From Actinotalea subterranea (GTDB taxonomy: Bacteria; Actinomycetota; Actinomycetes; Actinomycetales; Cellulomonadaceae), in contig NZ_VTTP01000002.1 of the NCBI RefSeq assembly GCF_008364845.1, positions 124,001-188,000 of the forward strand: a stretch of DNA of 64,000 nt. Direction: 5' to 3'. The notes beneath the pieces were generated by a model. The model had not been told where the DNA came from. It made no database searches and saw only the letters and a list, made by a program, of their open reading frames with translations. Below are positions 1 to 64,000 of this stretch, in pieces (the stretch's first letter is position 1; each line of letters starts with the position of its first letter). Position numbers and translations under genes: made by a program.

Positions 1-552
1 CGGTGGTTCGACGACGCGCTCGCCGCCGGCCTGACCGAGCCCAACGCGATGGTCCTCGCCACGGCGGGACCGGACGGGACACCGTCGGCCAGGGTCGTGC
101 TGCTCAAGGGCCTCGACGAGCGTGGGTTCGTCCTCTTCACCCACCACGGCTCCCGCAAGGGCCGCGAGATGCTCGCGAACCCGCGTGCGTCGCTCGTGTT
201 CCCGTGGTTCGAGATCGACAGGCAGGTCGTGGTCGTCGGCGACGTCGAGCAGGTGGATCGCGCGACGACGCGCGAGTACTTCCGGACCCGCCCGCGCGAC
301 TCGCAGATCGCCGCGTGGGCGAGCACCCAGTCGAGCGTCCTGGCGTCCCGCCGGGAGCTCGACGACCGGTTCGCGCAGGAGTCCGCGCGCCGTGTCGACG
401 ACGCCGAGGTCCCCGTGCCCGACCACTGGGGCGGGTTCCGCGTGGTGCCGCAGACGATCGAGCTGTGGCAGGGGCGCGTCTCGCGGCTGCACGATCGGCT
501 GCGCTACCGCCGCGACGGCCACGGCTGGGTCGTCGAGCGCCTCGCGCCCTGA
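1..552 (+). CDS. pdxH: Pyridoxamine 5'-phosphate oxidase, 5'-truncated by window edge
   Basis: FMN-dependent oxidase that converts pyridoxine or pyridoxamine 5'-phosphate to pyridoxal phosphate in the cytoplasm. The frame is open from base 1 (RWFDDALAAGL...), so the gene starts upstream; about 183 codons are visible of a usual 210-230. Visible family traits are PSARVVLLKGLDERGFVLFT in the FMN-binding beta-barrel, the SRKGREMLANPRASLVF stretch, RDSQIAAWASTQS, and the C-terminal signature in which VSRLHDRLRYRR is followed by GWVVERLAP. The usual family ending is R-x-R-L. nagA follows in the same direction after a 110-bp gap, probably as a separate unit. Only the truncated N-terminus is uncertain. 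Confidence 0.93.
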   Translation, partial: RWFDDALAAGLTEPNAMVLATAGPDGTPSARVVLLKGLDERGFVLFTHHGSRKGREMLANPRASLVFPWFEIDRQVVVVGDVEQVDRATTREYFRTRPRDSQIAAWASTQSSVLASRRELDDRFAQESARRVDDAEVPVPDHWGGFRVVPQTIELWQGRVSRLHDRLRYRRDGHGWVVERLAP

Positions 553-650
553 CGCGTCCCTGGCCCAGTGCCCTGGCCTCTCCCGGGACCGACGGACCGG
601 CACGTCCGGGCCCGGGTCCCTCGGCCCAGCGCCCGGGACGGGCAGGGGGC

Positions 651-656
651 CACAAT
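651..656 (+). promoter_or_regulatory. Candidate -10 element (CACAAT) for leaderless nagA
   Basis: CACAAT lies 6 nt before the nagA ATG and no Shine-Dalgarno sequence sits at normal spacing. The same hexamer and spacing recur upstream of the phosphotransferase gene at 39673. No clear -35 is visible. Inferred from position only. Confidence 0.4.
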
Positions 657-662
657 GGGAGC

Positions 663-1892
663 ATGATCGCCTCGCAGACGCCGTCCGGAGCCCTGACCTA
701 CCGCGGACGCGTGGTGACCCCTGGCGGCGTCCTCGACGACGGGCTCGTCGTGCTCGAGGGCGAGCGGATCGCCTGGGTCGGCGCCGCCGAGGCGGCACCG
801 CAGGGCATCGACGTGCCGCCCGCCGCCCCCGGCCCGCGGGCCACGATCGTGCCCGGCCTGGTGGACATCCACTGCCACGGGGGTGGGGGAGCGGGCTTCC
901 CCGACGTGGCCGACGCCCAGGCCGCCCGCACGGCGGTCGCCGAGCACCTCGCGCACGGCACCACGAGCCTCGTCGCGTCGCTCGTCACCGCCGATGCCGA
1001 GACGCTGGTGCGGCGCACGGCGATGCTCGCCGAGCTCGCCGCGGCGGGGGAGATCGTCGGCATCCACCTCGAGGGGCCCTTCCTCTCCCGCGCGCGCTGC
1101 GGGGCGCAGGACCCCGCCCTCATGCAGGCCGGCAGCGCCGCGCTCGTGCGTGAGGTCGCGCGTGTGGGCGGCGGCTGGTTCGCGACCATGACGATCGCAC
1201 CCGAGGTCCCGGGCGTGCTCGGTGCCGGCGGCGCGCTCGAGGCGCTCGCCGAGGTGGGTGCGGTCCCGTCCATCGGGCACACCGACGGCTCGGCCGAGCT
1301 GACCGAGGAGGCGCTGGTCGCGGCCCGGCGGGCCCTGGGCGCCGAGGGGACCCGCTCCGGGCGGCCGACGGCGACCCACCTGTTCAACGGCATGCGCGCG
1401 CTCCACCACCGCGACCCGGGCCCGGTGGCCGCGTGCCTCGCGGCTGCCGCCCGCGGCGAGGCGGTCGTCGAGCTCGTGGCCGACGGCGTCCACCTCTCAC
1501 CGGCGACGGTCCGCACCGTGTTCGACCTCGTCGGGCCCGGTTCCGTCGCACTCGTCACTGACGCGATGGCGGCGGCGGGGATGCCCGACGGACGCTACGA
1601 CCTCGGGTCGATGCAGGTCAGGGTCGTGGACGGCGTCGCGCGCCTGGCGGACGGCGACGCGATCGCCGGCGGGACGGCCCACCTCCTCGACGTCGTGCGC
1701 AGCACGGTCGCCGCGGGTGTCCCGGTCGCGCACGCGATCGAGGCCGCGACGGCGACACCCGCGTCGGTGCTCGGCCGCACCGACATCGGTGCGCTCGCGG
1801 CGGGGCTGCGTGCGGACGTGCTCGTGCTCGACGACGACCTGCGGCCCCTCGAGGTCGTGCGCGGCGGTCGCGTCGTGGTGCCCTCCGCCTGA
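663..1892 (+). CDS. nagA: N-acetylglucosamine-6-phosphate deacetylase
   Basis: Amidohydrolase-superfamily enzyme that removes acetate from GlcNAc-6-P to give glucosamine-6-P, in amino sugar catabolism and cell-wall recycling. At 409 aa it is slightly long for the family (about 380). Landmarks are VPGLVDIHCHG with metal-ligand-type H70 and H72, HLEGPFLS with E137, the GHTDGSAE and THLFNGM histidine motifs, and LVTDAMAAAG with the catalytic aspartate D300. The ATG at 663 gives a standard beginning. Upstream ATG 655 is out of frame. No nagB or GlcNAc transporter is adjacent, so nagA stands alone here. A hairpin at 1908-1930 may end the transcript. Confidence 0.93.
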   Translation: MIASQTPSGALTYRGRVVTPGGVLDDGLVVLEGERIAWVGAAEAAPQGIDVPPAAPGPRATIVPGLVDIHCHGGGGAGFPDVADAQAARTAVAEHLAHGTTSLVASLVTADAETLVRRTAMLAELAAAGEIVGIHLEGPFLSRARCGAQDPALMQAGSAALVREVARVGGGWFATMTIAPEVPGVLGAGGALEALAEVGAVPSIGHTDGSAELTEEALVAARRALGAEGTRSGRPTATHLFNGMRALHHRDPGPVAACLAAAARGEAVVELVADGVHLSPATVRTVFDLVGPGSVALVTDAMAAAGMPDGRYDLGSMQVRVVDGVARLADGDAIAGGTAHLLDVVRSTVAAGVPVAHAIEAATATPASVLGRTDIGALAAGLRADVLVLDDDLRPLEVVRGGRVVVPSA

Positions 1893-1907
1893 GACGACTC
1901 CCGCCGC

Positions 1908-1930
1908 TGGGGCGGCCGACGGCCACCCCA
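1908..1930 (+). terminator. Terminator-like hairpin after nagA
   Basis: TGGGGCGGCC and GGCCACCCCA pair over 9 of 10 positions around a 3-nt loop, 15 bp after the nagA stop codon. No T-run follows, as is usual in this GC-rich sequence. It could be bidirectional or merely an RNA stabiliser. Confidence 0.4.
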
Positions 1931-2065
1931 GGGGTCGCGTGCGCCCGGATGAGTCCGGGCCATCCCGTGAGTCGTCGGCGCGCAGGGTTCCACGCCACGC
2001 CGCGAGTCGTGCGTACGCCGGGAGCAGCGGCGCGCCACGCCATGAGTCGCCTGCGCCTTCGGCTG

Positions 2066-2078
2066 TCGAAGCGCTTCG
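2066..2078. promoter_or_regulatory. Upstream LacI-type operator (O2)
   Basis: CGAAGCGCTTCG is a perfect 12-bp palindrome with the central CG step typical of LacI/GalR operators. It is identical to the cores of the double operator at 2134-2164 and centred 70 bp upstream of the first of them, a distance compatible with repressor-mediated looping. Confidence 0.6.
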
Positions 2079-2102
2079 TTGCGCATTCGTGACCTGGCGC
2101 CC

Positions 2103-2131
2103 TTGACCGGATCCTCTGCTGCCTGTTTACT
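2103..2131 (+). promoter_or_regulatory. Sigma-A-type promoter of lacI/sugar locus 1
   Basis: TTGACC (2103-2108) and TTTACT (2126-2131) are separated by exactly 17 bp. They match the vegetative consensus at 5/6 and 4/6 positions. Predicted transcription starts near 2138, inside the double operator, so a bound repressor would block initiation. Confidence 0.6.
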
Positions 2132-2133
2132 CC

Positions 2134-2164
2134 TGTCGAAGCGCTTCGACGAAGCGCTTCGACA
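2134..2164. promoter_or_regulatory. Double LacI-type operator (O1) overlapping the start of transcription
   Basis: Two copies of the CGAAGCGCTTCG core (2137-2148 and 2150-2161) lie 13 bp apart. Together they form a 31-bp inverted repeat perfect except for its central base. The first copy has the fuller form TCGAAGCGCTTCGA. It sits just downstream of the promoter and 60 bp before the lacI start codon, so autoregulation by the adjacent LacI protein is the simplest reading. Confidence 0.7.
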
Positions 2165-2224
2165 CAGGGACCCGGCGCCTCGCGCGCCGCGGCGCGACGG
2201 AGCACCGAGCCGAGGGAGGCGGGC

Positions 2225-3241
2225 ATGTCGACGATGCAGGACGTCGCCCGTCGGGCCGGGGTCTCGGTCAGCACCGTCTCCTACGCCCTGAGCGGCGCCC
2301 GGCCCGTCTCGGCGCCGACGAAGGCGCGGGTCGAGCAGGCGATGAGCGAGCTCGGCTTCCGGCCGAACGCGTTCGCGCGTGGACTCGCGAGCCGCCGGAG
2401 CCGGACCATCGCGTTGATCTTCCCCGCGACCGAGGCGGGCATCAGCGGGACCGTCGCGGAGTTCGTCTCGAGCGCTGCCGGCACTGCGCGGAGCCACGGC
2501 TACCACCTGGTCCTCTGGCCGTTCGCGGCCCACGAGGCCGAGGAGATCCGTGACCTCGTCCACCAGGGGATGGCGGACGGCGTGCTCCTCATGGAGGTCT
2601 GCCTGCAGGACGACCGCGTCGAGGCCCTGCACGCCGCGGGCGTCCCGTTCACGATGATCGGCCGTACCGAGCACGTCGAAGGCCTCACGTTCGTGGACAT
2701 CGACTTCGACGCGACGGTGCGGCAGGCCGTCGCGCACCTCGTGGACCTCGGGCACCGGCGGATCGGGTTCCTCAACCACTCCGCGACGAGCCACGCGGCC
2801 GGGTACGCGCCCACCCTGCGGGCCGAGCGCGCCTTCGGCGAGGCGATGCGCGAGCGGGGCCTGGAGGCCCACGCGGTGCTGTGCGACGAGAACCCGGCGG
2901 CGGGCCGCCGTGCCATGACCGAGCTCCTCGAGCGTGACCCCGCGATGACGGCCGTGCTCACGATGAACGAGATGGCCACCTTCGGAGCCGCCGTCGAGCT
3001 CCAGGCCCGCGGGCTCCGGGTCCCGGCCGACGTGTCCGTGCTCTCGATCGCGACGTCGCCCGGTGTCGGCGCCCTCAGCAACCCGCCGCTGACCACGATG
3101 CACGCGCCCGGCTCAGAGCTCGGTCGCCTCGCGGTGCTCAGCCTCATCCACCTGATCGAGGAGCCGGACGGGCACCCGCCCGAGCCCAGCCTCCTCGTGT
3201 GCGACCTCGAGCCGGGCGGGACCACCGCGCCGCCCCCGTGA
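2225..3241 (+). CDS. LacI-family transcriptional regulator of sugar locus 1
   Basis: Repressor of 338 aa with the usual two parts. The N-terminal helix-turn-helix and hinge (MQDVARRAGVSVSTVSYALSG, about residues 4-24) is followed by a periplasmic-binding-like ligand domain. It probably binds the operators at 2066-2164 and senses a sugar imported by the transporter encoded next. The start is set by GGGAGG about 6 nt before ATG 2225. Downstream genes are in the same direction with no second operator visible before 3433, so regulator, transporter and alpha-xylosidase may be co-transcribed. The exact effector sugar cannot be read from sequence; a xylose-containing disaccharide is inferred from the neighbouring enzymes. 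Confidence 0.9.
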   Translation: MSTMQDVARRAGVSVSTVSYALSGARPVSAPTKARVEQAMSELGFRPNAFARGLASRRSRTIALIFPATEAGISGTVAEFVSSAAGTARSHGYHLVLWPFAAHEAEEIRDLVHQGMADGVLLMEVCLQDDRVEALHAAGVPFTMIGRTEHVEGLTFVDIDFDATVRQAVAHLVDLGHRRIGFLNHSATSHAAGYAPTLRAERAFGEAMRERGLEAHAVLCDENPAAGRRAMTELLERDPAMTAVLTMNEMATFGAAVELQARGLRVPADVSVLSIATSPGVGALSNPPLTTMHAPGSELGRLAVLSLIHLIEEPDGHPPEPSLLVCDLEPGGTTAPPP

Positions 3242-3413
3242 CTCGACCACCTGACGGGTCCGAGGACCAGCCTCCAGGTCGAGCAGCGAGCCACCCACCA
3301 GACCCCCGCTCGTCGGGACGCACGACAGCCGGACCGGGCCTCATCCAGCACCACGCGAGCAGCACCTGGCAGCACCTGGCAGCACCGAAGCACGACCGAG
3401 CAGCAACCAGATC

Positions 3414-3432
3414 ACTCAACGAGGAGAACGAC
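3414..3432 (+). promoter_or_regulatory. RBS/leader block shared with second sugar-binding-protein gene
   Basis: ACTCAACGAGGAGAACGAC directly precedes ATG 3433. It matches the block before the other binding-protein gene (57564-57582) at 17 of 19 bases. The core GAGGAG is the ribosome-binding site and fixes the start. Confidence 0.55.
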
Positions 3433-4743
3433 ATGGGTAAGCGCAAGTACGGCCGGCTGGTCGCCGGCCTCATCGTGGTCCCGCTCGCCCTGGCGGCGTG
3501 CGCCAGCGGCGGCGACGAGGGGGGCACGGACGGCGGGGGCACCGAGGACCAGACCCTCAAGCTCTGGCACTACGAGAGCGAGAACGGCGCCATGGGGATC
3601 GCCTGGGACGAGGCGATCAAGATCTTCGAGGAGGAGACGGGCGCGACCGTCGAGTTCGAGCGCAAGGCGTTCGAGCAGATCCAGCAGACGGCGGGCATGG
3701 TCCTGAGCTCGGACGAGGGCCCGGACCTCATGGAGTACAACAAGGGCAACGCGACCGCGGGCCTCCTGGCCTCGCAGGGCCTCCTGACGGACCTCACGGA
3801 CGTCGCGGACGAGCGCGGCTGGTCCGACGCGCTCCCCGAGAGCATCCAGACGACGGCCCGCTACGACGAGCGCGGCGTCATGGGCTCCGGCGCCTGGTAC
3901 GGGGTGCCCAACTACGGCGAGTTCGTGACCGTGTACTACAACAAGGCCCTCTTCGAGGAGCACGGGGTCGAGGTGCCGACCACGCTCGCGGAGATGGAGG
4001 CGGCGATGGACACCTTCGTCGACGCCGGCGTCACGCCGCTGGGCATGGCCGGCGCCGAGTACCCGGCGGGCCAGCTCTTCTACCAGCTCGCGCTCAGCCA
4101 GGCGGACCGTGACTTCGTGACGGCCTACCAGACGTACACCGAGGAGGTCGACTTCCAGGCCGACCCGCTCAAGTACGGCGCCGAGACCTTCGACGCGTGG
4201 GTCAAGGCGGGCTACGTCGCCCCGGACTCCGCGAGCCTCAAGGCCGAGGACATGGGCGTGGCCTTTATCAACGGCACGACGCCGATGATCGTCTCGGGCT
4301 CCTGGTGGTACGGGCGCTTCGTGTCCGAGATCGAGGGCTTCGACTGGGGGGTCTTCAACTTCCCCGGCAACACGCTCAACGCCGGCTCGAGCGGGAACCT
4401 GTGGGTCGTCCCCGAGAACTCGGAGAACAAGGAGCTCGCGTACGAGTTCATCGACATCACGATGCGCCCCGAGATCCAGGCCCTGCTCGGCAACAACGGT
4501 GGCCTGCCGCTCGCGGCCGACCCGGCCGACGTGACCGACGAGAAGAGCCAGGAGCTCATCACGGCGTTCAACGAGGTGCTCGAGAACGACGGCCTCGCGT
4601 TCTACCCGGACTGGCCGGTCCCCGGCTACTACGACGTCCTCGTCGCAGGGTTCCAGTCCCTGATCAACCAGTCGCAGTCGCCGCAGGAGGTGCTCGACAC
4701 GATCGGGACCTCGTACGCGGACGGCGTCGCGAACATCCAGTGA
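3433..4743 (+). CDS. ABC transporter sugar-binding lipoprotein (CUT1, locus 1)
   Basis: Extracellular solute-binding protein, family 1, of 436 aa. It has a lipoprotein signal peptide with lipobox LAAC (lipidated Cys23) and a Gly/Asp-rich linker. The mature domain starts at LKLWHYESENGAMGIAWDEAIKIFEEETG, the classic family-1 opening. It would be anchored outside the membrane and deliver an oligosaccharide to the two permeases encoded at 4910-6834. Binding-protein features such as the YYNKALFEEHGVEVP segment and the aromatic SGSWWYGR patch are present. A strong hairpin follows the gene and could raise binding-protein level over permease level. Substrate is inferred from the linked alpha-xylosidase (xyloglucan fragments or isoprimeverose), not proven. 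Confidence 0.92.
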   Translation: MGKRKYGRLVAGLIVVPLALAACASGGDEGGTDGGGTEDQTLKLWHYESENGAMGIAWDEAIKIFEEETGATVEFERKAFEQIQQTAGMVLSSDEGPDLMEYNKGNATAGLLASQGLLTDLTDVADERGWSDALPESIQTTARYDERGVMGSGAWYGVPNYGEFVTVYYNKALFEEHGVEVPTTLAEMEAAMDTFVDAGVTPLGMAGAEYPAGQLFYQLALSQADRDFVTAYQTYTEEVDFQADPLKYGAETFDAWVKAGYVAPDSASLKAEDMGVAFINGTTPMIVSGSWWYGRFVSEIEGFDWGVFNFPGNTLNAGSSGNLWVVPENSENKELAYEFIDITMRPEIQALLGNNGGLPLAADPADVTDEKSQELITAFNEVLENDGLAFYPDWPVPGYYDVLVAGFQSLINQSQSPQEVLDTIGTSYADGVANIQ

Positions 4744-4749
4744 GGCCCC

Positions 4750-4784
4750 GGGCCGGGACCGGTGCTCGCCACCGGTCCCGGCCC
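4750..4784 (+). terminator. Intra-operon hairpin between binding-protein and permease genes
   Basis: A perfect 14-bp stem (GGGCCGGGACCGGT with its complement) closes a 7-nt loop, beginning 7 bp after the binding-protein stop. There is no T-tract. Such hairpins after binding-protein genes commonly act as partial terminators or 3' stabilisers that set protein ratios in ABC operons; that role is inferred here. Confidence 0.6.
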
Positions 4785-4785
4785 G

Positions 4786-4846
4786 CACCGGCCGCCCTCC
4801 GGCTGCCACCGGCCGCCCTCCGGCTGCCTCCGGCCGCCACCGGCCA
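4786..4846 (+). repeat. 21-bp direct repeats in permease leader
   Basis: Two identical adjacent 21-bp copies (4786-4806 and 4807-4827), each beginning CACCGGCCGCCC, are followed by a shorter degenerate third copy (4828-4846). They lie between the hairpin and the permease ribosome-binding site. No function is evident. Confidence 0.75.
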
Positions 4847-4909
4847 CCCCTGCGACCAGCGGGTCACGCACCCGCAGTCGCCGTCCGTGGAGCACCGACA
4901 GGAGTCCCC

Positions 4910-5911
4910 ATGACCACCACGACCGAGCCGGACGCCAGCCTGACCGTCGCCGCGTCGCCCCGGCGACCACGCGGGTCCGGTCCGGGCCGCACACGAGCCG
5001 GCGGGCACCGGCCGGGCGGCGTCGGCCGCGTGTACTGGCTCTACCTCATCCCCGGCTCCCTGCTCTTCCTGGGCGTCATCGTGGTGCCGTTCTTCATGAA
5101 CCTGTACTACTCGATGACGCGCTGGGCGGGGATCGGCGAGCCCCGCTGGACCGGGCTCGACAACTACACGCGGCTCTTCGCCGACGAGACGTTCTGGCTG
5201 TCGTTCCGGAACTCGATCGCGATGATCGTCGCGATGGTCGTGGTCCCGACGCTGCTGGGCCTGCTCCTGGCCGCCGTGCTCTTCGACTACCTCGGCAAGC
5301 GGTTCTCCGGCCGGGTCGCGAGCATCCTGCGCGCGACCTACTACCTCCCGCAGATCCTTCCCGTCGCGGTCGCCGGCATCCTGTGGGGCTGGATCCTCAA
5401 CCCGCAGACGGGCGCCCTCAACGGCCTCCTGACCCGGATCGGCCTCGGCTCCTGGGCGCTCAACTGGCTCGGTGACACGACGACGGCGCTGCCCACGGTG
5501 ATGATGGTCATGATCTGGGTGCAGATCGGGTACCCCGTGGTCATCTTCATGGCCGCGCTCCAGCGGGTGGACCCCGAGCTCTACGAGGCGGCGGAGCTCG
5601 ACGGCGCCGGCTGGTTCCGGCGGTTCAGGGCGATCACGCTGCCGCAGATCAAGCCCGAGACGTTCGTGGTGACACTGACGTGCACCATCGCGGCGCTCAA
5701 GGTGTTCGGGCCCATCTACGTGCTGACCAAGGGCGGCCCGGAGAACACGACCAACGTGCCCTCGTACTTCGCGTACCAGAACTTCTTCCCCAAGTCCCAG
5801 GTGGGCTACGGCGCCGCGATCGCGACCGTGCTGACGCTGATCGTCATCGTCGTGTCGATCGTCTTCATGCGCGTCCAGGCGGCCAGCGAGCGCAAGGAAG
5901 GCCTCTCATGA
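4910..5911 (+). CDS. Sugar ABC transporter permease, MalF type (locus 1)
   Basis: Integral membrane subunit of 333 aa. A charged cytoplasmic N-terminus (to about residue 40) is followed by about six hydrophobic segments. The first is YWLYLIPGSLLFLGVIVVPF. The inner-membrane-component loop that contacts the ATPase is visible as YEAAELDGAGWFRRFRAITLPQIKP. CAGGAG about 5 nt before ATG 4910 supports the start. It overlaps the next permease by 4 nt (ATGA), so the pair is translationally coupled. No ATP-binding subunit is encoded nearby, which is common for CUT1 transporters served by a shared MsmK-like ATPase. Confidence 0.92.
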   Translation: MTTTTEPDASLTVAASPRRPRGSGPGRTRAGGHRPGGVGRVYWLYLIPGSLLFLGVIVVPFFMNLYYSMTRWAGIGEPRWTGLDNYTRLFADETFWLSFRNSIAMIVAMVVVPTLLGLLLAAVLFDYLGKRFSGRVASILRATYYLPQILPVAVAGILWGWILNPQTGALNGLLTRIGLGSWALNWLGDTTTALPTVMMVMIWVQIGYPVVIFMAALQRVDPELYEAAELDGAGWFRRFRAITLPQIKPETFVVTLTCTIAALKVFGPIYVLTKGGPENTTNVPSYFAYQNFFPKSQVGYGAAIATVLTLIVIVVSIVFMRVQAASERKEGLS

Positions 5912-6834
5912 GCAGCATCGCCCCGACCACCACGGCCGACGGTGCGCGCGTGCCGCCGTCGGGCCCCGCCGCCTCGCGTGCCGGCGTCGTGCGCCCCGCA
6001 CGTGACCGCCTGCACCGCGGGCCGCTGCGGTGGGTCGTGCTCGCGCTGACCGTCCTGGTCGCGCTCCTCATGATGGCGCCGTTCGCGATCATGCTGCTCA
6101 ACGCCTTCAAGTCGCCGGGGGAGTACTCCGCGAACGGGCCGCTGAGCCTGCCCACGAGCCTGTACACCGACGGCCTCGTGAACTTCTGGAACCGCGTCGA
6201 GTACCCGGGCAAGCTGCTCAACTCGGTCGTGATCAGCGGCTCGGTCGCGATCCTCGCGACGGTGGTCTCGCTGTTCAACGCCTTCGCGCTCGGCATCGGG
6301 CGGGTCAAGGGCCGCATGTGGATCGTGACGCTGTTCCTGCTCGCGAACATGCTGCCGCAGGAGGCGCTGATCTACCCCCTGTACTACCTCGCGAAGGAGA
6401 CCGGGCTCTACAACACCCAGCTCTCGGTGATCATCATCTTCACGGTCATCCAGAGCGCGTTCGGCACCTACCTGCTCGCCTCGGTGCTCTCGACGTTCCC
6501 GCCCTCGGTCCTCGAGGCCGCGGCGCTCGACGGGGCGAACAGCTGGCAGGTCCTGTGGCGGGTCGTCTACCCGATCTCGCGGCCGACGCTCGCGGTCCTG
6601 CTGATCTTCTTCTTCATCTGGACCTGGAACGAGTTCTTCATCCCGCTGGTCATGCTCATCGACAACGCGACGCAGACGATCCCGGTCGCGCTCGCCTCGC
6701 TCCAGGGCGATCGACTCATGGACGCGCCGACGATCAACGCGGGCTCCCTCGTGAGCCTGCTGCCCGCGGTCCTCTTCTTCTTCATCTTCCAGCGCACGCT
6801 GACCCGTGGGATCACCGCGGGCGCCGTGAAGTAG
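5908..6834 (+). CDS. Sugar ABC transporter permease, MalG type (locus 1)
   Basis: Partner permease of 308 aa. A Pro/Ala-rich cytoplasmic tail of about 40 residues precedes the first membrane segment (VVLALTVLVALLMMAPFAIM), and about five more segments follow. The EAA loop reads LEAAALDGANSWQVLWRVVYP. Its ATG overlaps the upstream stop (ATGA at 5908-5911), with AAGGAAGG serving as ribosome-binding site. Together with the preceding permease it forms the transmembrane channel for the sugar delivered by the lipoprotein. The alpha-xylosidase gene follows after 42 bp, consistent with one operon. Confidence 0.92.
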   Translation: MSSIAPTTTADGARVPPSGPAASRAGVVRPARDRLHRGPLRWVVLALTVLVALLMMAPFAIMLLNAFKSPGEYSANGPLSLPTSLYTDGLVNFWNRVEYPGKLLNSVVISGSVAILATVVSLFNAFALGIGRVKGRMWIVTLFLLANMLPQEALIYPLYYLAKETGLYNTQLSVIIIFTVIQSAFGTYLLASVLSTFPPSVLEAAALDGANSWQVLWRVVYPISRPTLAVLLIFFFIWTWNEFFIPLVMLIDNATQTIPVALASLQGDRLMDAPTINAGSLVSLLPAVLFFFIFQRTLTRGITAGAVK

Positions 6835-6876
6835 CCAGACATCCACCCGAGCCTCCGAGAGAGCTGAGAGCGACCC

Positions 6877-9177
6877 ATGAAGTTCACCGACGGCTACTGG
6901 ATGGTCCGTGAGGGGATGCACCCCCTGCACCCGGCCGAGGCCTACGACATCTGGTCGGCCGACGACGCGATGACCGTCTACGCGCCCACGTCCCGCATCA
7001 CGAAGCGCGGGGACACCCTCAACCGCCCCGTCATCACCGTGACCTACAGCTCGCCGATGCCGGACGTGATCCGGGTGCGCATCGAGCACCACCAGGGTGG
7101 GCTGGACGCCGGGCCGTCGTTCGAGCTGCTGGGTGAGGACCGGGTACCGGTCGAGATCGCGCTCGAGGACGCGCGCGGCGTCCTCACCTCGGGTGGACTC
7201 TCGGTCCACGTCCACCGTGGGCCGGCGTGGCGCGTGGACTTCGTGGCCGACGGGCGGGTCCTGACGTCGAGCCTGCACAAGGGCATCGGCGTCGTGGACG
7301 CGGACGACGGCACGCACTACGTGCACGAGCAGCTGAGCCTCGGCGTCGGCGAGCTGGTGTACGGCCTCGGCGAGCGGTTCGGCGCGTTCGTCAAGAACGG
7401 GCAGAGCGTCGACGTGTGGAACGCCGACGGCGGCACGTCGAGCGAGCAGGCCTACAAGAACGTGCCCTTCTACCTGACGACGGGCGGCTACGGCGTCTTC
7501 GTGAACCAGCCCGAGCTGGTGTCGTTCGAGGTGGGCTCCGAGCTCACGTCACGCACGCAGTTCAGCGTCGAGGGGCAGTCGCTCGAGTACTTCGTGATCC
7601 ACGGGCCCGACCCGAAGGAGATCCTGCGCCGGTACACGGCCCTGACGGGACGTCCGGCGCGCGTGCCGCGCTGGTCGCACGGGCTGTGGATGTCCACGTC
7701 GTTCACGACCGACTACGACGAGAAGACGGTCAACGACTTCGTGCAGGGGATGGAGGACCGCGAGGTCCCCCTGAGCGTCGTGCACTTCGACTGCTTCTGG
7801 ATGCGTGAGCTCAACTGGGTCGACTTCGAGTGGGACCCCCGCACGTTCCCCGACCCCGACGGCATGCTCGAGCGCCTCAAGGAGCGCGGGCTGCGGGTGT
7901 GCGTGTGGATCAACCCCTACGTGGCGCAGCGCTCGCCGCTGTTCGCCGAGGGCGCCGAGCGCGGCTACCTCGTCAAGCGCGCCGACGGGTCCGTGTGGCA
8001 GTGGGACCGCTGGCAGGCGGGGATGGGCCTCGTGGACTTCACGAACCCCGAGGCCACCGCCTGGTTCACGGGCCACCTGGACCGCCTGCTCGGCATGGGC
8101 GTCGACGCGTTCAAGACCGACTTCGGGGAGCGCATCCCCACCGACGTCGTCTGGCACGACGGGTCCGACCCGGCGCGCATGCACAACTACTACGCGTACC
8201 TCTACAACAAGGCCGTCTTCGACCTGCTCGTCGAGCGGCGCGGCGAGGGGGAAGCGGTCGTGTTCGCGCGGTCGGCGACGGCGGGCGGTCAGCAGTTCCC
8301 GGTGCACTGGGGAGGCGACTGCTGGTCCACGTACGAGGCGATGGCGGAGTCGCTGCGCGGCGGGCTCTCGCTGTCCATGTCCGGGTTCGGCTACTGGAGC
8401 CACGACATCGGCGGGTTCGAGGGCACGCCCGACCCGACCGTGTTCAAGCGGTGGACGGCGTTCGGGCTCCTGTCCTCCCACTCGCGGCTCCACGGGTCGG
8501 ACTCGTACCGCGTGCCGTGGGCGTTCGACACCGAGGCCGTGGACCTCATGCGCAAGTTCACGCGTCTGAAGCTCGCGCTCATGCCGTACCTGGCGCGCGT
8601 CGCCGACGAGGCGCACACGGACGGGCTGCCGATGATGCGGCCGATGGTGCTCGAGTTCCCGGGGGACCGGGGCGCCGCGACCGTCGACACGCAGTACATG
8701 CTCGGCGACGCGCTCCTCGTCGCACCCGTGTTCTCGCCCGACGGGACGGCGGAGTACTACGTGCCCGAGGGCACCTGGACGCACCTGGAGACGGGCGCCC
8801 AGGTCACCGGGCCGCGGTGGGTCCGCGAGCAGCACGCCGTCGACTCGCTGCCGCTCATGGTGCGCCCCGGGAGCGTCGTGCCGATGGGCGCGCGCGACGA
8901 CGTGCCGGACTACGACTACGCCGACGGGGTGCTGCTCCGGGTGGTCGAGCCCGCGGACGGCACCTCGACGGACGTCCTCGTCCCGCGCGGCGGGGACAGC
9001 GCGGGGGAGCCGCCTGCCCGCTTCACGGTGCGACGGTCCGGCGGGTCCGTCGAGGTCGTCGCCGACGGCGCCCCCGGTCGCTGGGGCGTCGCGGTCGTCG
9101 CCGACGGTGCGCCGTGGCCCGTGGTCTGGGTCGGGGACGGCGCGCGGTCGGTCACGGCGCTGCCCGACCTGCCCTGA
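6877..9177 (+). CDS. yicI: Alpha-xylosidase, GH31 (YicI type)
   Basis: Cytoplasmic retaining glycosidase that releases alpha-linked xylose from isoprimeverose or xyloglucan oligosaccharides. At 766 aa it is close to E. coli YicI (772). The nucleophile block KTDFGERIPTD carries D415, and HWGGDCWSTYEAM carries the acid/base D481. Both are offset by one from the residues I recall for YicI (D416 and D482). The N-terminal beta-sandwich, the (beta/alpha)8 barrel entry PRWSHGLWMSTSFTTDYDE and the C-terminal beta domains are all present. No signal peptide is seen, which fits intracellular action on a sugar imported by the adjacent transporter. YicI similarity runs through the catalytic region, so alpha-xylosidase is preferred over alpha-glucosidase. 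Confidence 0.92.
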   Translation: MKFTDGYWMVREGMHPLHPAEAYDIWSADDAMTVYAPTSRITKRGDTLNRPVITVTYSSPMPDVIRVRIEHHQGGLDAGPSFELLGEDRVPVEIALEDARGVLTSGGLSVHVHRGPAWRVDFVADGRVLTSSLHKGIGVVDADDGTHYVHEQLSLGVGELVYGLGERFGAFVKNGQSVDVWNADGGTSSEQAYKNVPFYLTTGGYGVFVNQPELVSFEVGSELTSRTQFSVEGQSLEYFVIHGPDPKEILRRYTALTGRPARVPRWSHGLWMSTSFTTDYDEKTVNDFVQGMEDREVPLSVVHFDCFWMRELNWVDFEWDPRTFPDPDGMLERLKERGLRVCVWINPYVAQRSPLFAEGAERGYLVKRADGSVWQWDRWQAGMGLVDFTNPEATAWFTGHLDRLLGMGVDAFKTDFGERIPTDVVWHDGSDPARMHNYYAYLYNKAVFDLLVERRGEGEAVVFARSATAGGQQFPVHWGGDCWSTYEAMAESLRGGLSLSMSGFGYWSHDIGGFEGTPDPTVFKRWTAFGLLSSHSRLHGSDSYRVPWAFDTEAVDLMRKFTRLKLALMPYLARVADEAHTDGLPMMRPMVLEFPGDRGAATVDTQYMLGDALLVAPVFSPDGTAEYYVPEGTWTHLETGAQVTGPRWVREQHAVDSLPLMVRPGSVVPMGARDDVPDYDYADGVLLRVVEPADGTSTDVLVPRGGDSAGEPPARFTVRRSGGSVEVVADGAPGRWGVAVVADGAPWPVVWVGDGARSVTALPDLP

Positions 9178-9215
9178 CGGGCGGGACGTGCCCGCGGTCC
9201 TGACCTGCCGGGTGC

Positions 9216-10334
9216 CTAGGCCGGGGTGCGCCGCGGCGGCGCCGTCGTCTCCCTGACCGTGACGTGCGGCGGGAAGAGGTGCGGCGCCACCGTGGCGCGC
9301 GTGGGCCCGGTGCCCGTCGGGCTCCCGGTCGGGTCGGTGCCTTCGACGGGTGCGGCGGCGGCCGTCGCAGGAGCGGCGGCCCCACCCGGGCGTGGGGGCG
9401 GCGTCGGGGTCAGCAGGTCCATGACGAGGTCGACCGCCGCTCCGCCGATCTCCTGCGCGGGGATGTCGATGGCGGTGAGCGCGATGGACTGGCTCAGGGC
9501 CACCTCCGCGGGGCAGACGGCGACGAGCGAGACGTCGTCCGGCACGCGCCGGCCCTCGCGTCGCAGGGTGCTGAGCACCGTGGGCAGCGCCGACTCGTTG
9601 TGCACGACCACGCCTGTCAGGTCGGGCATCGCCTCGAGCACGGCGAGCGTCGCGGCGCGCGCCCCCACGGCCGTGCCCTCGCAGGGCTGGACGAGCACCT
9701 CGAGGCCGGCGGCCTCGGCCTGCGCGCGGTAGCCCCGCAGCATGCGCTCGGCGTACGAGGTGTGCCGCTCGAGGACGGACGGCGGGGGACCGATCAGCGC
9801 GACCCGGCGGTGCCCGAGGTCGGTGAGGTGCCGCAGCGCGAGGCGGCCCACCTCCTCGAAGTCGAGGTCGACGCACGTGAGACCTCGCTCGTCGCCCGGG
9901 AGCCCGATGAGCACGGCGGGCTGCTTGAGCCCGCGCAGGGCCGGCAGCCGCTCGTCGTCGGCCTCGACGTCCATGACGATGACCGCGTCGACCATCGAGC
10001 CGTGCGAGACGCGCTCGATGCCCGCCATGTCGTCCTGGGTGAGCAGCAGCACGTCGTGGTCGAACTCGCGTGCGCGGCGCACCACGCCGGTGACGAACTG
10101 CATGATGACGTTGACGTCCACGCCCGCCCGCAGCGGTGCCATGAGCGCGATCACGCTCGTCCGGGCCGAGGCGAGGGCCCGGGCACCCGCGTGCGGACGG
10201 AAGCCGAGGTCCGCGATGGCCTGGCGGACGCGCTCCTGCGTGGGCCCGGAGATCGTGCGCTTGCCGGAGAGCACGTACGACACCGTGGACGCCGAGACGC
10301 CTGCGGCCCGGGCGACGTCGTCGATCGTCGGCAT
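9216..10334 (-). CDS. LacI-family regulator divergent from GH1 beta-glucosidase
   Basis: Repressor of 372 aa starting at ATG 10334 with AAGGAG placed about 5 nt upstream. The N-terminal helix-turn-helix is MPTIDDVARAAGVSASTVSYVLSG; its recognition helix is nearly the same as in the LacI protein at 2225. The ligand domain runs to about residue 310. An unusual Pro/Ala/Thr-rich stretch (about residues 311-360, starting LTPTPPPRPGGAAAPATA) is spliced in before the last beta-strand-like segment. The upstream palindrome at 10372-10385 is a likely autoregulatory operator. The gene converges on the alpha-xylosidase gene. Probable targets are itself and the divergent beta-glucosidase; the effector is unknown. 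Confidence 0.9.
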   Translation of the reverse strand: MPTIDDVARAAGVSASTVSYVLSGKRTISGPTQERVRQAIADLGFRPHAGARALASARTSVIALMAPLRAGVDVNVIMQFVTGVVRRAREFDHDVLLLTQDDMAGIERVSHGSMVDAVIVMDVEADDERLPALRGLKQPAVLIGLPGDERGLTCVDLDFEEVGRLALRHLTDLGHRRVALIGPPPSVLERHTSYAERMLRGYRAQAEAAGLEVLVQPCEGTAVGARAATLAVLEAMPDLTGVVVHNESALPTVLSTLRREGRRVPDDVSLVAVCPAEVALSQSIALTAIDIPAQEIGGAAVDLVMDLLTPTPPPRPGGAAAPATAAAAPVEGTDPTGSPTGTGPTRATVAPHLFPPHVTVRETTAPPRRTPA

Positions 10335-10371
10335 GGGGCTCCTTCCCTGAGCTGGCTCCATGGTCGTCCCT

Positions 10372-10385
10372 GCGGACCGGTCCGC
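10372..10385. promoter_or_regulatory. Palindromic operator upstream of second lacI
   Basis: GCGGACCGGTCCGC is a perfect 14-bp palindrome with a central CG, 37 bp upstream of the minus-strand lacI start and in its expected -35/spacer area. It looks like a LacI-family autoregulatory site, but its half-site differs from the operators of locus 1. Confidence 0.5.
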
Positions 10386-10506
10386 GTGCGAGGCGCGCGC
10401 GGTCGCGGGGCACCCGGACGCCGGACGGGTGAACGCGCGGCGGCCTCCTCGACGGCGCCCGCCCGCCCTGCGATGGCCACGCTCCCAGCACCTGGGACGC
10501 GGAGGC

Positions 10507-10518
10507 CGAATCGGTTCG
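10507..10518. promoter_or_regulatory. Imperfect LacI-like operator before the GH1 gene
   Basis: CGAATCGGTTCG differs from the locus-1 operator core CGAAGCGCTTCG at only two of twelve positions. It lies just upstream of the putative GH1 -10 element. It may let the locus-1 repressor also control the beta-glucosidase; this is inference from sequence likeness. Confidence 0.35.
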
Positions 10519-10525
10519 ACCACGG

Positions 10526-10531
10526 CATGAT
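10526..10531 (+). promoter_or_regulatory. Candidate -10 element (CATGAT) for leaderless GH1 gene
   Basis: CATGAT ends 8 nt before ATG 10540 and no ribosome-binding site is present. The same hexamer precedes ligA at 43352-43357. Position-based inference. Confidence 0.35.
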
Positions 10532-10539
10532 GTCGGCCC

Positions 10540-11982
10540 ATGACGACGTCACCGACAGGCCGCCGCTTCCCCGCCGAGTTCGAGTGGGGCGCGGCCACCG
10601 CGAGCTACCAGATCGAGGGTGCCGCTGACGAGGGCGGCCGTGGTCCGTCCATCTGGGACACCTTCTCCGCGACACCGGGCAAGGTCGTCGACGGCCACTC
10701 CGGCAAGGTCGCCGCCGACCACTACCACCGCACCGCGCAGGACGTCGCGATGATGAAGGACCTGGGGCTGCACGCGTACCGGTTCTCGCTCGCGTGGCCG
10801 CGGATCCAGCCGACCGGCTCGGGCGCCTTCAACCCCGAGGGCCTCGACTTCTACTCGAGGCTCATCGACGACCTCCTCGCGGCCGGGATCGACCCCGTCG
10901 TCACCATGTACCACTGGGACCTCCCGCAGGCGCTCGAGGACGCGGGCGGCTGGCCGGTGCGTGACACGGCCCTGCGCTTCGCCGACTACGCGCGCAAGGT
11001 CGTCGAGACCTACGCCGACCGCGTGACCGTGTGGACGACGCTCAACGAGCCCTGGTGCTCGGCGTACCTGGGGTACGGCTCAGGCGTCCACGCGCCGGGG
11101 CGCACGGACGGCGCCGAGGCGCTCGCGGCGGTGCACCACCTGAACCTCGCGCACGGTCTCGCCGGCAGGGCGGTCCGTGAGGCTCTGGGCGACGCGTCGA
11201 CGCTGTCCCTGACCCTCAACCTGCACGTCGCACGCCCGGACGACCCGGAGTCGCCGGCCGACCTCAACGCCGTGCGCAAGATCGACGCGCTCGCCAACCG
11301 CGCCTTCCTCAACCCGGTGCTCGACGGCTACTACCCGGCCGACCTGCTCGAGGACACAGCCGCGGTGACCGACTGGTCCTTCGTCGAGGACGGCGACCTC
11401 GAGATCACGCACACCGGGCTCGACGTCCTCGGCGTGAACTACTACGCGACGCAGCGCGTGCGCACGTTCACGTTCGACCACGAGCGTGCGATGGCCGACG
11501 GCCACGGCGCCTCGGCCGCGTCGCCCTGGATCGCGGCGGACGACGTCGAGTTCCTCGCGCAGCCCGGCCCGACGACCGCGATGGGCTGGAACATCGACCC
11601 GTCCGGGATGACCGAGCTGCTCGTCGGCCTCTCGCGGACGTACCCCGGCCTCCCGCTCATGATCACCGAGAACGGTGCGGCGTTCGCCGACACGGTCACG
11701 CCCGACGGGCGTGTGCACGACGAGGAGCGCGTGCGGTACCTGCACGACCACGTCGAGGCCGTCGGCGCCGCGATGGACGCCGGTGCCGACGTGCGCGGGT
11801 ACTTCGTGTGGTCCCTCATGGACAACTTCGAGTGGGCCTACGGCTACCACCGCCGGTTCGGCATCGTCCGGATCGACTACGACACCCTCGAGCGCACGTG
11901 GAAGGACTCGGCGTACTGGTACCGCGAGCTCCTGCGCACCAGCACCGTGCCGCCCGTCGAGGGCGCGTCCGAGCTGGCCTGA
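10540..11982 (+). CDS. bgl: Beta-glucosidase, GH1
   Basis: Cytoplasmic retaining beta-glycosidase of 480 aa, the normal length for bacterial GH1. The N-terminal signature [19 protein letters not shown] is intact. The acid/base glutamate is E170 in TLNEPW, and the nucleophile is E377 in ITENGAAF. The C-terminal [20 protein letters not shown] motif is also intact. No signal peptide is present, so it acts on imported cello-oligosaccharides or on glucosides left after alpha-xylosidase action. It is divergent from a lacI gene (9216-10334) and separated from it by 205 bp containing two candidate operators. The exact aglycone preference cannot be read from the sequence. Confidence 0.94.
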
Positions 11983-12075
11983 CCCCGTGCCGGGGCCGGC
12001 CGGCGCTGGTCGGCCCAGCCGGGTCCAGCCCGGCCGGGGCGGGCCGGGGGCCCGCGTCTGCGAGAGGATGGAGCC

Positions 12076-12375
12076 ATGCCGTCCGGACGTAGGTCGAGCC
12101 GGCGCCCCTGGGCGCAGGCGCACCCCGAGCTCGACGCCGAGCGTGCGCGCGGCGGACGCCGGTCCGAGTCGGCGGGCGACGGCGAGTGGACCGTGCAGAC
12201 CGTGCGCAGCGCGGACAAGGTCTACACGTGCCCGGGGTGCCGTCAGGACGTGACGCCCGGCACCACGCACGTCGTCGCGTGGGCCACCGACGACCTCCTC
12301 GGCGCCGAGGCGGGCCTCGCCGGACGCCGGCACTGGCACTCGTCGTGCTGGGCGCACCGCGGCCGGCGGCGATGA
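12076..12375 (+). CDS. Small conserved actinobacterial protein with Cys/His metal-site pattern
   Basis: Protein of 99 aa with a basic N-terminus. The core runs VYTCPGCRQDVTPGTTHVVAW and then RRHWHSSCWAHR. The CxxC pair, the histidines and the final HxxC suggest a small zinc ribbon, but no metal binding is proven. I recognise it as a family seen in actinobacteria without assigned function. Its stop overlaps the start of the following HAD-phosphatase gene (ATGA at 12372-12375), so the two are translationally coupled. A purine-rich GAGAGGATGGAG stretch precedes ATG 12076. Confidence 0.7.
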   Translation: MPSGRRSSRRPWAQAHPELDAERARGGRRSESAGDGEWTVQTVRSADKVYTCPGCRQDVTPGTTHVVAWATDDLLGAEAGLAGRRHWHSSCWAHRGRRR

Positions 12376-13190
12376 CCGTGGGCCGACGCCTGGTCGCGAC
12401 CGACCTCGACGGGACCCTGCTACGGGGTGACGGGTCGATCTCGCCCCGCACGGCCCGGGCGCTGCGGGCGGCGCACGAGGCGGACATCGACGTCGTCTTC
12501 GTCACGGCCCGTCCGCCGCGCTGGATCGACGCCGTCGCGCACGCGGTCGCCGGCCACGGGGTGGTGATCTGCCTCAACGGCGCACTGGTCTACGAGCCCG
12601 GCACCGGGACCGTCCTCCAGGCGGACCTGATGCCCGACCCGCTCGTCGCGACCCTCGCCACCGACCTGCGCCGCGCGTTCCGCGGTGTGGCGCTCGCAGC
12701 CGAACGCCCGACGGGCTTCGCTGCTGAGAGCGGCTTCACGTCGTCCCACCCTGTGCCGGACGGGTCGCCCGTCGCGCCGCGCATCGAGGACGTCCTGGAC
12801 GGGCGCACGGGCAAGCTCCTGGCGCGGTGCGCCGCGGTGCAGGACGAGGCGTTCGTCGCTGCGGTCGCCGAGACGCTCGGCGACCGCGCCGTGGTCGCGG
12901 ACTCGGGAGCCGCGGGGCTCGCGGAGATCTCCGCGCCCGGCGTGACCAAGGGGATGGCGCTCGCGCGCTGGGCCGCGGCACGCGGGGTCGCTGCGCAGGA
13001 CGTGTGGGCGTTCGGCGACATGCCCAACGACCTCCCGATGCTCGCATGGGCGGGCCGGGCGGTCGCGGTGGCCAACGCGCACGAGTCCGTGCTGGCGGCC
13101 GTGGACGAGATCTGCCCGAGCAACGAGGACGACGGCGTGGCGCACGTCCTCGAGGGCCTCGTGCGGGCGGCGCCGCCCGGCCGTCGATAG
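12372..13190 (+). CDS. HAD-superfamily phosphatase, Cof/subfamily IIB
   Basis: Predicted sugar-phosphate phosphatase of 272 aa. Motif I is TDLDGTLL, with the nucleophile aspartate in the DxDGT pattern. The substrate cap follows motif I. Motif III is a lysine in TKGMALARWA, and motif IV is FGDMPNDLPML. Absence of membrane or signal segments places it in the cytosol. It begins inside the stop codon of the small zinc-ribbon-like gene. Cof-type enzymes are promiscuous toward sugar phosphates and flavin precursors, so no substrate is assigned. Confidence 0.88.
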   Translation: MTVGRRLVATDLDGTLLRGDGSISPRTARALRAAHEADIDVVFVTARPPRWIDAVAHAVAGHGVVICLNGALVYEPGTGTVLQADLMPDPLVATLATDLRRAFRGVALAAERPTGFAAESGFTSSHPVPDGSPVAPRIEDVLDGRTGKLLARCAAVQDEAFVAAVAETLGDRAVVADSGAAGLAEISAPGVTKGMALARWAAARGVAAQDVWAFGDMPNDLPMLAWAGRAVAVANAHESVLAAVDEICPSNEDDGVAHVLEGLVRAAPPGRR

Positions 13191-13193
13191 GCT
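13188..13193 (+). promoter_or_regulatory. Candidate -10 element (TAGGCT) for alpha/beta-hydrolase gene
   Basis: TAGGCT overlaps the HAD gene's stop and lies 8 nt before ATG 13202, or 5 nt before the in-frame GTG 13199. No ribosome-binding site is present, so leaderless start is suggested. Confidence 0.35.
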
Positions 13194-13201
13194 CTGGGGT
13201 G

Positions 13202-14026
13202 ATGAGCACCGAGAGCGCCGCCCCCAGCTCCAGCACCCCCGACGGACCCGTCGGCCCTGACGGGACCGACGAGGGCGGGACCGAGATCCGGGCCCTGACC
13301 GTCCTGCCCGCTCGCCGCGAGGACATCGAGCTCCGCACCGCGGACGGCCTCACCCTCGTGGGTGAGCTCGCGGTCCCCGCCGACCGGCCGCCCCTCGCGA
13401 CGCTCGTCACGCTCCACCCGCTGCCGACCCACGGCGGGTTCATGGACTCGCACGTGCTGCGCAAGGCCGCCTGGCGGCTGCCCGCGCTCGCGGACCTCGC
13501 GGTCCTGCGGTTCAACACCCGCGGCACCTCGAGCCCCCGGGGACGCAGCGAGGGCGAGTTCGACGGGGGAGCGGGCGAGCACTACGACGTCGTCGCGGCG
13601 ATCGAGTACGCCGAGTTCCACGACCTGCCGCGCCGCTGGCTCGTCGGCTGGTCCTTCGGCACCGAGCTGGCCCTGATGCACGGCGCCGACCCCTCGGTCG
13701 AGGGCGCCATCCTCCTGTCGCCACCCCTGCACCGGGCCGGCCCCGAGGACCTCGCCGCGTGGGACGCCTTCGGCAAGCCGCTCGTCGTCCTCGTCCCGGA
13801 GCTCGACGACTACCTGCGCCCGGACGAGGCGCGCGAGCGCTTCGCGGCGGTGCGCCAGGCCGAGGTCATCGGCGTCGAGGGCGCCAAGCACCTGTGGGTC
13901 GGCGAGGCAGCGGTGCGCCGCGTGCTCGACGAGATCGTCGCGCACGTCCTGCCCGGCCACCCGCCCCTGCCCACGCGGTGGTCCGGCGCGGCGGAGACCG
14001 CGACGGCCGACGACGAGACGCGCTGA
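13202..14026 (+). CDS. Alpha/beta-hydrolase, COG2945-like
   Basis: Predicted serine hydrolase of 274 aa. After an acidic, disordered N-terminus of about 30 residues it shows HPLPTHGGFMDSHVLRKAAW and LRFNTRGTSSPRG, which resemble the COG2945 family. The nucleophile elbow GWSFGTEL has Ser151. The likely acid lies in PELDDYLRP, and the histidine in GAKHLWVG. The physiological substrate is unknown. A GTG three bases upstream (13199) is an alternative start. The gene follows the HAD phosphatase by 11 bp. Confidence 0.82.
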   Translation: MSTESAAPSSSTPDGPVGPDGTDEGGTEIRALTVLPARREDIELRTADGLTLVGELAVPADRPPLATLVTLHPLPTHGGFMDSHVLRKAAWRLPALADLAVLRFNTRGTSSPRGRSEGEFDGGAGEHYDVVAAIEYAEFHDLPRRWLVGWSFGTELALMHGADPSVEGAILLSPPLHRAGPEDLAAWDAFGKPLVVLVPELDDYLRPDEARERFAAVRQAEVIGVEGAKHLWVGEAAVRRVLDEIVAHVLPGHPPLPTRWSGAAETATADDETR

Positions 14027-14099
14027 CGGCATCGCCACGGCGCACGAGGACAGCACGACGCACCGACGTACGAGCAGACGAGGACACGGAGGGTCTCTG

Positions 14100-14927
14100 A
14101 TGACGACCGACGGCATGCTGCAGCTCCACACCCTGCGACGGGGTGCGCCCGGCAGGCTGCCCCTCGTGCTGCTCCACGGGTTCCCGCTGGACCACCGGAT
14201 GTGGCTCGACGTGACGGACCTCCTCGCGGGGGACCCCACCGTCCTGGCGCCCGACCTGCCGGGCTTCGGGACGTCGCCCACGGGCCCTGACGTCGCCGAG
14301 GCCCTGGGCGCCGACACCGCCGTGCCGTCGGTCGACGTGATGGCCGACGGCGTCGCGTCAGCGCTGCGCGCGGCCGGTGTCGAGCGAGCCGTCGTGGCGG
14401 GCCTCTCGATGGGTGGCTACGTGGCGATGGCCCTCGTCGAGCGGCACCCGGGGCTCGTCGCGGGGCTCGGGCTCGTCGACACCAAGTCCACGGCCGACCC
14501 TGACGAGGCGCGGGCCAAGCGCCTGCAGGTCGCGGACACGGTCACCGCCGAGATGCGCGTCGACGCCGTCCTCGGGATGCGCACCTCGCTGCTCGGGGCG
14601 ACGAACCGCGTCACGCGGCCCGACCTCGCGGAGCGCATCGAGCGGTGGATCCGCGACCAGGGCCCGCACGCCGTGGCCTGGGCCCAGCGAGCCATGGCCG
14701 CGCGCCCGGACCGGACGGCCGTCCTCGCGGGCTTCACCGGGCCCGCGGTCGTCGTGGTGGGTGGCGAGGACGAGCTCGCGCCCGTCCCGGCCGCGCAGCA
14801 CATGGCCGACGCGCTGCCCGACGCCGAGCTCGTCGTGGTGCCCGCGGCCGGCCACATGACGAGCAACGAGAGCCCCGAGCCCGTCGCGGCAGCGCTCCAG
14901 GGGCTCCTGCGCCGCGCCGGGGACTGA
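14100..14927 (+). CDS. Alpha/beta-hydrolase
   Basis: Hydrolase of 275 aa with the typical fold order. The oxyanion-hole motif LLHGFPLDHRMW is followed by PDLPGFGTSP, the nucleophile elbow GLSMGGY (Ser103), a helical lid, and the C-terminal acid and histidine in GGEDELAPVPAAQHM and PAAGHMTSNESPE. This resembles esterase, haloperoxidase-like or 3-oxoadipate enol-lactonase-like members, but no pathway context supports a specific reaction. GGAGGG precedes ATG 14100 and supports the start. It is unrelated in motif detail to the preceding hydrolase, so the pair is not a simple tandem duplication. Confidence 0.85.
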   Translation: MTTDGMLQLHTLRRGAPGRLPLVLLHGFPLDHRMWLDVTDLLAGDPTVLAPDLPGFGTSPTGPDVAEALGADTAVPSVDVMADGVASALRAAGVERAVVAGLSMGGYVAMALVERHPGLVAGLGLVDTKSTADPDEARAKRLQVADTVTAEMRVDAVLGMRTSLLGATNRVTRPDLAERIERWIRDQGPHAVAWAQRAMAARPDRTAVLAGFTGPAVVVVGGEDELAPVPAAQHMADALPDAELVVVPAAGHMTSNESPEPVAAALQGLLRRAGD

Positions 14928-14950
14928 ACCTGACGTCGCTGACCTGACGT

Positions 14951-14979
14951 CGCCTGACGCCAGGCACGGGCTTCAGGCG
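14951..14979. terminator. Hairpin between convergent genes
   Basis: CGCCTGA and TCAGGCG pair over 7 bp around a 15-nt loop. A smaller alternative stem (GCCTG with CAGGC) nests within it. Short CCTGACGTCG direct repeats precede it. It sits exactly between the stops of converging genes, so a bidirectional terminator is plausible. Confidence 0.4.
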
Positions 14980-14980
14980 C

Positions 14981-15409
14981 TCAGGAGTCGGCGCGCTCCA
15001 GGACGAGTCGCAGCGCATCCACGAGGTCGATCGACTCGCCGTCCCGAGCGCCCTTGCCCAGCACGAGCGGGGGGTCGCTGGGCTCGACGGTCGCGCCCGT
15101 CAGCCGACCGCGCAGCGTAGGCGGGACCGAGAGGATGTAGAACTCGCCGTCCGTGCCGACGGCGACGCTCTCGTTGCGGCGCAGGTACCAGCCGGTCAGC
15201 GGCGTCCGGTAGCGCGCGCGGCCGTCGTAGGTCCGCGCGCGCAGCGGCACGGGTGCGAGCCCCTGCTCCTGCGCGTCGCGGATGAACTGCGCGAGCAGGG
15301 CACGGGCCTGCGCGGCCTCGCCCGACCGGCGGCGTTCGAGCGCGGCCGCGTGCGCGGTCGCCGCCTCGCTGCGGCGCTCGCGCCAGTCCTGGTCCGAGCC
15401 GTCAGGCAC
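14981..15409 (-). CDS. Conserved hypothetical protein coupled to DivIVA-like gene
   Basis: Unknown protein of 142 aa. The N-terminal half is charged and helical (DWRERRSEAATAHAAALERRRSGEAAQARALLAQF). The C-terminal half is beta-rich and looks like the conserved core: YRTPLTGWYLRRNESVAVGT, then EFYILSVPP and later LVLGKGARDGESIDLVDALRLVL. No signal, membrane segment or catalytic motif is visible. The start is GTG 15409, inside the end of the upstream coiled-coil gene (8-nt overlap). The two are therefore probably translated together and may act together. An earlier in-frame start would extend into a Pro/Arg-rich antisense-like stretch and is rejected. Confidence 0.7.
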   Translation of the reverse strand: MPDGSDQDWRERRSEAATAHAAALERRRSGEAAQARALLAQFIRDAQEQGLAPVPLRARTYDGRARYRTPLTGWYLRRNESVAVGTDGEFYILSVPPTLRGRLTGATVEPSDPPLVLGKGARDGESIDLVDALRLVLERADS

Positions 15410-17801
15410 CCTTGCGGTTCCCCGCCCCTCGCGGCGCACGCCCCGGACCCGCTGCGGCGGGCTCGGCGTCGTCGTCGGCCCCGGCCTCGGCGTCTCCGGG
15501 CGTCCCGGGGGCAGCCTGAACCTCGGTGCCTGCCCCGGCCTCGCTGTCTGCCACGGTCTCGGCGTCGGGCTCGGCCTCGGTGGCGGTCTGTGCCCCGGCC
15601 TCGGCATCGTTGCCGGGCGCGGTCTCGTGGTCGGCACCGTGCGCGTCGTCGGCCGTGACCTCGCCGGTCGTGACCTCGCTGGGCTCGTCGGCCACGGGCA
15701 CCTCGGTGACGGCCTCGGGGGCGGCGTCCGCCGGGGCCTCGGCGTCGGTCGGCGGGACGGCTCCGTCCGCTGCCGGGGCGCCGGTCGCGTCCTCGTCAGC
15801 CGGTGCGTGATCCCCGGCCTCGTCGACCGAGGCCACGCCGTCGTCGTCCGGGCGGGCGTCGCCGGCTGCGGCGACGGCGTCCCGGACGTCACCGTCGGCC
15901 GCGGCGTCGGTGCCGGCGCTCGCCGCGCGGGCCGCCGCGAACCGGGCCTCGGCGTGCTCGGCGCGCTCGAGCGTGAGGCGCGAGGGCGTCGGGTCGTGGC
16001 CCAGGAGGTTGCGCAGCTCGTCGAGGTAGCTGGTGATGGACTCGCGCTGGCGGTTGAGGTCCTCGACCTGGCGCTGCGCGCTCGTGCGCTCGCGCTCCGC
16101 CTCCGTCATGGCCTCCGACAGGGTCTTCTCGGCGTGCTCGCGTGCCTCGGCGACGACGCGGTCGGCGTTGCGCCGTGCGTTCGAGAGCAGGTCCTTCGCG
16201 TGCACGTCGGCGTCGCGGCGGATCTTCTCGGCCTGCTCGAGCGCGTTCGCGACGCGCTGCTCGGCCTCTGCGGCATGTGCCTCGGCGTCGGCCACGAGAC
16301 GTTCGGTCGCCACGCGTGCGGCCTCGTGCCGCTCGGCGTCGGCCCGCTCCGCTGCCTCGCGGCGGGTGGCGATGTCGACCTCGGCGTCGGCCAGGGCGTT
16401 GCGCACCTCCTCGCGCATGGCCGCGGCCTCGGCCGTCGCCGCCGCGGTCAGCTCAGCGGCGGTCCGGCGGGCCTCCGTCAGCTGCCGCTCGACCTCGAGG
16501 CGCGTGCGCTCACGCAGCTCGGTGGTCTCGCGCTCCGTGGTCTCGCGCAGCTCGGTGGTCTCGCGCTCCGTCGTGCCGCGCAGCTCGGTGGTCTCACGCT
16601 CGGTCGTCGATCGCAGGTGGGTGGTCTCGCGCTGGGTGGTCTCGCGCAGCTCGGTCGTCTCGCGCTCCGCGGTGGCCCGCAGCTCGGCGGCGTACTGCTC
16701 GGAGTCCGCGCGCACCGTCGCGAGCTCCTCGGCCATCGCGTTGCGGACGGCGGTGAGCTCGTCGGCGACCGCGGACCGCTGCTCCGCGACCTCACGGTCG
16801 GCGGTAGCCCGGACGAACGCGGCGTACTGGTCGGCCTCGGTCCGCAGCGCCGTGGCCTCGGTCTCGGCGCGCTGGAGGACGCCCCGCGCCTCGCGCTCGG
16901 CTGCCGCACGGACGCCGTCGGCGTACTGCTGCGCCTCGGCGCGCAGGGCACCGACCTGGGCGTCCGTCTGCTGACGCAGCTCGGCGGTCTCCGTCTGTGC
17001 GGTGGCCCGCAGGCGTGCGGCGTACTGCTCCGCGTCGGTGCGCAGGGCCGCGGTCTCGGCCTCCGTGCGCTGGCGCAGCTCGGTCGTGTCGGCGTCGGCC
17101 GAGGCCCGCAGGTCCTGCGCGTAGCGCTCGGCCTCGTCCCGGAGCTGGGCCGTCTCGGCCTGGGTCGAGCTGCGCAGCTCGGACGTGGCGCGCTCGGTCG
17201 AGACGCGCAGCTCGGTCGTCTCCCGCTCGACCGTCGCGCGCAGCGTGCCGAGCTCGCGCTCGAGGCCCGTGCGTCGCTCGTTCTCCTCGGTCGTGATGGC
17301 GCTCGAGATGCGCGCGGCCTCGCGCTCGGCGGAACCCACCAGCTCCTCGGCGCGGCGCTGGGCGTTCGTGAGCGTGCTCTCCGCCTCGGAGGAGGCCGAG
17401 CTGCGGACCTCCTCGGCCTCGCGGCGTGCGGTCGCGAGCATCTCGGCGACCTCGTTCTCGGCACGTGCGCGGAGCTGACCCGCCGCGAGCTTCGCGCGGG
17501 CGAGCGCGTCGGCGGCCTGGGCGTTGGCCTGCGCGACGACGTCGGAGGACTGCTCCTCGGCGGACCGCAGGAGCTGCTCGATGCGCGACCCGAGGCCCGA
17601 GTAGGTGGGGCGCTCGGCCTCGCGCAGCTGGCGGTGCGCCTCGGACAGCTCGCCGGAGACCTGCATCGCCTTGGCGTCGAGCTGCTCGACCTGCGTCCGC
17701 GCGTCGGCCAGCTGCTGCTCGAGCTGGCGCAGACGCTGGTCGACCTGGGTCTTCTCGTAGCCACGCATGACCACGGGGAACAGCGTTCGCTCGTCGGGCA
17801 C
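15402..17801 (-). CDS. Large DivIVA-like hendecad coiled-coil protein (Scy/FilP-like)
   Basis: Protein of 799 aa, almost entirely coiled coil. The N-terminus (FPVVMRGYEKTQVDQRLRQL, about residues 8-27) matches the DivIVA membrane-curvature motif. Residues about 214-345 form 33-residue super-repeats, each three hendecads, carrying an AEQYAxxLRA-type segment. Residues about 375-430 are five 11-residue repeats of the form TTERETTELRE. A long Ala/Asp/Glu tail (about 627-799) is predicted disordered and ends basic. GTG 17801 is fixed by AGGAGG placed 6 nt upstream. Eleven-residue repeats plus a DivIVA head recall Streptomyces polar scaffold proteins Scy and FilP. A role in polar growth or envelope organisation is inferred, not shown. 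Confidence 0.8.
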   Translation of the reverse strand: MPDERTLFPVVMRGYEKTQVDQRLRQLEQQLADARTQVEQLDAKAMQVSGELSEAHRQLREAERPTYSGLGSRIEQLLRSAEEQSSDVVAQANAQAADALARAKLAAGQLRARAENEVAEMLATARREAEEVRSSASSEAESTLTNAQRRAEELVGSAEREAARISSAITTEENERRTGLERELGTLRATVERETTELRVSTERATSELRSSTQAETAQLRDEAERYAQDLRASADADTTELRQRTEAETAALRTDAEQYAARLRATAQTETAELRQQTDAQVGALRAEAQQYADGVRAAAEREARGVLQRAETEATALRTEADQYAAFVRATADREVAEQRSAVADELTAVRNAMAEELATVRADSEQYAAELRATAERETTELRETTQRETTHLRSTTERETTELRGTTERETTELRETTERETTELRERTRLEVERQLTEARRTAAELTAAATAEAAAMREEVRNALADAEVDIATRREAAERADAERHEAARVATERLVADAEAHAAEAEQRVANALEQAEKIRRDADVHAKDLLSNARRNADRVVAEAREHAEKTLSEAMTEAERERTSAQRQVEDLNRQRESITSYLDELRNLLGHDPTPSRLTLERAEHAEARFAAARAASAGTDAAADGDVRDAVAAAGDARPDDDGVASVDEAGDHAPADEDATGAPAADGAVPPTDAEAPADAAPEAVTEVPVADEPSEVTTGEVTADDAHGADHETAPGNDAEAGAQTATEAEPDAETVADSEAGAGTEVQAAPGTPGDAEAGADDDAEPAAAGPGRAPRGAGNRKGA
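16513..16677 (-). repeat. 33-bp tandem repeats inside the coiled-coil gene
   Basis: Five near-identical 33-bp units start at 16513, 16546, 16579, 16612 and 16645, each beginning CGCAG on the plus strand. Each encodes one 11-residue hendecad of the coiled coil. A degenerate sixth copy starts at 16678. Copy number could vary between strains by slippage. Confidence 0.85.
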
Positions 17802-18059
17802 AGCAACCTCCTGGGAAGGACAGCACTCACGTCCGCCGACCGCGTCGGCCGGCGCACCGGGCCCGCCACAGGGCTCCGCGGTCCGTCGCAGCAGCCAGGG
17901 CGCAGCATGCGTGGCCCGCCTCGCAGCCGACCAGGACGTCAGCGTATCGGTCCTCGCAGCCGCGCCCCACCCCGGCGCAGGGGTCCGTCGGACGCACCCC
18001 GTGGCGCTCGTGGCGGGCACCGGGGCGGACCTCGTCGCGAACCGACCGGCTGTCTCGCC

Positions 18060-18065
18060 TATGGT
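18060..18065 (+). promoter_or_regulatory. Candidate -10 element (TATGGT) for the two-TM protein gene
   Basis: TATGGT lies in the 289-bp gap between divergent genes, 25 nt before GTG 18091. This leaves room for a short leader carrying GGAAGGA. No convincing -35 is visible. The rest of the gap (17802-18059) shows no gene or strong repeat. Confidence 0.35.
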
Positions 18066-18090
18066 GGATCGTCACGTGGAAGGACGATCT

Positions 18091-19743
18091 GTGCTCCAAC
18101 GCGCTCTCGCGTCGCTGCTGTGCCTGCTCGGCGCCGCCGCCATCGGCCTCGGTTTCGCCTCGGCGACCCTGTGGCGCGCCTCCGACACCCTCGAGGCGTC
18201 CGCCACCGCCGCCGACGGCTCGACGCTCCTGATGACCGACCCCGGCGTGCTCGACATGGCGGCCGACGAGGTGACCGTCCGGGCGAGCGCCGGCTCCGGT
18301 GACACCGTCGTGCTCGCGCTCGGCCGCACCGCGGACGTCGAGGCGTGGATCGGGACCGACGCCCACACGCGCGTCACAGGTCTCGCCGACCTGCGCACGC
18401 TCAGCACGGACGACGTCGCCGCGACCGCGCCCGAGGCCACGGAGGAGACGCCCGCCGAGGGCGAGGTCCCCGCCGAGGGTGAGGCCCCGGTGGAGGGTGA
18501 GGCGCCGGCTGAGGGTGAGGCAGCGACGACCGGCGACGACGCCGCGGCGGCCACGCCGGCCCCGAACCCCAGCGGCTCCGACCTGTGGCTCGTCGAGGCC
18601 TCGGGCGACGGCGAGGCCGAGCTCGAGTGGCAGGCGCAGGACGGCCGCTGGAGCCTTCTCGTCGCCACGACCGGCGAGTCCGCCGGGGCGCCGACGGTGA
18701 CCCTGGTGTGGCCCCAGGTCGTGACCACGCCGTGGCTGGTCCCCGGGGTCGCGGGCGGTGCGGCCCTGCTGCTCGCCGGGCTCGTGTGGTGGGCCGTGCT
18801 GCTGCTCCGGTCGCGCCGTGCCGGTCACGCCGGGCGTACGCGCGACGATGCCCGCCCGGTGTCCGTGCCCCTCGGCGCCCAGGGCGTGGCCGTGCCGACG
18901 ACGGCCCCCGTGTCGGCGCCGTCCCTGGGCTGGGCGAACGACACGCCCACGGTGGCGCCCGGGACCGCCACGACGAGCCTGCCCGCCCCGGGCGGGGTGG
19001 GCACGACGGCGGACCCTGCCGTCCCCATGACCCGGCGTCAGCTGCGCGAGCTCGACCAGCAGCGCGAGCGCGACCGTCATCGGCGGCGCGACTCGGGCGC
19101 GGTCCCGCAGGTGCCGGCGCCCGGCTCACCGTCGTCGGCCCCCGCGCCCGCGCCCGGCGTTCCGGCCCCCGTGCCGGCCGAGCACGTGGCGCCGGAGCAG
19201 GCGGCCGTCAGAGCGCGGTTCCCCCTCGCGGTGCAGGGCCCCGGCGCCTCGCCCGCCGTCGCGGCGGGCACGGCTCCGGCCGCCCCGTCCGGCGCCGCGC
19301 CCACGGCGCCGTCGGCCCCGATGAGCGGTCCGGGCCGGCAGGGCGTCCCCGCACCCGGTCTCCGGTCCACGCCCGGCGTGCCCGCGGGACCTGTGGTCCA
19401 GCCCGTGCCCGTGCCGACGTCGCAGGCGCCGGTGACGACGCCGGACGCCGAGCCCCAGGACCGTCGCGGGGGCCTGCTCGGCCGCCTGCGGCGTCGGGGG
19501 CCGGCGACGCCCGTGTCGGAGCCGGACGTCGAGCGCACGCCGGCCGCAGCGTCGGCACCGGCCGTCGTCGCCCCGGACACCGTCCCGGGCCGCCCTGGTG
19601 CACCCGCGCCGTCGGCGGACGCCTGGCGGCGCGCCTGGGGGTTCTCCGGCGTCGCCACCCCGCCCGGCGAGGAGCCCGCCGGGTGGACCCCGGTCGAGCC
19701 GGAGGAGAACGCCGGCGGACGACACGACGGAGGAGCCCGATGA
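18091..19743 (+). CDS. Two-TM Pro-rich membrane protein of unknown function
   Basis: Protein of 550 aa I do not recognise. An N-terminal membrane segment (LASLLCLLGAAAIGLGFASAT, about residues 5-25) is followed by an extracytoplasmic region. That region contains acidic tandem hexamers of the form PAEGEA (about residues 120-143). A second membrane helix (VAGGAALLLAGLVWWAVLLL, about 218-240) leads to a long Pro/Ala-rich cytoplasmic tail. The tail carries a conserved-looking basic motif MTRRQLRELDQQRERDRHRRR near residue 313. GTG 18091 is chosen because GGAAGGA lies 6-7 nt upstream; ATG 18061 is possible. It overlaps the next lipoprotein gene by 4 nt, so the two products probably act together at the envelope. 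Confidence 0.75.
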   Translation: MLQRALASLLCLLGAAAIGLGFASATLWRASDTLEASATAADGSTLLMTDPGVLDMAADEVTVRASAGSGDTVVLALGRTADVEAWIGTDAHTRVTGLADLRTLSTDDVAATAPEATEETPAEGEVPAEGEAPVEGEAPAEGEAATTGDDAAAATPAPNPSGSDLWLVEASGDGEAELEWQAQDGRWSLLVATTGESAGAPTVTLVWPQVVTTPWLVPGVAGGAALLLAGLVWWAVLLLRSRRAGHAGRTRDDARPVSVPLGAQGVAVPTTAPVSAPSLGWANDTPTVAPGTATTSLPAPGGVGTTADPAVPMTRRQLRELDQQRERDRHRRRDSGAVPQVPAPGSPSSAPAPAPGVPAPVPAEHVAPEQAAVRARFPLAVQGPGASPAVAAGTAPAAPSGAAPTAPSAPMSGPGRQGVPAPGLRSTPGVPAGPVVQPVPVPTSQAPVTTPDAEPQDRRGGLLGRLRRRGPATPVSEPDVERTPAAASAPAVVAPDTVPGRPGAPAPSADAWRRAWGFSGVATPPGEEPAGWTPVEPEENAGGRHDGGAR

Positions 19744-20723
19744 ACCGCCTCGCACGGACGTCGGCCGGTGCGGTGGCGGCGTGCGCCCTGCTCGCCGCGT
19801 GCAGCGCGCCCCTCCCTGTTCCCGAGCCGGACGCCGTGCCCGCCGCGCTGCCGCCCGCGGTCTCGACGACGCAGGTCGAGGACGTCCTGGGCGAGGTCTC
19901 CGCGGTCCTCGCGGAGGCGGACGCCGCGACGCAGCTCGAGCTCCTCACACCGCGCGTCACCGGTCCGGCCATGACGGTCCGCAACGCCGAGTACGTCCTG
20001 ACGCAGGCAGGGGACACCACGGCGATCACTCCGGTGCCCGCCGCCGCGCAGACGGTCATCGCGCCCACCACGGACGCGTGGCCGCGCACCCTCATGGTCG
20101 TGACCGAGCCCCCGGCCGACCTCCAGCCGCCGCTCCTGCTCACGTTCGTCCAGAACAGCCCGCGCGAGCAGTACCAGCTGTGGTCCTGGTCGAGGCTCTT
20201 CCCCGGCGCGCAGATGCCCGCGACGGCGCAGCCGGAGGTCGGCAGCGCACTGCTGCCGGTCGACGCGGACACGCTCGCGGTCCCTCCGGCCGACGTGCTC
20301 GCGCGCTACGCGGACGTCCTGACCAACGGGGCGGCCTCTCCCCACGTCGCGGAGTTCGCCGAGGACCCGCTCACCACGGGCATCCGCAGCACGCGCGAGG
20401 CCTACGGGGGCCTCGTCGGCGAGAACGGCACGCTCGCCGAGACGTACCAGCCGACCGGCGGCGGCCCCTACGCCGTCCAGACCGCCGACGGCGGCGCGAT
20501 CGTCGTGGGCGCGATCCAGACGGTCACCACGATCACGCTCGCGGACAGCACCCTGAAGATCGGTGACCAGACTGCCGGGCTCCTGGGCAAGGACACCGTC
20601 GCGTCCAACCTGGGGATCACCTGGATCAGCATGGTGGCATTCGCCGTGCCGCCCGCGGGCTCGACGGAGCCGATCCGGATGATCGGCGCGGAGCACTCCC
20701 GTGTCCAGGTGACGGGCGAGTAG
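19740..20723 (+). CDS. Putative secreted lipoprotein of unknown function
   Basis: Protein of 327 aa with a clear lipoprotein signal peptide: MNRLARTSAGAV, a short hydrophobic run, and lipobox LAAC with lipidated Cys21. The mature part has no catalytic motif I recognise. It contains an alpha/beta region with PRTLMVVTEPPADLQPPLLLTF and ends in a repeated beta-like part with GAIVVGAIQTVTTITL. It is predicted to sit on the outer face of the membrane. Its ATG overlaps the stop of the two-TM protein gene (ATGA at 19740-19743), making translational coupling likely. A thioredoxin/TPR gene follows after 57 bp. Confidence 0.8.
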   Translation: MNRLARTSAGAVAACALLAACSAPLPVPEPDAVPAALPPAVSTTQVEDVLGEVSAVLAEADAATQLELLTPRVTGPAMTVRNAEYVLTQAGDTTAITPVPAAAQTVIAPTTDAWPRTLMVVTEPPADLQPPLLLTFVQNSPREQYQLWSWSRLFPGAQMPATAQPEVGSALLPVDADTLAVPPADVLARYADVLTNGAASPHVAEFAEDPLTTGIRSTREAYGGLVGENGTLAETYQPTGGGPYAVQTADGGAIVVGAIQTVTTITLADSTLKIGDQTAGLLGKDTVASNLGITWISMVAFAVPPAGSTEPIRMIGAEHSRVQVTGE

Positions 20724-20780
20724 CCTGCGCCCGTCGACGAGCCACGCACGACCCCCGCACACGACCAGCGAGAGCAGAAG

Positions 20781-21731
20781 ATGACGCAGCCCACCGGACC
20801 CCGCCCCCGTCTCGACGTCCGCGGAGCCGTCGACCTCTCGGGACTCGGCCGGCCCGCGGCCCCGGCGCCCGGTGGGCCGGCAGGCGCACCGGCCGGTGCC
20901 CCGGCGGGCGTCGTCGTCGACGTGACCGACGAGGGTCTGTTCGGCCAGATCGTCCAGCAGTCCGTCCAGGTCCCGGTCGTCTTCGTGCTCTGGGCGTCCT
21001 GGAGCGAGGCGAGCCGCACGGTCACCACCGACCTCGTCCGGCTCGCGGGGGAGTACGGCGGCAGGTTCGTCCTCGCCCGGGTCGACGCCGAGGCGTACCC
21101 GCAGATCGCGCAGGCGTTCGGCGCCCAGGGCGTGCCCGCCGTCGTCGCGGTGCTGCGTGGTCAGCCCGTGCCGCTCTTCCAGGGCGCCGCCGCGGCCGAG
21201 GACATCCAGGCGATCCTCGACCAGCTGCTGCAGGCAGCCGCCGCGAACGGAGTGACCGGGACCGTGACGCCGCTGCCCGCGGCCGAGGCGGAGCCGGCCG
21301 AGCCCGAGGAGCCGCCGCTCCCGCCGCTGCACCAGGCCGCGTACGACGCCATCGAGCGCGACGACCTCGACGCGGCCGCCGAGGCGTACGGCCAGGCGCT
21401 GCGTGAGGACCCGCGTGACGAGATGGCCCGTGTCGGTCTGGCCCAGGTCGAGCTGCTCAGGCGCACGTCGGGCGTCGACCCCGCCGGCGCCCGGGCGGCC
21501 GCGGCAGCCGACGCGCAGGACGTCGACGCGCATCTCGTGGTCGCTGACCTCGACGTCCTGGGCGGCAACGTCGAGGACGCCTTCGCCCGGCTCGTCGACC
21601 TCGTCCGGGCCACTGCGGGGCCCGACCGCGAACGCGCTCGGCTGCGCCTCGTCGAGCTCTTCGGCGTCGTCGGCGACGCCGACCCCCGCGTGATGGCGGC
21701 GCGCAGGGCCCTCGCCAGCGCGCTCTACTGA
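20781..21731 (+). CDS. Thioredoxin-fold/TPR protein lacking catalytic cysteines (CnoX/YbbN-like)
   Basis: Cytoplasmic protein of 316 aa. A disordered Pro/Gly/Ala N-terminus (about residues 1-43) precedes a thioredoxin-fold domain (about 45-155). Its active site reads WASWSEAS (W71-S78), with serines at 75 and 78 where thioredoxins have WCxxC. The C-terminal half (HQAAYDAIERDDLDAAAEAYGQALREDPRD and onward) is TPR-like. This architecture matches the co-chaperone family CnoX/YbbN, whose members hold unfolded or chlorinated clients. Disulfide reduction is ruled out by the missing cysteines. There is no signal peptide. The location after two envelope genes may be fortuitous. Confidence 0.85.
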   Translation: MTQPTGPRPRLDVRGAVDLSGLGRPAAPAPGGPAGAPAGAPAGVVVDVTDEGLFGQIVQQSVQVPVVFVLWASWSEASRTVTTDLVRLAGEYGGRFVLARVDAEAYPQIAQAFGAQGVPAVVAVLRGQPVPLFQGAAAAEDIQAILDQLLQAAAANGVTGTVTPLPAAEAEPAEPEEPPLPPLHQAAYDAIERDDLDAAAEAYGQALREDPRDEMARVGLAQVELLRRTSGVDPAGARAAAAADAQDVDAHLVVADLDVLGGNVEDAFARLVDLVRATAGPDRERARLRLVELFGVVGDADPRVMAARRALASALY

Positions 21732-21756
21732 CGCAGGCCCGCTCGGCCCTACGGCG

Positions 21757-21793
21757 GGACGGGGAGCGTCGAGCACCTCGACGCTCCCCGTCC
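21757..21793. terminator. Strong bidirectional terminator hairpin
   Basis: A perfect 17-bp stem (GGACGGGGAGCGTCGAG with its complement) closes a 3-nt CAC loop, midway between the converging stops of the thioredoxin/TPR gene and glgB. It is the strongest terminator-like hairpin in the window. Confidence 0.8.
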
Positions 21794-21800
21794 GGGGTCC

Positions 21801-24017
21801 CTAGCGGGTGAGCGGCTCCTGGCCCTCCGGGACGAGGTACAGCGCACCCAGCGGCGGGACGCGGAGCGTGACCGACGCGGGCTGTGCGTGGAGCGGCTGG
21901 TCGAGGGCCTGGACGCGGCCCAGGTTGCCGACCCCGGAGCCCCCGTACACCTCCGCGTCGGTGTTCAGCGCCTCGACCCAGGCCCCGCCCTGCGGCAGGC
22001 CGACCCGGTAGCCCTCGTGGGGCGTCCCGGCGAAGTTCACGACCACGACGACCGTCCGCCCGGTCCCGTCCCGTCGGATGTAGGACAGCACGTTGTGGTC
22101 CGCGTCCTGGGAGTCGATCCACTCGAACCCGGCCGGGTCGCCGTCGAGCGTCCACAGCGCGGGCTCGGCGCGGTAGAAGCGGTTCAGGTCGGTCACGAGG
22201 CGTGAGATCCCGGAGTGCTCGGGGTACTCGAGCAGGTGCCAGTCGAGGCTGCGGCCCTCGGCCCACTCGCCGGACTGGCCGAACTCGCAGCCCATGAACA
22301 GGAGCTGCTTGCCCGGGTGGGACCACTGGTACGCGAAGAGCCCGCGCACCCCGGCCGCCTGCTGCCAGTGGTCACCGGGCATCTTGCGCAGGAGGGAGCC
22401 CTTGCCGTGCACGACCTCGTCGTGGCTGATCGGCAGCACGAAGTGCTCGGAGAACGCGTAGACCAGGGAGAACGTGGCCTCGTGGTGGTGGTACCGACGG
22501 TTGATCGGCTCCTCCGCGAGGTAGCGGAGGGTGTCGTTCATCCAGCCCATGTTCCACTTGAGGCCGAACCCCAGGCCGCCGGCGTCCGTTGGCGCGGTCA
22601 CACCCGGCCAGGCGGTCGACTCCTCGGCGATCATCATGATGCCGGGCGTGCGCCGGTAGGCCGTCGCGTTGGCCTCCTGGATGAAGCGGATCGCCTCGAG
22701 GTTCTCGCGGCCGCCGTGGATGTTCGGCCGCCACTGCCCGTGGCTGCGCGAGTAGTCGAGGTAGAGCATCGACGCGACGGCGTCGACCCGCAGGCCGTCG
22801 ACGTGGAACTCCTCGAGCCAGTAGGTCGCGTTGGCGACGAGGAAGTTCCGCACCTCGTTGCGGCCGAAGTTGAACACGAACGTGCCCCAGTCGGGCTGCT
22901 CGCCGAGCAGGGGGTCCGGGTGCTCGTACAGCGGGCTGCCGTCGAAGCGGCCGAGCGCCCACTCGTCCTTGGGGAAGTGGGCGGGCACCCAGTCGAGCAG
23001 CACGCCGATGCCCGCCTGGTGCAGGCGGTCGACGAGGTAGCGGAAGTCGTCGGGGTGGCCGAACCGGGCCGTCGGGGCGTAGTACGAGCTCACCTGGTAG
23101 CCCCAGGAGCCACCGAAGGGGTGCTCGGCGACCGGGAGCAGCTCGACGTGGGTGAACCCGAGGCCGAGCACGTACTCGGTCAGCTGGTCCGCGAGCGCCC
23201 GGTAGCCCAGCCCGGGTCGCCATGACCCGAGGTGCACCTCGTACACGCTCATGGGGCCGCCGTGCGGGTCGCTCGCCGCGCGACGCTCGAGCCACGCCGC
23301 GTCGTCCCAGGTGTACTCCGAGCGGACGACGACGGACGCGGTCGCCGGAGGCGTCTCGGTGCCCTGGGCGAGGGGGTCGGCCTTCTGGCGCCACGAGCCC
23401 TCCCGCGTGAGGATCTCGTACTTGTAGCGCGCGCCGGCGCCGACACCGGGGATGAAGAGCTCCCACACGCCGCTGCTGCCCAGCGCCCGCATGGCGTGGG
23501 CGGCACCCTGCCAGTGGTTGAAGTCCCCGACGACGCGCACGGCCTGCGCGTTGGGTGCCCACACGGCGAACGACGTGCCGTGCACCTCGCCCAGGACGCT
23601 CGGGTAGGAGCGCAGGTTGGCGCCGAGCACCGTCCACAGCTCCTCGTGGCGCCCCTCGGCGATGAGGTGCAGGTCGACCTCGCCGAGCGTGGGCAGGAAG
23701 CGGTAGGGGTCGTCCGTCAGGGTGGTCTCGTCGCCGTACGTGACGCGCAGCCGGTAGTCGGGGAACGCCTCGGCGTGGAACGCGCACACCCAGACGCCGC
23801 CGTGCTCGTGGCTTGCGGGGTGCTCGCCGTCGGCGGTGACGACCACCACGGCGTCCGCGAGCGGACGGAGCACCCGCACGGTGACGACGTCGCCGTCGAC
23901 GTGCGCGCCCAGCACCCGGTGCGGGTCCTGGTGGGTGCCGGCGACGATCGCGTCGAGCTCCGGGGTGACGATGTCGCGAGGGGTCGGTCCGGTCTTCGGG
24001 CTGGGCGGCACGGTCAT
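21801..24017 (-). CDS. glgB: 1,4-alpha-glucan branching enzyme, GH13
   Basis: Introduces alpha-1,6 branches into alpha-glucan made by GlgE or glycogen synthase. At 738 aa it is full length. An N-terminal carbohydrate-binding domain (about residues 30-130) and an early-set domain ([20 protein letters not shown]) precede the GH13 barrel. Catalytic motifs are [13 protein letters not shown] with nucleophile D412, AEEST with the acid/base glutamate, and [12 protein letters not shown] with the transition-state aspartate. GTGAGGA just upstream supports ATG 24017. It is the last gene of the glgE-treS-mak-glgB run, 53 bp after mak, and ends at a strong convergent terminator. Confidence 0.96.
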
Positions 24018-24070
24018 GTCCTCACCCTGCCACGGGCCCGCGTGGCGTGCACAGGAGAGCGGTGCGGCGT

Positions 24071-25630
24071 TCAGTCGCCGTCGGCCACGAGGCGGTCCAC
24101 GGCGCGCAGGGGGATCGGCAGCCACGCCGGCCGGTTCCGGGACTCGTAGACGACCTCGTAGAGCGCCTTGTCGAGCTCGAGGGCCCGCAGCAGGACGTCG
24201 GTGACCTCGGCGTCGTGCGCCGCGTCGGCGCCGGGCGCGCGCTGCGTCGCGACCTCCTCGCGGTAGCCGGTCACGAGCCCGGTGCGGGCCTCCTGGGACC
24301 AGCGCGGCGACGGTGCGGCGCCCACGGCCGCGGCGTAGTCGATCGAGCGGAGCATCCCCGCGAGGTCGCGGAGCGCGAGGTCGGGGCGGGTGCGCTCGTC
24401 GGCGCTCGCCTGGGGCTCGCCCTCGAAGTCCAGGACGGCCCACCCCCGCGTGGGTGAGCGGAGCACCTGGCCGAGGTGGAAGTCGCCGTGGACGCGCTGG
24501 AGCGCCGGCAGGTCGGCGAGCTGGCCGACGGCCGCCAGCACGCGGTCGATCGCGGCCGACCGCGCGGCCAGGACGGGCGCGGCCTCGATCGCACCCGCGG
24601 CCCGTGCGCGCAGGGTGTCCACGACGGTGCGCGCGACGGCGGTCCGGTCGGCGTCGAGGTCCTCGGCGGACCCCGCGCGCTGCTCCGCTGCCCCGGGGCC
24701 CTGCCCCGCGTCGTCGACGGGCAGCGCCTCGCGCAGCGCGTGGTGCATCTGGGCGGTCGTGCGGCCGAGGTCGTGCGCGAGGTCGCCGAAGTCCTCGCCC
24801 TGGCGCGCGTGGCGGCACGCGAGCTCGAACCCGTCCTCGGCCCCCACGACGAGCTCGCTGAGCACGCCGAGGTGACCCACGTGGTGATCGTCGTCCGCAT
24901 GCGGTCCTGCGGGCCACGCACCCGTGAGCCAGGCGAGCGGGCGGGGGACGCCGCGCCAGCCCGCACGGCTGAGCGCGAGGGGCACCTCGACGTCGGGGTT
25001 GGCGCCCGGGTTGACGGTGCGGAAGACCTTGAGGATCGCGGGCGGCACCGCGGCGGGGAGCAGGACCGAGGTGTTGGACTGCTCACCCGTGAGCACGCGC
25101 ATGCCCATGAGCTGGTCCGCGAGCGGTGGAGCGGCCGACGGGGAGACGGCGTCCACGCCCGACGCGGCGTCCCCACCTGCGCGGTGCCCGGTCGCCGAGG
25201 CCTCGTGCTCCGCGGCGCTGAGCCAGGCGCGCAGGAAGGCGGCGTCGTGGCACCCGTCAACGACGAGCACCGCCGGTCGGTCCGCCGACGCGGGCAGGCG
25301 TCCGACGAGGCCGGCGACCTCGGGACCGTCGGCCCGCTCCTGGCCGTGCTCGTCCGAGGAGGGCGTGGCGTCGTCGGTGCGCAGCACGAGGGGCACCTGG
25401 AGCGCGCCGCCCCAGGGGAGGCGCAGGAGCTCGACGCGGACCTCCGCCTGCCCCGCGGGGTCGGTGAGCTCGAGCACCGCGATGCGCTCGACGGGCTCCG
25501 CGCTGCCCTTGGCGGGGAACCAGCGCTGCCGCTCGAGCCACGGACGGATGAGGTCGAGCACCGCGTCCGGCGGGGTCGTTCGCGCCATGACGGGGTGTCC
25601 GGTCGTGCTGCCGCGATCCTCGTGCGCCAT
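24071..25630 (-). CDS. mak: Maltokinase
   Basis: ATP-dependent kinase that makes maltose-1-phosphate, the donor used by GlgE. Of 519 aa, the N-terminal cap domain ([18 protein letters not shown]) precedes a kinase-like fold. The catalytic loop is [14 protein letters not shown] and the metal-binding motif is AVLDFEGEP. At about 60 residues longer than the mycobacterial enzyme, the extra length lies mainly in Ala/Asp-rich linkers. ATG 25630 is chosen; ATG 25588 ([11 protein letters not shown]) is an alternative with a similarly weak ribosome-binding site. It stands 32 bp after treS and is not fused to it, unlike in some actinobacteria. Confidence 0.93.
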
Positions 25631-25662
25631 GTCCGTGCCGCCTCCCCTGCCGTCGCCGTCGA

Positions 25663-27446
25663 TCAGCCGGTGGCTGCCGGCGGCGAGACCGTCAGCCAGA
25701 AGAAGTCCCGTGAGCCGAGCGTCACGGTGACCTCGCCGTGCGCGTTGACGGGCGCGAAGCGCGCGCCGCCGAACACGTCGTGGAGCTCGTGCCCGGCGTT
25801 GTCCGGGAGCCGCACGACCGCCGAGCGCGGCGTCGACGCGAGGTTGGCGACGCACAGCACGGTCTCCGTGGCCGAGCGGCGCAGGAACGCGAGCACCGAG
25901 TCGTTGTCGCTCGTCAGCGTGACGAACTCGCCGTTGCCGAACACGGGGTGCTGCCGCCGGATCGTGAGCATGCCGTGCACCCAGTGCAGGAGCGAGGTGG
26001 GTGACGCGAGCTGCGCCTCGACGTTGACCGTCGTGAAGTGGTGCACGAGCGACTGGATGACCGGCAGGTAGAGCTTGCCGGGGTCCGACGTCGAGAAGCC
26101 GGCGTTGCGGTCCGGCGTCCACTGCATGGGCGTGCGCACGGCGTCGCGGTCGGGCAGCCAGATGTTGTCGCCCATCCCGATCTCGTCGCCGTAGTAGAGG
26201 CACGGGCTGCCGGGCAGGGAGAGCAGGAGCGCGTGGGCCAGCTCGATCTCGGCCCGCGAGTTGTCGAGGAGCGGCGCCAGCCGACGGCGGATGCCGACGT
26301 TCGCGCGCATGCGCGGGTCCGGCGCGTACCAGCCGTACATGGACGCGCGTTCCTCGGTGGAGACCATCTCGAGCGTCAGCTCGTCGTGGTTGCGCAGGAA
26401 GGTGCTCCACTGGCCGCCCGTGGCGGGGATGCGGGGCGTGTCGGCGAGGATGTCGACGATCTGGTTCGCGCGCTGGTCCTTGATCGAGTAGAAGATCCGC
26501 GGCATGACCGGGAAGTGGAAGCACATGTGGCACTCCGGGGCCTCCGGCGTGCCGTAGTACGGGATCACGTCCTCGGGCCACTGGTTCGCCTCGGCGAGCA
26601 TGATGCGGCCCGGGAACTCCTCGTCGACCATCGCGCGCATCTCCGCGAGGTAGGCGTGGGTCTGCGGCAGGTTCTCGCAGTTGGTGCCCTCCTCCTCGAA
26701 GAGGTAGGGCACGGCGTCGAGCCGGAAGCCGTCGACGCCGAGCCGCAACCAGAAGCGTGCGACGTCCTTCATGGCGTCGCGCACGTACGGGTTCTCGAAG
26801 TTGAGGTCGGGCTGGTGGCTGAAGAACCGGTGCCAGAAGTACTGCCGTCGCACGGGGTCGAACGTCCAGTTGGACGTCTCCGTGTCGACGAAGATGATGC
26901 GCGCGTCCTCGTAGCGCGTGTTGTCGTCGCTCCACACGTAGAAGTCGCCGTAGGGCCCCTCGGGGTCCGAGCGGGAGGCCTGGAACCACGGGTGCGCGTC
27001 GCTCGTGTGGTTCATGACGAGGTCGATGACGATGCGCATGCCGCGCGCGTGGGCGGCCTCGATCAGCTCCGCGAAGTCGTTGAGCGTGCCGTACTGCGGT
27101 GCGATCGCCGTGTAGTCGGCGACGTCGTACCCGCCGTCGCGCAGCGGTGAGGGGTAGAACGGCGGGAGCCACAGGCAGTCGATGCCGAGCCACTGGAGGT
27201 AGTCCAGCCGGTTGATCAGGCCGCGGAGGTCGCCCGACCCGGCACCCGTCGAGTCGGAGAAGCAGCGGAGCATGACCTCGTAGAAGACGGCGGTCTTGTA
27301 CCACTCGGGGTCGTCGCTCAGGCCCTGCGGCGCGATCGCCGGCAGCGCGTGCGTCGGCGCGGGGCGCGGCGGCAGCGCGTGGGTGGGGTCGACGACGCGC
27401 AGCGCACCGGTGTCCACGGGCGCGGGGGACTGGGGGCGGTCAGGGG

Positions 27447-27450
<4 letters not shown>
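25663..27450 (-). CDS. treS: Trehalose synthase (maltose alpha-D-glucosyltransferase), GH13
   Basis: Interconverts trehalose and maltose; here it feeds maltose to maltokinase. Of 595 aa, a Pro-rich N-terminus (about 45 residues) precedes [20 protein letters not shown], a typical TreS opening. Catalytic motifs are [13 protein letters not shown] (nucleophile D245), [12 protein letters not shown] (acid/base glutamate) and [12 protein letters not shown] (aspartate). There is no maltokinase fusion at the C-terminus. The GTG start overlaps the glgE stop by 4 nt (GTGA at 27450-27447), with GAGGAC just upstream, so translation is coupled to glgE. Confidence 0.95.
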
Positions 27451-29678
<2,228 letters not shown>

Positions 29679-29760
29679 CCCACGAACCTACCCAGGCGGG
29701 GGCCGGGACGGCATCTGGACACGGCCCGCCGCGCAGCCTCCACAGGCTCTGCACCGTTCC

Positions 29761-29787
29761 GCTGCAAGCATTTCCTCCGTTTGCAGC
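29761..29787. promoter_or_regulatory. Inverted repeat in glgE/glgP divergent promoter region (MalR-like site)
   Basis: GCTGCAA (29761-29767) and TTGCAGC (29781-29787) form a 7-bp inverted repeat with a 13-bp spacer, inside a locally AT-richer island. CTGCAAG/CTTGCAG motifs are, from memory, the binding elements of Streptomyces MalR at maltose and amylase promoters. The site lies between the divergent alpha-glucan genes. Confidence 0.5.
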
Positions 29788-29826
29788 AATGCGGACACCC
29801 CCTGGAGCGAAGATCGACCCCGCGCG

Positions 29827-29832
29827 TAGGCT
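29827..29832 (+). promoter_or_regulatory. Candidate -10 element (TAGGCT) for leaderless glgP
   Basis: TAGGCT lies 7 nt before GTG 29840, so transcription should begin at or next to the start codon. No ribosome-binding site is present. Confidence 0.5.
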
Positions 29833-29839
29833 CGCCCGG

Positions 29840-32425
29840 GTGAGAGCGATCCGCAGGTTCACTGTCCGCACCGTCCTGCCCGCCGAGCTCGCCGACCTGG
29901 ACGAGCTCGCCCACAACCTGAGGTGGTCCTGGCACCCACCGACCCGCGACCTGTTCGCGGGCATCGAACCCGACCTGTGGGGCGAGGTGCGCGGGGACCC
30001 CGTCGCACTCCTCGGCGCGCTGAGCCCGGAGCGCCTCGAGGCCCTCGCTGCCGACCAGGGCTTCGTGGGCCGCGTCCGTGAGGCCGCCGAGGACCTGGCG
30101 GCCTACCTCGCCGAGCCCCGTTGGTACCAGGGCGAGGCCGCCGCCGGGGCGACCGAGCCGCTCCCGCGGGCCATCGCGTACTTCTCGCCCGAGTTCGGCA
30201 TCACCTCGGTGCTGCCGCAGTACTCGGGCGGCCTGGGCATCCTCGCGGGCGACCACCTCAAGAGCGCGTCCGACCTCGGCGTCCCGATCGTCGGCGTCGG
30301 GCTCCTATACGGCGCCGGCTACTTCAAGCAGGCGCTGACGCGCGACGGCTGGCAGGTCGAGAGCTACCCCGTCATCGACCCCGACGGCCTGCCCCTGACC
30401 CTCCTGCGCGAGGCCGACGGCGCGCCGTCACGCGTGTCGCTGGGCCTGCCGGGCGGCCGGACGCTCCACGCCCACGTGTGGCGTGCCGCCGTCGGGCGCG
30501 TCCCGCTGCTGCTCCTCGACTCGAACGTCCCCGAGAACGACGAGCTCGCACGCAAGGTCACGGACCGGCTGTACGGCGGGGGCGGCGAGCACCGGCTCCA
30601 GCAGGAGCTGCTCCTGGGCGTCGGCGGGGTGCGGGCGCTGCGCGTCTGGTCACGCCTCACGGGGGCGCCGGAGCCGGAGGTCTACCACACCAACGAGGGC
30701 CATGCCGGGTTCCTCGGCATCGAGCGCATCCGCGAGCTCGTGGGGGACGGCGGCCTGACCTTCGACGAGGCGCTCGAGGCGGTGCGGGCGGCGACCGTGT
30801 TCACGACGCACACGCCCGTCCCGGCCGGCATCGACCGGTTCGAGGCGTCGCTCGTCGCCCAGCACTTCGGTGGTGACAACGCGATCCCCGGCGTCCCGGT
30901 CGAGCGCGTCCTCGCGCTCGGCGCCGAGGACTACGAGGGCGGTGACCCGACGCTGTTCAACATGGCCGTGATGGGCCTGCGGCTCGGTGGGCGCGCGAAC
31001 GGCGTCTCGGTGCTGCACGGCGAGGTGTCGCGCGGCATGTTCAGCGGGCTCTGGGCCGGGTTCGACCAGGACGAGGTGCCCATCACGTCCGTCACGAACG
31101 GCGTGCACTCGCCCACGTGGGTCGACCGCAAGCTCGTCGACCTCGCCGCGCGGCGGCTGTCCGAGGCCGAGCGCGCCGACGGGACGGGCTGGCTCCGGCC
31201 GGACGGCGTGCCCGACGAGGACCTCTGGGCGATGCGCCGCACCCTGCGCCACCAGCTCGTGCTCGACGCGCGCGAACGCGTCCGGGTCTCCTGGCAGCGG
31301 CGGGGCGCGAGCCCGGCCGAGCTCGGGTGGGTCGACGACGTGCTCGACCCGGACGTCCTGACGATCGGCTTCGCCCGCCGGGTGCCGACCTACAAGCGCC
31401 TGACGCTCATGCTGAGCGACCCGGAGCGTCTCACCGCGCTGCTGCTCGACCCCGAGCGGCCCGTCCAGCTAGTGATCGCGGGCAAGTCGCACCCGGCCGA
31501 CGAGCAGGGCAAGCGGCTCATCCAGGAGCTCGTGCGCTTCGCCGACGACCCGCGCGTGCGCCACCGCATCGTGTTCCTGCCGAACTACGACATCGCGATG
31601 GCGAAGGCCCTGTACCCGGGGTGCGACGTCTGGCTCAACAACCCGCTGCGCCCGCTCGAGGCGTGCGGGACGTCGGGCATGAAGGCCGCGCTCAACGGCG
31701 GGCTCAACCTCTCGATCCTCGACGGCTGGTGGGACGAGTGGTTCGACCCCGAGTACGGGTGGGCGATCCCGACCGCCGACGGCGTCGACGACCCGGACCG
31801 CCGGGACGAGCTCGAGGCGGCCGCGCTGTACGACCTCATCGAGAACCAGGTCACCGCCCGGTTCTACGACCGCGACCGCAACGGCCTGCCGCTGCGGTGG
31901 CTCGAGATGGTGCGGCACACGCTCGCGGGCCTCGGTCCCAAGGTCCAGGCGACGCGGATGGTCGGCGAGTACGTCCAGCGTCTCTACGTCCCCGCGGCCG
32001 CGGCCGGTCGCGCGCTCGACGGGCCCGGTTACGCGGGTGCGCAGGAGCTCGCCGCATGGAAGGGACGCGTACGGGAGGCGTGGTCGCACGTGCGCGTCGA
32101 CCACGTGGAGTCCGTGGGCGTCGAGGAGGTCGCGCAGGTCGGCGACCTGCTCCAGGTCCGGGCCTACGTCTCGCTCGGCTCCCTGCGCCCCGAGGACGTC
32201 GCGGTCGAGGTCGTGCACGGGCGCGTCTCGGAGGCCGACGAGCTGAGCGGCGTCGAGCACCAGGAGCTCGCCTGGGCCGACGGCTACGAGGCGGGGCGCC
32301 ACGCGTTCGCGGGCGACGTCCGCCTCACGGCGTCCGGGCCGTTCGGGTACACCGTCCGCGTGGTGCCCAAGCACCGGTTCCTCGCCTCGGCGGCGCAGAT
32401 GGGTCTGGTCGCGAACGCGGGCTGA
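29840..32425 (+). CDS. glgP: Alpha-glucan (glycogen) phosphorylase, GT35
   Basis: PLP-dependent phosphorylase releasing glucose-1-phosphate from alpha-glucan. Of 861 aa, it belongs to the longer actinobacterial type that starts with an extra N-terminal region (RRFTVRTVLPAELADLDELAHNLRWSW). Landmarks are AYFSPEFGITSVLPQYSGGLG, GFARRVPTYKRLTLML, and the PLP site EACGTSGMKAALNGGLN with the cofactor lysine K615. GTG 29840 matches the conserved beginning and has a -10-like element 7 nt upstream. The upstream open extension is non-coding in character. Divergent from glgE, it is the degradative side of the same glucan pool. It converges on a flavoprotein gene 10 bp away. Confidence 0.93.
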   Translation: MRAIRRFTVRTVLPAELADLDELAHNLRWSWHPPTRDLFAGIEPDLWGEVRGDPVALLGALSPERLEALAADQGFVGRVREAAEDLAAYLAEPRWYQGEAAAGATEPLPRAIAYFSPEFGITSVLPQYSGGLGILAGDHLKSASDLGVPIVGVGLLYGAGYFKQALTRDGWQVESYPVIDPDGLPLTLLREADGAPSRVSLGLPGGRTLHAHVWRAAVGRVPLLLLDSNVPENDELARKVTDRLYGGGGEHRLQQELLLGVGGVRALRVWSRLTGAPEPEVYHTNEGHAGFLGIERIRELVGDGGLTFDEALEAVRAATVFTTHTPVPAGIDRFEASLVAQHFGGDNAIPGVPVERVLALGAEDYEGGDPTLFNMAVMGLRLGGRANGVSVLHGEVSRGMFSGLWAGFDQDEVPITSVTNGVHSPTWVDRKLVDLAARRLSEAERADGTGWLRPDGVPDEDLWAMRRTLRHQLVLDARERVRVSWQRRGASPAELGWVDDVLDPDVLTIGFARRVPTYKRLTLMLSDPERLTALLLDPERPVQLVIAGKSHPADEQGKRLIQELVRFADDPRVRHRIVFLPNYDIAMAKALYPGCDVWLNNPLRPLEACGTSGMKAALNGGLNLSILDGWWDEWFDPEYGWAIPTADGVDDPDRRDELEAAALYDLIENQVTARFYDRDRNGLPLRWLEMVRHTLAGLGPKVQATRMVGEYVQRLYVPAAAAGRALDGPGYAGAQELAAWKGRVREAWSHVRVDHVESVGVEEVAQVGDLLQVRAYVSLGSLRPEDVAVEVVHGRVSEADELSGVEHQELAWADGYEAGRHAFAGDVRLTASGPFGYTVRVVPKHRFLASAAQMGLVANAG

Positions 32426-32435
32426 GGGCGCCGGG

Positions 32436-34217
32436 TCAGCCGGCCAGGGCGGCAGCGGCCGCCCTGCCGGCGACCCGGCCCGAGAACAGGCACCCGCCGA
32501 GGAACGTGCCCTCGAGCGCACGGTGCCCGTGCATGCCGCCGCCGCCGAAGCCCGACGCCTCCCCGGCCGCCCACACGCCGGCGAGCGGGGAGCCGTCGGG
32601 CCGCAGCACGCGTCCCGACAGGTCCGTGTGCAGCCCGCCGAGCGTCTTGCGGGTCAGCACGGACAGGCGCACGGCGAGCAGCGGTCCGTCCTTCGGCTCG
32701 AGGATCGGGGCGGGCGGGGCGACACGGATCAGCCGGTCGACGACGTAGCGACGTGCCATGGCGGCGGCGACGACCTGCGGGTCCTTGCCCAGGCCCGTCG
32801 CGACCTGGGCGTCGCGCGCCCGGATGGTCTCCTCGAGCGCGCGACCGTCGATGCGCGGCGTCCCGGTGAGCGCGTTCATGCGGCCGGCGAGCTCCCGCGG
32901 GGTGCTCGCCCAGCAGAACTCGGGCGACCGCTGCGCGAACCGCTCGACGGGTGCGACGGCGCCGGGCAGGGCGCGCTGGAGCACTCCGCGCACGTCCTTG
33001 CCGGTCAGGTCCGGGTTCTGCTCGGAGCCCGAGAGCGCGAACTCCGTCCCCATGATCGTCTTGTTGAGCACGAACCACGAGTGGTCGTCCCCGCGCCCGA
33101 CGACGTGGCGCAGCGCCCCGAGCGCGTCGAACCCGGGAAACAGGGGAGCGGGCAGGCGCCCGCCGTCGGCGTCGAGCCACAGCGAGCTCGGGCCGGGCAG
33201 GATGCGGATGCCGTGCCGGTTCCACACGGGCGAGTGGTTCGCGACCCCCTCGGGGTAGTGCCACATGCGCCCCGCGTGCACGAGGTGCCCGCCGGCGGCG
33301 ACCGCGGTCGCGATCATCGCCCCGTCGACATGGTCGGGCACGCCCGAGAGCATGCGGTCGGGCAGCAGGCCGTGCTCGGCGGGCCAGCTCGCGCGCACGA
33401 GGTCGTGGTTGGCGCCGATGCCGCCCGACGTGACGAGGACGGCGTCCGCCTCGACCTCGAACGCACCGACGACCTCGCGTGAGGACGGCGCGCCGCGCTC
33501 GGCGGCGTCGGGTGCGAGCACGTCTCCCGTGACGCCGGTGACCCGACCGCCCGTCGTCGTCAGGCCGGTCACGCGGTGCCGCGTGCGGACCGACAGCAGA
33601 CCCGCCGCGTGCGCGTCGCGCAGCGCCGCGACGAACGGTGCGCAGATCGCGGGACCCGTGCCCCACACGATGTGGAAGCGGGGCACGGAGTTGCCGTGCC
33701 CGCCCGGCAGGTGGCCCCCGCGCTCCGCCCACTGGACCGCCGGGAAGAACCGCACCCCGCGTGCGTGCAGCCACGGCCGCATCTCGCCCGCCGCGAAGTC
33801 GACGAAGGCCTGCGCCCACGCACGGGGATGGGCGTCCCAGGGGTCGTCGGGGTCGAAGGCCGCCGACCCGAGCCAGTCGGCCATCGCCAGCTCGGCGCTG
33901 TCGCGCACGCCGAGGCGGCGCTGCTCGGGTGAGTCGACGAGGAAGAGGCCCCCGAACGACCACCAGGCCTGGCCACCGAGGCTCGCGACCGGCTCCTGGT
34001 CCAGGAGGACCACGCTGCGGCCGGCTGCCGTGAGCTCCGCCGCCGCGACGAGGCCCGCGAGGCCTGCGCCGACGACGACGGCGTCGGCGCGTGCGCGCTC
34101 CTGCCTGCCGCCCGGGGCGCCGGCGTGCACGGTGGACGCGTGCGCGGCGGGGCGGGGCGTGCCCGGGGTGGTCGGTCCAGGGGCGGTCGGTCCAGGGGTG
34201 ACGACGCTGTCAGCCAT
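32436..34217 (-). CDS. FAD-binding dehydrogenase (fumarate reductase/KsdD-like flavoprotein)
   Basis: Predicted oxidoreductase of 593 aa. After a Pro/Thr/Ala-rich N-terminus of about 43 residues, the dinucleotide motif DAVVVGAGLAGLVAAAEL and SVVLLDQE bind FAD. A second FAD contact is GVWAAGEASGFGGGGMHGHRALEGTFLGGCLFSG near the C-terminus. The middle carries a substrate-domain segment with TLGGLHTDLSGRVL. The family (annotated as FAD-binding dehydrogenase, COG3573-like) has no firmly known substrate. There is no Tat signal. A TAGGCT -10 candidate 6 nt upstream suggests leaderless expression from ATG 34217. It sits between glgP and glgX but shows no evident link to glycogen. Confidence 0.85.
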   Translation of the reverse strand: MADSVVTPGPTAPGPTTPGTPRPAAHASTVHAGAPGGRQERARADAVVVGAGLAGLVAAAELTAAGRSVVLLDQEPVASLGGQAWWSFGGLFLVDSPEQRRLGVRDSAELAMADWLGSAAFDPDDPWDAHPRAWAQAFVDFAAGEMRPWLHARGVRFFPAVQWAERGGHLPGGHGNSVPRFHIVWGTGPAICAPFVAALRDAHAAGLLSVRTRHRVTGLTTTGGRVTGVTGDVLAPDAAERGAPSSREVVGAFEVEADAVLVTSGGIGANHDLVRASWPAEHGLLPDRMLSGVPDHVDGAMIATAVAAGGHLVHAGRMWHYPEGVANHSPVWNRHGIRILPGPSSLWLDADGGRLPAPLFPGFDALGALRHVVGRGDDHSWFVLNKTIMGTEFALSGSEQNPDLTGKDVRGVLQRALPGAVAPVERFAQRSPEFCWASTPRELAGRMNALTGTPRIDGRALEETIRARDAQVATGLGKDPQVVAAAMARRYVVDRLIRVAPPAPILEPKDGPLLAVRLSVLTRKTLGGLHTDLSGRVLRPDGSPLAGVWAAGEASGFGGGGMHGHRALEGTFLGGCLFSGRVAGRAAAAALAG

Positions 34218-34223
34218 GCGCGC

Positions 34224-34229
34224 AGCCTA
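34224..34229 (-). promoter_or_regulatory. Candidate -10 element (TAGGCT) for leaderless flavoprotein gene
   Basis: On the minus strand TAGGCT ends 6 nt before ATG 34217 and there is no ribosome-binding site. It is the same hexamer as at glgP and at 13188. Confidence 0.45.
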
Positions 34230-34325
34230 GGCGGACGGCACCCGCCTGCGGGAGGGGGCGGCCGTCACGCAGCCGCCGCCCTCACGTCGTCCCGGCCGTC
34301 GCACGCCCTCAGCACGGTCCCGTCG

Positions 34326-36527
34326 TCACGGTGCGACGTAGACGCGCATCGCGAGCGGCTCGAGCGTGAGCTCGTCACCCGGCACCGCGTGCAGGCCGCC
34401 GTTGGTCTCGGCGGCGACCCGGACCTCGCCGGGGTGCTCCCAGGTCGAGTCCCACGCGAGCTCCCAGTGCTCGCGCGTGCCGTCGGCGAGGGTGATGTCG
34501 ACGGGGTCGAGGGCGCCGTTGAGCACGAGGAGCACCGAGGACCCGTCGTCCGCGGTGCGCGTCATCTGCAGCGTCCGCACCGCGGGGTCGAGCCAGTGGT
34601 GGTGCGCGAACGGTGTCCCGTCGGCCAGACGCCAGTCGAGGTCCGGCCGCGGGTCCGCCGCGCTGCGCGGCTGGCCACGGTAGAAGTGCATCGACCGCAG
34701 GGCCGCGTTCTCGTGCCGCAGCCGCAGCAGGTGCCGGGTCGTCGCGAGCAGGTTCTCGCGCCACTCGGTGAGCTCCCAGTCGACCCACGACGTCTCGTCG
34801 TCGAGGCAGTACGCGTTGTTGTTGCCGCGCTGCGTGCGACCGATCTCGTCGCCGGCCGTGATCATCGGGGTCCCGGCCGCGAGCACCAGCGTGCCGAGCA
34901 GGTTGCGGATCGACCGGCGGCGCAGGGGCAGGATCTCGAGGCCGACGCCCTTGTCACGCACCGGGCCCTCGATGCCGTGGTTCCAGGACCGGTTGTCGTC
35001 GCTGCCGTCGCGGTTGCCCTCGCCGTTCGCGTGGTTGTGCTTGTGCTCGTAGGCGACGAGGTCGGCGAGCGTGAACCCGTCGTGCGCGGTCACGTAGTTG
35101 ATCGAGGCGACGACGCCGCGCATGAGCGGCGGGTCGGTGTACCCGAACAGGTCGGCCGAGCCCGCGAGGCGGGTCGCGAGGTCGCGCACCCCGTGGCCCG
35201 GACGGCCGTGCGCGGCCTGGGCCGGGTCGCCGAGCCAGAACGTGCGCACGGCGTTGCGGAAGCGGTCGTTCCACTCGGCCATCGGTGCCGGGAACGCGCC
35301 CGTGCGCCACCCGCCGGGGCCCACGTCCCACGGCTCGGCGATGAGCTTGAGCCCGCTCAGCACCGGGTCGGTCTGGAGCGCGACGAGGAACGGGTGGTCC
35401 TGCTCGAAGCCGATCGCGGAGCGCCCGAGCGTCACCGCGAGGTCGAACCGGAACCCGTCGACGCCCACGACGTCGGCCCAGTACCGCAGGGAGTCGAGCG
35501 TCATCTGCACGACGCGTGGGCGTCGGAAGTCGAGCGAGTTGCCGCACCCGGTGACGTCGGCGAACCGCGCGGGCCGCCCGCCGTCGTGCAGGTAGTAGAG
35601 GGTGGGGTCCAGGCCGCGCCAGCTCAGCTGCGGCCCGTCGGTCCCGCCCTCGCAGGTGTGGTTGTAGACGACGTCGAGGACGACCTCGAGGCCGGCGCGG
35701 TGCAGCAGCTGGACCATGCCCTTGACCTCGGAGAGGACGGCCTGCGAGCCCGCGGCCCGAGCGCCCTGCGTCGCGTAGGCGGGGTTGGGTGCGAAGAACC
35801 CGAGGGTGTTGTAGCCCCAGTAGTTGGTCAGGCCGCGCGCGACGAGGTGCGGCTCGTCCGCCACCGCGTGGATGGGCAGCAGCTCGACGGTCGTGACGCC
35901 GAGCGAGAGCAGGTGCTCGATCGTCGCGGGGTGCGCGAGGCCCGCGTACGTGCCGCGCAGCTCCGCGGGGACCCCGGGCAGCCGCTGCGTCAGGCCGCGC
36001 ACGTGCGCCTCGTAGATCACGGTGTCCGTCCACGGGACGTGCGGACGGGGCGTGGGCTCGCCGTCGAACCGGTCGTCCACGACGACGGCGTGCGGCACGT
36101 GGGCGCGCGAGTCGGTGGGGTCGAGCTCCGGGCCCGGTCCCAGGGTGCGGCCCTCGGCGTCGACCCGGTGCCCGTACACCGCGGGGCCGAGCGCGACCTC
36201 GCCCTCGAGAGCGCGCGCGTAGGGGTCGACGAGCAGCTTCGCGGGGTTGTAGCGCGTCCCGGCTGCCGGGTCCCACGCCCCGTGCGCGCGGAAGCCGTAG
36301 TGCTGGCCCACCCGGACACCGGGGACGTGCCCGTGCCAGACGCCGTACGCGGGGCCGTCGAGCGGGATGCGGCGTTCGGTCCAGCCGTCGGCGCTCGCGG
36401 GGTCACGGTCGAGCAGGCAGAGGTCGACGGCCTCGGCGTGGGAGGCGAGGACGGCGACGTCCACGCCGTCGCCGGTCAGGTGGACGCCGAGGCGGGGGGG
36501 ACGCCCACGTGGCGGCTGCACGTTCAT
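34326..36527 (-). CDS. glgX: Glycogen debranching enzyme (isoamylase type), GH13_11
   Basis: Hydrolyses alpha-1,6 branch points in glycogen, complementing GlgP. Of 733 aa, the N-terminal beta-sandwich (LGVHLTGDGVDVAVLASHAEAVDLCLLD) precedes the GH13 barrel. Catalytic motifs are VDGFRFDLAVTLGR (nucleophile D362), LIAEPWDVGPGGW (acid/base glutamate) and VTAHDGFTLADLV (aspartate). The NYWGYNTLGFFAPNPAYA segment is diagnostic for GlgX/TreX. ATG 36527 lies 7 nt after a CAGAAT -10 candidate; the GTG one codon earlier is an alternative. The flavoprotein gene lies downstream on the same strand but has its own promoter candidate. Confidence 0.94.
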   Translation of the reverse strand: MNVQPPRGRPPRLGVHLTGDGVDVAVLASHAEAVDLCLLDRDPASADGWTERRIPLDGPAYGVWHGHVPGVRVGQHYGFRAHGAWDPAAGTRYNPAKLLVDPYARALEGEVALGPAVYGHRVDAEGRTLGPGPELDPTDSRAHVPHAVVVDDRFDGEPTPRPHVPWTDTVIYEAHVRGLTQRLPGVPAELRGTYAGLAHPATIEHLLSLGVTTVELLPIHAVADEPHLVARGLTNYWGYNTLGFFAPNPAYATQGARAAGSQAVLSEVKGMVQLLHRAGLEVVLDVVYNHTCEGGTDGPQLSWRGLDPTLYYLHDGGRPARFADVTGCGNSLDFRRPRVVQMTLDSLRYWADVVGVDGFRFDLAVTLGRSAIGFEQDHPFLVALQTDPVLSGLKLIAEPWDVGPGGWRTGAFPAPMAEWNDRFRNAVRTFWLGDPAQAAHGRPGHGVRDLATRLAGSADLFGYTDPPLMRGVVASINYVTAHDGFTLADLVAYEHKHNHANGEGNRDGSDDNRSWNHGIEGPVRDKGVGLEILPLRRRSIRNLLGTLVLAAGTPMITAGDEIGRTQRGNNNAYCLDDETSWVDWELTEWRENLLATTRHLLRLRHENAALRSMHFYRGQPRSAADPRPDLDWRLADGTPFAHHHWLDPAVRTLQMTRTADDGSSVLLVLNGALDPVDITLADGTREHWELAWDSTWEHPGEVRVAAETNGGLHAVPGDELTLEPLAMRVYVAP

Positions 36528-36534
36528 CACCTCA

Positions 36535-36540
36535 ATTCTG
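36535..36540 (-). promoter_or_regulatory. Candidate -10 element (CAGAAT) for leaderless glgX
   Basis: On the minus strand CAGAAT ends 7 nt before ATG 36527. A GAGGTG directly abuts the ATG, too close for normal ribosome binding. Confidence 0.4.
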
Positions 36541-36706
36541 GACCAGGTCGGGTGCAGCTCCGGACACCGGCCGCGCGTCGAGCGGTCGGTCCGTGCCGAC
36601 GGGTGGGGGCGGGGCGGCGGGACGCCTGACCCATCGGCCGTGCGCCGGGGCCCATGAGGACCGTGGGCGGGTGGTCCGGGGCGAACGGGGAACCGTCGGT
36701 GCGGGG

Positions 36707-36712
36707 TACCCT
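36707..36712 (+). promoter_or_regulatory. Candidate -10 element (TACCCT) for etfBA
   Basis: TACCCT precedes etfB by 45 nt, leaving a leader with GGAGAG as ribosome-binding site. The same hexamer precedes mnmA at 40983. Confidence 0.4.
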
Positions 36713-36757
36713 TCCGGGGGTCGAGAGCCGAGCCCGACGAGCGGAGAGCTGAGCCGG

Positions 36758-37552
36758 ATGAAGATCGTGGTCTGCGTCAAGCACGTCCCTGACCTGCAGG
36801 CCGAGCGCCGCTTCACCGACGACGGCCGCGTCGACCGCGGGCAGGGTGACGGAACCCTCAACGAGCTCGACGAGAACGCGGTCGAGGCCGCGGTGGCCCT
36901 CGTCGAGGCGCACGGCGGCGAGGTCGTGGTCCTGACCATGGGACCCGAGGACGCCGAGGACGCCGTGCGCCGGGGGCTCCAGATGGGTGCCGACACCGCT
37001 GTCCACGTGCTGGACGCGGCCATCGAGGGGTCCGACGCCTTCGGGACCGCCGAGGTGCTGGCCGCAGCGGTCCGGGCGATCGGGGCCGAGGGTCCCGTCG
37101 ACCTGGTGGTGACGGGCATGGCCTCGCTCGACGGCCTGATGTCGGTCGTGCCGAGCCTCCTGTCCGCGCACCTCGGGCTCCCGCAGGCCACCCTCGCGGC
37201 CGAGCTGACCGTCGACCCCGAGGCGCGGACGGTACGGGTCCGCCGTGAGCTCGACCACGCCACCGAGGTGCTCGAGGCGTCGCTGCCCGCCGTGGTGAGC
37301 GTGACCGACCAGGCCAACGAGCCGCGCTACCCGTCCTTCAAGGGGATCATGGCCGCGCGCAAGAAGCCCGTGGTCACCTGGACGCTCGCCGACCTGGGCG
37401 TCGACCCCTCCGACGTGGGCGAGGCTGGCGCGCGCACGCGCGTGCTCGAGGCCACCCCGCGGCCCCCGCGCGAGGATCGCGTGCTCATCACCGACGACGG
37501 CGACGCAGGCCTGCGCCTGGCCGCCTACCTCGTCGAGAACCGCCTCGTCTGA
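36758..37552 (+). CDS. etfB: Electron transfer flavoprotein beta subunit
   Basis: Small subunit (264 aa) of the heterodimeric ETF that takes electrons from acyl-CoA and related dehydrogenases; it holds AMP and part of the FAD site. It begins MKIVVCVKHVPDLQAERRF, the standard opening. VVLTMGPEDAEDAVRRGLQMGAD and the signature stretch LDHATEVLEASLPAVVSVTDQANEPRYPSFKGIMAARKKP follow. etfA is 40 bp downstream in the same direction, so the two form an operon. The order etfB-etfA upstream of cysteine desulfurase and mnmA matches my memory of the mycobacterial fixA-fixB-iscS-mnmA region. Confidence 0.95.
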   Translation: MKIVVCVKHVPDLQAERRFTDDGRVDRGQGDGTLNELDENAVEAAVALVEAHGGEVVVLTMGPEDAEDAVRRGLQMGADTAVHVLDAAIEGSDAFGTAEVLAAAVRAIGAEGPVDLVVTGMASLDGLMSVVPSLLSAHLGLPQATLAAELTVDPEARTVRVRRELDHATEVLEASLPAVVSVTDQANEPRYPSFKGIMAARKKPVVTWTLADLGVDPSDVGEAGARTRVLEATPRPPREDRVLITDDGDAGLRLAAYLVENRLV

Positions 37553-37592
37553 CCGACGCCCGGCCCGAACCGCGTCCGCACCTGGAGCACCC

Positions 37593-38597
37593 ATGATCGA
37601 GACCGCAGCCGCAGGATCCGCGCCCGCCGACGCGCCCGTCCTCGTCCTCGTCGACCACCACGACGCGGGCGTGCGGGCACCCGTGCTCGAGCTCCTCACG
37701 GTCGCGCGGGGCCTCGGCGTCGTGCACGCCGTGTGGTTCGGCGACGGCGTCGAGGGTGCGCTCGAGCAGCTCGGCGCCTACGGGGTCGCGACCGTGCACC
37801 AGGTGACCGTCGGTGACGGCACCGCGCCCCTGCCGCCGTCGGCCGCCGAGGCGCTCGCGGAGGTGCTCGTCGCCAGCGGTGCGACCACCGTGCTGGTGTC
37901 CTCGACGTTCGAGAACAAGGAGGTCGCCGCGCGCCTCGCCCTCGTGGCCGACGCGGGCCTCGTCGTCGACGCCTCGGGCGTGGAGCGCGAGGCGGACGGC
38001 CGCGTCGTCACGGTCCAGCAGGCCTTCGCCTCGACCTGGACCGTGCGGGCCGAGGTCCGCGCCGGGCGGGCGGTCGTCGCGCTCAAGGCCAACGCCGCTC
38101 CGGCGGAGCCCGTCGAGGCACCCCGCACGCCCCACGTGCTGCGCCACGAGGTCACCCTCGCGAGCGACCACGGCGTGCGCGTCGTCGAGCGGACGCCGCG
38201 TGCGGCCTCGGACCGACCGGAGCTCGGGGAGGCCCAGGTCGTCGTCGTCGGCGGGCGCGGGACCGAGGGCGACTTCAGCGTGGTCGAGGAGCTCGCGGAC
38301 GCCCTCGGCGGCGCCGTGGGTGCGACACGCGTCGCGACCGACGAGGGGTGGATCGGCCACGAGGCGCAGATCGGGCAGACCGGCGTGACCATCTCGCCCC
38401 GCCTGTACATCGGTGCGGGCGTCTCAGGGGCGGTCCACCACCGGGGCGGCATGCAGGCGTCCGGCACGATCGTGGCCGTCAACAACGACCCCGAGGCGCC
38501 CATCTTCGAGATCGCCGACCTCGGAATCGTCGGTGACCTGTTCACGGTCCTCCCGCAGGCGACGGCCGAGATCCGGCGCCTGGCCGCCGAGCGCTGA
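37593..38597 (+). CDS. etfA: Electron transfer flavoprotein alpha subunit
   Basis: Large FAD-binding subunit (334 aa) of ETF. The N-terminal domain carries VLVLVDHHDAGVRAPVLELLTVARGLG. The C-terminal FAD domain reads VVVVGGRGTEGDFSVVEELADALGGAVGATRVATDEGW, GQTGVTISPRLYIGAGVSGAVHHRGGM and IVAVNNDPEAPIFEIADLGIVGD. This is the classic pattern, including the GQTG and NxDPxAPIF motifs. The ATG at 37593 follows a weak GGAG site. It converges on a phosphotransferase gene. All canonical motifs are present, so it should be functional with the adjacent EtfB. Confidence 0.95.
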   Translation: MIETAAAGSAPADAPVLVLVDHHDAGVRAPVLELLTVARGLGVVHAVWFGDGVEGALEQLGAYGVATVHQVTVGDGTAPLPPSAAEALAEVLVASGATTVLVSSTFENKEVAARLALVADAGLVVDASGVEREADGRVVTVQQAFASTWTVRAEVRAGRAVVALKANAAPAEPVEAPRTPHVLRHEVTLASDHGVRVVERTPRAASDRPELGEAQVVVVGGRGTEGDFSVVEELADALGGAVGATRVATDEGWIGHEAQIGQTGVTISPRLYIGAGVSGAVHHRGGMQASGTIVAVNNDPEAPIFEIADLGIVGDLFTVLPQATAEIRRLAAER

Positions 38598-38695
38598 CGC
38601 AGGGCTCGCCGACGCGCGGGACGCGCTGGTGCGTCGACCCGCGGGACCCGCCGGGTGCGGTGACGAGCAGCGCGCCTGCGCGCCCGTGCCGCGGC

Positions 38696-39673
38696 TCAGA
38701 AGCGGCGCAGCCACTCGAGCGCGGTGTGCCCCTGCGCGATCTGGAAGGCCCGCAGGTTGGCGATCCCCGGCGGGGCCGGCTGGACGGACCCGTGGACGAA
38801 GAACCCGGCCAGGCCGGCGAGCACGGCGCGCACCGCGTCCGGGTCCGCGCCCTGGGCGTTGGGGTGCGACCAGAAGTGGTCCGCCGAGTCCCCGCCGCCC
38901 TGCATCGCGACGCTCGGGAGCATGGCCAGGAGGTCGTACCAGCGCGCGCCCGCGGTCGCGGCGTGCGGCCAGTCGATCAGCCACACGTGCTCGGGGCTCA
39001 GCATGACGTTGTCGGCACGGAGGTCGCCGTGGACGAGCGAGTCGCCCGTCGCGGCCGCCGGCCCGTCACCGGCCCAGGCGACGAGGTCGTCCAGGTGGGC
39101 GACCATCCACTCCCGGTGCGGGCCGACGGCGTCGGCCGCCCGGTCGAGCGCGGGTCCGTCGGCGGCGAGGCGCGCCCAGCCGGTCATCATCGGCGCGACG
39201 GCGTCCGCGAGGCGCTGCAGACCGGTCGGGCCGGGCGTGCCGGCCTCGGCGAGCGTGGTCAGTGCCCCGAGCACGCGCGTGAGCTCCTCCGGGCGCCACG
39301 GGTACTCGGGTGCCGAGCCCTCGACCGCCGCGAAGCCGAGCATCACCCAGGCCCCGTCGTCGTGCGACCAGAGCAGGGGAGGCGCGTCGACGCCGGCCGG
39401 GACGAGGGACGCCGCACGGATCTCGGCGCGCGCGAGGTCGGGCGAGTCGGGGTTCTGCTCGGGCGAGACGGCCTTGACGAAGACCTCGGTGCCGTCGCCC
39501 ATGCCCAGCAGCGCGGCGTAGCCCGGGCTGAAGCCGCTCGTCGCGGCGGACTCGGTGACGACCTCCGCGCCGTGCAGCTCGGCGATGCGTGCCCGGACCG
39601 AGCGGGGCAGGTCGGCCCAGCTCAGCCGCGAACCGCTGAAGGCCAGGGGAGCCGTGCTCCGGTGCGAGGTCAC
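38696..39673 (-). CDS. Aminoglycoside/choline-type phosphotransferase (APH fold)
   Basis: Predicted small-molecule kinase of 325 aa in the APH fold. The catalytic loop is DSLVHGDLRADNVML and the metal-binding motif is HVWLIDWPHA. The nucleotide-binding lysine probably lies in TEVFVKAVSPEQ. The substrate is unknown; such genes in actinobacteria are seldom resistance genes. It is divergent from the cysteine desulfurase gene with only 38 bp between start codons. GTG 39673 is used, with CACAAT 6 nt upstream acting as a probable -10 for a leaderless transcript. Confidence 0.85.
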   Translation of the reverse strand: MTSHRSTAPLAFSGSRLSWADLPRSVRARIAELHGAEVVTESAATSGFSPGYAALLGMGDGTEVFVKAVSPEQNPDSPDLARAEIRAASLVPAGVDAPPLLWSHDDGAWVMLGFAAVEGSAPEYPWRPEELTRVLGALTTLAEAGTPGPTGLQRLADAVAPMMTGWARLAADGPALDRAADAVGPHREWMVAHLDDLVAWAGDGPAAATGDSLVHGDLRADNVMLSPEHVWLIDWPHAATAGARWYDLLAMLPSVAMQGGGDSADHFWSHPNAQGADPDAVRAVLAGLAGFFVHGSVQPAPPGIANLRAFQIAQGHTALEWLRRF

Positions 39674-39679
39674 GGATGG

Positions 39680-39703
39680 ATTGTGCCAGCCGCTCCCTAG
39701 ACT
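39680..39703. promoter_or_regulatory. Face-to-face -10 elements in a 38-bp divergent promoter region
   Basis: CACAAT (minus strand, 39685-39680) lies 6 nt before the phosphotransferase GTG. TAGACT (plus strand, 39698-39703) lies 8 nt before the desulfurase GTG. The two promoters must overlap, so polymerase binding should be mutually exclusive. Confidence 0.45.
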
Positions 39704-39711
39704 CGGGGGTC

Positions 39712-40953
39712 GTGACCACCGTCCCGCGTCCCGCCAGACCCGCGCGTGAGGTCTACCTCGACCACGCCGCGACGACGCCGATGCACCCGGACGCCCTCGA
39801 GGCGATGGTCGAGGTCCTTCGACGGACCGGCAACCCGTCGTCCCTGCACGGCCCCGGCCGCGCCGCGCGGCGTGTCGTCGAGGAGTCCCGCGAGCAGCTC
39901 GGCGCCCTGCTGGACGCTCGGCCGAGCGAGGTCGTGCTCACGGGTGGCGGGACCGAGGCCGACAACCTCGCGGTCAAGGGGATCTTCTGGTCCCGGACGG
40001 CGCAGGACCCGGCCCGGCGGCGCGTCCTCGTCTCCGCGGTCGAGCACCACGCCGTCCTCGACCCGGCGGCGTGGCTCGCCGAGGCCGAGGGCGCCGAGGT
40101 CGTGCTCCTGCCCGTCGACGCCGCGGGACGGCTCCGCCTGGACGCGCTCGAGGCGGAGCTCGCCGAGCACGGTGCGACGACGGCTCTGGTGAGCGTGATG
40201 TGGGCGAACAACGAGATCGGGACGGTTCAGCCGATCACGGAGGTCGTCGAGCTCGCGCACCGCTACGGCGTCCCGGTGCACGCGGACGCCGTCCAGGCCG
40301 TCGGGCACCTGCCGGTGAGCTTCGCGTCGAGCGGGCTCGACGCCATGACGTTCTCGGGGCACAAGCTGGGCGGGCCGGTGGGCGTCGGTGCGCTCGTCGC
40401 GCGCCGGGACCTGGGGCTCGTGCCCGTGCTGCACGGCGGCGGCCAGGAGCGGTCCGTGCGCTCCGGCACCGTCGACACGGCGGCGGCCCGGGCGCTGACC
40501 GTCGCGCTCGACCGCGCGCTCGCGGAGCTGCCCGCGGAGGCGGTGCGCCTGGCGGGCCTGCGCGACGCGCTGGTCGCGGGGGCCCGTGCGGCCGTGGAGG
40601 GCGCGGTGCTGCGTGGACCGGAGCCGGGCGGGTCCGGCGACGCGCACGACCTCGACGGGGCCGTGCGTCTGCCGGGCAACGCGCACCTCACGTTCGCTGG
40701 CTGCGAGGGCGACTCCCTGCTCTACCTCCTCGACAGCCGCGGCATCGCGTGCTCGACGGGGTCCGCGTGCCAGGCGGGCGTGCCGCAGGCCTCGCACGTG
40801 CTGCTCGCGTGCGGGGTGGACCCGGACGAGGCGCGGGGGGCGTTGCGGTTCTCGTTCGGTCGCACGTCGACGGATGCCGATGTCGCGGCGGTGCTCTCGG
40901 CGCTCCCCGAGGTCGTCGAGCGTGCGCGAGCCGCGGGGCCAGCCTCGCGGTAG
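39712..40953 (+). CDS. iscS: Cysteine desulfurase, IscS/NifS type
   Basis: PLP enzyme that removes sulfur from cysteine as a persulfide for tRNA thiolation and Fe-S cluster assembly. Of 413 aa, it opens EVYLDHAATTPMHPDALEAM. The PLP lysine is K218 in SGHKLGGPVG. The persulfide cysteine is C353 in STGSACQAGVPQASHVL, on a short loop of the IscS (type I) kind. NNEIGTVQPI and the HADAVQAVGH histidine/aspartate pair are intact. mnmA follows after 42 bp, so sulfur delivery to MnmA for 2-thiouridine synthesis is the natural role. The start GTG 39712 has a TAGACT -10 candidate and no ribosome-binding site. Confidence 0.93.
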   Translation: MTTVPRPARPAREVYLDHAATTPMHPDALEAMVEVLRRTGNPSSLHGPGRAARRVVEESREQLGALLDARPSEVVLTGGGTEADNLAVKGIFWSRTAQDPARRRVLVSAVEHHAVLDPAAWLAEAEGAEVVLLPVDAAGRLRLDALEAELAEHGATTALVSVMWANNEIGTVQPITEVVELAHRYGVPVHADAVQAVGHLPVSFASSGLDAMTFSGHKLGGPVGVGALVARRDLGLVPVLHGGGQERSVRSGTVDTAAARALTVALDRALAELPAEAVRLAGLRDALVAGARAAVEGAVLRGPEPGGSGDAHDLDGAVRLPGNAHLTFAGCEGDSLLYLLDSRGIACSTGSACQAGVPQASHVLLACGVDPDEARGALRFSFGRTSTDADVAAVLSALPEVVERARAAGPASR

Positions 40954-40982
40954 GGCCTGCGGGGGCGTGCCGGGGGTCGACG

Positions 40983-40988
40983 TACCCT
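40983..40988 (+). promoter_or_regulatory. Candidate -10 element (TACCCT) for leaderless mnmA
   Basis: TACCCT ends 7 nt before ATG 40996 and there is no ribosome-binding site. The spacing fits transcription starting at the A of ATG. Confidence 0.45.
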
Positions 40989-40995
40989 TGCCGTC

Positions 40996-42129
40996 ATGCG
41001 TGTCCTGGCTGCCCTCTCCGGAGGTGTCGACTCCGCGGTCGCCGCGGCGCGGGCGGTCGACGCGGGGCACGACGTCGTCGGCGTCCACATGGCGCTCTCC
41101 CGCAACCGCGACCAGTTCCGCACCGGCTCGCGCGGCTGCTGCTCGATCGAGGACGCGGGCGACGCGCGTCGGGCCGCCGACGTGCTGGGCATCCCGTACT
41201 ACGTGTGGGACCTGTCCGAGCGGTTCGAGCAGACGGTGGTCGCGGACTTCGTCGCCGAGTACGAGGCGGGCCGCACGCCCAACCCGTGCGTGCGCTGCAA
41301 CGAGCACATCAAGTTCGAGGCGCTCCTCGACAAGGGCGTCGCGCTGGGCTTCGACGCCGTGTGCACGGGCCACTACGCCCGCATCGAGACCGGTGCCGAC
41401 GGCCGACGCGAGCTGCACCGCGCGCGCGACGCCGCGAAGGACCAGTCGTACGTGCTCGCCGTGATGGGTCCGGAGCGGCTCGCGCGGGCGATGTTCCCGC
41501 TGGGCGACGCGGCATCCAAGGACGACGTCCGGGCCGAGGCCGCCGCCCGCGGGCTGGGCGTGAGCGCGAAGCCGGACTCGTACGACATCTGCTTCGTGGC
41601 CGACGGTGACACCCAGGGGTTCCTGCGCGAGCGGCTCGGGTCGCGGCCGGGGGACGTGGTCGACGTCGACGGCGTCGTCGTCGGCGCGCACGACGGGGCG
41701 TACGCCTTCACCGTCGGCCAGCGCAAGGGCCTGGGCATCGACCGGCCGGCCGCCGACGGGCGCCCCCGCTACGTGCTCGACGTGCGCCCGTCGAGCAACA
41801 CCGTCGTCGTCGGTGCGGCCGAGCTGCTCACCGTCCGGGGGCTGCGGGGGGAGCGTGCGGTCTGGTTCGGGTCGCTCGGCCGGGACGAGGGGGCCGGTGA
41901 CGCGCGGGACGAGGACCACGCGTGGACCGCGTGCCGTGTGCAGGTGCGTGCTCACGGGGCGCCGGTCGCGGCGCGGGCACGCGTCGTCGCCGGCCCGGAC
42001 GGTCCGGGCAGCGGCGTCGAGGTCGCGCTCGACGAGCCGCTGCGGGGCGTCGCCCCCGGCCAGTCGGTCGTCCTCTACGACGGCACCCGGGTGCTCGGCC
42101 AGGCGACGGTCGCGGCCTCCGTCCGCTGA
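40996..42129 (+). CDS. mnmA: tRNA-specific 2-thiouridylase
   Basis: Thiolates U34 of Lys, Glu and Gln tRNAs using ATP and sulfur relayed from the cysteine desulfurase. Of 377 aa, the ATP-pyrophosphatase loop [13 protein letters not shown] is at the N-terminus. The catalytic cysteines are C98 in [12 protein letters not shown] and C199 in [11 protein letters not shown]. The C-terminal beta-barrel ([13 protein letters not shown] and onward) is complete. It directly follows the cysteine desulfurase gene and precedes a MetE-like gene, an actinobacterial order I recall from Mycobacterium as well. Confidence 0.95.
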
Positions 42130-42202
42130 CGGGCCCGCGCGCGCGGACGACGGTCGGCGGGACCTCCGCGACGGTGCAGACTTCTCCCGTGGAGAACCCG
42201 CG

Positions 42203-43246
42203 ATGACAGGTGTGACCGCCCTGGGACCGTGGCCGGGGAAGCGGGTGCTCGAGGCCCAGCGGACCGTGCTCGGCGACCTGACCGACGTGCCGGACGGGGT
42301 CGAGGGCCTGCCCGTGGCCCTCCAGCTCTCGGCGCGTGGCCCGGAGGCCTCGTCGGTCGCGCGCACCGCGGCGCTGCTCACCGACATGCCGATCGAGCTC
42401 GGGACGCACGGCTGGAAGCTCGCGGACCGGCCCGGGGCGGACCTCGGGCGCGTGCGTGCCCTGATGCGCGAGGACCTCGACGCCCTCGCGGTCGCGGGGC
42501 ACGACTACTCGGGACCGCTCGTCGTCTCGGTCCGTGGCCCGTGGACGCTCGCGGCGATCCTGTACCTCGCGCGGGGCGACCGCGTGCTGAGCGACACGGG
42601 CGCGTCACGGGACCTGGCGGCGTCGCTCGCGGACGGCATCGGCGGGCTCCTCGGCGCCTTGCGGACCGCGGTGCCAGGGGCGCAGCCGGTCGTGGTGCTG
42701 CGCGAGCCGATGCTGCCCGACGTGCTGGCCGGGACGGTCGCGACGTTCTCGGGGCACTCGCGCATCCCGGCCCGCACGCGCGAGGAGGCGACCGCGGGCC
42801 TCGCGACCGTCGTGGACGCGGCCCGGTCCGCCGGCGCCGCGCGCGTCGTGGCGCACGGCGGGGTCCGGTTCGCGTCGCGGTCCGTGAAGGCGCTCGTGGG
42901 GAGCGGGGCCGACGGCGTGGGCCTGGCCGCTGCGTCGCTGAGCGACGTCCAGTGGGAGCAGGTCGCCGCGATGGTCGAGGCCGGGCGCCAGATGTGGTTC
43001 GGGCTGCCCCAGGAGAAGCACGGCCGCCGGACGGACGCGGCGCAGGTCGCCAGGCTCGTGGCGGCCCCGTGGCGTCGCGTGGGGCTGCCCGCACGTGGCC
43101 TCGCCGACGTCGTCGTCCACTCCGAGACCTCGGGCAGCGTGACCGGCAGCGAGGTCGTGCACTACAAGGCCGTGGACGTGCGGGCGCGGCTCGCGACGGC
43201 GATCCACGTCGCGGCGGAGCTCGCGGAGCGCGCGACGGACGACTGA
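42203..43246 (+). CDS. MetE/UROD-fold protein without zinc ligands; conserved unknown
   Basis: Protein of 347 aa usually labelled as cobalamin-independent methionine synthase. It has the TIM-barrel C-terminal-domain pattern of that fold: THGWKLADRPGADLG, RGPWTLAAILYLARGDRVLSD and VVLREPMLPDVLAGTV. However, the translated protein contains no cysteine at all. The HxC zinc motif of true MetE is replaced near VVAHGGVRFASRSVKAL. The reaction catalysed by MetE is therefore unlikely. Conserved position between mnmA and ligA suggests a housekeeping role, perhaps linked to tRNA thiolation, but no function is known. ATG 42203 is preceded by GGAG about 11 nt away. Confidence 0.75.
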   Translation: MTGVTALGPWPGKRVLEAQRTVLGDLTDVPDGVEGLPVALQLSARGPEASSVARTAALLTDMPIELGTHGWKLADRPGADLGRVRALMREDLDALAVAGHDYSGPLVVSVRGPWTLAAILYLARGDRVLSDTGASRDLAASLADGIGGLLGALRTAVPGAQPVVVLREPMLPDVLAGTVATFSGHSRIPARTREEATAGLATVVDAARSAGAARVVAHGGVRFASRSVKALVGSGADGVGLAAASLSDVQWEQVAAMVEAGRQMWFGLPQEKHGRRTDAAQVARLVAAPWRRVGLPARGLADVVVHSETSGSVTGSEVVHYKAVDVRARLATAIHVAAELAERATDD

Positions 43247-46599
<3,353 letters not shown>

Positions 46600-46656
46600 A
46601 GGCCCGAGCGGCGGTCGCGATGTGCCACGGTGCCCGGTTCGGGTGAGACTGTGCAC

Positions 46657-47160
46657 ATGATCTCTGAGCACCTCGCCGCCGAGCTCCGTGACGCGGGCCT
46701 GCGGTGGAAGCCCGCCGCCGGCGACCGCTTCGTCATCCCGCAGCCCGGCCTCGAGGGTGAGGTCTTCACCCTGAGCGAGATGACCATCGAGGCGCGGCAG
46801 TACCCGAGCGGGACGATCCTGGGCTTCAACGGCACCACGGAGTGGGCGCTCGACTCCGTCGCCCAGGACGACGCCCTCTGGATGCCTCGCGAGGACCAGC
46901 TCAGGGAGCTGCTGGGCGGGACGTTCGTGTCCCTGCTCCACGTCGGCGAGCTCGAGCCGGACACACCCGTCGTCACGCCGACACCGGTCGGCACCGCGCA
47001 CATCGCCTCGCCCATGCCGCGGCCCGCGGGCACCTGGGTCGTCACGACCCGGACGCCCTCGGGTGAGGAGGCCGACTTCGGGGCGACCAACCCGGCCGAC
47101 GCCTACGGCCTCGCCGTCCTCGCGCTCGTCCGCCACGCCCTGGAGGACGTGCGCGCCTGA
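46657..47160 (+). CDS. Conserved hypothetical protein (often mislabelled pilus assembly CpaE)
   Basis: Protein of 167 aa with no signal or membrane segment. Its conserved-looking core is AGDRFVIPQPGLEGEVFTLSEMTIEARQYPSGTILGFNGTTEWALDSV followed by WMPREDQLRELLGGTF. From memory, similar Micrococcales proteins are labelled pilus assembly protein CpaE, but no CpaE P-loop is present, so I do not adopt that name. ATG 46657 is chosen over an upstream in-frame GTG because GAGACT, a -10-like hexamer, ends 6 nt before it. It converges on the response regulator gene. Confidence 0.75.
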   Translation: MISEHLAAELRDAGLRWKPAAGDRFVIPQPGLEGEVFTLSEMTIEARQYPSGTILGFNGTTEWALDSVAQDDALWMPREDQLRELLGGTFVSLLHVGELEPDTPVVTPTPVGTAHIASPMPRPAGTWVVTTRTPSGEEADFGATNPADAYGLAVLALVRHALEDVRA

Positions 47161-47164
47161 CGCC

Positions 47165-47180
47165 CACGCGCCGCCGCGTG
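47165..47180. terminator. Small hairpin between convergent genes
   Basis: CACGCG and CGCGTG pair over 6 bp around a 4-nt loop, in the 24 bp between the converging stops of the unknown gene and the response regulator. Short but well placed. Confidence 0.35.
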
Positions 47181-47184
47181 AGGG

Positions 47185-47838
47185 TCAGGTGCGCGTGCCG
47201 TCGAGCCAGGCGAGGACCGCGAGCACGCGCCGGTGGTCCTCGGTCGAGGGCGTGAGGTCGAGCTTCATGAGCAGGTTGCCGACGTGCTTCTCGACGGCGC
47301 CGTCGCTGACCACGAGGCGCTGCGCGATCGCCGTGTTCGAGCGTCCCTCCGCCATCAGGGCGAGCACCTCGCGCTCCCGCGCGGTGAGCGAGCCCAGGGG
47401 GTCGGTGACCCGCCGGGGGACGAGGAGCTGCGCCACGACGTCCGGGTCGAGCACGGTGCCGCCCTCGGCGACCCGCACCACCGCGTCGGCCAGCGCGTCG
47501 AGGTCCTGGACCCGGTCCTTGAGGAGGTAGCCGACGCCCCCGCGGCCGTCGGCGAGGAGGTCCCGCGCGTACGACTCCTCGACGTACTGCGACAGCACGA
47601 GCACCGCCAGGCCGGGCACCGCCTCGCGGGCGCGCACGGCGGCCCGCAGGCCGTCGTCGGTGAACGTGGGCGGCATCCGCACGTCGAGGATCGCGACATC
47701 GGGCCGGTGCTCGAGGACTGCGGGGACGATCGCGTCCGCGTGCTCGACCGCGGCGACGACGGTGTGCCCCGCCTCGTCGAGGAGCCGGACGAGTCCCTCA
47801 CGGAGCAGGACGGAGTCCTCCGCCAGCACGATGCGCAT
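47185..47838 (-). CDS. NarL/FixJ-family response regulator
   Basis: DNA-binding regulator of 217 aa. The receiver domain opens MRIVLAEDSVLLREGLVRLL, with acidic pocket E7/D8, phosphoacceptor D52 in AILDVRMPP, and the conserved lysine in GYLLKDRV. The output domain is a LuxR-type helix-turn-helix: LTAREREVLALMAEGRSNTAIAQRLVVSDGAVEKHVGNLLMKL. It lies downstream of the histidine kinase on the same strand, and the pair forms a two-component system. A CATAGT -10 candidate 7 nt upstream and a large palindrome at 47867-47903 suggest it also has its own regulated promoter. Target genes are unknown. Confidence 0.92.
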   Translation of the reverse strand: MRIVLAEDSVLLREGLVRLLDEAGHTVVAAVEHADAIVPAVLEHRPDVAILDVRMPPTFTDDGLRAAVRAREAVPGLAVLVLSQYVEESYARDLLADGRGGVGYLLKDRVQDLDALADAVVRVAEGGTVLDPDVVAQLLVPRRVTDPLGSLTAREREVLALMAEGRSNTAIAQRLVVSDGAVEKHVGNLLMKLDLTPSTEDHRRVLAVLAWLDGTRT

Positions 47839-47845
47839 GGGCACC

Positions 47846-47851
47846 ACTATG
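47846..47851 (-). promoter_or_regulatory. Candidate -10 element (CATAGT) for leaderless response regulator gene
   Basis: On the minus strand CATAGT ends 7 nt before ATG 47838. The palindrome at 47867-47903 covers the expected -35 zone. Confidence 0.4.
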
Positions 47852-47866
47852 GCGTGCCGCCGACAC

Positions 47867-47903
47867 GGCCCGGTGCACCGGTCCAGGACCGGTGCACCGG
47901 GCC
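47867..47903. promoter_or_regulatory. 37-bp perfect inverted repeat with two CCGGTGCACCGG palindromes
   Basis: An 18-bp arm is perfectly repeated in inverse around one central base (47885). It holds two copies of the self-palindromic 12-mer CCGGTGCACCGG (47870-47881 and 47889-47900), 19 bp apart centre to centre. It lies between the kinase stop and the regulator start. It could be an operator or a terminator/processing hairpin for the kinase transcript; both remain open. Confidence 0.65.
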
Positions 47904-47985
47904 GCGCCATCCGCCCCGCTCGTCATCCGCGGGTCAGCCGCTGCGTGAGGGCGTGGCTGCGGCACCAGAGAGCACCCGCGGGCGG

Positions 47986-49422
47986 TCAGCTCCAGGGGAG
48001 GTTGGCGGTGATGGTCGTCGGCCCGCCCTGCGGGCTGTGGACCGTCAGCACGCCGCCCAGGCCCTCGATGCGGCCGGCGAGCCCGGCGAGCCCGTGCCCC
48101 TTGCCGAGCGCGGCCCCGCCGACGCCGTCGTCCTGGACCTCGATGACCAGGCGTGCGCCTGCGCCAGGGCCCGCGGGCCGGATGCGAACCCACGCGGCGC
48201 TCGCCTGCGCGTGCTTCATCGTGTTCGCGAGGGCCTCGCAGACCATGAAGTAGGCCGCGTTCTCGACCGCCGGCGACGGACGGTCCGCTGACGGGAGCTC
48301 GACCTCGACGCTCGTGGGGAGCGTCGCGCGGGCCGCCACCGCGGTGATGGCCGCGGCGAGGCCGCGGTCGGCGAGCACGGGCGGTGCGATGCCGCGGGAG
48401 AGCGCCCTGAGCTCCGCGAGCGTCTCGGCTGCCTGCGCCCGCGCCGCGGCGAGGAGCTCGCGGGCGGCCTCGGGGTCGTCGTCGAGGCGACGCTCGGCGA
48501 CCGAGAGGTCCATCGCGAGGCGGACGAGCCGCTGCTGCGGGCCGTCGTGGATGTCCCGCTCGAGGCGACGCAACGAGTGCGTCTCCGCGGCGGCGGCCGC
48601 GGCGCGGCGCTCGGTGAGGTCCTGGACCTGGGCGGCGAGGGCCCGGCGGGACGCGCCGGTCAGGAGCGCCTTCGCGGCGAGCTCGTGCAGGCCGACGCAC
48701 CAGCGGAGCACGGGCATGAGGGTCGCGGCGAACCCGAGGCCGATGATCGCGTTGAGCAGGGACTCGCTGAGCGGGAGGTGCAGGAGCTCCGCGAGGCCGA
48801 TGTTGTCCTCCTGCCGTGGGATCAGGTTCGCCCAGAACCAGTAGGTGAGCCCGGCGAGCGCACCGGCCCACCACGTGACCGCGACCGACCACGTGAGCAC
48901 GGACATCGGCAGGGCCAGCAGCGCGTGCAGGGCCGTCGCCCACCGGCGCGGGTCGGTGAGCGTGCTGAACATCGCGCGCAGGCCGGTGCCGCGCGGTGGT
49001 GCGTAGACGATCGGCTCGAGGACCGTCCCGCGCAGGGCGAGGCGGCGGCGCTCGAGACGCCCGAGGCCCTGGGTCGCGGCGAGGGTCCCCACGGCGACGG
49101 GGATGCCGAGGACCGTCACGAGGAGGCCCGCCGCGAGCGACAGGCCGGACACCGCGACGGTGAAGGACAGGATCGCGAGGGGCAGGGTCGCCAGGAGGTA
49201 GGCGGTGTCCCGACCGAGCTGGGCGAGGGGAGACGGCTGCTCCTGGGGCGCCCAGGCCGCCGGCTGGGGCGTCCAGGCCACCTCCTCGGGCGTCCCGGCG
49301 TCGTGCCCCTCGGGCTCGGGTGACGTGTGCATGTCTCCACTCGGGACGTCGGCGGGCTCGGGCCGTGCCGGGACGGGCTCGGGCTCCGCCGGTGCGGGTG
49401 CTGCGGTCGGCTGCGTGGTCAT
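47986..49422 (-). CDS. Sensor histidine kinase, NarL-partner (HisKA_3) type
   Basis: Membrane kinase of 478 aa. A Pro/Glu-rich cytoplasmic N-terminus (about 1-70) precedes a multi-helix sensor region (about 75-270) with segments such as LLATLPLAILSFTVAVSGLSLAAGLLVTVLGIPVAVGTLAA. This resembles the actinobacterial putative-sensor domain. The dimerisation motif RRLERDIHDGPQQRLVRLAMDL has phospho-accepting H292. The ATPase domain shows CEALANTMKHAQA (N box), VQDDGVGG (G1) and GKGHGLAGLAGRI (G2). It faces gatC divergently. CAGGAT 6 nt upstream suggests leaderless expression. Signal unknown; envelope stress is a guess from family trends. Confidence 0.92.
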   Translation of the reverse strand: MTTQPTAAPAPAEPEPVPARPEPADVPSGDMHTSPEPEGHDAGTPEEVAWTPQPAAWAPQEQPSPLAQLGRDTAYLLATLPLAILSFTVAVSGLSLAAGLLVTVLGIPVAVGTLAATQGLGRLERRRLALRGTVLEPIVYAPPRGTGLRAMFSTLTDPRRWATALHALLALPMSVLTWSVAVTWWAGALAGLTYWFWANLIPRQEDNIGLAELLHLPLSESLLNAIIGLGFAATLMPVLRWCVGLHELAAKALLTGASRRALAAQVQDLTERRAAAAAAETHSLRRLERDIHDGPQQRLVRLAMDLSVAERRLDDDPEAARELLAAARAQAAETLAELRALSRGIAPPVLADRGLAAAITAVAARATLPTSVEVELPSADRPSPAVENAAYFMVCEALANTMKHAQASAAWVRIRPAGPGAGARLVIEVQDDGVGGAALGKGHGLAGLAGRIEGLGGVLTVHSPQGGPTTITANLPWS

Positions 49423-49428
49423 GACTCG

Positions 49429-49434
49429 ATCCTG
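49429..49434 (-). promoter_or_regulatory. Candidate -10 element (CAGGAT) for leaderless kinase gene
   Basis: On the minus strand CAGGAT ends 6 nt before ATG 49422. The same hexamer and spacing occur before the peptide transporter gene (54709-54714). Confidence 0.45.
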
Positions 49435-49480
49435 GTGGCGCGCCGGGGCGCACCACGATCCTGCTGCCCGGCGGACCCAG

Positions 49481-49498
49481 GGTAGGGGCAGCCCTACC
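49481..49498. promoter_or_regulatory. Inverted repeat GGTAGGG-GCAG-CCCTACC in kinase/gatC divergent region
   Basis: A perfect 7-bp inverted repeat with a 4-bp spacer is centred about 57 bp upstream of the kinase -10 candidate. That is a usual position for an activating NarL-type regulator. It is a candidate autoregulatory site for the two-component system. Confidence 0.5.
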
Positions 49499-49532
49499 GG
49501 CGGACGGCTCCGGGCGGCGGGCCGGCGCCCAC

Positions 49533-49538
49533 TAGACT
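49533..49538 (+). promoter_or_regulatory. Candidate -10 element (TAGACT) for leaderless gatC
   Basis: TAGACT ends 7 nt before ATG 49546 with no ribosome-binding site between. It is identical to the element before the cysteine desulfurase gene. Confidence 0.5.
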
Positions 49539-49545
49539 CGCCGCC

Positions 49546-49842
49546 ATGTCCACCATCTCCCGCGAGGAGGTCGCGCGTCTGGCGGGCCTCGCCAGGATCG
49601 ACCTGACCGAGCCCGAGCTGAACCGACTGGCGGGGGAGCTCGACGTGATCGTCGAGTCCGTCGCCCGGGTCAGCGAGGTCGCGACCTCCGACGTCCCGGC
49701 CACGAGCCACCCGCTGCCGCTGACCAACGTCTTCCGTGAGGACGTCGTGGAGGCGGCCCTGCCGGTCGAGGACGCCCTCGCGGGCGCACCGTCCGCCGAG
49801 GGAGGACGGTTCGCCGTCCCCCAGATCCTGGAGGAGGACTGA
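49546..49842 (+). CDS. gatC: Asp/Glu-tRNA amidotransferase subunit C
   Basis: Small scaffolding subunit (98 aa) that wraps GatA and GatB in the amidotransferase making Gln-tRNA(Gln) and Asn-tRNA(Asn). The family opening [34 protein letters not shown] and the C-terminal LRxD-equivalent [20 protein letters not shown] with [10 protein letters not shown] are typical. Its stop overlaps the gatA start by 1 nt (TGATG), so the products are made in step. It opens the gatCAB operon. Confidence 0.96.
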
Positions 49843-51455
49843 TGGCCGGCCGTCACGTCGCAGGTTCCGAGGACCCGCCCGGCGGGTCCACCACGCCGGC
49901 CGCCGAGGCGGCCACCGCCACGCGCGACCTGACCCGCATGAGCGCTGACGAGCTGTCGCGCGCGCTGCGGGCGGGCGAGGTCACGAGCGTCATGGTCACG
50001 CAGGCCCACCTGGACCGGATCGCCGCGGTCGACGGGGCGGTGCACGCGTTCCTGCACGTCGCAGCCGAGGAGGCGCTCGCGACCGCGCGGGACGTCGACG
50101 CGCGACGCGCGGCGGGCGAGGAGCTGCACCCGCTCGCGGGGGTGCCGATCGCCGTCAAGGACGTCGTCGTGACGAAGGGCCTCCCGACGACGGCGGGCTC
50201 CCGCATCCTCGAGGGCTGGGTCCCGCCCTACGACGCGACGCTGGTGGAGCGGCTCAAGGCCGCAGGCATGCCGATCCTCGGCAAGACGAACATGGACGAG
50301 TTCGCGATGGGCTCCTCGACGGAGCACTCCGCGTACGGCAACACCCACAACCCGTGGGACCTGGACCGGATCCCGGGCGGCTCGGGCGGCGGGAGCGCTG
50401 CGGCGGTCGCCGCGTACGAGGCCCCGCTCGCGATCGGCACGGACACGGGCGGCTCCATCCGTCAGCCGGGAGCCGTCACGGGCACCGTCGGCGTCAAGCC
50501 CACGTACGGCGGCGTCTCCCGCTACGGCCTGATCGCGCTCGCCTCGAGCCTCGACCAGGCGGGCCCGGTGACCCGCACGGTGCTGGACTCGGCGCTCCTG
50601 CACGAGGTCATCGGCGGCCACGACCGCCGCGACTCGACATCGCTGCCCGAGCCCCTGCCCGACCTCGTCGGTGCGGCGCGCCTCGGCAGCAGCGGCGACC
50701 TCACGGGTGTGCGCGTCGGCGTGGTGCACGAGCTGAACGGCGACGGCTACCAGCCCGGTGTGCGCGCACGGTTCGAGGAGTCGCTCGAGCTCCTGCGCGG
50801 CGCTGGCGCCGAGGTCGTCGAGGTCTCCTGCCCGCACTTCGAGTACGCCCTCGCGGCGTACTACCTCATCCTGCCGAGCGAGGCGTCGAGCAACCTCGCG
50901 AAGTTCGACGGCATGCGGTTCGGCCTGCGGGTCGTCCCGACGGACGGCCCGGCGACGGCCGAGCGTGTCATGGGCGCGACGCGTGGCGCGGGCTTCGGCG
51001 ACGAGGTCAAGCGGCGCATCATCCTGGGCACGTACGCCCTGTCCGCGGGCTACTACGACGCGTACTACGGGAGCGCGCAGAAGGTGCGCACCCTGATCCA
51101 GCGCGACTTCGAGGCGGCGTTCGAGCAGGCGGACGTCCTCGTCTCGCCGACGGCGCCGACCACGGCGTTCAAGCTCGGGGAGAAGCTCGACGACCCGCTG
51201 GCGATGTACCTCAACGACGTCGCGACGATCCCGGCGAACCTCGCGGGCGTCCCCGGCATGTCCGTGCCCAACGGCGTGTCCGACGACGGCCTGCCCGTGG
51301 GCTTCCAGATCCTCGCCCCGGCGCGTGCCGACGACCGCCTGTACCGGGTCGGCGCCGCGCTCGAGGCACTGCTCGAGCGCGGCTGGGGAGCGCCGCTCCT
51401 GAGCCGGGCACCCGAGCTGCCCACGGCACCGCTGACGGAGGGGACCGCCCGATGA
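49842..51455 (+). CDS. gatA: Asp/Glu-tRNA amidotransferase subunit A
   Basis: Amidase-signature subunit that frees ammonia from glutamine and channels it to GatB. Of 537 aa, the Ser-cisSer-Lys triad is K106 in GVPIAVKD, S181 in GGSGGGS and S205 in DTGGSIRQP. The residue spacings of 75 and 24 equal those I recall for characterised GatA. A disordered N-terminus of about 30 residues precedes [17 protein letters not shown], so translation from an internal ATG is conceivable. The ATG at 49842 overlaps the gatC stop, and the gene's own stop overlaps gatB (ATGA). No pfkA interrupts gatA and gatB, unlike in Mycobacterium. Confidence 0.96.
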
Positions 51456-52957
51456 GCACCACCGACCTCGTGGACTACGACGAGGCTGTCGCGCGGTTCG
51501 ACCCGGTCATCGGGATCGAGGTGCACGTCGAGCTCGGCACGGCCAGCAAGATGTTCGACGGTGCGCCGACGGAGTTCGGCGCCGAGCCGAACACGCAGGT
51601 CACGCCCGTGTCCCTGGGCCTGCCGGGGTCCTTGCCCGTGCTCAACCGGACGGCCGTCGAGTCGGCCATCAAGATCGGCCTCGCGCTCAACTGCGAGATC
51701 GCCGAGCTGTGCCGGTTCGCGCGGAAGAACTACTTCTACCCGGACGTCCCCAAGAACTTCCAGACGTCGCAGTACGACGAGCCCATCGCGCACGACGGCT
51801 GGATCGACATCGAGCTCGAGGACGGCACGGTCGTCCGCGTCGAGATCGAGCGAGCGCACATGGAGGAGGACGCGGGCAAGAACACGCACGTGGGAGGCGC
51901 CACCGGCCGCATCCACGGGGCCGAGTACTCGCTCGTCGACTACAACCGTGCCGGCATCCCGCTCGTGGAGATCGTCACGCGACCCATCACGGGGGTCGGC
52001 GACCGTGCCCCGGAGGTCGCGCGCGCCTACGTCCAGACGCTGCGCGACATCTTCCGGGGGCTCGGCGTCTCCGAGGCCCGGATGGAACGCGGCAACGTCC
52101 GCGCGGACGTCAACGTCTCGCTCCGCCCGACGCCCGAGTCGCCCCTGGGCACCCGGACCGAGACCAAGAACGTCAACAGCTTCCGGTCCGTCGAGCGCGC
52201 GGTCCGCTACGAGATCTCCCGGCAGGCGGCGATCCTCGACGCGGGTCGCACGGTCACCCAGGAGACGCGCCACTGGCACGAGGACACGGGCATCACGACC
52301 GCCGGGCGCGTCAAGTCCGACGCCGAGGACTACCGCTACTTCCCGGAGCCGGACCTCGTGCCCGTCGCCCCGAGCCGTGCCTGGGTCGAGGAGATCCGCG
52401 CGACGCTGCCCGAGGCTCCCGTCGCGCGGCGCCGCCGCCTCCAGGGTGAGTGGGGCTACGCCGACGCCGAGATGCGCGACGTGGTCAACGCCGGCGCGAT
52501 CGAGCTCATCGAGGCGACGGTCGCTGCGGGCGCCGTACCCGCGGCGGCCCGCAAGTGGTGGATGGGCGAGCTCGCCCGGACGTCCAACACGGAGGGCGTC
52601 GAGCTCGCCGACCTGCCGGTCACCCCCGAGCAGATCGCGCAGCTTCAGGGCCTCGTCGACTCGGGCCGTATCAACGACAAGCTCGCGCGTCAGGTCCTGG
52701 CGGGCGTGCTCGCGGGGGAGGGGAGCCCCGAGGAGGTCGTCGCGTCCCGCGGGCTCGAGGTCGTCTCGGACGACGGCGCGCTCCTCGCCGCGGTCGACGA
52801 GGCGCTCGCCGCCCAGCCCGACATCGCGGCGAAGGTCCGTGCGGGCAACCTCGGACCGGTCGGCGCGATCATCGGGGCCGTCATGAAGGCGACACGGGGG
52901 CAGGCCGACGCCGGCCGCGTGCGCGAGCTCGTCCTGGAACGCATCAACCAGGGCTGA
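51452..52957 (+). CDS. gatB: Asp/Glu-tRNA amidotransferase subunit B
   Basis: tRNA-binding kinase/transamidase subunit of 501 aa that activates misacylated tRNA and amidates it with ammonia from GatA. The opening [22 protein letters not shown] is the GatB signature. [28 protein letters not shown] and [16 protein letters not shown] form the catalytic cradle. The C-terminal YqeY-like helical domain ([20 protein letters not shown]) completes it. It starts inside the gatA stop codon. With gatC and gatA it shows that this organism uses the indirect pathway for at least one amide aminoacyl-tRNA. Confidence 0.96.
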
Positions 52958-53011
52958 GCGCCCTGGTCGCCGATCCGCGTGCCCCCGGGCGCTGCGGGGC
53001 AAGGAGGACCG

Positions 53012-53581
53012 ATGGACACGCCCGTGCTGCAGGGGGAGCTGGTGCGCCTGCGGCCCATCCAGCCGCAGGACGCGGACGGCATGTGGGAGCTCGTCGCGAA
53101 CGACCCCGAGGGGAACCGGATGACGGGGACCACGGCGACGTTCACGCGTGAGGAGATCGACGAGTGGTGCCGCTCGGTCGGCGCCCGGGCGGGGCGTCAC
53201 GACTGGGCGATCACGCACGGCTCGGACGAGTACCTGGGCGAGATCGTGCTGAACGAGATCGACGACCACTCGGCGAGCGCGAACCTCCGGCTCGCGCTGC
53301 GGCCCGGTCAGCGTGGCCGCGGGTTCGGTGGCGACGCGATCAGCCTCGTCCTCGCCTTCGCGTTCGCCGAGCAGCCCGAGGGCCTGGGCCTGCACCGTGT
53401 GTCGCTCGACGTGCTCAGCATCAACCCGCGCGCACGCATGCTCTACGAGAGCCTCGGGTTCGTGACCGAGGGACGCCTGCGGGAGAGCCACCGCGACGGC
53501 GAGTTCTGGTGCGACGCCATCGTCATGGCGATCCTCGAGGACGACTACCGCGCGAGCCAGCTCCCGGCCGGGCAGGTCTGA
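53012..53581 (+). CDS. GNAT-family N-acetyltransferase (RimJ/RimL-like)
   Basis: Acetyltransferase of 189 aa of the RimJ/RimL or spermidine-acetyltransferase kind. It shows GELVRLRPIQPQDADGMWELVANDPEGNRMTG at the start and LRLALRPGQRGRGFGGDAISLVLAFAF as the acetyl-CoA loop. HRVSLDVLSINPRARMLYESLGFVTEGRLRES follows near the C-terminus. ATG 53012 is strongly preferred because AAGGAGG ends 5 nt upstream; the longer in-frame GTG at 52979 is rejected. It trails gatB by 54 bp and may be read through from that operon. Substrate unknown. Confidence 0.88.
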   Translation: MDTPVLQGELVRLRPIQPQDADGMWELVANDPEGNRMTGTTATFTREEIDEWCRSVGARAGRHDWAITHGSDEYLGEIVLNEIDDHSASANLRLALRPGQRGRGFGGDAISLVLAFAFAEQPEGLGLHRVSLDVLSINPRARMLYESLGFVTEGRLRESHRDGEFWCDAIVMAILEDDYRASQLPAGQV

Positions 53582-53688
53582 GCGGTACGGCGTGGTCGCC
53601 CGACGGACGACCACGCCCGATCGCCGCCGCGGCCGGCGGCCAGCGGCCGGCAGTCGACGGACCGACGGACCCTGAGGAGGACCACCGC

Positions 53689-54636
53689 ATGGTGACCATG
53701 ACCATCGCCCACTCCGACGTGCTCGACGCCGTCCGCGCCGACCTGCCGCCGGGCGTCGCGTCCGAGGTCCGGCTCGTCGAGTGGGGCGTCCGGGGGCCGC
53801 TGCCCGTCGGCGTGGACCCGGCCGAGGTGGACGTCGTCGTCGTCCCGAACTTCGCCGTCGGTGCGGCGATGTTCGCGCGTGTCACCGAGCTCCCCGCGCT
53901 GCGCGCGATCCAGCTCCCGAGCGCCGGGTTCGAGCACGCGCTCGGGCACGTGCCGCCCGGGGTCGTGCTCTGCAACGGGCGGGGTGTCCACGACGCGGGT
54001 ACGGCCGAGCTCGCGCTCGCGCTGACCCTCGCGTCCCAGCGGGGTGTCGTCGACGCGGTCCGGGCGATGCCCGAGGGGCGGTGGGAGCCCGAGGTGCGTG
54101 CGTCGCTCGCCGACCGCCGGGTCCTCGTCCTGGGGGCCGGCGCGATCGGCTCCGCGATCGCGCGCCGGCTCGACGCCTTCGAGGCCGAGGTGGTGCGTGT
54201 CGCGCGCACGGCCCGCGACGAGCAGGGCGTCCACGTGCACGGCGTCGACGAGCTGGACGCGCTGCTGCCGACCGTCGACATCGTCATCGCCGTGCTCCCG
54301 CTCTCGGACGCCACGCACCGGCTGGTCGACGCCGGGTTCCTGGCCCGCATGCGTGACGGTGCGCTCCTCGTCAACGTCGGCCGGGGCGCCGTCGTCGACA
54401 CGGATGCGCTGCTCGCTGAGACCTCGAGCGGTCGGCTGCGCGCCGCGCTCGACGTGACGGACCCGGAGCCGCTGCCCGCGGACCACCCGTTGTGGCAGGT
54501 CCCGGGGGTCCTGATCACGCCCCACCTGGGCGGCAACACGAACGCGACCACCCCGCGGCTCGCCGCGCTCCTGCGTCGCCAGCTCGGGCACCTCGTGGCC
54601 GGTGAGGACCTGGAGAACGTGGTCGCGCGCGGCTGA
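53689..54636 (+). CDS. D-isomer-specific 2-hydroxyacid dehydrogenase
   Basis: NAD(P)-dependent reductase of 315 aa that interconverts 2-oxoacids and D-2-hydroxyacids. The Rossmann nucleotide motif is VLVLGAGAIGSAIARRL (first glycine near residue 149). Catalytic residues sit in NVGRGAVVD (arginine), DVTDPEPLPADHPLW (glutamate) and ITPHLGGNT (histidine). The N-terminal catalytic half is shorter than in PGDH, with no ACT domain, so serine biosynthesis is unlikely. Substrate could be glyoxylate or hydroxypyruvate. TGAGGAGG about 8 nt before ATG 53689 supports the start. Confidence 0.9.
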   Translation: MVTMTIAHSDVLDAVRADLPPGVASEVRLVEWGVRGPLPVGVDPAEVDVVVVPNFAVGAAMFARVTELPALRAIQLPSAGFEHALGHVPPGVVLCNGRGVHDAGTAELALALTLASQRGVVDAVRAMPEGRWEPEVRASLADRRVLVLGAGAIGSAIARRLDAFEAEVVRVARTARDEQGVHVHGVDELDALLPTVDIVIAVLPLSDATHRLVDAGFLARMRDGALLVNVGRGAVVDTDALLAETSSGRLRAALDVTDPEPLPADHPLWQVPGVLITPHLGGNTNATTPRLAALLRRQLGHLVAGEDLENVVARG

Positions 54637-54708
54637 CGGACCTTCGCTAGCGGATGTCCCGGGCGGCCGAGTGGGTCCTTGCGCCCTGCGGGTCCGGCCG
54701 GTCCGGGT

Positions 54709-54714
54709 CAGGAT
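54709..54714 (+). promoter_or_regulatory. Candidate -10 element (CAGGAT) for leaderless peptide transporter gene
   Basis: CAGGAT ends 6 nt before ATG 54721 and no ribosome-binding site is seen. Same hexamer and spacing as the kinase gene. Confidence 0.4.
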
Positions 54715-54720
54715 GAACCA

Positions 54721-56238
54721 ATGACGTCGAGCCTCGATGCCCCCGACCGGCGCGGTGTCCCGCGCGACCGCGCGTTCTTCGGACACCCGCTCGGGCTGAT
54801 GACCCTCTTCACGACCGAGCTGTGGGAGCGGTTCAGCTACTACGGGATGCGCGCCATCCTGCTGTACTACCTGACCGACGCGGTCGCGGACGGCGGGCTG
54901 GGCATCGCGAGCGCGACGGGCGCCGCCCTCGTCGCGATCTACGGGACGTCGGTGTACCTCCTGTCCGTCGTCGGCGGCTGGCTCGCGGACCGCGTCCTCG
55001 GGGCGCGTCGCTCGACGCTCTACGGCGGCATCGTCATCGCCGCGGGACACGTCGCGCTCACCGTCCCGAACGTGCAGGCCTCCTACCTGGGCATCGCCCT
55101 GGTCGCCATCGGCACGGGTCTGCTCAAGCCCAACGTGTCGACGATGGTGGGCGAGCTGTACCGGCGCGGGGACGTGCGCCGGGACTCGGCGTTCTCGATC
55201 TTCTACATGGGCATCAACATCGGCTCGCTCGCTGCGCCGCTCCTCGTCGGGGCGGCACGTGCCTGGGGCGGGTACCACGCGGGCTTCGCCGTCGCTGCGG
55301 TGGGCATGGGGGTCGCGCTCGCGTTCTTCGTGGCCGGTCGACGGCTCCTGGGAGGCGCGGGCGACGACGTGCCGCACCCCCTGCAGCCGCAGGACCGGCC
55401 GGCCCTGCTCCGCACGGGTCTCGCCGTGATCGGCGGCATCGCGCTCGCGGTCGCCGTCGCGTGGTGGCGGTCCGGGGAGATGGGTGTCACGACGTTCATC
55501 GACACGATGTCGCTCCTCGCGTTCGCCGCACCGGTCGCGTACTTCGTGGTCATGTTCCGCTCGCCGCACGTGACGGACCGTGAGCGGTCGCGGCTCAAGG
55601 CCTACGTCCCGCTGTTCGTCGGCGCGATGCTGTTCTGGATGATCTTCGAGCAGGCGGCGAGCACGATGGCGGCCTACGCGGCCGACCGCACCGAGCTGTC
55701 GGTCTTCGGCATGACGATCTCGCCCGAGCTCTTCCAGTCGGTGAACCCGGCGTCGATCGTCCTGCTCGCGCCGGTGTTCGCGTGGCTGTGGGTGCGGCTC
55801 GACGACCGGCCACCGACGGCCGTGAAGTTCGCGATCGGCCTCTCGCTCGCGGGCGTGAGCTTCCTCGTCCTCGCCGGGGCGGCCGCGGCGGCCGGGGACG
55901 GTCGCTCGCCCGCGTGGGTGCTCGCGCTCGTCTACGTGATCCAGACCGTCGGCGAGCTGTTCCTGTCGCCCGTCGGCCTCGCCGCGACGACGCTCCTCGC
56001 CCCGGCGGCGTTCCGCAGCCAGGCGATGGCGCTGTGGTTCCTCGCGCCGGCCGCGGGCAACGCGATCACGGCACAGCTCATCACGGCGACCGAGGGGGTC
56101 GACGAGGCGGCGTTCTTCGGTGGGACCGGCGCGGTCGCCGTCGTCGCGGGCCTCGCCCTGCTCGGGCTCGCCCCGTGGGTCACGCGCCACATCCGGGAGG
56201 GTGCCGAGGACGTCGACGAGGTCGAGCTCACGCACTGA
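54721..56238 (+). CDS. POT/PTR2-family proton-dependent oligopeptide transporter
   Basis: Membrane transporter of 519 aa taking up di- and tripeptides with protons. The PTR2 signature LMTLFTTELWERFSYYGMRAILLYYL includes the ExxER-type region of helix 1. About 12-14 hydrophobic segments follow. GTGLLKPNVSTMVGELYRRGDVRRDSAFSIFYMGINIGSLAAP is a second family signature. Length is typical. It stands alone with its own -10 candidate and converges on the third lacI gene. Close bacterial relatives are the DtpT and DtpA types; the sequence does not decide between them. Confidence 0.9.
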   Translation: MTSSLDAPDRRGVPRDRAFFGHPLGLMTLFTTELWERFSYYGMRAILLYYLTDAVADGGLGIASATGAALVAIYGTSVYLLSVVGGWLADRVLGARRSTLYGGIVIAAGHVALTVPNVQASYLGIALVAIGTGLLKPNVSTMVGELYRRGDVRRDSAFSIFYMGINIGSLAAPLLVGAARAWGGYHAGFAVAAVGMGVALAFFVAGRRLLGGAGDDVPHPLQPQDRPALLRTGLAVIGGIALAVAVAWWRSGEMGVTTFIDTMSLLAFAAPVAYFVVMFRSPHVTDRERSRLKAYVPLFVGAMLFWMIFEQAASTMAAYAADRTELSVFGMTISPELFQSVNPASIVLLAPVFAWLWVRLDDRPPTAVKFAIGLSLAGVSFLVLAGAAAAAGDGRSPAWVLALVYVIQTVGELFLSPVGLAATTLLAPAAFRSQAMALWFLAPAAGNAITAQLITATEGVDEAAFFGGTGAVAVVAGLALLGLAPWVTRHIREGAEDVDEVELTH

Positions 56239-56265
56239 GGCGGGCCCGGGGGGCTCGCACCTGGA

Positions 56266-56304
56266 CGCAGGCGTCGCGGCGGCAGCGCTGCTACGACGCC
56301 TGCG
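56266..56304. terminator. Bidirectional terminator between peptide transporter and lacI
   Basis: CGCAGGCGTCG (56266-56276) and CGACGCCTGCG (56294-56304) pair perfectly over 11 bp. The loop itself contains the palindrome GCAGCGCTGC. It sits between converging stops. Confidence 0.6.
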
Positions 56305-56310
56305 GCGCGC

Positions 56311-57318
56311 TCAGTGCAGGGGCCGGCACGTGCCGCGCTCGACCAGCTCGGTCGGCAGCGTGATGTGCGTGCTCTCGGGCGGCGAGCCGTCCATGAGGCC
56401 GATGAGCAGCGCGATCGCCTCGGACCCCATGCGGCGGATCGGCTGGTTGATCGTCGTGAGCGGGGGAGTGGTCATCGCGGACTCGGGCACGTTGTCGAAC
56501 CCGATGATGGAGACGTCGTCGGGCACCGAGAGCCCCAGGGTGTGCGCGACGTCCATCGTGCGGATCGCCGAGAGGTCGTTGGCCGCGAAGATCGCCGTCG
56601 GGCGGTCGGGCATGGTCAGCAGCTCGTGCGCGGGCTGGTCGGCGGTCTCGGTCCGGTACCCGCCGACGCGCATGAGCGCGGGGTCGACCGGGATGCCTGC
56701 GGCGGCGAGCGCCGTCCGGTAGCCCTCCTCGCGCAGCCGAGCCGACTCGAGGTCCGGGCGGCCGCCCAGGAACCCGATCCGCCGGTGGCCCAGGCCCAGG
56801 AGGTACTCGGTCGCGAGCACGGCGCCGCGCAGGTTGTCCGAGTCGACCGTCGGCAGGCCCGACGGGCCGGTGTGCGGGTCGACGGCGACGACCGGGATGC
56901 CGGGCCGTGCGTCGACGACGGTGGGGGTCACGAGGATCGCGCCGTCGATGAGCGTCCCGCTCAGGCGGGAGAGGTACCGGCGCTCCCAGCCGACGTTGCC
57001 GCCGTGACGGCCGCCGCCCGAGTAGGCGAGCAGCTCGTAGCCGGTCGAGCCGATGGCGCTCGAGGTGCCCTTGAGGAGCTCGGTGCTGAACGGCTCGAAC
57101 TCCGCGACCAGGATCCCGATGACGTTCGTGCGCGTGCTGCGCAGGCTGCGGGCGACCAGGCTCGACTCGTAGCCGAGCTCGTCGATGACCTCCTGGACCT
57201 TCGCGGACGTGCTGACCGCCACGCCGTACCGGCCGTTGATGACCTTCGAGACTGTCGCGACCGAGACGCCGGCACTGCGCGCGACGTCGTTGATGGTCAC
57301 TCGACCCGGATGATCCAT
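56311..57318 (-). CDS. LacI-family regulator of sugar locus 2
   Basis: Repressor of 335 aa. The helix-turn-helix is VTINDVARSAGVSVATVSKVING (about residues 7-29), followed by the sugar-binding domain with DGAILVTPTVVDARPGIPVVAVD and the dimer-core stretch FDNVPESAMTTPPLTTINQPIRRMG. ATG 57318 is chosen because a TATGCT -10 candidate ends 6 nt upstream; in-frame upstream extension would run through the operator and is rejected. It is divergent from the ABC transporter operon starting at 57585. The palindrome at 57336-57351 between them should be its operator for both directions. Effector is probably a xylo-oligosaccharide, by context. Confidence 0.92.
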   Translation of the reverse strand: MDHPGRVTINDVARSAGVSVATVSKVINGRYGVAVSTSAKVQEVIDELGYESSLVARSLRSTRTNVIGILVAEFEPFSTELLKGTSSAIGSTGYELLAYSGGGRHGGNVGWERRYLSRLSGTLIDGAILVTPTVVDARPGIPVVAVDPHTGPSGLPTVDSDNLRGAVLATEYLLGLGHRRIGFLGGRPDLESARLREEGYRTALAAAGIPVDPALMRVGGYRTETADQPAHELLTMPDRPTAIFAANDLSAIRTMDVAHTLGLSVPDDVSIIGFDNVPESAMTTPPLTTINQPIRRMGSEAIALLIGLMDGSPPESTHITLPTELVERGTCRPLH

Positions 57319-57324
57319 GTCGGG

Positions 57325-57330
57325 AGCATA
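57325..57330 (-). promoter_or_regulatory. Candidate -10 element (TATGCT) for leaderless lacI (locus 2)
   Basis: On the minus strand TATGCT ends 6 nt before ATG 57318. The operator occupies its -35/spacer zone, so autorepression is expected. Confidence 0.5.
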
Positions 57331-57335
57331 GCGTT

Positions 57336-57351
57336 TCGATAACGTTATCGA
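57336..57351. promoter_or_regulatory. LacI-type operator of sugar locus 2
   Basis: TCGATAACGTTATCGA is a perfect 16-bp palindrome with a central CG. It lies 18 bp from the lacI start and 6 bp before a TTGACA -35 box facing the transporter operon. Position and symmetry make it a convincing operator for the adjacent regulator. Confidence 0.75.
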
Positions 57352-57357
57352 TATCGG

Positions 57358-57387
57358 TTGACACGGCCTCGCGGAAGTTGAGAGGCT
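57358..57387 (+). promoter_or_regulatory. Candidate promoter of sugar locus 2 transporter operon
   Basis: TTGACA (57358-57363) is a perfect -35. GAGGCT (57382-57387), 18 bp later, is a weak -10 resembling the TAGGCT elements seen elsewhere in this window. Transcripts would have a leader of about 190 nt before ATG 57585; nothing else recognisable lies in that leader. Confidence 0.45.
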
Positions 57388-57563
57388 GCGAATCGCCAGC
57401 CTGTCGACGACGAGAGGAACGCATCGGTGAAGACATCGGCCCAGCCGTCCGTGAGGGTCCCCTCCGGCCGGGGAGGCCGTGCGGTCGCTGTCGGCGCCGC
57501 CATTCATCCCCCGGTTCGACACCGCTGACACCAGGTCCACCAGCGGGCCTGCCAAGCAGGGCA

Positions 57564-57584
57564 ACTCAACGAAGAGGACGACTC
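57564..57584 (+). promoter_or_regulatory. RBS/leader block shared with first sugar-binding-protein gene
   Basis: ACTCAACGAAGAGGACGAC followed by TC precedes ATG 57585. Seventeen of the first 19 bases equal the block before the locus-1 binding-protein gene (3414-3432). GAAGAGG is the ribosome-binding site. Confidence 0.55.
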
Positions 57585-58883
57585 ATGAACACACGAAGGC
57601 TTCTGGTGCCGACGGCGCTGCTGATGGCCACCGCCCTACTCGCTGCCTGTAGCAGCGGCGGTGACACCGGCGGCGGCTCCGAGGGCGAGGGTGGCGACGT
57701 CACGCTGACGTTCTGGCACAACTCGACCACCGGACCGGGCAAGGAGTACTGGGACGAGACGGCGACCCAGTTCGAGGACGCCAACCCCGGCGTCACGGTC
57801 GAGATCCAGTCCATCCAGAACGAGGACATGGACGGAAAGCTCCAGACGGCGCTGAACTCCGGCGACGCACCTGACATCTTCATGGCGCGCGGCGGCGGCA
57901 AGCTCGCCGACATCGTCGAGGCGGGCCAGGCGCTCGACCTCACCGACCTGATCGCCGACGACGTCGAGGCGGCGGTCGGCGGCACGCTGAACGCGTTCAG
58001 CATCGACGGCAAGGTCTACGGCATGCCGACGTCCGTGCTGCCCGGCGGCATCTACTACAACAAGGCGATGTTCGAGCAGGCCGGCATCGAGGGCACGCCC
58101 GAGACCATGGCCGAGCTCGAGGACGCGGTCGCCAAGATCAAGGCGATCGGCGTCGAGCCCATCGCGCTCGGCGGCAAGGCCGCCTGGCCGGCAGCCCACT
58201 GGTACTACTTCTTCGCGCTGCGCACCTGCTCGCAGGAGGCCATGGAGACCGACGGCGCGGCCGTGAAGTTCGAGGACCCGTGCTGGACCAAGGCTGCGGA
58301 GGAGCTCCAGGCGTTCGCCGCCGTCGAGCCGTTCCACGAGGGCTTCCTGACGACCGACGCCCAGGGCAGCGCTGCCTCGTCCGCCGGCATGATCGCCAAC
58401 GAGCAGGCCGCCATGGAGCTCATGGGCGCCTGGAACCCGGGCGTCATCGCCGACCTCACGCCGGACAAGAAGCCCATGGAGGACCTGGGCTGGTTCCCGT
58501 TCCCGGCCGTCGAGGACGGCGAGGGTGACCCGAGCGCGATGATGGGTGGGGTCGACGGCTACGCCTGCTCGGCCGACGCTCCCGCCGAGGAGTGCGCCGC
58601 CTTCCTCAACTTCTTCATGTCGAAGGAGCGCCAGGAGGCCTACGCCGAGGCGTTCGTGACGCTGCCCGCGAGCCAGGAGGCTCAGGGCGTCGTGACCGAC
58701 CCCGCACTGCTCGACGTGCTCGCTGCGTACAACGACGCGGCGTACGTCCAGGTCTGGCTCGACACCCAGTTCGGCCAGAACGTCGGCAACGCGCTCAACG
58801 CGGGTGTCGTCGAGATGCTCGCTGGCAGCGGAACGCCTGAGGGCATCGTGACCGCGGTCAACGACGCGGCGGCCAAGGGCTAG
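57585..58883 (+). CDS. ABC transporter sugar-binding lipoprotein (CUT1, locus 2)
   Basis: Family-1 solute-binding protein of 432 aa. The signal peptide ends in lipobox LAAC with Cys22, then a Gly/Ser linker. The mature domain starts VTLTFWHNSTTGPGKEYWDETATQFEDANPGVTVE. Typical motifs are APDIFMARGGGKLADIVEAG and LPGGIYYNKAMFEQAGIEGTPETM. It should be anchored outside the membrane and hand an oligosaccharide to the permeases encoded right after it. The linked GH3 and GH43 enzymes suggest xylo-oligosaccharides as substrate. A pair of cysteines in RTCSQEA and DPCWTKA may form a disulfide. The start is fixed by GAAGAGG. Confidence 0.92.
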   Translation: MNTRRLLVPTALLMATALLAACSSGGDTGGGSEGEGGDVTLTFWHNSTTGPGKEYWDETATQFEDANPGVTVEIQSIQNEDMDGKLQTALNSGDAPDIFMARGGGKLADIVEAGQALDLTDLIADDVEAAVGGTLNAFSIDGKVYGMPTSVLPGGIYYNKAMFEQAGIEGTPETMAELEDAVAKIKAIGVEPIALGGKAAWPAAHWYYFFALRTCSQEAMETDGAAVKFEDPCWTKAAEELQAFAAVEPFHEGFLTTDAQGSAASSAGMIANEQAAMELMGAWNPGVIADLTPDKKPMEDLGWFPFPAVEDGEGDPSAMMGGVDGYACSADAPAEECAAFLNFFMSKERQEAYAEAFVTLPASQEAQGVVTDPALLDVLAAYNDAAYVQVWLDTQFGQNVGNALNAGVVEMLAGSGTPEGIVTAVNDAAAKG

Positions 58884-58888
58884 ATCTC

Positions 58889-59911
58889 ATGAGCGACTCC
58901 CTGGGCGAGAACACGCTCACCAAGACGTCGCCCGAGGGTCGCTCCCGGTCCGGGGGTGGTGCCGTCACGGCACCGCCCCCGGTTCGCCGGGGACGGCGTA
59001 AGGGGCCCGACTGGCGCAAGCACGCCGAGATCGCGCTCCTCTCCGGGCCTGCCGTCCTCATGTTCCTCGCGTTCGTCATCTTCCCGGTGATCATGGCGGC
59101 GTACTACGGGTTCTACCGGTGGAAGGGCTTCGGCCCGCCGACCGAGTTCGTCGGGTTCGACAACTACCTGGCGATCTTCCGGGACAGCACGTTCCACGAC
59201 GCCCTGCTGCACAACGGCTTCATCGTCGTGATGTCGCTGGTGCTGCAGGGGCCCGCGGCCATCGCGCTGGCGCTGCTCCTCAACCAGCGCATGCGCGGGC
59301 GTTCCCTGGTCCGGGTGCTCATCTTCGTGCCGTATGTCGTGTCCGAGGTGATCGTCGGGACCGGCTGGAGCCTCATGCTCCGCACGACCGGCGCGTTCAA
59401 CGCGCTCCTGGAGAACATCGGCCTCGAGTCGCTCCAGGTCGACTGGCTCGCCAACCCGGACGTCGCCCTGTGGTCCCTGATGATGATCATCACCTGGAAG
59501 TACATCGGGTTCGCGGTCATCCTGTTCCTCGCCGGGCTGCAGAGCATCCCCGAGGAGCTGTTCGAGGCGGCCGCCATCGACGGCGCGTCGTACTGGCAGA
59601 TCCAGCGGCGCATCACGCTGCCGCTGCTCGGCCCGACGATCCGCATCTGGGCGTTCCTGTCGATCATCGGCTCGATGCAGCTGTTCGACCTCGTCTACAT
59701 CATCTGGGGTCAGTACGTGGCCGCGACCGCGGGCACGTCGACGATGGCCACCTACATGGTCGTGAACGGCCGCAACGCAGGGAACTACGGCTTCGGCAAC
59801 GCTGTCGCGGTCGTACTGTTCCTGATCTCGTTGGTCGTCGCCCTGGTCTACCAGCGCTACGTGCTGCGCCGTGACACCGAGGGCGCGCTCACGGAAGGAA
59901 AGAAGAAGTGA
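58889..59911 (+). CDS. Sugar ABC transporter permease, MalF type (locus 2)
   Basis: Membrane permease of 340 aa. A basic cytoplasmic N-terminus (about 45 residues, PPVRRGRRKGPDWRKHAE) precedes the first helix LLSGPAVLMFLAFVIFPVIMAAYYGFY and about five more. The EAA loop facing the ATPase is LFEAAAIDGASYWQIQRRITLPLLGPT. It starts 5 bp after the binding-protein stop and overlaps the next permease by 4 nt (GTGA). No ATPase gene is in the locus. Confidence 0.92.
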   Translation: MSDSLGENTLTKTSPEGRSRSGGGAVTAPPPVRRGRRKGPDWRKHAEIALLSGPAVLMFLAFVIFPVIMAAYYGFYRWKGFGPPTEFVGFDNYLAIFRDSTFHDALLHNGFIVVMSLVLQGPAAIALALLLNQRMRGRSLVRVLIFVPYVVSEVIVGTGWSLMLRTTGAFNALLENIGLESLQVDWLANPDVALWSLMMIITWKYIGFAVILFLAGLQSIPEELFEAAAIDGASYWQIQRRITLPLLGPTIRIWAFLSIIGSMQLFDLVYIIWGQYVAATAGTSTMATYMVVNGRNAGNYGFGNAVAVVLFLISLVVALVYQRYVLRRDTEGALTEGKKK

Positions 59912-60798
59912 CCGCGAGCGCAGTAGCTGCACCACCACTCCCGGCGGAGCGGTCCGCCCGGCCCAAGCGCGGCGGAGGTCGCCTCGGGCGCAGCGGACCG
60001 ATGACCTACCTGATCGCGTTCTTCTTCGTCGGCATCTGCATCGGGCCGGTGGCGTACATCGTCATCGGCGGCTTCCGGAGCAACTCGCAGATCATCCGCG
60101 ACCCGGCGGGCTTCCCGAGCCCGTGGGAGGGCACCAACTACCTGAGCGTGCTCCAGAGCGAGATCTTCTGGCGCCAGATGGGCAACTCGGCCATCAGCGC
60201 GCTCGCCACGACCGCGGGCGTCGTCGTCCTGGGAGTCATGGCCAGCTACGTGCTCGCGCGCTACGAGTTCAAGGGCCGCACGGCGCTGTACTCGCTCTTC
60301 GCGGCAGGGCTGATGTTCCCGATGACGGTGGCGATCACGCCGCTGTACATCCTCGTCCGCGAGCTGGGCCTGATGAACAGCCTCCCGGGGATCATCCTCC
60401 CGCAGATCGCCTTCGCGCTGCCGACGACGATCATCATCCTCGTACCGTTCCTGCGGGCCATCCCGAAGGAGCTCGAGGAGGCGGCGGCCATCGACGGCGC
60501 GAGCCGGCTCGGCTTCTTCTTCCGGATGGTCGTCCCGCTGTCCCTGCCGGGCGTCATCACCACGGGGATCCTCGCGTTCATCGCGAGCTGGAACAGCTAC
60601 ATGCTTCCCCTGTTCATCCTCAACGACGAGACGGCGTACACGTTGCCGCTCGGCGTCCAGGCGTTCGCCGCGCAGTACTCCGTCGACACGGCGCGCGTGC
60701 TGGCCTTCACGTCCCTGTCCATGATCCCGGCGCTCATCTTCTTCTCGCTGTTCGAGCGGCGGATCGTCGGCGGTCTCACCGGGGCGGTCAAGGGCTGA
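59908..60798 (+). CDS. Sugar ABC transporter permease, MalG type (locus 2)
   Basis: Partner permease of 296 aa with about six membrane segments, the first being YLIAFFFVGICIGPVAYIVIGGF. The EAA loop is LEEAAAIDGASRLGFFFRMVVPLSLPG. The GTG start lies in the stop codon of the preceding permease (GTGA at 59908-59911). GGAAGGAAAGAAG just upstream serves as ribosome-binding site. It completes the transport channel of locus 2. The GH3 gene follows immediately, so transport and hydrolysis are co-expressed. Confidence 0.92.
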   Translation: MTASAVAAPPLPAERSARPKRGGGRLGRSGPMTYLIAFFFVGICIGPVAYIVIGGFRSNSQIIRDPAGFPSPWEGTNYLSVLQSEIFWRQMGNSAISALATTAGVVVLGVMASYVLARYEFKGRTALYSLFAAGLMFPMTVAITPLYILVRELGLMNSLPGIILPQIAFALPTTIIILVPFLRAIPKELEEAAAIDGASRLGFFFRMVVPLSLPGVITTGILAFIASWNSYMLPLFILNDETAYTLPLGVQAFAAQYSVDTARVLAFTSLSMIPALIFFSLFERRIVGGLTGAVKG

Positions 60799-60845
60799 TG
60801 CACGAGGTCGTGGCGGTGGGTTCACCCGAGAAGGAGAACGGTTCG

Positions 60846-63278
60846 GTGTCTCAGATGCTCACCGTGCAGCCCGAGGTGTCGGAGCGCGTCCGCGCGCTCG
60901 TGACGAGCATGACCCTCGAGGAGAAGCTCGCCCAGCTGGTGGGCTACTGGCTCGACCAGAACGGCACGGTCGCCCCGATGCAGTCCGAGATGGCTGCGGG
61001 CCAGGGCGACCCGGGCACACTGCCCGCGATCACGACCCACGGGATCGGCCACTACACGCGGGTGTACGGCACCCGCCCGGTCGACCCGGTCGAGCGGGCC
61101 GCCTGGCTCTGGGCGGAGCAGCGTCGCCTGAAGCGGGAGACCCGGCTGGGCATCCCCGCGCTGGTCCACGAGGAGTGCCTCACGGGTCTCGCGGCGTGGC
61201 GCGCGGCGACCTTCCCGACGCCGCTGGCGTGGGGGGCCTCGTTCGACCCCGAACTGGTCCGCGAGATGGCCGTGGCGATCGGTGACTCGATGCGTGCCCT
61301 CGGCGTGCACCAGGGACTCGCACCGGTCCTCGACGTCGTGCGCGACCCGCGCTGGGGCCGTGTCGACGAGTGCATCGGCGAGGACCCGTACCTGGTCGGG
61401 ACCGTCGGGACGTCGTTCGTCCGGGGGCTCCAGGACGCGGGGGTCCACGCGACCCTCAAGCACTTCGTCGGCTACTCGGGCTCGCGCGGCGGACGCAACC
61501 ACGCGCCCGTGAGCGCGGGGCCGCGTGAGGTCGCGGACGTGTTCCTGCCCCCGTTCGAGATGGCCGTGCTCGACGGCGGCGCCCGTTCGGTCATGAACGC
61601 GTACACCGAGATCGACGGCATCCCCGTGGCGGCGACCCCGCAGTACCTCACGGATGTGCTGCGCGGTCGCTGGGGCTTCGACGGGGTCGTGGTCGCGGAC
61701 TACTTCGCGGTCGCCTTCCTCGAGGTCATGCACCGCGTCGCGGCCGACCGCGGCGAGGCCGCGGCGCAGGCCCTCGTGGCCGGCATCGACGTCGAGCTGC
61801 CGTCGGGCGACGCGTACCTCGAGCCGCTCGCGGAGCGGGTGCGCTCGGGTGCGCTCGACGAGGCGTACGTCGACCGGGCCGTGCTGCGCGCCCTGAGCCA
61901 GAAGGAGGCCCTGGGCCTCCTCGAGCCGGGTGCGTTCGAGGACGACCCGCCCTCGGCGGTCGACCTCGACTCGCCGCGCCACCGCGACCTCGCCCGCCGC
62001 CTCGCGGACGAGTCGCTCGTCCTGCTGGCCAACGACGGGGTCCTCCCGCTGAACCGCTGGGAGACGCCGCCGGCGCAGGTCGCGGTCATCGGGCCCAACG
62101 CGGACCGGGGCGAGGCCCTCATGGGCTGCTACTCGTTCGTCAACCACGTCCTGGCCCACCACCCGGACGTGCCGACGGGCCTGGAGATCCCGACGGTGGC
62201 AGACGCGCTGCGGGCGACCTTCGGGGACGCGGGCATGCCGGACGCGGACGTCGTCGTGGCCGAGGGCTGCCAGGTCGAGGGCGACGACACGTCGGGCTTC
62301 GACGAGGCCGTCGCGGCGGCTGCTGCCGCGGACGTCGCGGTCGTGGTCGTCGGTGACCAGGCCGGGCTGTTCGGCCGGGGCACCGTGGGCGAGGGGAACG
62401 ACGTGGAGTCGCTCGAGCTGCCCGGTCGGCAGCGCGAGCTCGTCGAGGCCGTGCTCGCCACGGGTACGCCCGTGGTGATGGTGCTGCTCACGGGCCGTCC
62501 GTACGCGATCGGGTGGGCCCTCGACGGCGAGGGCCCGCGCCCTGGTGCCGTGCTGCAGGCGTTCTTCCCGGGCGAGGCGGGCGGTCTCGCGATCGCTGAC
62601 GTCCTGACCGGTCGGGTCAACCCCTCGGGACGCCTGCCCGTGTCGCTGCCCCGCACGTCGGGGTCGCAGCCCTACTCCTACCTCCAGCCGGTGCTCGGCG
62701 GGCCGTCCGACGTGACGGCCGCGGACCCGACCCCGGTGCGTGCCTTCGGCTTCGGCCTCTCCTACACCACGTTCGGGTACTCCGACCTGGTGGTCGACGC
62801 GCAGGTGCAGGCCGGCGAGGAGCTCGCGGCAGCCGTCACGGTGACGAACACGGGCGCGGTCGCTGGCACGGAGGTCGTGCAGCTCTACGGGCACGACGCG
62901 GTCGCGTCGGTGACCCGGCCGGTGGCGCAGCTGCTGGGCTACACGCGGGTCACGCTCGGCCCCGGCGAGTCGGCACGCGTGAGGTTCGCGGTCCCGACGA
63001 CGCGCTTCGCGTTCTCCGACCGGAGGATGGTGCGCATCGTGGAGCCGGGCGACGTCGAGGTCTGGGTCGGGTCGGACGCCGCGGCGTCGGCCGTGTCCTC
63101 AGGCCCCGTGTCGACGGGGGGCACCACGGGTGGCGCGATCCCGAGCGCTGCGAAGGGCGCCGCGACCGGCGCACCGGGCTCGGCCACGCACCGCGCCGTC
63201 GTGGCGATCACCGGCCCGGTCCACGAGGTCACGACCGCGGACGCGCGCTGGGTGCAGGCGTCGGTCGACGGCGCATGA
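60846..63278 (+). CDS. Beta-glycosidase, GH3 (beta-xylosidase or beta-glucosidase)
   Basis: Intracellular retaining glycosidase of 810 aa. The N-terminal barrel opens VRALVTSMTLEEKLAQLVGYW. It includes LAPVLDVVRDPRWGRVDECIGEDPYL and LKHFVGYSGSRGGRNHAP. The nucleophile is D285 in GFDGVVVADYFAV, where most family members have SDW or SDY. The second domain (ESLVLLANDGVLPLN, VAVIGPNAD) and a C-terminal fibronectin-III-like domain (GYTRVTLGPGESARVRFAVP) follow. A Ser/Gly/Ala-rich tail of about 50 residues ends it. No signal peptide is seen. GTG 60846 is preferred because AAGGAG lies 9 nt upstream; ATG 60798, overlapping the permease stop, would add 16 residues. Linkage to GH43 favours xylo-oligosaccharide cleavage. 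Confidence 0.9.
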   Translation: MSQMLTVQPEVSERVRALVTSMTLEEKLAQLVGYWLDQNGTVAPMQSEMAAGQGDPGTLPAITTHGIGHYTRVYGTRPVDPVERAAWLWAEQRRLKRETRLGIPALVHEECLTGLAAWRAATFPTPLAWGASFDPELVREMAVAIGDSMRALGVHQGLAPVLDVVRDPRWGRVDECIGEDPYLVGTVGTSFVRGLQDAGVHATLKHFVGYSGSRGGRNHAPVSAGPREVADVFLPPFEMAVLDGGARSVMNAYTEIDGIPVAATPQYLTDVLRGRWGFDGVVVADYFAVAFLEVMHRVAADRGEAAAQALVAGIDVELPSGDAYLEPLAERVRSGALDEAYVDRAVLRALSQKEALGLLEPGAFEDDPPSAVDLDSPRHRDLARRLADESLVLLANDGVLPLNRWETPPAQVAVIGPNADRGEALMGCYSFVNHVLAHHPDVPTGLEIPTVADALRATFGDAGMPDADVVVAEGCQVEGDDTSGFDEAVAAAAAADVAVVVVGDQAGLFGRGTVGEGNDVESLELPGRQRELVEAVLATGTPVVMVLLTGRPYAIGWALDGEGPRPGAVLQAFFPGEAGGLAIADVLTGRVNPSGRLPVSLPRTSGSQPYSYLQPVLGGPSDVTAADPTPVRAFGFGLSYTTFGYSDLVVDAQVQAGEELAAAVTVTNTGAVAGTEVVQLYGHDAVASVTRPVAQLLGYTRVTLGPGESARVRFAVPTTRFAFSDRRMVRIVEPGDVEVWVGSDAAASAVSSGPVSTGGTTGGAIPSAAKGAATGAPGSATHRAVVAITGPVHEVTTADARWVQASVDGA

Positions 63279-64000
63279 CGGCCGTCCGCAACCCGATCCT
63301 GCCCGGGTGCTACCCGGACCCGTCGATCTGCCGGGTGGGTGACGACTTCTACCTGGTCACGTCCACGTTCGAGTACCTGCCGGGGCTCCCGGTCTTCCGG
63401 AGCCGGGACCTGGCCACGTGGGAGCAGATCGGGCACGTCGTCGACCGCCCGGGGCAGCTCGACTACGCGGGCATCGCCTCGTCCGGGGGCCTGTACGCGC
63501 CGACGCTGCGGTACCATCGCGGGGTCTTCTGGGTCGTGTGCACGCTCGTGGACCAGGCCGACCCGAGCCGCGGCGGCAACTTCGTGATGACCGCGACGGA
63601 CCCCGCGGGCCCGTGGTCGGACCCCACGTGGCTCGGTGTCGCGGGCATCGACCCGTCGCTGTTCTTCGACGACGACGACCGCGCGTGGGTGCACGGCACG
63701 CGTCTCGTGGACGAGCCCGAGTGGCACGACCAGACCGAGGTCTGGGTCCGTGAGCTCGACCTCGAGACCCGGCAGCTCGTCGGGCCCGAGCACGTGCTGT
63801 GGAGCGGCGCGGTGCGTGGTGCGGTCTGGGCCGAGGGCCCGCACCTGTACAAGGTCGACGGCACGTACTACCTGCTCGCGGCCGAGGGCGGGACGGACTT
63901 CCACCACGCGGTCTCGGTGGCGCGCGCGTCGGCCGTCACGGGCCCCTACGAGGGCTGCCGCGGGAACCCCGTGCTCACGCACCGGCACCTCGGCCGCGGG
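63275..64000 (+). CDS. Beta-xylosidase, GH43 (xynB type), 3'-truncated by window edge
   Basis: Inverting glycosidase releasing xylose from xylo-oligosaccharides. 242 codons are visible before the window ends; the family usually has about 530-550. The five-bladed propeller opens NPILPGCYPDPSICRVGDDFYLVTSTFEYLPG. Catalytic residues are D15 in YPDPS (base), D126 in GIDPSLFFDDDD (pKa modulator) and E187 in WAEGPHLYKVDGTYYLLAAEGGT (acid). Each is one position beyond those I recall for Selenomonas SXA (D14, D127 and E186, allowing a one-residue gap). The ATG overlaps the GH3 stop (ATGA at 63275-63278). No signal peptide, so it acts on imported sugars. Confidence 0.93.
   Translation, partial: MTAVRNPILPGCYPDPSICRVGDDFYLVTSTFEYLPGLPVFRSRDLATWEQIGHVVDRPGQLDYAGIASSGGLYAPTLRYHRGVFWVVCTLVDQADPSRGGNFVMTATDPAGPWSDPTWLGVAGIDPSLFFDDDDRAWVHGTRLVDEPEWHDQTEVWVRELDLETRQLVGPEHVLWSGAVRGAVWAEGPHLYKVDGTYYLLAAEGGTDFHHAVSVARASAVTGPYEGCRGNPVLTHRHLGRG

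Follow-up and report, generated by a model that had tools for sequence, protein, structure and literature searches.

In the FilP/Scy group of coiled-coil proteins, as PMC9858780 describes it, there is an RGYDxxEVD motif and a heptad coil followed by hendecads, lengths run from <200 to >1000 residues, and Scy begins just before the RGYD. According to the papers cited here, members of the FilP family form parallel dimers via the head, assemble by themselves without cofactors, and act with DivIVA near the poles. FilP proteins of non-mycelial Actinobacteria have already been published (PMC2680258, PMC4255298, and PMC9858780), and the wide distribution of the family in Actinobacteria, its hendecads, and its range of lengths were known before this work. 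The new observations reported here are rod lengths that are whole numbers of hendecads and length changes that fall near the midpoint of the rod. In the titles and abstracts of the open-licence literature we found no report of an integer-hendecad or midpoint rule, of symmetric indels, or of antiparallel FilP rods.

The window analysed here is a stretch of 64,000 nucleotides from Actinotalea subterranea. Its FilP-family gene, for which an initial annotation had given the exact coordinates 15402-17801, is read on the minus strand (17801-15402) and is present as a single copy in its own genome. The gene, its parts, and its immediate surroundings are listed in Table 1.

Table 1. Features of the FilP-family gene and its surroundings, in coordinates of the window
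Feature	Residues	Position	Strand	Remarks
FilP-family gene		15402..17801	-	799 aa; GTG start at 17801, TGA stop ending at 15402
Shine-Dalgarno sequence AGGAGG		17807..17812	-	five bases upstream of the GTG
Head	1-63	17613..17801	-	DivIVA-like motif RGYEKTQVD at 13-21; first coil, modelled as a helix at 17-63 (115-residue model)
Second FilP hallmark motif YSGLGSRIEQLLR	67-79	17565..17603	-	N-terminal border of the rod; hallmark according to PMC2680258
Rod	67-600	16002..17603	-	47 hendecads from motif to motif; ~79 nm if formed by a single helix
33-residue Tyr-Ala super-repeat	217-381	16659..17153	-	three hendecads per unit
Five near-identical hendecads	382-436	16494..16658	-	encoded by 33-bp repeats
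Rod midpoint	322-344	16770..16838	-	helix break in the AlphaFold2 model (611 residues); length changes of relatives fall near the corresponding place
C-terminal rod motif LNRQRESITSYLDELRNLL	582-600	16002..16058	-	
Ala/Pro/acidic tail	601-799	15405..16001	-	variable in length and charge
Gene without known family, 142 aa		14981..15409	-	overlaps the end of the FilP-like gene

The likeness of the N-terminus to DivIVA, noted in the initial annotation, is real though divergent: the head scores 26.2 bits against the Pfam DivIVA model, at the edge of its cut-off of 28, and 28.3-29 bits with neighbouring matches in frame. A profile of 19 N-termini found the solved GpsB N-terminal domain (E 5e-4); the Wag31 and DivIVA chains gave non-significant values (0.39 and 0.42) when the relatives' profile was compared with solved structures. 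The protein shares the head motif and first coil with DivIVA/Wag31, but with the curated Wag31 model it reaches 34.9 bits, where 260 are required, and a separate, stronger DivIVA match is found elsewhere in its own genome (C28, another contig, 50.7 bits). Identity with DivIVA itself was rejected, since the genome encodes DivIVA in a separate gene, as was membership in PolyDIV, which has two to eight DivIVA-like domains, since a single RGYD-type motif is present. RGYE..VD and YSGLGSRIEQLLR are kept across 19 aligned sequences. A model of residues 1-115 has helices at 17-63 and 67-114 with a break at 64-66, whereas the 611-residue AlphaFold2 model has no break near P65; Foldseek comparison of the 1-115 and 1-611 models with the PDB gave no matches. 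In this single sequence, the heptad signal of residues 1-62 does not exceed that of the highest-scoring shuffles. The head coil differs from the common length of 55 in 28 rows, by exactly 7 in 15 of them and by other amounts in 13.

Genes for a thioredoxin-TPR protein, a lipoprotein-like protein, and a membrane protein lie upstream, and two alpha/beta hydrolase genes lie downstream; these neighbours are kept around orthologues. The thioredoxin-TPR gene is present at 50 of 66 relatives' loci and at 9 of 20 loci from other genomes. Together with the hydrolase genes, it links this locus to Pseudonocardiaceae-like loci, at one of which (L109) a thiolase gene and a methylmalonyl-CoA epimerase gene adjoining filP are found close to the thioredoxin-TPR gene; Micromonospora-like and Streptomyces-like loci have epimerase, thiolase, and MeaB genes beside filP or scy. 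We infer that the gene occupies the ancestral filP site. Proximity to the epimerase or to crotonyl-CoA reductase is an optional feature, described for Scy and some FilP clusters only (PMC9858780), and a search of this genome found no methylmalonyl-CoA epimerase gene above the cut-off. The FilP-like N-terminal profile has matches in 223 of 393 genomes from the class. Four genomes were inferred to be Streptomyces, and in two of them this profile finds a protein of ~311 aa beside a second one of 1132 or 1326 aa; these adjoining pairs are FilP beside Scy.

Both FilP hallmark motifs, an N-terminal segment missing from Scy, and the ancestral locus identify the protein as an orthologue of FilP, and hence as an intermediate-filament-like coiled-coil protein, in this Cellulomonas/Actinotalea relative. 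With FilP (SCO5396) and the actinobacterial FilP family (PMC2680258) it has in common the RGYD..VD and Y.GLG.R motifs bordering the first two coils, the hendecad rod, the C-terminal RR/QR-D/E-S-I motif, and a locus linked through shared neighbours; it differs from FilP in having 47 hendecads rather than 18 and a longer tail, and its genome has neither a second copy nor an epimerase gene scoring above the cut-off. Like Scy of Streptomyces, it has a long hendecad-rich rod and belongs to the family, but Scy starts just before the RGYD, exceeds 1000 aa, adjoins filP, and has a rod (988 in the single copy measured) that does not divide into whole hendecads. Here 12 residues precede the RGYE, which therefore makes the protein FilP-like, and orthology to Scy, which has a 51-residue repeat, was rejected on this head segment, the single copy, and the length of 799 aa. 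The initial annotation was correct in proposing a Cellulomonadaceae counterpart of FilP and Scy, although FilP orthologue is the more exact description by hallmark motifs, N-terminal segment, and locus; the repeat length of its own that it ascribed to the protein does not hold, as FilP and Scy are already known to be built from hendecads, three of which make up the 33-residue pattern.

Of the succession described for the FilP/Scy group, this sequence shows the motif, as RGYEKTQVD, and hendecads, at residues 63-425, but no clear heptad coil. The best hydrophobic period is 3.655-3.67 at residues 63-345 and 3.63-3.645 at residues 346-425; it exceeds the 95% shuffle level, except at 346-425 if Ala is counted, where it is clear only without Ala. 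The period power at residues 173-425 is 27, compared to at most 10.8 across 200 shuffles, and by eye the 11-residue register is continuous from 173 to 436. At residues 426-620 the best period is 3.625, and the C-terminal third of the rod is therefore not a clean hendecad pattern. The 33-residue super-repeats with Tyr-Ala that the same annotation had described were borne out as three hendecads each (lag-33 identity of 0.44 at residues 173-425, compared to 0.13 expected), with Tyr at 227, 260, 293, and 326, which are 33 apart, and then at 370, which is 44 further on. So were the five almost identical hendecads encoded by 33-bp tandem repeats, at residues 382-436. The age of these 33-bp units is evident from position-specific residues that recur in relatives, and the window has the most homogeneous array of the 53 sequences compared.

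Rod length was measured in 60 relatives out of 66 relatives' loci (L007, L056, L065, L066, L069, and L070 were left unmeasured). In 52 of them the motifs are exactly as far apart as in the window; the distance is longer by 22 in six, shorter by 198 in one, and shorter by 220 in one. Repeat number across relatives, which had been singled out for comparison, is fixed rather than variable, with the exact length of 47 hendecads in those 52, and the idea of a variable-number repeat was rejected. Across Actinobacteria, 170 of 193 measured proteins have an integer number of hendecads separating the rod motifs, a tally that includes the window and in which one species may appear twice, from two collections. 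The classes seen were 18, 22, 23, 25, 26, 27, 29, 30, 34, 39, 44, 47, and 49 hendecads, to which 21, 31, and 42 were added later. A tree built from the motif regions implies 32 length changes, of which 25 are multiples of 11, compared to 2.9 expected. Tails and head coils, which served as controls within the same proteins, behave differently: the lengths of 57 tails are scattered over all remainders, and the head coils vary as given above. A rule allowing only steps of 22 was given up, as 11-residue steps are also seen. Of the 119 profile-based rows, 85 had their motif positions checked by pattern and 34 by eye; 13 other rows were added by pattern, and 19 were left uncounted (10 incomplete f47.g134 loci, one contig end, four f45, two f30, and two f37 second copies).

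One genus, f47.g134, departs from this pattern throughout: all 38 of its measured rods, of 529-1071 residues, are off phase, and their 25 distinct lengths fall into four remainder classes (remainders 10, 2, 6, and 9, with class sizes of 12, 7, 5, and 1). The tally and the tree contain only three of these rods; with the other 35, and with three new 18-hendecad rods, the share drops to 173 of 231. Further matches in f9/f50 could be measured in 38 of 44 cases, all 38 in phase and many from genomes already counted, and further matches in f44 in 28 of 29 cases, 10 in phase and 18 off phase. Off-phase exceptions also occur in f5 and f7.

To locate the changes, the extra block was placed by maximum similarity between relatives of unequal length. 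For 23 single-block contrasts, the supported range is centred no more than 7% of rod length away from the midpoint; each contrast is one hand-chosen representative pair per inferred change, the best-scoring where several were scanned, and they are partly non-independent (nine f47.g134, five f44). The LL end of the rod was selected after the first placements were known. Tandem duplications planted at random sites in real pairs were placed with a median error of 0 and no central pull. Paralogues of 26 and 21 hendecads, which differ by 55 residues and have flanks 90% and 89% identical, give an offset of 0 to +3 aa from the midpoint, as does a +55 change in f9.g155; the offset is -4 to +1 for rods of 906 and 895 residues, -7 to -1 for the f7 contrast, and -16 to +4 for the f25 contrast. 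An offset of ~10 aa was predicted before the f9, f50, and f44 data, and by mid-range five of seven new contrasts fit, namely, the f50 paralogues, G586, and three f44 11-residue steps. For G586 the offset is -8 to -4, although comparison with two other relatives gives -34 to -15 and -53 to -8. The contrasts that do not fit are G595 (-20 to -9) and L357 (+13 to +39, and +2 to +6 against another relative). In f44.g140 the offset is -28 to -22. A two-gap fit is somewhat better in two of the 23 contrasts (f47j, gain 21; f9.g159, gain 23).

Several comparisons stand outside the 23, i.e., two f47 multi-gap pairs, further f47 pairs, three Cellulomonas groups, three distant contrasts of 47 and 44 hendecads, and low-identity f44/f37 contrasts with positions of 0.39-0.56. 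The distant 47- versus 44-hendecad contrasts deviate from the midpoint by as much as 15% of rod length. In f47.g134 rods of ~690-980 aa, most changes lie within 60 aa of the midpoint and one pair is ~100 aa off; in several shorter rods the placements are within 8 aa. In Cellulomonas/Actinotalea, the +22 rods of all three groups have gained one +11 insertion on each side of the midpoint, at -120/+122, -66/+94, and -98/+68. Only the first pair is symmetric within its error, and the other two are asymmetric by ~30 aa.

That rod length usually changes by 11-residue steps near the centre hints at rods lying side by side and pointing in opposite directions. Taken jointly with FilP orthology, a flush antiparallel rod contact like that in crescentin would be the best explanation, and we regard this reading as about evenly balanced between right and wrong. 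The broader proposal falls slightly short of an even chance: parallel dimers of FilP-family rods would pair flush and antiparallel, their lengths would evolve mainly as whole hendecads, central or mirror-paired, and the resulting two-headed struts, of ~31 to 160 nm across Actinobacteria, would form a tunable ruler between DivIVA-like heads. Lateral pairing would be end-flush along the rod and would add to parallel dimerization. In a flush antiparallel pair, residue i would lie opposite residue (rod length minus i), and therefore every facing contact would be preserved when hendecads are added or removed centrally or in mirror-image pairs, whereas a single off-centre change would not preserve them. 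In a parallel dimer alone, the two halves of the rod are free to change independently. The rod would be a two-headed strut with its length set in hendecads, ~79 nm here compared to 31 nm for the 18-hendecad FilP. In the proposed analogues, the A12 contact of intermediate filaments and the antiparallel B-B' contact of crescentin, parallel dimers likewise touch side by side in antiparallel orientation and assemble into non-polar structures (PMC10873595), but no sequence relation was found or is claimed and the likeness is one of analogy only. The crescentin structure paper states that finding which structures FilP and Scy form will be important.

Covariation and the AlphaFold2 model agree weakly with the flush antiparallel reading. 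Among 58 rods of 47 hendecads (24 effective), the highest covariation peak lies at +3 to +6 from the axis and contains the four best of 416 overlapping antidiagonal windows, under settings picked after the ranking of an earlier run was known; in that run, with other settings, the best antidiagonal was at -28 and the axis cluster came second. Rods of 26 hendecads give a peak at 0 to +3, just under the best at +27/+28, and rods of 29 hendecads give one at +9/+10 and a stronger one at +20 to +24; the effective sequence numbers of the covariation sets are 24, 12, and 8.5. AlphaFold2, run on 611 residues with 28 rows and as a monomer only, predicts a helix break at 322-344, centred on the midpoint at 333.5, which coincides with low confidence and with the least conserved stretch of the alignment. 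When antiparallel rods were docked by charge, no consistent stagger emerged and zero stagger was not favoured. The authors of the FilP microscopy interpret their images as parallel 37-nm dimers with a 60-nm non-polar repeat, which they attribute to partial tail-to-tail overlap (PMC6599971); this repeat is compatible with either the presence or the absence of a flush lateral contact, and so neither shows nor excludes it.

The protein could instead be an ordinary FilP under no antiparallel constraint, with conserved ends bound to partners, a free spacer in the middle, and slippage of 33-bp units, so that central growth by hendecads would be a by-product of mutation and weak constraint. We consider this possible, though we rather doubt it. 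Conservation of the rod is indeed lowest in the middle, near-identical 33-bp units exist, their slippage would itself yield hendecad steps, and f47.g134 shows off-centre changes. However, the placements are tighter than a broad free zone would give (mostly within 60 aa in f47.g134 and within 8 aa in several shorter rods), and the window's most homogeneous array lies at +48 to +102 from the midpoint and yet leaves length the same in 52 of 60 relatives. Moreover, the two groups with an insertion in the array stretch both carry a second insertion across the midpoint.

Antiparallel pairing might also arise within one chain, if the rod folded back at its midpoint as an SMC-like hairpin. Such a fold would likewise give paired and central indels, and the AlphaFold2 monomer has helices at 17-321 and 345-600 with its break at the midpoint; nevertheless, the sequence of residues 322-344 is without Gly or Pro, and isolated FilP rods measure 37 nm, compared to 40 nm expected for an extended coil (PMC6599971) and to near 23 nm, by our arithmetic, for a FilP hairpin. 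The measured length is therefore evidence against a hairpin, which we regard as quite unlikely. Even less probable, in our view, is that the hendecad rod is no coiled coil but an apolipoprotein-like amphipathic helix lying on the membrane. The Pfam Apolipoprotein model (PF01442) matches at 65.7 bits (E 5.7e-18), and two apolipoprotein chains were the sole matches of the PDB search, but the score is below the Pfam gathering score of 90 and the match was rejected; a shared 11-residue period would suffice to explain it, and relatives in the FilP family make filaments in vitro (PMC2680258).

If the flush antiparallel reading is true, hendecad rods can serve as molecular rulers in non-mycelial bacteria, and a length rule taken from genomes would name residue pairs to cross-link and predict which length changes are tolerated. 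A cellulose affinity has been published for FilP, Scy, and DivIVA (PMC6224456) and may concern these relatives too.

The 170-residue acidic tail of the initial annotation is acidic in this protein, where 199 aa follow the last rod motif with 24% D+E, but its acidity is not conserved. Over 58 tails including that of the window, D+E has a median of 17% and spans 7-34%, and a conserved acidic tail was rejected as a family feature.

The 142-aa protein whose gene begins within the end of the FilP-like gene (see the table) may be a translationally coupled partner of the latter. Relatives of it are present at 59 of the 66 loci, and at 57 of the 59 that have one, its gene comes after the stop codon of the FilP-like gene and has the same orientation. 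The protein from the window had no matches in Pfam or NCBIfam. At two loci, L022 and L061, the match to the 142-aa gene is out of its usual place with respect to where the FilP-like frame ends, possibly owing to frame differences in the FilP-like tail.

Features of the window considered in this section
Feature	Position	Strand	Remark
142-aa protein gene	14981-15409	-	start within 3' end of FilP-like gene
FilP-like rod	16002-17603	-	

The rods of FilP-like proteins span 529 to 1071 residues inside the single genus f47.g134 (loci L229-L238 and L249-L277), the widest variation in rod length among the relatives examined in this analysis, and they split into four phase classes (remainders of rod length on division by the 11-residue hendecad). 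The window rod matched the Apolipoprotein family with an E value of 5.7e-18 and a score short of the cut-off, and it also matched two apolipoprotein chains in the PDB.

FilP-like paralogues exist, since several genomes (loci L120 and L136 in family f37; L321-L332 in f50) hold two to five matches each to the profile of FilP-like N-terminal heads.
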